A stretch of 28,625 nucleotides of DNA, from positions 1 to 28,625 of IMG/VR virus record IMGVR_UViG_3300048026_000186. The stretch is one strand, 5' to 3'. Each line of letters opens with the position of its first letter. Within the stretch, counting starts at the first letter, position 1. Made by a program: the position numbers and the translations under genes. The stretch is from a virus. This document shows positions 1 to 28,625 of this stretch, in pieces. The notes under the pieces were generated by a model. It was given only the letters and a program-made list of their open reading frames with translations, was not told the origin of the DNA and ran no database searches.

Positions 1-132
1 ACCACGATCTACAATCACTTCGGAAGATTGGAGTCCACCCTGACCATAGTGACCCTGATAGGTCTTATCTATGTAGGCTTTGAACTCCTCTAATAGTTCA
101 TCTTCCCTAAACTTGTAGTCTGGTTTGGGCAT
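1..132 (-). CDS. Small conserved phage protein, 3' part cut by window edge
   Basis: Only the first 44 codons are present; the reading frame runs off the left edge without a stop. The ATG (132-130) overlaps the TAA of the cobS-type gene upstream as TAATG, so the two are probably translationally coupled. The visible peptide starts MPKPDYKFREDEL and contains YQGHYGQGGLQSSEVIVD. This resembles the start of small phage proteins of the DUF3310/SaV-like kind, which carry a short HY-x-Q motif followed by a helical region, but the diagnostic C-terminal part lies outside the window. The family assignment is an inference from a short stretch. No catalytic motif can be judged. Confidence 0.55.
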   Translation of the reverse strand, partial: MPKPDYKFREDELLEEFKAYIDKTYQGHYGQGGLQSSEVIVDRG

Positions 133-1343
133 TAAAAGTCCTCCGATGAATCAGTAGTCTCAACTTCTTCAGTGGTTTCCATACTCACACCGGCATCTAC
201 TTTGGTGTAGAGGTCAATGAAAGCAGACTTGGTGTCCACATCAAATCTGTTGACGCATAACTGAATGGCTTTGAGTCTATCATCGAACATTGCAAAGGCT
301 TTCACAATGTGTTCTAGCCTTCTAGTTGAGATCAATTCATCAATCGCACCGTCATAGAAAGTCTTTCTGATAACGTCAGCCCAAGTAACTAACTTGTCGG
401 CAAATTCATCATCAACACAACCTTGAACAGCCATTTTGTTGAGAACAATCTTTTTCTCTTGAGCCGCTGAAGGGTATTCTTGCTCGACAGTAATAGCAAA
501 ACGCTCAAGGAATGCTTCATCAAGAACTTGGGCACCCATAAACTTGCCATCATCAGAGCCTCGACCCTTAGTGTTAGCAGTAGCAATAACATTGAAACCA
601 GCTTTAGGTGCAATCACCTCACCAGTTTTCTTATTGAAGTATGGTTTGCCTTCAAGTATCGCTTGCAGACACATCAACTTATTAGAGCCTCTATCAATTT
701 CATCTAGAATGAGGATCGCACCGCGCTTCATAGCAGTCAGTACAGGACCTTCACGATAGACCACATTGCCATCGACCAGTGTATTACCACCAATCAGATC
801 ATCTTCATCAGTTTCGATGGAGATATTGACTCGGATCGCTTCTTTTTTAAGTTTGGCACATACTTGCTCAACCATCATAGTCTTACCGTTACCGGATAGA
901 CCGCAGATAAAAGTTGGGTAGAACACACCAGATTTTACAATGCTGGATAAATCTTTGTAGAATCCAAAAGGAACGTAAGTGGAATCTTTTTCGGGAATAA
1001 GATTCTCAATCTCAATTGATAATTTAGCTTGGGTCAAAACTTTACTCTCCGGAGCCTTAGTCTCAATTACTGCAACCGGGGGTGCAGACTGTGGGACAAT
1101 CTGAGCAACCGGACCGTTATCACCAAAAGTATATTTACCTCGTGATACGGCATAATTCTCCACGATGTAACCGAGAGCAGAACCTTGCTTGGAAATTCCA
1201 AGTTGATCTGCAATCTGGTTCAAATCACTTCGGGTAAAAACACCACTAGGATTGTCAGTTTGTTGAAGCGCGGAGATAATTGATCCGACTTCTTGTTCTT
1301 GTTTGTCATTAGCAAACATTTGGGTAGTTAGTTGATTCATCAT
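132..1343 (-). CDS. cobS: CobS/MoxR-type AAA+ ATPase
   Basis: AAA+ ATPase of 403 residues in the CobS/MoxR group. Visible motifs are Walker A GLSGNGKT (residues 148-155), Walker B ILILDEID (about 210-216), sensor-1 asparagine in TANTKG (N257) and an arginine-finger candidate in LERF (R281). Residues 36-73 look like a winged-helix segment, and a proline-rich linker (about 78-100) joins it to the ATPase. In bacteria CobS works with CobT in the aerobic cobaltochelatase (CobNST) that inserts cobalt during B12 synthesis; CobS-like genes are known in marine T4-like phages. The next gene upstream is a VWA protein, the usual partner of MoxR-type ATPases, so the two probably form a complex. The substrate is unknown: no CobN is present. 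The start follows a GAGAGAGG ribosome site and a near-perfect sigma70 promoter. Confidence 0.85.
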   Translation of the reverse strand: MMNQLTTQMFANDKQEQEVGSIISALQQTDNPSGVFTRSDLNQIADQLGISKQGSALGYIVENYAVSRGKYTFGDNGPVAQIVPQSAPPVAVIETKAPESKVLTQAKLSIEIENLIPEKDSTYVPFGFYKDLSSIVKSGVFYPTFICGLSGNGKTMMVEQVCAKLKKEAIRVNISIETDEDDLIGGNTLVDGNVVYREGPVLTAMKRGAILILDEIDRGSNKLMCLQAILEGKPYFNKKTGEVIAPKAGFNVIATANTKGRGSDDGKFMGAQVLDEAFLERFAITVEQEYPSAAQEKKIVLNKMAVQGCVDDEFADKLVTWADVIRKTFYDGAIDELISTRRLEHIVKAFAMFDDRLKAIQLCVNRFDVDTKSAFIDLYTKVDAGVSMETTEEVETTDSSEDF

Positions 1344-1384
1344 AATAGACCTCTCTCAAAAGGGTTAACTCAATTTATACATAC

Positions 1385-1413
1385 ATTATAGCTGGAGCCA
1401 AGGCATATGTCAA
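1385..1413 (-). promoter_or_regulatory. Consensus sigma70 promoter of the cobS-type gene
   Basis: On the minus strand, TTGACA (1413-1408) and TATAAT (1390-1385) are separated by exactly 17 bases, a full consensus match. The expected start site lies near 1378, followed by a leader of about 35 bases that ends in GAGAGAGG before the ATG. Host polymerase should read it early in infection. A TATAAATT string (1379-1372), one base off the late box, lies just downstream. Confidence 0.85.
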
Positions 1414-1447
1414 CCTTTTTCTTCAATTATTTTTGGCTCCAAGCTAT
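1388..1447. repeat. Inverted repeat spanning the cobS promoter
   Basis: The left arm ATAGCTGGAGCCAA (1388-1401) is the reverse complement of the right arm TTGGCTCCAAGCTAT (1433-1447), apart from one extra base. The arms lie either side of the -35 box, and the left arm covers the spacer and part of the -10 box. This geometry fits a protein-bound operator, or a hairpin in transcripts reading through from upstream. No regulator is known. Confidence 0.6.
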
Positions 1448-1452
1448 TGATT

Positions 1453-3777
1453 TCACGCAACTTTCTCAATGAAGCGATTTAAAAACACTCGGCTTGATGA
1501 TTTATTCATGGCAAACTTCTTAAAACCACGTCTTAGATCACCCTTACTGGTAGATTTGACCTCAAGTTCAGTCTCTTCAACATCCAGACCTTTACCACCT
1601 TTAATAAGATAGAGCGCATCATACGCAGTGGCATTTGGTACTTCAATAAATCTATCTGGAGCCCAGGTCTTTTTGGCTTTGTCAAATGCATTCCAATCAT
1701 AATCTTCAATCGCATTCATGAATTGATCACGGGCTTTCTTTACAGATGGCTCGACCAATCTGAAGCCAATCATTCTAGAGCCGGTAGTGGCTTGATAGTG
1801 TTTCATCATTGCATTCGAAAAGTTATTGTATCGAGGAGCAGAGTCACCGTAACCACGATTACTCTTAATTGCAGTAGTAATAGGACCTTCTTTGATGAAG
1901 ACATCGGAAAACTTTTTGCCGTAGTATCTTTCTGGACTAGCATAACTGTTACCATCATCAAACTCTTTTATTTCACCAATCGTTTCCAATGTAGTGGAGT
2001 TATCACCGTCAGTAAGAATAATAGTATTCAATACTTCAAGAGATTTTGATTCTTTGAACTCAATTGCAATGTCACGGAGAATCATAATACCCTCAGCAAG
2101 AGGAGTCATACCCAAGTTTAAGTGTCTAGGAGCACAACTTCTGTCCATCTCGACCACATTATCAAAGTCATTATTTCTGTAGTAATTGCCAAACACCGTA
2201 GCGTAACCCAGAAGTTTTTTGAAAACTTTTGTATACTGTGCGGCACCGAGATCGGAAGTAATTAATTCTACCAAACCGACTTGAACATCATCCCAGTGAA
2301 TGTCACCAACTTTAGGATCTCTGATCAAATCTGACCATCTAGTATTGTAACTATTTGCACAACTACTGAACCCATAAACTTTGAATGGAATATTTACTTT
2401 TTTACAGAAAGCAATTTGTATCATCAATTGTTCTAGGGTTGATTTCATTTGTTGGTACATTGACCCAGACATATCTAACAACATTAGCATACCGTGATTT
2501 TGTCCATCAGGCACAGTGGTCGATGATAAGAATAAATCGTCAGTCAGTTTGTATGCCCACAATTTATCTTCATTCAACTTACCAGTACTATTGATACGCT
2601 GTTTTTTAATCGCGGTAGCTTTTCTTTTCATTTCGAATTGCTGAACCAACTGATTAATAGTTGTCTTATGTTTTGTTTGGAATCTTTTCAGAAGAATATT
2701 TTCTGCTTCTGCCGGGGTATACTTTGGACCACCATACTCATTGTAAGTGGTCTCAAAGTCCCACACTTCAGCACAAGGCATAACTAATTTTTTAGTGATC
2801 AGTTTAGGCCATGTCACGTTAAGAGTTTCAAGACCATCAGTTTTAATTAGTTCTTGTTCTCTCGCACGGAAATTCGTATCGGTCATTGCTTCAGGCTCTA
2901 ATGAACCATCGCTAGAACCTTTCATGATATTGCCGTCGGAAGTTTTTTCAGTAGAAGTTTCATCAGTTTCTTCAGATTCTTCAGACTCTTCACCAGTGGT
3001 AGCATTAGAAGTATCAGTCTCTTCAGAAGATTCACCATCTTCATCGGCATCACCAGATTCATCAGAAGACTCACCGTCTTCACCGGCATCAGATTCTTCA
3101 GCAGTTTCTGGATCATCCCAAGGCTCGCTAACATCATCAGAATATCCGTCATCAGAATATTCAGCATCATCAGTATCATCACCAAAAAGATCATCTTCTG
3201 GTTGCATTTGATTCTGCATTGCTTCTTCAGATTTAGAATGTTCAAAGAGCGAGTTGGCTAGTTCAACAACTTCATCCCAAGTATTACATTTAGCAACTGC
3301 ATCTACAAAAGGCATTTCTTCAGCACTAAAAGGAACAGCCAACATTGAGCCGCCCTTGAAGTGAAGGTTGATTCTATCGATAAGAGGAAGGTCAGAGATT
3401 TCTGTATTCTTCAATCCGAAGAAATCTTTCTTCAGAAGAATATCATAACCCTTAGCAAAAGACTTTACTATACCAGGGTAACGTAACTTGATTAGTTTCT
3501 CAATACGTGCATCTTCAATGACATTGAGGAATGATTTGAAACCACCGCCTCGATTACAAGTGGCAGTATGCCAACCTTCGGGCGGAGTTTCTAGACCGTG
3601 ACTGACTTCATGACCAATGAATAGATCATAAAGTTCTGGAGCCATCTCGACCCATCTGGGTAAGATAACTTTACGTGCTTTCAAATCGAAAGCCGCAGTA
3701 GAAACATTTTGATGCTCTACTGACAGATTCTCAGTGGCTAGTAATTTAGCCAAATTTGATTTCTGATTAATTTCCAT
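1453..3777 (-). CDS. cobT: CobT-like VWA protein with HExxH metallopeptidase-like N-terminus
   Basis: Protein of 774 residues. The ATG at 3777 is preferred over an upstream TTG (3783) because it sits about 6 bases after the GAGAGAGG ribosome site. Three parts are visible. Residues 56-60 are HEVSH, an HExxH zinc site, followed about 30 residues later by NVIEDARIE, which could supply the third (glutamate) ligand of a gluzincin. Residues about 185-280 are a low-complexity Ser/Asp/Glu linker. The C-terminal half is a von Willebrand A domain with MIDAS motif DMSGS (435-439), a later GMTPL threonine and TDGDN. CobT, the VWA subunit of cobaltochelatase, pairs with CobS. MoxR-linked VWA proteins with putative peptidase domains are an equally good match. 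The cobS-type gene follows directly, but each gene has its own promoter. Chelatase and peptidase roles are both open. Confidence 0.8.
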   Translation of the reverse strand: MEINQKSNLAKLLATENLSVEHQNVSTAAFDLKARKVILPRWVEMAPELYDLFIGHEVSHGLETPPEGWHTATCNRGGGFKSFLNVIEDARIEKLIKLRYPGIVKSFAKGYDILLKKDFFGLKNTEISDLPLIDRINLHFKGGSMLAVPFSAEEMPFVDAVAKCNTWDEVVELANSLFEHSKSEEAMQNQMQPEDDLFGDDTDDAEYSDDGYSDDVSEPWDDPETAEESDAGEDGESSDESGDADEDGESSEETDTSNATTGEESEESEETDETSTEKTSDGNIMKGSSDGSLEPEAMTDTNFRAREQELIKTDGLETLNVTWPKLITKKLVMPCAEVWDFETTYNEYGGPKYTPAEAENILLKRFQTKHKTTINQLVQQFEMKRKATAIKKQRINSTGKLNEDKLWAYKLTDDLFLSSTTVPDGQNHGMLMLLDMSGSMYQQMKSTLEQLMIQIAFCKKVNIPFKVYGFSSCANSYNTRWSDLIRDPKVGDIHWDDVQVGLVELITSDLGAAQYTKVFKKLLGYATVFGNYYRNNDFDNVVEMDRSCAPRHLNLGMTPLAEGIMILRDIAIEFKESKSLEVLNTIILTDGDNSTTLETIGEIKEFDDGNSYASPERYYGKKFSDVFIKEGPITTAIKSNRGYGDSAPRYNNFSNAMMKHYQATTGSRMIGFRLVEPSVKKARDQFMNAIEDYDWNAFDKAKKTWAPDRFIEVPNATAYDALYLIKGGKGLDVEETELEVKSTSKGDLRRGFKKFAMNKSSSRVFLNRFIEKVA

Positions 3778-3803
3778 AAACAACCTCTCTCATTTATATA
3801 TAC

Positions 3804-3832
3804 ATTATGACAGGTGTTAAGGTAAAAGTCAA
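3804..3832 (-). promoter_or_regulatory. Sigma70-type promoter of the CobT-like gene
   Basis: TTGACT (3832-3827) and CATAAT (3809-3804) are separated by 17 bases on the minus strand. The flanks match the cobS promoter: AAAAAGGTTGAC upstream and ATAATGTAT plus TATAAAT downstream, then the same GAGAGAGG ribosome site. The -35 and -10 boxes are each one base from consensus. Early transcription by host polymerase is likely. Confidence 0.75.
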
Positions 3833-3878
3833 CCTTTTTCTTTGGTTCTAAGTCATTGATATATAAGAGGTTGTTAAA

Positions 3879-4505
3879 TTATTTTGATTTAGGTCCTTTT
3901 TTACGAGTGGTTTTTGGTGTTGGAACAGGCTTTTCTGCTTCTTTTTTCTTCTTATCAAGGTAATCTCCTCGCTTGTTCAACCGGATGACTACTTCATCTG
4001 GTTTGATCCACATATCAACACCTGATATTATATCATCAATTTCCTTCTTTGTAAAGAACCCTGCATATACATCATGCATCAATTCAGAAATCCAATCTGC
4101 ATCATGAGTTACCTGAGAAATCATTTCTGATCCCTTGCCCCATGATCCACCAGAGTATGTGTGGACCATAAACTGGCTATGATCAGAGACTTCACAAATA
4201 TCTCCACATAAAAAAATCATAGTGGCGGCTGATAGACAGGCACCCTCAATCGATGTTACTAATGTGGCTTCTGTTTCTCTCATGGCTCTCATCATTTGAA
4301 CTGCTGTATTGATCTGCCCACCATGAGAGTTGATATGAACATATATTACATCGTTTGGTCCTGCGCGCCTGAACAATTGATTCCACTCAATGTACTTGTC
4401 AGGACTTTCTATAGTATCATGGAGATACAAGTCATATGTTTTTGCGATTGATCTTTCAAAAACATTTGTGTTTAAATTTAAATCTTCAAGTTTAAAACTA
4501 TTCAT
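3879..4505 (-). CDS. ClpP-like serine protease
   Basis: Protein of 208 residues of the ClpP/crotonase fold. The INSHGG motif (58-63) corresponds to INSPGG of ClpP, EGACLSAATMIFLCG (87-101) carries the nucleophile Ser92 at the position of the ClpP serine, and FMVHTYSGG (112-120) carries His115. Asp164 in SGVDMWIKPDE is the likely third triad member. The length matches ClpP (about 195-210 residues). The lysine-rich C-terminus (after about 183) is not typical of ClpP. The phage prohead protease gp21 is encoded separately at 17533-18186, so this is an accessory protease. It may join host Clp ATPases or act alone; the sequence does not decide. The start is 8 bases inside the 3' end of the preceding gene, so coupling is likely. 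Confidence 0.85.
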   Translation of the reverse strand: MNSFKLEDLNLNTNVFERSIAKTYDLYLHDTIESPDKYIEWNQLFRRAGPNDVIYVHINSHGGQINTAVQMMRAMRETEATLVTSIEGACLSAATMIFLCGDICEVSDHSQFMVHTYSGGSWGKGSEMISQVTHDADWISELMHDVYAGFFTKKEIDDIISGVDMWIKPDEVVIRLNKRGDYLDKKKKEAEKPVPTPKTTRKKGPKSK

Positions 4506-4860
4506 AAAATTGAGTTACCGCCTTAATTTTCTCTATTTGTTTATCGATGATTGCAGTCCTATTTGGCCAGTGAATATATTCCTTTTCTGGATTTTTCTTT
4601 AGATTCTGCAAAAGTGGCATTATCATATCTTCTAGAGTTTTTAATTTTTGCTGAACATCGCCAGCTACTAAATCTTTGTGTTCACTTATTAGTGTACTGT
4701 TGTCCATTGAAATTAATTTTGCTTCAATGTCGTACAATTTTTCCATAACAGAGTCCATTGCTTCGGCTGGGAGTTCTGCTCTTACTGGTGCTGTTGGTGT
4801 TGTTCCAGTAGGTGCTTCATCTACCGCAGTAAATCCAAAATCGTATGTGTTATCTGTCAT
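4498..4860 (-). CDS. Conserved T4-like phage protein of unknown function
   Basis: Protein of 120 residues. The first 35 are Ala/Thr/Pro-rich and probably disordered. The rest is helical, with a conserved-looking stretch LLQNLKKNPEKEYIHWPNR (about 84-102) and a C-terminal helix IDKQIEKIKAV. I have the impression that this WPNR-containing block recurs in other T4-like phages, but I cannot verify that here, and no enzymatic motif is visible. It overlaps the deformylase gene upstream by 11 bases and the ClpP-like gene downstream by 8 bases, so all three are probably one operon. An AAGGA ribosome site precedes the ATG. Function unknown. Confidence 0.7.
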   Translation of the reverse strand: MTDNTYDFGFTAVDEAPTGTTPTAPVRAELPAEAMDSVMEKLYDIEAKLISMDNSTLISEHKDLVAGDVQQKLKTLEDMIMPLLQNLKKNPEKEYIHWPNRTAIIDKQIEKIKAVTQFYE

Positions 4861-5380
4861 TTTCCTTTTTCCTTCTATTAAACCTTTTTACTTTTTTATC
4901 TAACGATTTTATTGCCCTGTTTAATTTTAACTTAGATGCTCTACTAGTAAAGTTAAGTCCCAACATATGATCATACTCATGTAGTGCAACTCTTGCGGCT
5001 AAACCTAAAAAAGTTTCAGTAGTTTCTTTGTTATTTAAATCAAAATATTTTATAGTACATTCTGTAGGTCGAGAAATGTGAAGTCTAAATCCCGGCATAC
5101 TTAAACACCCTTCTTCTGCTAGACTTGTTTCATCATTCACACCTATTAACAGTGGATTAAAAAGAGTACGATTAAATTCTTCTCCTGTATTGGGATTCTT
5201 TACGCCCATACAAAATACTCTTTTGTCTTCGCCAACTTGATTCGCAGACAACCCAATGCCTTTTAACTCAATCATCTTTTTCATAAGATCGGTTGCAAAT
5301 TCTTTTGCGTTATCATTTTCAAAGTCAAATACTTCTGGCTGTTTTTTCAGAAGTGGATTATCTAATGCTACTAATTCCAT
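4850..5380 (-). CDS. def: Peptide deformylase
   Basis: Protein of 176 residues with all three deformylase motifs: GIGLSANQVG (41-50, Gln48), EGCLSMPG (90-97, metal ligand Cys92) and HEYDH (134-138, ligands His134 and His138, catalytic Glu135). Deformylase removes the formyl group from the first methionine of new proteins, using an Fe(II)-type metal centre. Length is close to bacterial enzymes, and the C-terminal helix is kept, although it ends in a very basic tail (KKVKRFNRRKK). Deformylases are known in marine phages, where they are thought to keep host or phage proteins maturing during infection. The gene starts directly after gene 46 (stop at 5381) and overlaps the next gene, so it is in the same operon. 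Confidence 0.95.
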   Translation of the reverse strand: MELVALDNPLLKKQPEVFDFENDNAKEFATDLMKKMIELKGIGLSANQVGEDKRVFCMGVKNPNTGEEFNRTLFNPLLIGVNDETSLAEEGCLSMPGFRLHISRPTECTIKYFDLNNKETTETFLGLAARVALHEYDHMLGLNFTSRASKLKLNRAIKSLDKKVKRFNRRKKENDR

Positions 5381-7051
5381 TTATACTATCACCGAATAAT
5401 TTTGTTTTTTCTCAAATTTAATTACTGACCTAAACTTGTCGAACAGTTGGTCACCCTTGTGTGAAATCACAAATACATTTGCTTCTTCTCCTATAGTATT
5501 TAGTAAGGTCATCACATAGTCTGTACCATTATTGTCCAAACTACTGTCAAATACTTCATCAAGTATCAGTAGGTTAGTTGCGGCACTGTTCTTCATCTTA
5601 GCAATTGTTCTCCATGTAAACAACAGGGCTAAATCAATACGCTGTTTTTCACCTTCACTGAATGACGCATAACTAAACTTATCTCTGTGGCGAGATTTAA
5701 TTGTTTCGTTAAACTTCTCATCTAAATCAAACTGAACAAAGAAGTCCATAGATGCTAAAAATTTATTTACCAATTTATTGATGGCAGGCAAGTATTGTCG
5801 AATGATTCTTGTTTTTATACCAGTATCTTTGAGTAAGTTACTAGCAACAGACAGATAATGGCTCTCCTCGCTCTTCTCTGTGCGTTCTGCCTCATGTTGG
5901 ACCACTATTTTAGCCAAATCTTTTAGCTTCTTTTTCTCTTCATCAATGTCTGCTACATTTGATTTTGCTGTAGATATATCAGACTGTAATCTAGTTAGAT
6001 ATTTTTGACTGGTAATGATCTCGCTATTGATATCTGCAATGCTGTCAGTAATATCAATGAACTTTTCCATAGATTTATTTAAAGTTTCAAACTCAGTATC
6101 AATCTGTTCAGATGCATTGGTAAGTTCTTCAATCTTCTTTTGTCTTTCATTCTTAATTTCTTCTTTGAAATCATGTGGTATACCTTGCTTACAAGTAGGA
6201 CAGTCATCGTGGTTATGGTAAAAATCTAACTCTTTATTTACTTTAGTAATCTGACTACTAAATTTTTCTTTAAATACATTCAGTTTCTTCATTCTATCTT
6301 TTGGATTACCCAAAGAAGTTTTCTCTGTTTCTTTTTCTACAATCTGTTTTTCATGCTCTTCTATTGCAGAATGAATATCTTCTATTTGTTTTTCTATTTC
6401 AGCAATTTTTATTTTCTTATCGTTCTCAAGATTTTCAATGTACTGTTTTTGAAGTATTGCTTTCTGCTTAGAAACTTCTACATTTGCTTCTATATCACGA
6501 ATGGTTTCTTTCATCTTGTTTACTTTGTCTTTTAGGACTTGGTTCATTGTGGTAAAAATTTGTATGTCTAAAATGTCTTCGATGATTTCTCTTCTACTAC
6601 CCAATGGTAGTTGCATGAATGGTGTAAAAGACGCACTACCCAATATAACAATTTGAGTAAATGACTTAAAGTTTAGTTTAAGTACAGAGTCTTCTAGATA
6701 CTTCTGCGTATCTCTTAATGATGCATCTTGATCTACCAGTGAACCATCACAATGAATTTCAAACACATTTGGTTTCACACCACGAATTACTTTATAGTCT
6801 TTTGTTCCAATTCTAAATTCTACCTCAACAGATAGACCTTTGCCATTGACTGAATTTAATAGTTGTCCTTTACTGATTGCTCTGAATGGTTTATTGAATA
6901 GTCCAAAACATAAAGCATCAAGCATGGTAGATTTACCACTGCCATTTTCACCTACAATAAGTGTATTTGGACTACGTGTAAAATCAATTTCAGTAAATGC
7001 GTTACCAGTAGAAAGAAAATTCTTCCATCGTAACTTTTCAAATATAATCAT
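5381..7051 (-). CDS. 46: gp46 recombination endonuclease subunit (Rad50-like)
   Basis: SMC/Rad50-type ATPase of 556 residues, close to T4 gp46 (560). Visible are Walker A GENGSGKST (34-42), two long coiled-coil arms (about 165-280 and 295-395), a zinc-hook CPTC (284-287) at the apex, the ABC signature SFSEGEKQ (463-470), Walker B LLILDEVFD (494-502) and an H-loop histidine in VISHK. With gp47 it forms the nuclease complex that processes double-strand ends for recombination-dependent replication and helps degrade host DNA. An AGAGGA ribosome site precedes the ATG. It overlaps the upstream SGNH-like gene by 4 bases, which separates it from gene 47. Confidence 0.95.
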   Translation of the reverse strand: MIIFEKLRWKNFLSTGNAFTEIDFTRSPNTLIVGENGSGKSTMLDALCFGLFNKPFRAISKGQLLNSVNGKGLSVEVEFRIGTKDYKVIRGVKPNVFEIHCDGSLVDQDASLRDTQKYLEDSVLKLNFKSFTQIVILGSASFTPFMQLPLGSRREIIEDILDIQIFTTMNQVLKDKVNKMKETIRDIEANVEVSKQKAILQKQYIENLENDKKIKIAEIEKQIEDIHSAIEEHEKQIVEKETEKTSLGNPKDRMKKLNVFKEKFSSQITKVNKELDFYHNHDDCPTCKQGIPHDFKEEIKNERQKKIEELTNASEQIDTEFETLNKSMEKFIDITDSIADINSEIITSQKYLTRLQSDISTAKSNVADIDEEKKKLKDLAKIVVQHEAERTEKSEESHYLSVASNLLKDTGIKTRIIRQYLPAINKLVNKFLASMDFFVQFDLDEKFNETIKSRHRDKFSYASFSEGEKQRIDLALLFTWRTIAKMKNSAATNLLILDEVFDSSLDNNGTDYVMTLLNTIGEEANVFVISHKGDQLFDKFRSVIKFEKKQNYSVIV

Positions 7052-7788
7052 ATAAGTCCTCTAGACTTCAAGTGAGGAATGATAGCACCCTCAGTGTACA
7101 TATTATGTTGCGTTGGTGTTGGATGTTGAGATGTTGTCGATTTTGGAGGTAAACCTTCACAGAAAGCTAGTTCAGTATTATCTGAACACCATTGATACTC
7201 TGAAGTAATCCATTTAGTATGATCTACCATGTCGTGCAAATATTTAACATTTTTATTTTGTGAATGTTGTTGCATTAAACAATCATCCCATCCCAAAAAC
7301 ATAAAGTAATTTATTTTATGTCTTTTCAAATAATTTTCAACCCGAAGAATGTCTTCATATGTTCGTATTAATTCATCTATTGGATCAGAAAACTGCATAT
7401 GATTTTCAGACACACTATCAGGCCAGTTTGAATTTGATAACAACCATGAACCAGATTTGTCTTTAAACATCTTAATTGGATTTCCTGTATTTCTTGCCAA
7501 CATATCGTGATGTTTATTTTCTAGTTCCCAAACTTTGATCTGTGTTTCAGACAGAAATCTTGCAAATCTATTTTGTGCTGACCACTGTACAGCAACCAAC
7601 AGTTCATCTGATCTGCGGCATTCTTCTACTGCATGAATAACTCTTCTAGCAATAAGATTGTTTCCCTGAGAAGAAGAAGCGGTACTAACCAATTCAACAT
7701 CTAGGTGTTTTGCTAGATACTCTGCCCAAGTATTACCAATAAATGGGTGTGTAAAGGAACAACCACCTGATATTATTTTGTTAATCAA
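7048..7788 (-). CDS. SGNH/GDSL-hydrolase-like protein inserted between genes 46 and 47
   Basis: Protein of 246 residues. It begins with a beta strand and GGCSFTHP (8-15), a block-I-like motif in which the serine would be the nucleophile of an SGNH hydrolase. A VAVQWSAQNRF stretch follows (about 66-76), and STTSQHPTPTQHN near the C-terminus could hold the block-V histidine. Such GCSFT proteins are common in marine phages; substrates are mostly unknown. No ATG is available near the 5' end. The likely start is TTG at 7788, inside the last codons of gene 47, with only a weak ribosome site, so the gene probably depends on translation of gene 47. The activity is inferred from the motif pattern alone. 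Confidence 0.65.
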   Translation of the reverse strand: MINKIISGGCSFTHPFIGNTWAEYLAKHLDVELVSTASSSQGNNLIARRVIHAVEECRRSDELLVAVQWSAQNRFARFLSETQIKVWELENKHHDMLARNTGNPIKMFKDKSGSWLLSNSNWPDSVSENHMQFSDPIDELIRTYEDILRVENYLKRHKINYFMFLGWDDCLMQQHSQNKNVKYLHDMVDHTKWITSEYQWCSDNTELAFCEGLPPKSTTSQHPTPTQHNMYTEGAIIPHLKSRGLI

Positions 7789-8845
7789 TACTCTGTGCCT
7801 CTACATACAATGTACGTAGAACAGTTTTCAATTTATCTTTATCAAGATCCGTGTTGGTACTGTCTACATAATCATTAAGCAATGTCATAGTATCATCCAA
7901 GTTTACTTCTACATCACCCACTGCATCATCTTCGAACTCTGAAAAGTCTTCAATGATTTTTAATTCAGTAAGATTACATTGGTATAATTTTTCAACAAAA
8001 GAATCAAAGTATTGAAAGTCATTCTTCTTGACTACAATTAATTTTATACAAGTACCTTCAATAGAAGTAAAGTCAAAAGAATCAAGGCGTTCTCTAAAAC
8101 TGTCACTGGTATCATCATAGTGAAATTTGTGAAAAATTGTAAACGGGTTTTGTAGAAATTCGACATCATTTGTATGGGTGTCATATATATTAAATCCCCT
8201 TGGATCATCGTAATCAGACCATGTAATTTCATAAGGGTTGCCAAGATACAAAATGTTACCACTCCGAGAACGATGATGATAATGCCCACTGCATACCAAA
8301 TCGAACCCGCTAAAATTGTCAATGCCCATTCCGTGGTCGTTTGGCATGCCCTTATACATTTGGAAACCAGCAAACTCAAAGTGTCCAAAACAAACTTTTG
8401 CGTCAGTACTTTTGATTTTTGCCATACTGTCATTGTAGTTTTCTGAACAGATCCAAGGTACAAATAGAATTTTTCTACCATCAAATTCCAGTTCCTCAAT
8501 TGTAGGATAAATCTTAACATTTTTATATTCTCTCAATAAAAGTTCTGGAGAGTTTACATCATTAGTGTTCTTAAAGTATGTATCATGGTTACCAGGTATC
8601 ATATGGATGTCAATATCCAAACTGGCAGCCTTGTCAAAGAAGTATTCTTTACAACTTCTCAGGGTATTGTAATTGATATACTTTCTTCTATCAAATACAT
8701 CTCCTAAATGCATAACAGTTTTAATCTCTTTTTCTACCAGTGTGGGAAAAAAGAAATCATCATAAAACTTTTTAAAGAATGCATCGAATTGTAATGAATC
8801 ACTTCTTGCTCCGAAGTGGGTGTCATTAATAGTAGCTATTTTCAT
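7781..8845 (-). CDS. 47: gp47 recombination endonuclease subunit (Mre11-like)
   Basis: Metallophosphoesterase nuclease of 354 residues (T4 gp47 has 339). Motifs in order are NDTHFG (7-12; Asp8 and His10 bind metal), HLGDVFDRR (46-54), IPGNHDTY (83-90), GHFEF (about 154) and GHYHH (about 187). Together these form the two-metal active site of Mre11-family enzymes. The C-terminal part (about 250-354) is acidic and probably contacts gp46. It is the nuclease partner of gp46, with one SGNH-like gene between the two. The ATG overlaps the stop of the exonuclease gene upstream. Confidence 0.95.
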   Translation of the reverse strand: MKIATINDTHFGARSDSLQFDAFFKKFYDDFFFPTLVEKEIKTVMHLGDVFDRRKYINYNTLRSCKEYFFDKAASLDIDIHMIPGNHDTYFKNTNDVNSPELLLREYKNVKIYPTIEELEFDGRKILFVPWICSENYNDSMAKIKSTDAKVCFGHFEFAGFQMYKGMPNDHGMGIDNFSGFDLVCSGHYHHRSRSGNILYLGNPYEITWSDYDDPRGFNIYDTHTNDVEFLQNPFTIFHKFHYDDTSDSFRERLDSFDFTSIEGTCIKLIVVKKNDFQYFDSFVEKLYQCNLTELKIIEDFSEFEDDAVGDVEVNLDDTMTLLNDYVDSTNTDLDKDKLKTVLRTLYVEAQSID

Positions 8846-9387
8846 GTAGTTAGAATTTTTCTCAGTGTATTAGCTTGGCTTTTTGCATCATCTAGTGCAT
8901 GATGGTGCAGATCATTATCTGCGGCACGAATATCAGAGTTTCTTATACCCATCAGATTCATCACAGTTCTAAAACACATAATGTTCCAATGTTTCCAAGG
9001 ATAATCTGATATGCCACAGGCTTCATAGGCTTCTTCTAAGATAGTAACATCAAACGATGCACCGTTACCCCAAATCATTACTTGATCATTGCCAATAAAT
9101 TGAGTGAATGCTTCTAGCGCATCTTCAATATCTACTGGATCAACCATCAGTGCTTTGAGTGCTTCTGGTTTTTGTTTTTGCCACCATTCTACAGTCTTCT
9201 TATCAATATGTAAGCCTCTATCTTTACAAGACTTTGCATCAACATTGATATAGAATTCTTCTTCTGGTTTGCCATCCAATCTAAATTTAGTTGCACCAAT
9301 AGATACAATTGTAGAGTTGGCGCGAGTACTTAAAGTCTCTAAGTCCACCATGATGTGAACTTGTTTAGGATCAGTTGGTGATGCCAT
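8842..9387 (-). CDS. DEDD-family 3'-5' exonuclease (DexA-like)
   Basis: Protein of 181 residues with the DEDD exonuclease pattern: VDLETLS (14-20, Asp15 and Glu17), WGNGASFD (106-113, Asp113) and HHALDDAKSQA (162-172, His163 and Asp167). It resembles the phage exonuclease/exoribonuclease group that includes T4 DexA, and is shorter than DexA (227). The family degrades single-stranded nucleic acid from the 3' end using two metal ions. Placement beside gene 47 suggests a role in DNA end processing or nucleotide recycling, though RNA is also a possible substrate. The ATG overlaps the stop of the small gene upstream as TAATG. Confidence 0.85.
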   Translation of the reverse strand: MASPTDPKQVHIMVDLETLSTRANSTIVSIGATKFRLDGKPEEEFYINVDAKSCKDRGLHIDKKTVEWWQKQKPEALKALMVDPVDIEDALEAFTQFIGNDQVMIWGNGASFDVTILEEAYEACGISDYPWKHWNIMCFRTVMNLMGIRNSDIRAADNDLHHHALDDAKSQANTLRKILTT

Positions 9388-9533
9388 TATTTTCCTTGCC
9401 CTCTGTATTTCTTATAGCTTCTCTTTTTATGTTTGTTCATAGAACTCATTTTGATATTGCCATTACCTATACTGGTTGCTTTGTTTGTTGGCTCTATAGA
9501 TGTATGAGTGCCAATTCCTCTTTGCTTTGCCAT
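9387..9533 (-). CDS. Small basic protein of 48 residues
   Basis: Short reading frame encoding 48 residues, starting MAKQRGIGTHTSIEP and ending NKHKKRSYKKYRGQGK. It is very basic at the C-terminus (about 10 Lys/Arg in the last 17 residues), with a Ser/Thr/Gly-rich N-terminal half. Support comes from a full AGGAGG ribosome site 7 bases before the ATG and from TAATG overlaps at both ends, with the acidic small gene upstream and the exonuclease downstream. No known domain can be named. The composition suggests binding to nucleic acid or to an acidic partner. Confidence 0.75.
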   Translation of the reverse strand: MAKQRGIGTHTSIEPTNKATSIGNGNIKMSSMNKHKKRSYKKYRGQGK

Positions 9534-9757
9534 TAATTATCCTCCTCGATCACTATGTCAAATGTTCCTTGTGATTGCATATCAAAAAATTTAACCCAGT
9601 CTTGTTTGCTAAGTTCAGGTAACTCAGTGACAAATTCTTCTCCGTCACCAAATGTAAACGTTACGGTGCCTTCTGGTGTTATAGCATAGGCATCGTTTAT
9701 GTCATACTTTTGTTTTTTGTTTGTGAAATCTACCTGTATTACGTTGTCATCTTTCAT
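9533..9757 (-). CDS. Small acidic protein of 74 residues
   Basis: Protein of 74 residues starting MKDDNVIQVDFTNKKQ and ending in an acidic tail (IVIEEDN). The frame is open further upstream to a TTG at 9811, but that codon is the -35 box of a promoter. The ATG at 9757 lies about 19 bases after the predicted transcript start and has a GGAG ribosome site 10 bases before it, so it is the better start. The middle (PEGTVTFTFGDGEEFV) reads as beta strands. No family recognised. It is the first gene of an early transcript that should run on into the 48-residue gene, the exonuclease and genes 47 and 46. Confidence 0.7.
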   Translation of the reverse strand: MKDDNVIQVDFTNKKQKYDINDAYAITPEGTVTFTFGDGEEFVTELPELSKQDWVKFFDMQSQGTFDIVIEEDN

Positions 9758-9782
9758 AGATACAGTTCTCCAAGTAACACAC

Positions 9783-9811
9783 AGTATATGCCATGTGCTA
9801 CCAAATGTCAA
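9783..9811 (-). promoter_or_regulatory. Sigma70-type promoter for the 47/46 operon
   Basis: TTGACA (9811-9806) and TATACT (9788-9783) are separated by 17 bases on the minus strand; the -35 box is perfect and the -10 box has one mismatch. The expected start is near 9776, and the first ATG is at 9757. It lies in the short gap after gene 55 and would give early transcription of the nuclease operon. Confidence 0.8.
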
Positions 9812-9823
9812 GTGGTTTTTGAA

Positions 9824-10405
9824 TTATTTTAAGGCTTCGATCTTTTCTTTAGCCAAGTCTACGGCTTCCCTGTCGCTCAGGTACTTGGGCTTACGTTTAG
9901 GAATCTTAGAATTGGTTTCTTTATGATCTTCATTGTGCTTGTTTGCTTGGTCTATTTGGTTCTTCATATAGTCCAAGTACTCGCTTCCAACAGTATCTTG
10001 ACCTTCTGCAAACATATCAGTGAAGTCCATGTTGGTAATCATCTTCATCTTAATATCGATGTGCTTCTTTTCTTTTTTGATCCTACGTATGAAAGCATAG
10101 TATGTGATCTGTGTAAAGTAAGCAAATGGATTCTTAGATTTTTCTGGATTGAAGTTATCAATATACGTTATGCAATTTTCGATCCCGTCTAAGATCATCT
10201 CATCACGAAATGTATAGTTGACAAAGTTTGATTTGTAGGCTAAATGATTTGCAATCTTGACAAAACATTCTCCTAGATAGTCTGTTACTCTTGGTTTAGG
10301 ATCACCAGCGGCTTCGGCTGCCAATCTTAGTTCTCGGTATGCAGTAATTGCTACCAAAAATTCTTTGTTATCAACGTAATGTTGTTTCGGTGTAGTTTTT
10401 TTCAT
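9824..10405 (-). CDS. 55: gp55 late-transcription sigma factor
   Basis: Protein of 193 residues (T4 gp55 has 185). Residues about 42-113 read as a sigma region-2 domain: DYLGECFVKIANHLAYK, then a helix with FRDEMILDGIENCI, then FNPEKSKNPFAYFTQITYYAF, the segment that opens the -10-like box, and the basic RRIKKEKKH. No region 4 is visible, as expected for gp55, which recognises only the TATAAATA box and depends on the sliding clamp gp45 and co-activator gp33 for activation. The seven TATAAATA boxes in this window are its expected targets. A GAGGA ribosome site precedes the ATG. The gene sits between the Sm-like candidate and the nuclease operon. Confidence 0.9.
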   Translation of the reverse strand: MKKTTPKQHYVDNKEFLVAITAYRELRLAAEAAGDPKPRVTDYLGECFVKIANHLAYKSNFVNYTFRDEMILDGIENCITYIDNFNPEKSKNPFAYFTQITYYAFIRRIKKEKKHIDIKMKMITNMDFTDMFAEGQDTVGSEYLDYMKNQIDQANKHNEDHKETNSKIPKRKPKYLSDREAVDLAKEKIEALK

Positions 10406-10433
10406 TTTATTTCCTCATAATGTAAAAAAAGAC

Positions 10434-10461
10434 TTGACATTCCAAAAATACTCTGTATAAT
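10434..10461 (+). promoter_or_regulatory. Near-consensus sigma70 promoter on the plus strand, antisense to all genes
   Basis: TTGACA (10434-10439) and TATAAT (10456-10461) are both perfect; the spacer is 16 bases. It lies in the 81-base gap between the Sm-like candidate gene and gene 55. The start site would be near 10468, next to a short AGGG/CCCT inverted repeat (10462-10474). No plus-strand gene is seen downstream, so any transcript would run antisense to the gene at 10487-10864 and into uvsW. Confidence 0.7.
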
Positions 10462-10486
10462 AGGGCGTGTCCCTTTAGAAAGAATA

Positions 10487-10864
10487 CTAATGTATTTGAT
10501 CATTATCAACTGCTTGAGCATATGCAAAGATATCCGCAAGTGTTTCGTCTGGATCTGATTCGTTATCCTGTTCGGGATAAAAAGTCTTTTCTACTATCGC
10601 ATAATAATCTTGCACATACGCCCGCCCTAAGGTTGATATATTCGCAATGATTGTTTTACTCATACAATATTCTAAATCGTCAGAGAAAGGGATCCATCCC
10701 ATAAGAGCAAAAGACTCTTGCATTCCTCTAGGGCCTTCAGAATAATGTCTTGTGATTTTTAAAGGCGTATGGAGCTTCACTTGATCCGCAGAAATTTCTT
10801 CAACAGACGCAACCAACTGGGTCTCGTTCGTTAGAGTAATTACTTTAGGTTCTAGTTCGTTCAT
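10487..10864 (-). CDS. Hypothetical protein, possible Sm-like fold
   Basis: Protein of 125 residues. The N-terminal half (PKVITLTNETQLVASVEEI, then DQVKLHTPLKI) alternates strands in the way of an Sm/LSM barrel, and the PRGMQESFALMGWIPFSDD stretch fits a later strand. The C-terminal 30 residues are acidic. This fold guess rests on the pattern only and no RNA-binding motif is certain. The ATG overlaps the uvsW stop (ATGA), so it is translated with uvsW. It sits between uvsW and gene 55, where marine T4-like phages usually carry a small uncharacterised gene. A plus-strand promoter just past its 3' end would make antisense RNA against it. Confidence 0.65.
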   Translation of the reverse strand: MNELEPKVITLTNETQLVASVEEISADQVKLHTPLKITRHYSEGPRGMQESFALMGWIPFSDDLEYCMSKTIIANISTLGRAYVQDYYAIVEKTFYPEQDNESDPDETLADIFAYAQAVDNDQIH

Positions 10865-12339
10865 TTAATTTCTACCTTTGCTATCTTATAGTTAAAAGAT
10901 TCTTCATTGTAAATTTTAATTCGTTCTAACATATGGTTCAGTGTAAAGTTTTTCTTTGATTTCCAAGACAGATCATCTCCAACATCGAATAAGTTACACG
11001 CTTCTTTCTGATTACCTTTTCTAAGTCCTCTACCAATTGATTGTAGATTTCTGATACGAGACTTACTTGGTGAAGCAAAAACAACATTATGTAAGTTTCT
11101 AATATTTATACCAGTAGAAAAAGTACCATATGAAGCAATGATTATAGCATCTTTTTCTTGCTCTGTCAAGTGTCTAATTTCTTCTCTTTGTTCTGTATCT
11201 GTTCCACCATGGACAAAGAATACTTTTCTACCATCTTTTGCTTTTTCACTTATCATTGTATTGAGTACTGCTCCATGCTTTTCAACAAACTGATAGAGTA
11301 CCAAGGTGTTGCCAGTCTGAGCAATAGATAAGTTTGTTATAACTGCATTTCTTTTTGGGTTTGTTACTAGCCAATTCATTTCTTCTTGATATGGCATTTT
11401 ACTTACTAGTTTCCTTTCTGCTTCAGAGTATTCTAAAAGTAAACAAACAATCTTCAACTCAGCCAGTTGCTTATTGTCCATTAGTTTCTTTGTAGTAGTT
11501 ACTTTGTAGACTCTACCAAAAACACCTTCAAGAACAAGTCTGTGTGTTTTTGTACCATCAAGCGTACCTGTTGTACCTATTCTATACTTTGCGTTAGTAA
11601 GTTTATCCATCAATGTAGTTAAAGATTTTGCTTTGAAGTTGTGTGCTTCATCACCATAGATTACATCGAATTCATCAAACCAAGACTTAGGAAATTTATA
11701 TATTGATTGCCAAGTTGAGATTACAACTGCGGCTTTGTTTGATTTGTCTTTGCCACTGTAGATTCTATGGCAATACTTGTTTGCTTGCCATTCATCTTTT
11801 GATGCGTAGTCATTAAAATCTCCCCACATTTGCTCAACGAGGGAAGTCGTTGGCACGATGATAAGCTGTTTACGTCCGTGTGCTTGGTGATAACGTAAAA
11901 GGCTGTAAATGATAAGAGACTTACCACTAGCAGTAGGAGATAAAAGAAGAGATCGACCATTGTTAATCGCATGAGTTACTGCCTCTAGTTGATAGTCTCT
12001 AATGTCAATAGGTTTATCTTGACTATGTAGGTTCAAAGACTTCGTGAATTTTGTTACTTGATCAAGTGTACCATCTTCTCCAATCTTGTCAAGTTTAACG
12101 TCTACTTTATATTCTAACTGCTCACAGAATTCTATAAGATAATCTAAAAGACCAACATATAGTTCTCTTGTGTACATATTAAACATTCGTGCTTTGCCAT
12201 CCCACATTCTGTTTCTGTAGGCAGGCATAAATTTTGCGCCAGGTACCTCAAATGTAAAGAACTCTACTATTTCTTTTGCGGTACTTGGATCCGTGTCTAT
12301 TAAAAGATGTACTTCATCTTTCTTAGTGACAGTAATCAT
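10861..12339 (-). CDS. uvsW: UvsW recombination and repair helicase
   Basis: Superfamily 2 helicase of 492 residues (T4 UvsW has about 500). Visible motifs are the Q-like RDYQLEAV (114-121), Walker A SPTASGKS (134-141), motif II DEAH (230-233), motif III-like TGTL (about 256-259) and motif VI QSIGRGLRKG (about 446-455). The N-terminal 100 residues match the small UvsW DNA-binding domain region. UvsW unwinds branched DNA and R-loops, and in T4 drives the switch from origin-dependent to recombination-dependent replication. It follows uvsY directly (uvsY stop at 12340), so the late promoter ahead of uvsY probably serves both. Confidence 0.93.
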   Translation of the reverse strand: MITVTKKDEVHLLIDTDPSTAKEIVEFFTFEVPGAKFMPAYRNRMWDGKARMFNMYTRELYVGLLDYLIEFCEQLEYKVDVKLDKIGEDGTLDQVTKFTKSLNLHSQDKPIDIRDYQLEAVTHAINNGRSLLLSPTASGKSLIIYSLLRYHQAHGRKQLIIVPTTSLVEQMWGDFNDYASKDEWQANKYCHRIYSGKDKSNKAAVVISTWQSIYKFPKSWFDEFDVIYGDEAHNFKAKSLTTLMDKLTNAKYRIGTTGTLDGTKTHRLVLEGVFGRVYKVTTTKKLMDNKQLAELKIVCLLLEYSEAERKLVSKMPYQEEMNWLVTNPKRNAVITNLSIAQTGNTLVLYQFVEKHGAVLNTMISEKAKDGRKVFFVHGGTDTEQREEIRHLTEQEKDAIIIASYGTFSTGINIRNLHNVVFASPSKSRIRNLQSIGRGLRKGNQKEACNLFDVGDDLSWKSKKNFTLNHMLERIKIYNEESFNYKIAKVEIK

Positions 12340-12783
12340 TTACATTAATCCGTTCGTAAATTTTGTCCACTCTATGCTGTTCTTAATATCCCAACCTCTG
12401 CCTTGTACTGCTCGTAGTACTCTTTCTAAGTAGTCAACTACAGTACCAATATATTCTAGTTTATCAGTCTGTTGAATAATGTCATCATCAGATTCAAGAT
12501 ACTCATGCATATCAGACTTTAATGGTTTATTACCTAAATACTGCTCCCACCCCAATGCTTCTAACTCTTGTCTGGATAACTCGCCACGAAAATACTGAGA
12601 CTTAATTCTTTTGAGTTTGATTAAACTAGTCTCTGCTTTTCTGTATTGTAGTTTTGCTGTGGAAAGATGATTCAGATATTTGGCATGAAGTTCTGGAGTT
12701 TTGGTACTCTCTTTGCCTAAGTTCAATTCATCAATTTTACAATCTTCGACCCACATAACTTGTAAGTCTTTTAATGAAATCAT
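12340..12783 (-). CDS. uvsY: UvsY recombination mediator
   Basis: Protein of 147 residues (T4 UvsY has 137). It starts MISLKDLQVMWVEDCKID, is almost entirely helical and rich in Lys and Glu, and sits immediately before uvsW, all as in T4-like phages. UvsY loads the UvsX recombinase on single-stranded DNA coated by gp32. A GGAG ribosome site lies about 7 bases before the ATG, and a late box (12807-12814) is 24 bases upstream, so it is expected to be made late. No enzymatic motif is expected. Identification rests on size, N-terminal sequence and position. Confidence 0.88.
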   Translation of the reverse strand: MISLKDLQVMWVEDCKIDELNLGKESTKTPELHAKYLNHLSTAKLQYRKAETSLIKLKRIKSQYFRGELSRQELEALGWEQYLGNKPLKSDMHEYLESDDDIIQQTDKLEYIGTVVDYLERVLRAVQGRGWDIKNSIEWTKFTNGLM

Positions 12784-12806
12784 AATATATCTCCATAATA
12801 TAATAC

Positions 12807-12814
12807 TATTTATA
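12807..12814 (-). promoter_or_regulatory. T4-type late promoter before uvsY
   Basis: An exact TATAAATA on the minus strand, 24 bases before the uvsY ATG and 2 bases past the stop of the preceding structural gene. The bases after it (GTATTAT) resemble those after the other late boxes. A 13-base palindrome CTCTAAGTTAGAG lies just upstream, overlapping that stop codon. Confidence 0.85.
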
Positions 12815-12816
12815 CT

Positions 12817-13404
12817 CTAAGTTAGAGCATCAATTGAATACGTTCTGTATTTAAATGCGGCGATACCAATGAAGTAATCACCAGCGCCATTTGTGATATC
12901 AAAATCTAATCCTGATAGAGAAATGGGAAAAGAATCTTTAAATGTAACCTTGACATTTGGATTATTGTTTGAGTCTAGTACAAACAAAGTAGCGTCACTT
13001 ACTTGTGCTATACCTTCTTTGACACCCTTGTTTGCTGTTGCTGTTCTATATTCTTGACTCTTGATAAAGTCTGTAAACTCTTGGTGCTTCTCAGGGAAGC
13101 CGAGACCACGTAGCCAAGCATATAACTCTTTGTAGTTACTCATGTCTTCTTGAATAAGAAATCTAATCATCAACTCCCCAAATCTTAACTTGTCTCCAGG
13201 GTATGCAATGTCTACAAGTGGTGTTACCTGCTCTGGAAATCCCATAGAAATTTCTGGTATATTGGCTGCCTGACAGAAGAACGATACATTTGGCATATTA
13301 TGTACTTGAAACTTAAAACCATTTGGGCGCAGATAATCTAGTTCTGACGGATTTGATCCATCAAAAGTTCCTTCTGTTACCGATGCTATATTGTTAAAAG
13401 CCAT
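12817..13404 (-). CDS. Tail-tube-like structural protein in the gene 3 position
   Basis: Protein of 195 residues. The sequence FKFQVHNMPNVSFFCQAANIP (about 31-51), then YPGDKLRFGELMIRFLIQED and WLRGLGFP, looks like the tail-tube fold family shared by gp19 and baseplate tube-initiator proteins. In marine T4-like phages the gene just before uvsY is usually annotated as gene 3 (tail terminator), so position suggests gp3 while sequence suggests a tube-like protein; I cannot choose between them. It starts 11 bases after iscA with ribosome site CGGAGAA, so it shares the iscA transcript. It is a virion component with fair certainty. Confidence 0.65.
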   Translation of the reverse strand: MAFNNIASVTEGTFDGSNPSELDYLRPNGFKFQVHNMPNVSFFCQAANIPEISMGFPEQVTPLVDIAYPGDKLRFGELMIRFLIQEDMSNYKELYAWLRGLGFPEKHQEFTDFIKSQEYRTATANKGVKEGIAQVSDATLFVLDSNNNPNVKVTFKDSFPISLSGLDFDITNGAGDYFIGIAAFKYRTYSIDALT

Positions 13405-13415
13405 TTGTTTCTCCG

Positions 13416-13727
13416 TTAAACACTAAACTGAATACTTTCACCGCAACCACATGAACTTGCTTCATTTGGATTTGTGATCTGTATTTCAGAACCAGTCATA
13501 CTGGTAACAAAATTAATTATAGAACCTGACATAATATCTGTACATACATCATCTACTACAATGATGTTATCTACAAGTGTGCCATTAGAATCATCTTCTG
13601 TGTAGTCCCATGTGTAAGCAAATCCAGCACAACCACCACCTTTAAGAGATAGTCGCACATACTTTTGTCCCGAAGACTCTAATAGTTCGGTCCAGTATTT
13701 CTTTGCATCTGCTGAAATTTTTATCAT
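13416..13727 (-). CDS. iscA: IscA/HesB-type Fe-S carrier protein
   Basis: A-type carrier of 103 residues (bacterial IscA has about 107). The three cysteines of the family are present: Cys33 in GGGCAGFAY, and Cys93 and Cys95 in SSCGCGE near the C-terminus. These proteins bind iron or an Fe-S cluster and pass it to target proteins. The gene shares a cassette with iscU. It has no recognisable ribosome site; instead a TATAAATA late box ends 5 bases before the ATG, so a transcript from that box would start at or next to the A of the ATG and be leaderless. Otherwise it would need re-initiation after the SGNH-like gene, whose stop is 4 bases upstream. Confidence 0.92.
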   Translation of the reverse strand: MIKISADAKKYWTELLESSGQKYVRLSLKGGGCAGFAYTWDYTEDDSNGTLVDNIIVVDDVCTDIMSGSIINFVTSMTGSEIQITNPNEASSCGCGESIQFSV

Positions 13728-13731
13728 ACTA

Positions 13732-14475
13732 CTATTTATACACCCATTCTGTTCTCAAATCTATAGGTTCTTTTGTGCGAATATTTCGTACAACTTTATT
13801 TCCTAGTATTTTATTGTTTCTTGGAGTAAGATGATTTGCGTGTTTAGAATCTTGGTCCCAACATTCTTTGATTTCATACCAGTACCTACCTTTTAAATCA
13901 AACATAGCTTCCATCTGTCTTTTTGTAACTCCTGACAGACCAGCGTTACTAGAACCCTGGTTTTCTCCACAAGTTGCTATTTCAATATGTTCTTTATCTT
14001 TTCTGTTTATGTAGTCATCACCACCTATAGGTAATACAATTATTGTTACATTTTTTGTTATTGCATCATATTGTAAAGCGTTTAAGAAAACGTTCATCGT
14101 GGCACTATGTGCATCCGGATTGTACATATCTCCTAGAAAAAACTCTTGGGGCTTGAATTCTGCACCCGTCTGAGGTTTTCCATTTTTTGCAGGTGTTATT
14201 TGATGAGCAGTCATAAATCTTGGCTGGTTATATATTGTAGGATCTCTTAAAAATATTCTTTCCATGGCTGTAAGACTCATAAGAACAATATCATTTGCTT
14301 CAAGGTGCGCTCTCTGTTTTTCATATGTGTAGTAAAGATAATCTAAACTAGAAGCAGGAACTGCAAAATTTATAAACTTATATTTAGGAAATTCTTCTGC
14401 AACCCACAGAGTCCAAGATTTTGCGTTATCATAATCTGCGGCATAACTATCACCAAATATCATTATTTTAGGCAT
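13732..14475 (-). CDS. SGNH/GDSL-hydrolase-like protein between iscU and iscA
   Basis: Protein of 247 residues from the ATG at 14475, which overlaps the end of iscU and follows an AAGGA ribosome site; the frame stays open upstream inside iscU but has no supported start there. Block I is IMIFGDSYA near the N-terminus, with serine as the likely nucleophile. The segment HANHLTPRNN near residue 215 can supply the block-V histidine. Substrate unknown; marine phages carry many such proteins. Its place inside the Fe-S cassette is odd, because SGNH enzymes have no known part in cluster assembly. It is a second SGNH-like gene in this window and shares little visible sequence with the one at 7048-7788. 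Confidence 0.7.
   Translation of the reverse strand: MPKIMIFGDSYAADYDNAKSWTLWVAEEFPKYKFINFAVPASSLDYLYYTYEKQRAHLEANDIVLMSLTAMERIFLRDPTIYNQPRFMTAHQITPAKNGKPQTGAEFKPQEFFLGDMYNPDAHSATMNVFLNALQYDAITKNVTIIVLPIGGDDYINRKDKEHIEIATCGENQGSSNAGLSGVTKRQMEAMFDLKGRYWYEIKECWDQDSKHANHLTPRNNKILGNKVVRNIRTKEPIDLRTEWVYK
13733..13740 (-). promoter_or_regulatory. T4-type late promoter overlapping the SGNH gene end, directly before iscA
   Basis: Exact TATAAATA on the minus strand, in the run TATAAATAGTAGTATG that ends with the iscA start codon. The same 14 bases TATAAATAGTAGTA are found at the iscU late promoter. The box doubles as the last codons (Tyr-Lys-stop) of the SGNH-like gene. With usual T4 spacing, +1 falls on the A of the ATG. 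Confidence 0.75.
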
Positions 14476-14845
14476 ATTTTTCCTTGTAGTCTTCAATGGC
14501 AGCCTTAATAGCATCTTCTGCTAGTACACTGCAATGTATTTTTACAGGTGGAAGTGCCAGTTCTTCAGCAAGTTCTGTATTCTTTATTGTACTTGCCTCG
14601 TGTAACGACATACCCTTTACCCACTCTGTTAGTAATGAACTGGAAGCGATTGCAGAACCACAACCATATGTTTTAAATTTTGCATCTGTGATCACATCAT
14701 CTTCGACTTTAATCTGTAGTCTCATAACGTCTCCACACGCAGGTGCACCTACCATACCTGTGCCAATACCATCTGTGTCTGGGTCCCATTTGCCTACGTT
14801 GCGAGGATTTTCGTAGTGATCTATAACTTTATCGCTATATGCCAC
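14468..14845 (-). CDS. iscU: IscU-type Fe-S cluster scaffold protein
   Basis: Scaffold protein of 125 residues (bacterial IscU has about 128). The GTG start at 14845 is chosen because the product then begins at the standard IscU N-terminus (xAYSDKVIDHYENPRNVG) and an AGGAG site lies about 8 bases upstream; the longer open frame runs back through the terminator into gene 23. Cluster ligands Cys37, Asp39, Cys62 and Cys105 are all present, as is LPPVK (98-102), the motif bound by the HscA chaperone. IscU builds Fe-S clusters on sulfur from IscS; no IscS gene is here, so host IscS and HscA/HscB would be needed. It has its own late promoter and lies behind the terminator of gene 23. Confidence 0.95.
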   Translation of the reverse strand: MAYSDKVIDHYENPRNVGKWDPDTDGIGTGMVGAPACGDVMRLQIKVEDDVITDAKFKTYGCGSAIASSSLLTEWVKGMSLHEASTIKNTELAEELALPPVKIHCSVLAEDAIKAAIEDYKEKYA

Positions 14846-14877
14846 TTCAGTATCTCCTGTACTGTTAGAAGTACTAC

Positions 14878-14885
14878 TATTTATA
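14878..14885 (-). promoter_or_regulatory. T4-type late promoter before iscU
   Basis: Exact TATAAATA on the minus strand followed by GTAGTA, between the gene 23 terminator and iscU. Predicted start near 14872 gives a leader of about 27 bases with an AGGAG ribosome site before the GTG. Confidence 0.88.
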
Positions 14886-14890
14886 CGCAC

Positions 14891-14915
14891 AAAAAAAGGG
14901 AGCCGAAGCTCCCTT
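14891..14915 (-). terminator. Intrinsic terminator after major capsid gene 23
   Basis: Minus-strand transcript forms a perfect 8-base-pair stem AAGGGAGC / GCTCCCTT around a TTCG tetraloop, followed by a run of T (A-tract 14891-14897 on the plus strand). It lies 31 bases past the gene 23 stop and immediately before the iscU late promoter, so it separates capsid transcription from the Fe-S cassette. Confidence 0.93.
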
Positions 14916-14945
14916 AAAAGTGTCTCTAATGAGATTCTTTTTATA

Positions 14946-16223
14946 TTACATAAGGTTAGTAACTTTAGACAGTCTGTAGTACTGGTTACGGTCAGCAGTA
15001 AATGTTGCACCGTCAGTAGTACCGTTAGCTTGAGTCACGTATGGGTTTGCAATCATGCCATATCGTGTCTTGAAGCCAATCTTAGGCTGGAAGTTACCTG
15101 GGTCAATCGCTCTAACCATTTGCAGAGGTACGTATGGGCAGTAGAAGATACCAGCATCATATGCGCTAGATCCTTTATAACCAACTACGTAGAACTGTGA
15201 AGCGGCTCCAGTATTTGCTGAATATGGATCAACATATACTTTGTAACGACCGTTAAGAACACCAGCAAATGTGTTGCCAGTATCGTCAACGTTAAGTGGA
15301 CCACCACCTTGTAGTGCTGAACCAGTATCAAGAACACCAGCCATTGAGAGTGCAGCCGCAACATCAGCAGATGTGATGATGAAGTTACCTTTCCCTCTAC
15401 GTGTGTCTTGCGCGATTACGTTAGCATCTCTTTCAATGTTGAAGAGAAGACCTTTGAATCGCTCAACTGACCATCTGCCATTTGAATCAACGTCAAGGTC
15501 GAAAGTACCGGCTGTTGCAGTAGATGCAGAACCAGGCTTAGCGACTTTGTAGATTGTTCTAATAACTTCACGGTTAATTTCAGCAAGAATTTCTTGTGAA
15601 AGAATGTTTGACAACTCACCTTCAGCGTCCAAACCATGGATAGCTTTAAGGTCTTGAGCCAATTCTACTGTGTACTCAGCTTTCAGTGCGCGAGTCTTCG
15701 CAGTAACGGTTGTTTTCTCGATTGAGAAAGCCATTTCATTGAAGTCTGTTCCACCTGAATCACCAAGTGCTTCAGCAGTATTAGTAGCAATGCCAGTACC
15801 TGTAGTAAAAGTACCGTCAACTGGGTTTGAGCCAGCATGAGTACCAGTACCAGAAAAGTCTGTGTCTGCTTCGTTGAATAAAGCCTCTGTACCAGTTTGA
15901 TTGGTAAAGTGTGACTTCATTGCAAAGATAAGACCAGTAGGTCCAGTCATTGGTTGAACACCAGCTACATCATAAGCCATAAGATTAGGCAATGCCCGTC
16001 TTACAAGACTAATGAGAATTGGGTCGTAGTTGTCGATTCCGCCACCAGTATTACTATTGACAGCGACTTCGTTAAGAGCAAGGCGTTCTTCACGACAAGC
16101 CTTCTCTTGGTTTTCAAGAATAACAGCGGTAACTGCTTTCTTGTATGGGTCTTTGATTTCGCCAAGAGCTTCGTGGTCCAGAACTGGAGCCCACTTCTCT
16201 TGAATTTGTTCAGAAAGATACAT
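14946..16223 (-). CDS. 23: gp23 major capsid protein
   Basis: Protein of 425 residues with the gp23 pattern: an N-terminal charged segment, then NYDPILISLVRRALPNLMAYDV (about 65-86) and PMTGPTGLIFAMKSHF (about 91-106), both typical of T4-like capsid proteins. It is shorter than T4 gp23 (521). gp23 is trimmed at its N-terminus by prohead protease gp21, whose sites have the form (L/I)xE; LNE at residues 50-52 is a plausible cut site, leaving VAVNSNTGG as the mature start. It has its own late promoter (16257-16264), an AGGAG ribosome site, and a strong terminator behind it, as suits the most abundant protein of the particle. Confidence 0.95.
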   Translation of the reverse strand: MYLSEQIQEKWAPVLDHEALGEIKDPYKKAVTAVILENQEKACREERLALNEVAVNSNTGGGIDNYDPILISLVRRALPNLMAYDVAGVQPMTGPTGLIFAMKSHFTNQTGTEALFNEADTDFSGTGTHAGSNPVDGTFTTGTGIATNTAEALGDSGGTDFNEMAFSIEKTTVTAKTRALKAEYTVELAQDLKAIHGLDAEGELSNILSQEILAEINREVIRTIYKVAKPGSASTATAGTFDLDVDSNGRWSVERFKGLLFNIERDANVIAQDTRRGKGNFIITSADVAAALSMAGVLDTGSALQGGGPLNVDDTGNTFAGVLNGRYKVYVDPYSANTGAASQFYVVGYKGSSAYDAGIFYCPYVPLQMVRAIDPGNFQPKIGFKTRYGMIANPYVTQANGTTDGATFTADRNQYYRLSKVTNLM

Positions 16224-16256
16224 TTTTCGTTTCTCCTATTGGGGTTTTAGTACTAT

Positions 16257-16264
16257 TATTTATA
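16257..16264 (-). promoter_or_regulatory. T4-type late promoter of gene 23
   Basis: Exact TATAAATA on the minus strand, followed by ATAGTA, 33 bases before the gene 23 ATG. The leader carries an AGGAG ribosome site. Confidence 0.9.
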
Positions 16265-16276
16265 AAATAAAATATT

Positions 16277-17482
16277 TTAGAACTTTGCTGATTGAGAGAT
16301 TGCCTGAGCATATCTGGAAATATAACTGTCGTCTTGGTTTAACCCTTCTACAGTGTCTTCCAACTTATCTTCGGAATCTTGTTGCCCTTGTTTTGGAAAA
16401 TAGTTTTCCTTGACTACTGCAACTTTTTCGGTAAAGATTTCAGTGCTACCAAAATCAATATCTTCAACAAGTTTTGCAAATTTTTCAGCTTCAGTCAGTG
16501 TTAAGTCTTCACTGGCTTCTTTGATGATTGCTTGCTTCTGAAGATTTTGCTTTTCTGCAACAACTTCGATCTTTTCTTCAAGGGACTCATTTAACTTTGT
16601 TTCCAAAGAGTCAATTTTGTCCTGCATTTCGCCCAGTACATCATACTTTTCTTCGGGTACTTGGATGTAGTGTTCAGCGAATAGGGTTTTCATACCAGAA
16701 ATGAAGTCTTCAGTGATCTCAGCACGTAGACCTCGCTCTATGGCAAGTTCATTTTCTTTCATCCAGTTCTCAGCAACATAGGAAAGGAACGAATCTAGTT
16801 TTTCTACCATTTCTTCCTTGAATGTTTCTTGCTGTAACTGTGCTTCTTCTTTTAGTTCTGCTTCGATTGTTTCCATTTCGTTAGCAATACGTGCAGTGAC
16901 AACGGCTTCAAAAATACCAGCTGCCTTAGTCTTGAATTCTTCAGAGAGTTCTTCTTCTGATTCAAACAAACCTTTAATGTCTTGACCGAAAAGAGTTTCT
17001 TCTTCTTCTGCAACAACTTCTTGATCTTCTGCAACTTCTTCTTCAGCAACGACTTCAAACTCTTCTTCGGTGCCTTCGTCTTCAGAAATAACTTCTTCTT
17101 CAGATGCTACTTCTTCTTGAGCAACTACGCCTTGTGAAGAAGCATTGTTTACTGAATTTTCAGTGTCTTCTTCGTTTTCGAAATTTGAAGGAGCTTCTTT
17201 AGCACCATTACCCTTAGGCAATGTTCCATCTTTTTTCGCTTTAGCAGATGCGGCTTTACCAACTTCAGATGTTAAACCACCTTCTTTGTTACCCGTTCCA
17301 CTTAAATCGTCTTTTGCAGGATTGGCATCTGAACTACCCTGAGTAGGGGCAGATGAATCACCTGGTTTACTATTGGGTGAAAGGTTGTCTGCCTTCTCAT
17401 CCAGTTCTTGGAGTTCTTCACTAAGTTGACCAACTTCTCGGCCCTTAGCAAGAAACTCTCTAATCTTGTTTTCTACACTCAT
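16277..17482 (-). CDS. 22: gp22 prohead scaffold protein
   Basis: Protein of 401 residues, longer than T4 gp22 (269). Residues about 30-120 are Ser/Gly/Ala-rich and look disordered. Residues about 105-170 are a long acidic run dominated by Glu and Val (EEEVISEDEGTEEEF and similar). The rest is predicted coiled coil with many charged heptads. It forms the internal core on which gp23 assembles and is later cut up by gp21. Position between the protease and capsid genes is the standard one. It is expressed from its own late promoter, and an AAGGAG ribosome site precedes the ATG. Confidence 0.88.
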   Translation of the reverse strand: MSVENKIREFLAKGREVGQLSEELQELDEKADNLSPNSKPGDSSAPTQGSSDANPAKDDLSGTGNKEGGLTSEVGKAASAKAKKDGTLPKGNGAKEAPSNFENEEDTENSVNNASSQGVVAQEEVASEEEVISEDEGTEEEFEVVAEEEVAEDQEVVAEEEETLFGQDIKGLFESEEELSEEFKTKAAGIFEAVVTARIANEMETIEAELKEEAQLQQETFKEEMVEKLDSFLSYVAENWMKENELAIERGLRAEITEDFISGMKTLFAEHYIQVPEEKYDVLGEMQDKIDSLETKLNESLEEKIEVVAEKQNLQKQAIIKEASEDLTLTEAEKFAKLVEDIDFGSTEIFTEKVAVVKENYFPKQGQQDSEDKLEDTVEGLNQDDSYISRYAQAISQSAKF

Positions 17483-17519
17483 GTTACTGATCTCCTTTTA
17501 GGATTATGTTTCTGATAAT

Positions 17520-17527
17520 TATTTATA
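17520..17527 (-). promoter_or_regulatory. T4-type late promoter of gene 22
   Basis: Exact TATAAATA on the minus strand in the 50-base gap between genes 21 and 22, 37 bases before the gene 22 ATG. Confidence 0.88.
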
Positions 17528-17532
17528 AAAAA

Positions 17533-18186
17533 TTAGATTTCTGACAGTCTTTTCATGAAAGATTCAAAGACTACTAATTTTGCTTCATCCAGTTCACGGG
17601 CAGAAGTCTTACTAATATAAGTCTTTGCCATATCAACTTCTCTTTCTTGCCAGATGCCATTCTCTAGAATCCACTCTCTGTTCTCCATGATGCCTCTTAC
17701 AAATGCATCTGGTGCTGAAGGATCAGAAACTATGTCTGCGGCAGTTGATAGCATGAAATCGTCCTGCACTTCATTGATACCATTACGCTCTTTAAGAGAG
17801 CCTAGTCCACGTGAACTAACTCCCAGTTGAGCACCTTCTTCAATAAGGTTTCTGGCAATGTTTCCCATTGGAGTATCAAGAATTTTTGCTTTACCGATGT
17901 AGTTATTACCATCTTCTTTTAGTGAAGTAATAAGGTGTGATACACGGTCAAGATTAACAGTAGGTCCATCAGGATGACCAAGTTCGCCCATGGCTCTCTT
18001 AGTATCGATGTTCTCTTTAGTGTACCTAGCAACCTCTCGTTGCATAATTTCTTTCGGGTACATTCTACCGTTTCTATTTTTTAAATCTGATTGAAGAAAG
18101 ACACCCTCAATATACATTGATTTCTTGCCGTCTTTCTCTTCTACGATGTACTTGACATCTTCTACTGTTTCAGTAATAAGTTTCAT
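17533..18186 (-). CDS. 21: gp21 prohead core protease
   Basis: Protein of 217 residues (T4 gp21 has 212). The N-terminal YIEGVFLQSDLKNRNGRMYP (25-44) is typical of phage prohead proteases with the herpesvirus-assemblin fold. Catalytic candidates are His71 in GELGHP and Ser125 in LGVSSRG (121-127). The enzyme cuts the scaffold and the N-terminus of gp23 at (L/I)xE sites during head maturation and then itself. The ATG overlaps the stop of the upstream gene, and AGGAT serves as ribosome site. Confidence 0.93.
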   Translation of the reverse strand: MKLITETVEDVKYIVEEKDGKKSMYIEGVFLQSDLKNRNGRMYPKEIMQREVARYTKENIDTKRAMGELGHPDGPTVNLDRVSHLITSLKEDGNNYIGKAKILDTPMGNIARNLIEEGAQLGVSSRGLGSLKERNGINEVQDDFMLSTAADIVSDPSAPDAFVRGIMENREWILENGIWQEREVDMAKTYISKTSARELDEAKLVVFESFMKRLSEI

Positions 18187-18572
18187 TATCCTAAATCTCC
18201 ATCTGCACCTTGGTGCTGTTGTGAACCGTAACCGTCAACTTTAGTTAGTTCAATGATTACTGTTCCAGATGCACCAGAAATTGCAACGTCAACGTTTTCG
18301 CCATTGTGCTGATTGTCTGAGAAACCATTGAATTCAATTGAACCCGATTCGGCTAAGTCATACAGAACGTTACTATCTCTAGAGATAACAGCGGCACCAG
18401 ACGCACCTAAAGTCCAGTGAATCGCTCTGATATTCGCTTTTGGTGACGATTGAGTTTCTGTTGATTTTTTTAATGTTGTTGCAAGTGCGATTGAGCCAGT
18501 CGCAGATGTTCCCCGAACGGCGACAACCCCTTGAACTTGGGTCAGTTTTAAAACGTCTACTACGACTGCCAT
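18186..18572 (-). CDS. Hypothetical beta-rich protein in the head cluster
   Basis: Protein of 128 residues, rich in Ala, Val, Ser and Gly, beginning MAVVVDVLKLTQVQGVVAVRG. The alternation suggests a beta sandwich, and the C-terminus (GYGSQQHQGADGDLG) is Gly/Gln-rich. It lies between the gp68-like gene and protease gene 21, and shares one base with gene 21, so it should be made with head proteins. A head-decoration or tail-related virion role is possible but not shown. No family recognised. Confidence 0.6.
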   Translation of the reverse strand: MAVVVDVLKLTQVQGVVAVRGTSATGSIALATTLKKSTETQSSPKANIRAIHWTLGASGAAVISRDSNVLYDLAESGSIEFNGFSDNQHNGENVDVAISGASGTVIIELTKVDGYGSQQHQGADGDLG

Positions 18573-18582
18573 TTACTTTCTC

Positions 18583-18933
18583 CTAATAACCTTTTTTCTT
18601 GTGATTGGAATGCGGCCCTTCTTGTAAAATATCAAGGTCAACGGTATCACAAGTTTCAATTCCGTGTTCGAACATCACTTTATACCAAGAAACGTTTCCG
18701 TCTGCGTCTGGTTCAGCGTGTTCTGCGTGAAGTGGGCGCCCTTCACCATGCTCTTTGTGCAATACTTTCATCGCGCAATTATGTGTAAGTTTAGGATCTT
18801 CTGAAGAACCTTGTTTAGGAGGTAGTTTATCACCTTCTACACCATCTTCCGCTGGATGATTTGCAGTAGGTTTTTCTTTACTGGGTTTCTTTACTGCCAG
18901 TGCTTCTTCTTTAAACTGCCTAAACGTCTTCAT
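18583..18933 (-). CDS. Putative prohead core protein (gp68 position)
   Basis: Protein of 116 residues. It starts MKTFRQFKEEALAVKKPSKEK, an amphipathic N-terminus of a kind seen in several marine T4-like head-core proteins, followed by a disordered charged segment and a small globular part (SWYKVMFEHGIETCDTVDLDIL). The C-terminus is His/Lys-rich (SNHKKKGY). Gene order (20, 67-like, this, then 21) matches gene 68, which encodes an internal core protein in T4; sequence support is weak. The ATG overlaps the end of the gp67-like gene by 14 bases. Confidence 0.5.
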   Translation of the reverse strand: MKTFRQFKEEALAVKKPSKEKPTANHPAEDGVEGDKLPPKQGSSEDPKLTHNCAMKVLHKEHGEGRPLHAEHAEPDADGNVSWYKVMFEHGIETCDTVDLDILQEGPHSNHKKKGY

Positions 18934-19219
18934 TTGTTTCTCCGTTTTCTACTTCAGACTCTTCTGCAGGCTCTTCTACTTCTACTTCTACTTCAGGCTC
19001 TGCTTCTAGTCCCATTTTTTGCATTTCACTATTATTGAATACTCCATTTGCAATTTCAGCTTTTCGATCTGCTAGTACATTACCGACTCGCTGTCCCATT
19101 GCAATATTAAAATCATCTGCGGCACCTGTTGTGTCGCCAGATGCCATCTTGTCCATCATTGCACGAACAATATCTTGTGCGTCTGCTTGGTCATTCACTT
19201 CAACTTCAATATCTGACAT
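18920..19219 (-). CDS. Putative gp67-like prohead core protein
   Basis: Protein of 99 residues (T4 gp67 has 80). The middle (DDFNIAMGQRVGNVLADRKAE) is helical, and the C-terminal third is an acidic tail of Glu/Val/Pro repeats (EVEVEVEEPAEESEVE). T4 gp67 is also a small acidic core protein that is cut into internal peptides. It begins 3 bases after the portal gene, the usual site of gene 67. The name rests on place and composition. Confidence 0.6.
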   Translation of the reverse strand: MSDIEVEVNDQADAQDIVRAMMDKMASGDTTGAADDFNIAMGQRVGNVLADRKAEIANGVFNNSEMQKMGLEAEPEVEVEVEEPAEESEVENGETNEDV

Positions 19220-19221
19220 AA

Positions 19222-20796
19222 TTATTCTCCATCTGTCTGTTCTTCTTCAGCACCACCTTGCGACATTGCAATTTGATGTTGTCGATCTCTTTCTGCTTCT
19301 GCGGCGTCACCAACAAGGTGATCATCTTTATCAGCACCTGAAATTTCTGCATCAATTTCAGAAATCTCTTCATCAGTAAGACGTAAGATATTTTTCTGTA
19401 CATATCTCTTACTGTATAGTTGTCCCATAAATGGTGCAACACCGTTAAGCACTTCAATTCTACTACGGAGAATCTCTTGCTCTTTGGATTCTGTATAGTA
19501 GACATCACTTGCAAATTCATAATGCAAGTCTTCTTTAATTTCTATCCAATCTTGCTCAGTTATAATACCTTTGAGAACAAGTTGTGTCTTTAATAAATCA
19601 TGGAAAATTCCTGAGAATCTTCTTCTTAACTTAGAAATGAACTTGGTAAATTTAAGTTCATCTCTTGTAATCTCTGCCGATCTACCAAAATTTAATCCAG
19701 ATTGCTGTTCTAATCTAGATAGTGGTACATTTAGTGCTTGATAAAGTTTGCGTTGAAAATACTCAACGTCTTCAATCTGTCCTAAGTTTGCACCACCAGG
19801 CAATGTTTGAATCTCTGTCCCTCTGCCACCTTCTTTTCTTGGTAGCCAGAAATCTTCAAGCATTGACATAAACTTTTTATCATCTCTGATCTCGCCTGTA
19901 CCAGCATCATATACTAGTTTATTACGATATCTTTCCATAATATCTTTTAGATACTGTTCTGCTTTACCAGTAGGTAAATTGCCAACATCAATATAAAAGA
20001 TTCGCCTTTCTGGTGCTCTAGTAATACGATAAATTACTACAGCATTTTCCATCATTCTAAGTTGGTTTGCTGGTCGTATTGCTTTGTGCATATACGATAT
20101 TGGGATTTGTTTATCCTGGTCCATCAAACCCGAAGTACAATATGTAATAGCATCTTTGGTAATTTTCACTGCCTTATCTTGGGCATTACCTGCTTTATAC
20201 TGTCCAGACTTAGTGGCTAGTCCTTTATCATCAAATATAAAATGCTCATCGATGTCCGTAATAACTGAAACACCATTTGCATCTTTTTCTTTCTTTACTT
20301 TCCTTACTTTCTTGATCTTTCTAGGATCAATGTATCTTACATCTTTGATACCTTCTTTTGATTTTGCAGTATCAATTACTTTATGAAAGTAAATTCTTCC
20401 GTCAACATACCAACGTCTAAAATAATCTTGCGCTTTGTCGTTGAAATTCATCAATGAAATGATGTTATCAAACTCAGCTTGGATGGCTTTCTTCACTGTA
20501 GCAGACTGTTTAAGCGAATCAACATTTAATGTTAACGGCTTTTCATCGTCCATATTAGAAATAGTATCATTAATAATATCTTCAATAGCAGAATCAACAT
20601 CTGCCATCATTGATATATCGCGGTACCTTTTAATAAGTTCCGCTTCATTGTTTGCTACACCTTCTACATCAAAGTATGTACCAAAATAACCACCTGCCTG
20701 AATACTTTCCAGGGCTCCATCAGAATCTGGCGCTACGAAAGATTTCTCTGTCTTAGGCGCCTTTTTCCTGTTAATCTCAAATCCAAATAATTCCAT
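19222..20796 (-). CDS. 20: gp20 portal vertex protein
   Basis: Protein of 524 residues (T4 gp20 has 524). Stretches typical of T4-like portals are visible: AIEDIINDTISNMDDEKP (about 77-94), RRWYVDGRIYFHKVID (about 127-142), YRITRAPERRIFYIDVGNLP (about 256-275) and LEQQSGLNFGRSAEITRDELKF (about 362-383). The portal forms a 12-fold ring at one head vertex, starts head assembly and is the channel for DNA packaging by gp17. The C-terminus is acidic. It follows gene 19 by 22 bases with no late box, so it probably shares the gene 19 transcript. Confidence 0.95.
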   Translation of the reverse strand: MELFGFEINRKKAPKTEKSFVAPDSDGALESIQAGGYFGTYFDVEGVANNEAELIKRYRDISMMADVDSAIEDIINDTISNMDDEKPLTLNVDSLKQSATVKKAIQAEFDNIISLMNFNDKAQDYFRRWYVDGRIYFHKVIDTAKSKEGIKDVRYIDPRKIKKVRKVKKEKDANGVSVITDIDEHFIFDDKGLATKSGQYKAGNAQDKAVKITKDAITYCTSGLMDQDKQIPISYMHKAIRPANQLRMMENAVVIYRITRAPERRIFYIDVGNLPTGKAEQYLKDIMERYRNKLVYDAGTGEIRDDKKFMSMLEDFWLPRKEGGRGTEIQTLPGGANLGQIEDVEYFQRKLYQALNVPLSRLEQQSGLNFGRSAEITRDELKFTKFISKLRRRFSGIFHDLLKTQLVLKGIITEQDWIEIKEDLHYEFASDVYYTESKEQEILRSRIEVLNGVAPFMGQLYSKRYVQKNILRLTDEEISEIDAEISGADKDDHLVGDAAEAERDRQHQIAMSQGGAEEEQTDGE

Positions 20797-20818
20797 GTTA
20801 TAATAATCCTATGTCCAA

Positions 20819-21334
20819 TTAGCTTACATCGTAATGCATATATTGGAACGTCACTGTAAATTCTTCAAAAATATCATTCTGTGCATATTGTAATGCAATT
20901 TCTGACATCTGAATTGGAAAAGCATTTCGTAGTGTATAAGTACCACCAGATAATACTTCGTCATTTCTGTCAAGATGCTCAACAACCAAGTCAGACTGAT
21001 AGTCTCTTGGAGTAAGTACACCTTCGTTTGTTTCACGATCATTAAGACCGTTCATCCATGTTTCGAATGGTTTACGTAAAGAGAAGTTTGAATCATTAAC
21101 AACTGTAATTGTCCATGGATCAAAGATTCTTTCACCAGCCATTTTAATTTCACGACCTCTATACTGAATGATCGCGGGGTTTACGTTTGATGCGGGCAGT
21201 GCGGCGCCTGTTACCAGTAAGCTATACGATGGATCAACTCCTGGTACGTAGCTTGGAAAAGCAAGAGAAACCCGAAACTGGTTTGGTCTAGCTCCACCAG
21301 CGCCTAGCCTCGCTTTAAATTCTTCAATATTCAT
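20819..21334 (-). CDS. 19: gp19 tail tube protein
   Basis: Protein of 171 residues (T4 gp19 has 163). The RPNQFRVSLAFPSYVPG (16-32), GAALPASNVNPAIIQYRGREIKMAGER and PFETWMNGLND segments are typical of myovirus tube proteins. It polymerises in hexameric rings as the inner tail tube. It lies between sheath gene 18 and portal gene 20 and has its own late promoter and an AGGAG ribosome site. Confidence 0.95.
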   Translation of the reverse strand: MNIEEFKARLGAGGARPNQFRVSLAFPSYVPGVDPSYSLLVTGAALPASNVNPAIIQYRGREIKMAGERIFDPWTITVVNDSNFSLRKPFETWMNGLNDRETNEGVLTPRDYQSDLVVEHLDRNDEVLSGGTYTLRNAFPIQMSEIALQYAQNDIFEEFTVTFQYMHYDVS

Positions 21335-21361
21335 TTAATTTATCTCCTAGTTGAATATGAT

Positions 21362-21369
21362 TATTTATA
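21362..21369 (-). promoter_or_regulatory. T4-type late promoter of gene 19
   Basis: Exact TATAAATA on the minus strand, followed by ATCATA, in the 40-base gap after gene 18 and 27 bases before the gene 19 ATG. Confidence 0.88.
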
Positions 21370-21374
21370 ATGGG

Positions 21375-23285
21375 TTAGGCACCAAGTTCTTCAAAAGAGA
21401 TACCTGTACGAGTAGCGACAAAGGTCAACGTAATAAAGTTGATAGACTTTGCAGGCTTGACAAAGATATCTGCTCTGAATTCATTTGAATCTATTGTCTC
21501 AGCAGTATTGTTTGTTTCGTCACAAACTACTCTGAAGTCATAGATACCTCTTCTGCCTTGTACATCACGCAAGAACGGTTCTACTAGTGACCTAAATTGC
21601 GCTCTTGTGAAAGCGTCATTAAAGTCAAAGAGTTGGAACTTAGCGGCTGTTGCTACTGCCTTTTCTAGGACAATAAACAATCTACGTACATTAATTCTAT
21701 TAAATGCAGAAGGCTTGTCTAACAAAGTTTTATCTCCGAAGAGAACGATGCCGTTACCAGGGAATCCAACAACTGGGTTGATACCTTGACGATACAATTC
21801 ATCTCTTTCAGTCTTTTTAGGAGAGAATGCGAGTTTAACAGCATTCTTGATTACACCGCGATTATAACCAGCAGGTGAGAACCAAGGATCGTTTTGATTA
21901 TCTGCGACAACACAAGCACCAGCTACGTCACCATTTAGAGGTACATAGACATACTGATCGTTGTACTTGTCGTACATATATTTCCAACCACTATCCATCA
22001 CTGCGAATGAACTTCTAGTTAAAGAACCTCTGTCAGTGACAATTGCAGTTACTTCTGATCCAGAATTGTTTACAACTGAATCTCTTTCAGGTGAAACAAA
22101 TACCATACAGTCTTTTCTAACTTCTGCAACATTATCGATTATATAATCTGCTACTGTGAGTGCGTGTGCGGATGTCATGATTAATGAAACATCAAGCAAC
22201 TCATCGTTATCAAACATTAGATAACCAGATTGTAAGTCAGCACTAGCAGGGCCAGCATCTACTGCACCAGCAAGTGAAGTCTCGTCAGCGGTAGTTAATG
22301 TATCAAATCCAACATTACCAGCACCAGTTGTACCCCAATCTGAAGCACCAGTTGGATTATCCATTACCCAAACATACTTTGATCTTTGGTTAACAACATT
22401 TTTCCAATAGTTAGACTGGTTAACATCATCTTTAGCGTCAGATGCTTTAGATACTCCTGGGAATTTTTCAAGAATAGTTCCTGCAATACCAGTAATAGCA
22501 CCATCTTCATCGACTACGATGATGTGAAGTTCGTCAACTGAAGTTCCTGCATTAGCACCCCATGAGGTAGTAATTGGTGTACTATCAAACTGACCAGCAT
22601 AAGTCCAAGCAGTAGATAGGGTTGCTGTTGCTGTTGCACCAGTACCTCCACCACCAGAAATCGTAACAGTTGGTGCTGAAGTATATCCTACTCCACCAAA
22701 AACAACTACAATTGCATTGACTGCATCACCAGAAATTGTTGCGGTTGCTGTTGCAATCGTACTACCGGTGTCTGGGTTTGCAATGGTAACAGTTGGCGCT
22801 GAAGTAAATCCTGATCCACCTGCTGTAACTGCAATGCTTGCAACTGAAGTGGCTGTAAAAGATGTTAAATCTGCCATTGAGACTTTAAGTGAGTTGCCTA
22901 ATGTACCAGGATATTTGGCTGCCCAAACTCCTACACTAGCTTCATTATTTCCATATGATGCTTCATACGTATCTCTATTTTTAATTAAGATACCAGCACC
23001 ATCAGCAGTGGCATTTCTTGCGGCACTTCCGACTTCTCTTACTGTTAAACAATTAGATCCATATGCCAAAAATGAAGAAGCAGTCATGAAATCTAAGAAA
23101 TTACTTGTTGTTGGTTTCCCAAACAAACTTACTAAATTATTTTCAGAGTCTACGTTTTGTATCTGATGGGCAGGACCCCAACTAAAGTCTCCTACAATCG
23201 CACCAATTGTGGTTGCAACTGCGGGAACAACATTAGTCAAGTCTTGTTCTCTGACCTGAACTCCTGGTGATAGCTGAAAAGCCAT
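21375..23285 (-). CDS. 18: gp18 tail sheath protein with inserted GGxGYT repeats
   Basis: Protein of 636 residues (T4 gp18 has 659). The N-terminus (FQLSPGVQVREQDLTNVVPAVATTIGA) and the C-terminal half (YVPLNGDVAGACVVAD; PWFSPAGYNRG; RRLFIVLEKAV; DVQGRRGIYDFRVVCD) are classic contractile sheath. Residues about 149-224 are different: two copies of a GG-S/V-G-F/Y-TSAPTVTI repeat joined by ATATATISGDAVNA, very rich in Ala, Thr, Gly and Ser. They replace part of the exposed outer domain region, so they probably face outward on the tail. Part of this insert is shared with gene 15. The gene has its own late promoter and a GAGGAG ribosome site. Confidence 0.95.
   Translation of the reverse strand: MAFQLSPGVQVREQDLTNVVPAVATTIGAIVGDFSWGPAHQIQNVDSENNLVSLFGKPTTSNFLDFMTASSFLAYGSNCLTVREVGSAARNATADGAGILIKNRDTYEASYGNNEASVGVWAAKYPGTLGNSLKVSMADLTSFTATSVASIAVTAGGSGFTSAPTVTIANPDTGSTIATATATISGDAVNAIVVVFGGVGYTSAPTVTISGGGGTGATATATLSTAWTYAGQFDSTPITTSWGANAGTSVDELHIIVVDEDGAITGIAGTILEKFPGVSKASDAKDDVNQSNYWKNVVNQRSKYVWVMDNPTGASDWGTTGAGNVGFDTLTTADETSLAGAVDAGPASADLQSGYLMFDNDELLDVSLIMTSAHALTVADYIIDNVAEVRKDCMVFVSPERDSVVNNSGSEVTAIVTDRGSLTRSSFAVMDSGWKYMYDKYNDQYVYVPLNGDVAGACVVADNQNDPWFSPAGYNRGVIKNAVKLAFSPKKTERDELYRQGINPVVGFPGNGIVLFGDKTLLDKPSAFNRINVRRLFIVLEKAVATAAKFQLFDFNDAFTRAQFRSLVEPFLRDVQGRRGIYDFRVVCDETNNTAETIDSNEFRADIFVKPAKSINFITLTFVATRTGISFEELGA
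22614..22841 (-). repeat. GGxGYTSAPTVTI repeat module in gene 18
   Basis: Two protein repeats of about 38 residues: GGSGFTSAPTVTI and GGVGYTSAPTVTI, each followed by an Ala/Thr-rich strand. The segment 22713-22754 matches 25640-25681 in gene 15 at 38 of 42 bases by eye. Confidence 0.85.
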
Positions 23286-23335
23286 GTTATTCTCCTCGAT
23301 GTTAAATTACGGTTATCGTATAATGTTCCTTGAAT

Positions 23336-23343
23336 TATTTATA
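23336..23343 (-). promoter_or_regulatory. T4-type late promoter of gene 18
   Basis: Exact TATAAATA on the minus strand, overlapping the last codons of gene 17 and 50 bases before the gene 18 ATG. The leader is the longest of the late leaders here (about 45 bases) and ends in a GAGGAG ribosome site. Confidence 0.85.
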
Positions 23344-24973
23344 ATAATCCATATTTCTCTTTCTCGTCTGCCCACATCCATACATCACCACTTGCTATAA
23401 ATACTTCTTCTTTCTGACCATCATCGATAATACCGAATGGAGTTAAATCTTTTTCTATTGTTCTCATTTCAGAGTTGTAAAGATTGTCTCTCATATCAAC
23501 GTTAGTTAAGTCTTTAAAAAATGTATTCGTACTGAGCCATGCAAATAACACCAAGGTCATGGCTAAATCATCGTTATACCCTTCATCGGCTACAAAGGTA
23601 CCACTTTTTTCTACAAAAGTAGACATCTCACTAATACAGTCAGCATCAAAAAGTAATAACTTTTGCTCTTCAATGAGTGCTTTTAGTGCAAAACATCCTT
23701 GTCGTTTTACTGCTTTTGATGTTCTTACGCCTAAAGTACTTTTCTTGCCGAATCCAGGAGAAACATATTGTTTGTTATTCTCGGAAACTGTACTAAATAT
23801 ATTTTCATATTCTAATTCTTGGTGAAGTATATCTGATACTTGCTGTCCAATATCATTTGTTTCTATCAAAACATATGCATTGTTGTAATCAGACGCAACT
23901 TTACCAATAATATTTGGATAAAGTAGGGGTGAAATTTTATTATTTCTATACTTACCCACTACCTTAAAAGGCATTTCTGTTATATCTAATAATGTAAATG
24001 CGGAATAGTCTCCACCAATACCTCTAGAGGTGTCCACTACTACAACATAGTATTTATTTTCTTTTGGTTCTTCATATATATCTAACCCATCTTTTGTGTA
24101 GATTGGATCATATGAAGACATCATTCCTAATGCTTTACCACTTATTAATGTGTTAGATGAACCAAGAAAATCACATAAAACTTCTTGATTAAACTTCAAT
24201 TCTCCCAGTAGTTTAAATTGTTCTTCTGCCCATTGCTCATCTCTTCCTGGTATCTCTGCATATGGTATAAACATACTCTCAAATCCATTTAATCCTTTCT
24301 TAGATTCATTCCAGAATTTCCAGAAGTGATTGTATCCAAGTGGGGTAGAAGTGAGTAGAATCTTTGTAGTTTCACCAGCAGAAATAGTAGGATAGACTGA
24401 AGTAAAAAATTCATCTGCTACATTGTTTGGTATAATGGCAGCCTCATCAATGTACAACCAGTTTACAGATTTACCACGAATACCAGAAGCTGTTGTGGCG
24501 GCAGTAAATACTACTGAACCATTCTCTAAATCTACGTTACCTTTATTCCAAGTCTTAACACCCTGTTGCATCCATATAGGTAGATGTTCATACATAATTT
24601 GATAACGAGATAGAACTTCTCGGGCAGCCGCGGTCTTGTTTGCCATGATAGCAATTGTTTTACTATCATTAAATATACTATAATGTAATATACAGGCTGC
24701 GGCTGTAATTGTTTTACCTTGCTGTCTGCCTTCCATGAGAATAGCTTTGCGCTCTTTCATGATAAACTCTACTTTTCTTTTTTGACAATCGTAAAGTTTA
24801 AATGGCTGTAAGCCTTGGTCCAAAGTTACTATCTGACAGTAAGTTTCGATGAAATAAATCACATCATCTTTACATTTCAAATACTCTTCAATTTGTTCTT
24901 GAGTAAAATCATGTTGATACCCTACCGGCTTTAGATTTGGATTGCCGTGATATGAGGTTTCAATCTGCGTCAT
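23339..24973 (-). CDS. 17: gp17 large terminase subunit
   Basis: DNA-packaging ATPase and nuclease of 544 residues (T4 gp17 has 610). The ATPase part has Walker A GRQQGKT (82-88), Walker B LYIDEAA (173-179) and coupling motif LLTSTPLG. The nuclease part has the RNase H-like acid triad: VVVVDTSRGIGGDY (about 309-322), YVLIETNDIG (about 368-377) and DEGYNDDLAMTLVL. It pumps DNA into the prohead through the portal and cuts the concatemer. It overlaps gene 16 by 14 bases. Confidence 0.96.
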   Translation of the reverse strand: MTQIETSYHGNPNLKPVGYQHDFTQEQIEEYLKCKDDVIYFIETYCQIVTLDQGLQPFKLYDCQKRKVEFIMKERKAILMEGRQQGKTITAAACILHYSIFNDSKTIAIMANKTAAAREVLSRYQIMYEHLPIWMQQGVKTWNKGNVDLENGSVVFTAATTASGIRGKSVNWLYIDEAAIIPNNVADEFFTSVYPTISAGETTKILLTSTPLGYNHFWKFWNESKKGLNGFESMFIPYAEIPGRDEQWAEEQFKLLGELKFNQEVLCDFLGSSNTLISGKALGMMSSYDPIYTKDGLDIYEEPKENKYYVVVVDTSRGIGGDYSAFTLLDITEMPFKVVGKYRNNKISPLLYPNIIGKVASDYNNAYVLIETNDIGQQVSDILHQELEYENIFSTVSENNKQYVSPGFGKKSTLGVRTSKAVKRQGCFALKALIEEQKLLLFDADCISEMSTFVEKSGTFVADEGYNDDLAMTLVLFAWLSTNTFFKDLTNVDMRDNLYNSEMRTIEKDLTPFGIIDDGQKEEVFIASGDVWMWADEKEKYGLL

Positions 24974-25391
24974 TCTCTACCGCTTTCTCTTGCTGTTTAT
25001 TAATCATTTTAAGAAGATCAGAAGTACTGCCAACAAAAAGATTATTATTAGTAACATTACTAGCATCAATGTTACCATTTACTTTGTCAATTTTTTGTTT
25101 CTTTTCTTGTACTTCCATGATATCTTTAGCACCCTCAGCCATTGATTTGATAAGTTGACCCGCAACTTCAAATGCCCTAGGATTGTCACTGTTCTGTGCT
25201 ATACCTAAAATACCTTGTATAGCTTCTTCATTATAAGACATCGATCTTTTAAGTGCCTGTCTGGCTTCTTCAAAGTCACCCTCAACACTATCTTCTGAGT
25301 CTGTAATAATAGCAGGAGTTTTTGGTTCATCTGTTTTAGTCTGGGTAACTTGAAAAGTTTTATCCAGAGCATCGAATACTTTGTTTACCAT
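24960..25391 (-). CDS. 16: gp16 small terminase subunit
   Basis: Protein of 143 residues (T4 gp16 has 164). A disordered N-terminal part (to about 38) is followed by a helical core (DFEEARQALKRSMSYNEEAIQGILGIAQNSDNPRAFEVAGQLIKSM, in segments from about 39 to 85) and a coiled coil (KDIMEVQEKKQKIDKV). This is the pattern of T4-like small terminases, which form rings, recognise DNA ends and regulate gp17. It overlaps gene 17 by 14 bases and gene 15 by one base, matching the usual 15-16-17 order. Confidence 0.9.
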   Translation of the reverse strand: MVNKVFDALDKTFQVTQTKTDEPKTPAIITDSEDSVEGDFEEARQALKRSMSYNEEAIQGILGIAQNSDNPRAFEVAGQLIKSMAEGAKDIMEVQEKKQKIDKVNGNIDASNVTNNNLFVGSTSDLLKMINKQQEKAVENDAD

Positions 25392-26395
25392 TATTTAAAT
25401 TCCTGTTCAAACTCTTCCACAAATCTATATGCATCTGCTGGTCCAGGGAATTCTTGATATCCTTCTGGTGCTTCAATATCTACTGTGGGAGCAGTACTAT
25501 AACCAGAACCACCATTAGTTACTGTTATAGATTCAATTTTACCATCTGTTCCTAATACGGCTTCAGCCCTGGCATTGCCAGTTGAGAATGTAACATTTGG
25601 TGCGTAAGTATATTTATCACCACTATATACCAAATTAACAGCATTCACTGCATCACCTGAAATCGTTGCGGTTGCTGTTGCTTTAACATTTTCTACAGAA
25701 TAAGTTTGTTTTACATATTCACCCAATAGTTCAGGATTTTGCCAAGTAGACGCAATAACTTTGCGAATCATTCCTTGTGTACCTACAAAGCCATAGTAAT
25801 TTAATTTCATGGTAAAATTAAAAGACCATATAATACTTTGTCTATCACCTGAATACGAACCTTCGTATTGATCTTCGTATGTAATGCTGTCCAATATAAT
25901 TTTAATATCTCTTTTAATACCCATTTCAGGTAAATCATTTACAGTTACATTAAAGTCTGGATTAAAATGTGGCATTATCTGTTCTGCAATTTGTAAAGCA
26001 TCTTCTTGATTCTTTGCAAAAGAATACAGAGTTATATTTAAATCGTATGGGGTCGATACAAAACTAGTTCTAGCAGTAAGAGTGCTGTCTGTATGCAATG
26101 CAACATTCTTATTGATTGGAGAAATCTTTCTATTAGGATCGTATGCGATACCAGTAATCTCAAATCCCATTCTAGGTAATGTTATTGCAACTTCACCCCT
26201 AGATTCAACATCTGGAATAGCCGCTATTCTAGACAGAAATTTTTGTTTTGGTGAGTACGCAAGAGGTACTCTTAATGACTGTGCTATTTCACCAGCAGAG
26301 TTTTTTCTTTCAACCTGTATGTTACTAAAGATTGTACCAAATGCAATAATAGCTTTCTTTGTAGTCGAGTGATAAAATTGTTTATCTTTAAACAT
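25391..26395 (-). CDS. 15: gp15 tail sheath terminator with extra GGxGY repeat insert
   Basis: Protein of 334 residues (T4 gp15 has 272). The first 225 residues are typical of gp15: YHSTTKKAIIAFGTIFSNIQVER, RVPLAYSPKQKFLSR, LPRMGFEITGIAYDP and SIIWSFNFTMKLNYYGF. gp15 caps the tail and joins it to the neck. Residues about 238-310 are an insert of Ala/Thr/Gly-rich strands with the repeats SGDKYTYAPNVTF and GGSGYSTAPTVDI, after which the standard C-terminus (PADAYRFVEEFEQEF) resumes. The insert accounts for the extra length and is related to the module in sheath gene 18. One-base overlaps link it with genes 14 and 16. Confidence 0.92.
   Translation of the reverse strand: MFKDKQFYHSTTKKAIIAFGTIFSNIQVERKNSAGEIAQSLRVPLAYSPKQKFLSRIAAIPDVESRGEVAITLPRMGFEITGIAYDPNRKISPINKNVALHTDSTLTARTSFVSTPYDLNITLYSFAKNQEDALQIAEQIMPHFNPDFNVTVNDLPEMGIKRDIKIILDSITYEDQYEGSYSGDRQSIIWSFNFTMKLNYYGFVGTQGMIRKVIASTWQNPELLGEYVKQTYSVENVKATATATISGDAVNAVNLVYSGDKYTYAPNVTFSTGNARAEAVLGTDGKIESITVTNGGSGYSTAPTVDIEAPEGYQEFPGPADAYRFVEEFEQEFK
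25466..25684 (-). repeat. GGxGY repeat module in gene 15
   Basis: Codes for residues 238-310: ATATATISGDAVNA, then two degenerate GGxGYTSAPTVTI-type units. The first 14 residues are identical to residues 178-191 of gp18. Confidence 0.85.
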
Positions 26396-27132
26396 TAGCC
26401 TACCTCACCAAATGGATTTACTTCAGTGAAGTCTAGTATATCACTGAAGTTCATAAAGTCTGCATTATCTGTATTTGCATTGGTCTTATTAGTTGCGTAG
26501 TCTTCTTTAATAAGTGCGTCACGGGTTTCCGTTAGTAGATTATCACCAGTCTCAGTCTTCAACTGATACAAGAATGTATCTAGTGAATTATTATCTTCAA
26601 TAATATCTATATCAGGATTGCCCGTATCAAGTGCTTCTGAACTGTATTCGAACAACTCACACTGCAATCTAAATACGTATATCTTTCCTAGTTGGTAAAA
26701 TGGATTTTGAAACTCTACAAATTTAATTTCAAATAGTGATCCTGTCTTAGCAAAATACAGCAAGTCTCCTTCTGCAGGTCTTGCTTCTAACTGAAAAGTA
26801 CCACCAGAAGTGTCTACTAAATCTTCCCATCGTTTCTTGGCTAAAACAAATGTTGCAGAATCTCTTATCTCAATACCAAACTTAGAAAATATATCTCCTT
26901 CACCTTCAAATCCTTCAACGTTTTCAAGATACATTTCTAGAGGATATGATTGTGTGAACTTAGATAGAGCATCTTCATCAAAGATTGTATCTCTATTTAC
27001 CAAAGTTCTAGGCAAATAGAAAACATCATGCCCATAAATCTTCAGGCTTTCTATTACAAGGCTTTCTACCAGCCGTTGTTCTGAAGTTGTTCCTGAAGTA
27101 TCGCCATTTTGGAAATAAAAGTTAGTAGCCAT
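26395..27132 (-). CDS. 14: gp14 neck protein
   Basis: Protein of 245 residues (T4 gp14 has 256). Typical stretches are the N-terminal ATNFYFQNGDTSGTTSEQRLVESL, GHDVFYLPRTLVNRDTIFDED and the ENVEGFEGEGDIFSKFGIEI region. gp14 closes the filled head together with gp13 and makes the neck to which the tail binds. It lies between genes 13 and 15. A GATAAATA string just before the ATG belongs to the gene 13 stop and is not counted as a promoter. Confidence 0.93.
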   Translation of the reverse strand: MATNFYFQNGDTSGTTSEQRLVESLVIESLKIYGHDVFYLPRTLVNRDTIFDEDALSKFTQSYPLEMYLENVEGFEGEGDIFSKFGIEIRDSATFVLAKKRWEDLVDTSGGTFQLEARPAEGDLLYFAKTGSLFEIKFVEFQNPFYQLGKIYVFRLQCELFEYSSEALDTGNPDIDIIEDNNSLDTFLYQLKTETGDNLLTETRDALIKEDYATNKTNANTDNADFMNFSDILDFTEVNPFGEVG

Positions 27133-27139
27133 GCTCTAT

Positions 27140-28105
27140 TTATCCCACCATAAATGACGGTGGTAGTTCGTATTTCATTTGCATCTCGTCTTCGATCTGA
27201 GCGATCTCGGCAGTAGCTTCTTGAAATAATTCTACACCGTTTAAAGTTACTCCACCTGGTAATTGTATTCCACCAAATTTTTTCATATTTTCTCCCCATT
27301 GTCTTTTTAACAATGCGGTTAGATATTTCTTTAGGAACATATCGTCATATACTTCGTTGTATGTTTCTGGATTCAAAATTGCATATGCTTCTGCAATAAC
27401 GTAATCTCCTACATTAAATGTCATATCCCAATCAGTATCGATATAAAGTCTATTAGTTTTTCTGTTCCATCGTATTTGTCTTTGATTAACAAACATTTGA
27501 TCCAGTGTTGTTAAATGGCTTTGTACCATGGTGTAATACGTGAGGTCTGCACTTAACAAACTGTACATATCATTCATTCTAAACTGATACATAAGATCAA
27601 ACATATTGTTTGTACCAGTTGTGGCATCATTTTGTCCAACCGGAAATAATCTTTGTATACTTAAAATCTCAGTGCCTATAGGAATGTAACCTTTTTCCAT
27701 ATCACCAGCACTGTAGTGATTAGAAGATGATAGAGTAGCAGATAGTCCACTTACCGAACCATTGATAACTTCTCCTGCAGTAAATGTACCTAGAATATTG
27801 TCTATAGTAAAAGCAGTACCAGTTCCGCTAACTAGAATAGCTGTTGCGCCACTAGTTGCACCAGTTAGAGTTTCTCCTTTACTGAAGTTACTCGCAATGG
27901 ACGTAGATATATTTAATGTAGAGCCTGTAATCTGGTGCTTTACGTAAGTTCTTTCTACACCATCAAAGTGATATTCTTGAAATAACTGTAAAGCATCATC
28001 CACTCGGTCTTCTATCTGGTCCTCGTCAATATTAATTTCGATTACAGGAAAACCTAAGCGTCTTAAACAATAGTCTATAAGTCCTTGTCTACTTGATAAT
28101 GCCAT
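27140..28105 (-). CDS. 13: gp13 neck protein with tandem GATSGATA-type insert
   Basis: Protein of 321 residues (T4 gp13 has 309). The N-terminus (SSRQGLIDYCLRRLGFPVIEINIDEDQIEDR, in part) and the C-terminal half (NRLYIDTDWD; AYAILNPETYNEVYDDMFLKKYLTALLKRQWG; LPGGVTLNG) are standard gp13. Residues about 60-129 form an insert with two repeats, FSKGETLTGATSGATAILVS and FTAGEVINGSVSGLSATLSS, of a beta-rich kind seen in phage structural proteins. With gp14 it seals the packaged head. It starts 10 bases after the tail-fibre-like gene. Confidence 0.92.
   Translation of the reverse strand: MALSSRQGLIDYCLRRLGFPVIEINIDEDQIEDRVDDALQLFQEYHFDGVERTYVKHQITGSTLNISTSIASNFSKGETLTGATSGATAILVSGTGTAFTIDNILGTFTAGEVINGSVSGLSATLSSSNHYSAGDMEKGYIPIGTEILSIQRLFPVGQNDATTGTNNMFDLMYQFRMNDMYSLLSADLTYYTMVQSHLTTLDQMFVNQRQIRWNRKTNRLYIDTDWDMTFNVGDYVIAEAYAILNPETYNEVYDDMFLKKYLTALLKRQWGENMKKFGGIQLPGGVTLNGVELFQEATAEIAQIEDEMQMKYELPPSFMVG
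27719..27928 (-). repeat. Two-copy GETLTGATSGATA-type repeat inside gene 13
   Basis: Codes for residues about 60-129 of gp13. Two units of about 35 residues share the pattern F-x-x-GE-x-x-x-G-x-x-SG-x-x-A. It is different in sequence from the GGxGYT repeats of genes 15 and 18. Confidence 0.7.
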
Positions 28106-28115
28106 TTAACCCGCC

Positions 28116-28625
28116 TTATGATTGATCATATGCATACAAGAGTGCCTTGAGTGCATCAATTTCTTGTTTCACAAATGCAGTAGTAGCCAATTGCGTGGTA
28201 TTTGTACCAGTACTTGCTGTTGGTGCTGTTGGTGTACCCGTAAGAGCCGCACTAGCAAGTGGTGCTTTTGTTGCTATACTGTTTGTTACTGTTGTGCTAA
28301 AGTTTGCGTCATCGCCTAAAGCAGCCGCTAATTCATTTAATGTGTCCAATGCACCTGGTGCTGAGTCAACTAGCGCATCTGTCGCGTTTGAAATGGCGGT
28401 ATTCATTGCAGTTATAGTTGGTATAACACTGGTATTAACAGCAATAGCGCCACTACCAGCAAGAGTTATACCAGTTCCTGCATTGAGATATGCATCTACT
28501 TGTGAATTAACTCGGGAATTGGTGTAATATAAATTAGATGACCCTTCCGCAGTTTCATCTGTTGTCTGTGCATCAACATATGCTTTTACTGATTGTTGAC
28601 TTGGAAGTTTAGTGGCACTGTCACT
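28116..28625 (-). CDS. Tail-fibre-like protein, 3' end only
   Basis: The frame is open from the right window edge to the stop at 28116, giving 169 residues; the internal ATG at 28406 is not the start. The visible part holds typical fibre repeats: DSATKLPSQQSVKAYVDAQ at the edge, then SNLYYTNSRVNSQVDAYLN, GTGITLAGSGAIAVN, an alanine-rich helical stretch, and LTGTPTAPTASTGTNTTQLA with TTAFVKQEIDALKAL. Such repeats occur in short or long tail fibres and in fibritin-like proteins of marine T4-like phages. The fibre type cannot be told without the rest. It ends 10 bases before gene 13. Confidence 0.85.
   Translation of the reverse strand, partial: SDSATKLPSQQSVKAYVDAQTTDETAEGSSNLYYTNSRVNSQVDAYLNAGTGITLAGSGAIAVNTSVIPTITAMNTAISNATDALVDSAPGALDTLNELAAALGDDANFSTTVTNSIATKAPLASAALTGTPTAPTASTGTNTTQLATTAFVKQEIDALKALLYAYDQS

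Follow-up and report, generated by a model that had tools for sequence, protein, structure and literature searches.

A conserved zincin-type site in a phage CobT-like VWA protein, absent from the cellular CobT proteins examined, suggests a possible ATP-dependent protease

The CobT-like VWA protein that marine T4-like phages encode beside a CobS-like AAA+ ATPase carries, to judge by the sequences of its relatives, a site of the zincin type that strong purifying selection maintains. This site lies in what seems to be a single N-terminal domain, intact in most of the viruses examined and apparently lost in cellular CobT. It is quite possible, if somewhat short of probable, that the CobT N-domain is a decatalysed zinc peptidase and that CobS-CobT arose from an AAA+/VWA/metalloprotease machine whose site is intact mainly in bacterial and archaeal viruses; there the machine would be a phage-encoded ATP-dependent protease acting in genome replication or takeover.

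The pair was analysed in a 28.6 kb virus record (28,625 nucleotides; the whole stretch is called the window here), which also carries T4-like capsid, tail, gp46/47-like, UvsW, UvsY and late sigma genes (Table 1). The capsid protein is nearest to that of the Methylophilales phage Melnitz (69% identity), followed by those of Pelagibacter phages (66%). NifU-like and HesB-like Fe-S proteins are also encoded in the window.

Table 1. Features of the gene pair in the window
Feature	Position	Strand	Basis or remark
VWA protein, metallopeptidase-like (P0001, 774 aa; phrog_459 'peptidase')	1453..3777	-	ATG at 3777
N-terminal zincin-like domain, residues 1-185	3223..3777	-	AlphaFold2 secondary structure and confidence; conservation
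HEVSH (HExxH), residues 56-60	3598..3612	-	invariant, 88/88
NVIEDARIE, residues 85-93, putative third-ligand helix	3499..3525	-	N85, E88, D89, R91 invariant
Acidic linker, predicted disordered, residues 189-290	2908..3213	-	composition, model confidence
VWA region, about residues 425-726	1600..2505	-	AlphaFold2 model; PDB matches to NorD VWA bound to NorQ
MIDAS DMSGS, residues 435-439	2461..2475	-	D435, S437, S439 invariant
Further invariant MIDAS residues T558; D590	2104-2106; 2008-2010	-	conservation
CobS/MoxR-like AAA+ ATPase (P0002, 403 aa; phrog_249)	132..1343	-	profile matches
ATPase Walker A GLSGNGKT, residues 148-155	879..902	-	motif
ATPase Walker B ILILDE, residues 210-215	699..716	-	motif
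Candidate sigma-70-like promoter TTGACT-17-CATAAT, upstream of VWA gene	3804..3832	-	consensus match only
Candidate sigma-70-like promoter TTGACA-17-TATAAT (12/12), upstream of ATPase gene	1385..1413	-	consensus match only

Full-length profile matches place the VWA protein in phrog_459 (E 8e-177) and the ATPase in phrog_249 (E 8e-115). Relatives were found in 463 phage records, which belong almost exclusively to marine T4-like cyanophages and pelagiphages, and they are mostly labelled 'peptidase'; an earlier note on this DNA, which expected the pair to be annotated cobS and cobT, was thus half right, its error being in the usual name of the VWA family. With the proteins of named phages the window protein shares about 30-37% identity, with those of uncultured phage contigs up to 100%. 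The ATPase is of the AAA_5 type, and both of its Walker motifs are present. Neither protein comes near the corresponding chelatase models: the VWA protein scores 20.4 bits against the CobT model TIGR01651 (cut-off 759) and the ATPase 82 bits against the CobS model TIGR01650 (cut-off 558.55). A Pfam search of the VWA protein gave no match, the CobT families (PF06213, PF11775) and DUF2201 (PF13203) included, and the putative metallopeptidase-VWA family DUF2201 was set aside as home family. An origin in antiphage defence was likewise discarded, PADLOC having given no convincing match.

The strongest evidence for the site comes from its conservation. The fetched loci yielded 112 near-complete relatives, reduced to 88 at less than 90% mutual identity, with a median pairwise identity of 32%; the patterns that fetched nearly all of these loci left out the HExxH/Glu motif, and only the scan of genome collections used such a motif (EDxRxE). 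All 88 have H56, E57, H60, N85, E88, D89 and R91, and all 88 likewise have the MIDAS residues D435, S437, S439, T558 and D590. Because the codons of these invariant residues change synonymously among the relatives, the invariance reflects selection rather than recent common descent. A lone copy of HExxH would be little proof, since the motif arises in 1.2% of shuffles of the VWA protein; here both HExxH and the downstream Glu, the sequence signature of a gluzincin, are conserved. E57, the presumed general-base Glu, is kept, something that metal binding alone should not require. The motifs lie at exactly the residues that the earlier note gave for them (56-60, 85-93 and 435-439), its intact MIDAS is confirmed in every relative, and the loss of site residues from close homologues, which it had named among the findings that would count against it, is seen in none of the 88. 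The acidic linker is there as well, with about 100 D/E/S/T-rich residues in place of the 95 first counted and a model confidence below 50.

The predicted order of secondary structure is consistent with such a site. In the AlphaFold2 model the N-domain runs from a helix through three strands to the HExxH helix (47-63), the Glu helix (78-99) and more helices, with a confidence of about 91-93 around the two motifs. Small gluzincins are expected to show this succession of helix, three strands, HExxH helix and Glu helix. For the VWA domain, the best PDB fold matches include the NorD VWA bound to NorQ and the MIDAS domain of midasin. Foldseek searches of the PDB with the phage and CobT models returned lists dominated by VWA-type matches; the N-domain alone had no significant Pfam or PDB match, and sequence searches of solved structures with the full and N-domain profiles gave nothing meaningful. 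A SprT-like match was obtained for one of 45 family members (E = 7e-4).

Comparison with cellular CobT gives the site its evolutionary interest. The residues that correspond to HExxH are A/S-hydrophobic-A/S-L-R/K in 27 cellular CobT proteins (class of genome G001), apart from a few deviations that are never HExxH, and the EQARxE helix is retained. With eight more, mostly divergent, the count of HExxH is zero among 35. The window protein has HExxH where the CobT N-domain reads RGxADAxALRLRHHD; the HHDxxxH of CobT was considered as the equivalent motif and rejected, as HExxH aligns with the AxALR just before it. Direct comparison of the phage family and CobT profiles is no more than suggestive (E 1e-4, probability 55%), and weaker for the N-domain alone. 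A bridge is provided by viral 'CobT' proteins of the SSU5/ICP2 group, whose profile matches cellular CobT at E 8e-57 with most of the length aligned and the window family at E 2e-24 over the N-domain, HExxH falling on HExxH and EDxxIE on EDARIE; this bridging settles the homology of the N-domain to that of CobT. Moreover, the CobT N-domain is predicted with high confidence to match the phage domain in the succession of its helices and strands. With a homologous N-domain, the same predicted order and HExxH in none of 35 proteins, cellular CobT looks like a decatalysed form.

The site is also widespread among the ATPase neighbours that likewise bear the name CobT in unrelated phages. HExxH is kept in those of SSU5 (Salmonella), Cyrano (Escherichia), RHph_Y2_17_1 (Rhizobium), CRP-810 (Roseobacter) and ICP2 (Vibrio), and also in T5S1, TIN2 (Tsukamurella), four Gordonia phages, halovirus HCTV-5, a faecal phage and XG4. 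Those tested with profiles belong to PHROGs 1576, 17276, 5298 and 23795, with XG4 in 459 and one matching none. In these neighbours of viral ATPases HExxH is usually followed by xxED, though TIN2 and three of the Gordonia phages have about 70 residues between HExxH and ED, and ICP2 reads VVD instead of xED (VVDHNIE against xxEDxxxE). HExxH is lost in Pseudomonas phage nickie (SEISK) and Stenotrophomonas phage BUCTxx99 (REVST). Considering these two and the VVDHNIE of ICP2, catalysis appears dispensable in some lineages. By comparison, the neighbours of the MoxR-like genes of the Herelleviridae (phages K and P100), where read, have neither HExxH nor VWA.

The two genes travel together. Setting aside seven loci where the contig ends too early, the ATPase gene is near the VWA gene in all 80 testable loci; in 78 of them it follows on the strand of the VWA gene and in two it lies nearby on the opposite strand, which bears out the MoxR-type partner proposed at the outset. 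In each of the 13 phages where a DNA polymerase gene was located, no more than about 13 kb separates it from the pair (in four, no more than 2.4 kb), and the pair is nearer to the polymerase than to the terminase in all nine phages with both located. Fisher's combined probability for polymerase proximity is 7e-4 for all 13 phages, which are not independent, and about 0.03 with one phage per lineage; an error of about 2 kb in the coordinates used for two metagenomic records leaves the result unchanged. The link to replication is one of proximity and statistically weak. The 51-nt segments around the two candidate promoters are 80% identical.

We consider it fairly probable that the pair is a remodelling machine of the MoxR-VWA kind, bearing a zinc peptidase on a tether and employed in replication or host takeover. 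Both genes would then encode one machine, in which the CobS-like protein is the MoxR-class AAA+ ATPase and its partner presumably docks on it through the C-terminal VWA/MIDAS domain. The N-terminal domain, a putative zinc-binding peptidase of the gluzincin type (HExxH plus downstream Glu), would hang on the flexible acidic tether, so that ATP-driven remodelling might expose targets to its cleavage. The likely targets would be proteins that are handled in phage genome replication or host takeover, and not anything in B12 synthesis.

Liu et al. (2021, PMC8651126) took the pair for CobST, which would form a cobaltochelatase with host CobN and raise the cobalamin supply, and called the peptidase label an annotation mistake. 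This account draws on a domain order that parallels that of CobT (N-domain, acidic linker, VWA), on an N-domain that is truly homologous through the bridging viral proteins, and on cyanophages, where the pair is core and whose hosts have CobN-type proteins. We nevertheless judge it very unlikely, given the missing Pfam CobT match, the scores far under the CobT and CobS cut-offs, and an HExxH that is intact in the phages and in none of the cellular CobT proteins. Nor was CobN found in ten phage records that have the pair, as its absence from the window had already hinted, and it is likewise missing from about half of the sampled cellular genomes that have CobT. In 219 of 5,426 E. coli genomes a plasmid replicon (SSU5-like phage-plasmid) carries a relative of the VWA gene; a plasmid search with the window VWA protein itself as query gave no match. 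E. coli, one of the control genomes, has no CobN match. The lack of CobN in the ten phages, and the presence of plasmid-borne relatives in a host without it, make cobaltochelatase unlikely as the general role. A function other than cobaltochelatase is supported, in keeping with the earlier suggestion of a role other than in B12.

An alternative, which we regard as rather unlikely, casts the pair as a chaperone of virion assembly that also processes structural proteins by peptidolysis. Iyer et al. (2021, PMC7824862) proposed virion assembly for jumbo phages with a MoxR ATPase and a vWA cochaperone that has a metallopeptidase fused at its N terminus, the same architecture as here, and cite a MoxR-vWA system that the Acidianus two-tailed virus needs to assemble its tail. 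However, Melnitz, the nearest phage by its capsid protein, assembles even though the pair is absent from the syntenic site and elsewhere (at the sensitivity of tblastn); since its gene order is similar to that of the window, capsid assembly in this phage group does not need the pair. The position of the pair, nearer to replication than to packaging genes, and the sigma-70-like candidate promoters (by consensus only) before both genes also speak against assembly. It is unlikely, too, that the machine is an activase like NorQD or CbbQO, with an N-domain that binds a metal or metalloprotein without cutting it and a motor that inserts or remodels a metal cofactor. Here the NorD-NorQ fold match, the Fe-S proteins of the window and the loss of HExxH in some distant relatives must be weighed against the invariance of E57, which hydrolysis needs and metal binding does not.

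The gene pair, its 'peptidase' annotation and, for jumbo phages, the metallopeptidase-vWA-MoxR reading (PMC7824862) are already known. In the literature searched we found no account of a site that most viral CobT families keep intact and that cellular CobT lacks. Abundant marine T4-like phages have the pair among their core genes, and it is routinely classed with the auxiliary metabolic genes for B12; cobS was listed as a core gene in a 2010 comparison of T4-like cyanophages (PMC3037559) and even serves as a community marker (PMC9983427). If the pair is an ATP-dependent protease, the ecological reading in terms of B12 would be mistaken in hundreds of genomes. From the comparison there also follows a testable hypothesis on where the large N-domain of CobT, the chelatase motor subunit, came from.

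Among known systems, the phrog_459 and phrog_249 pair of HTVC008M, the latter member labelled 'porphyrin biosynthesis'/CobS, has the same gene order as that of the window. NorQ-NorD and midasin, in which a MoxR/AAA+ motor works with a VWA-MIDAS domain, are among the best PDB fold matches for the phage VWA domain; we know of no zincin domain in NorD or midasin. CobT/CobS of Alphaproteobacteria share with the phage pair the homologous N-domain, its predicted order of secondary structure, the acidic linker, the VWA domain and the AAA+ partner, but differ in having A/S-x-A/S-L-R/K where the phages have HExxH, and the phage pair falls far under the CobT/CobS cut-offs. Likened by published description, the group 2.2 jumbo-phage system (Iyer et al. 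2021; ASV44728/ASV44729) is similar in both architecture and partner, whereas the genome position of the pair described here favours replication over assembly.

Two distant viral relatives, Pseudomonas phage nickie and Stenotrophomonas phage BUCTxx99, have lost the HExxH motif while keeping the VWA domain, its MIDAS and the ATPase neighbour; these natural site-less versions are of use as a comparison. The homologue in Vibrio phage ICP2 retains HExxH and carries VVDHNIE where the others have xxEDxxxE, so that an Asp possibly serves as its putative third ligand.

The pair is absent from Methylophilales phage Melnitz between deformylase and Hsp20 (27864-30469), and its locus is therefore a site of gain or loss among related phages. 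Close to the pair, a deformylase gene occurs in 29 of the 65 relatives and a ClpP-like gene in 10. The two promoter-bearing segments, one upstream of each gene of the pair, are 80% identical to each other. Elsewhere in the window, the match to a NifU-like Fe-S scaffold is strong (E = 2e-51) and that to HesB/IscA weak; such genes are unusual cargo for the neighbourhood of a capsid gene.

Coordinates of the features discussed
Feature	Source	Position	Setting
51-nt segment, predicted promoter (consensus match)	window	1373-1423	upstream of ATPase gene
51-nt segment, predicted promoter (consensus match)	window	3792-3842	upstream of VWA gene
ClpP-like protease	window	3879-4505	directly upstream of the pair
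Peptide deformylase	window	4850-5380	directly upstream of the pair
HesB/IscA-like (weak match)	window	13416-13727	adjoins capsid gene
NifU-like Fe-S scaffold	window	14468-15010	adjoins capsid gene
Relative without HExxH	viral relative L163	2510-4594	
Relative without HExxH	viral relative L165	2346-4331	
Homologue with HExxH	ICP2 (L156)	2976-4718	
SprT-like gene (by annotation)	halovirus HCTV-5 (L160)	2471-3133	near its VWA/ATPase pair

Our cellular sample (G001-G062) comprised 58 genomes from the class of a Rhodobacteraceae genome, plus controls. CobT was present in 41 of the 58, and 20 of these 41 gave no CobN match, some genomes being possibly incomplete; the Caulobacter vibrioides control likewise has CobT, with no CobN found. 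Cellular CobST may have a second role beyond cobaltochelatase.
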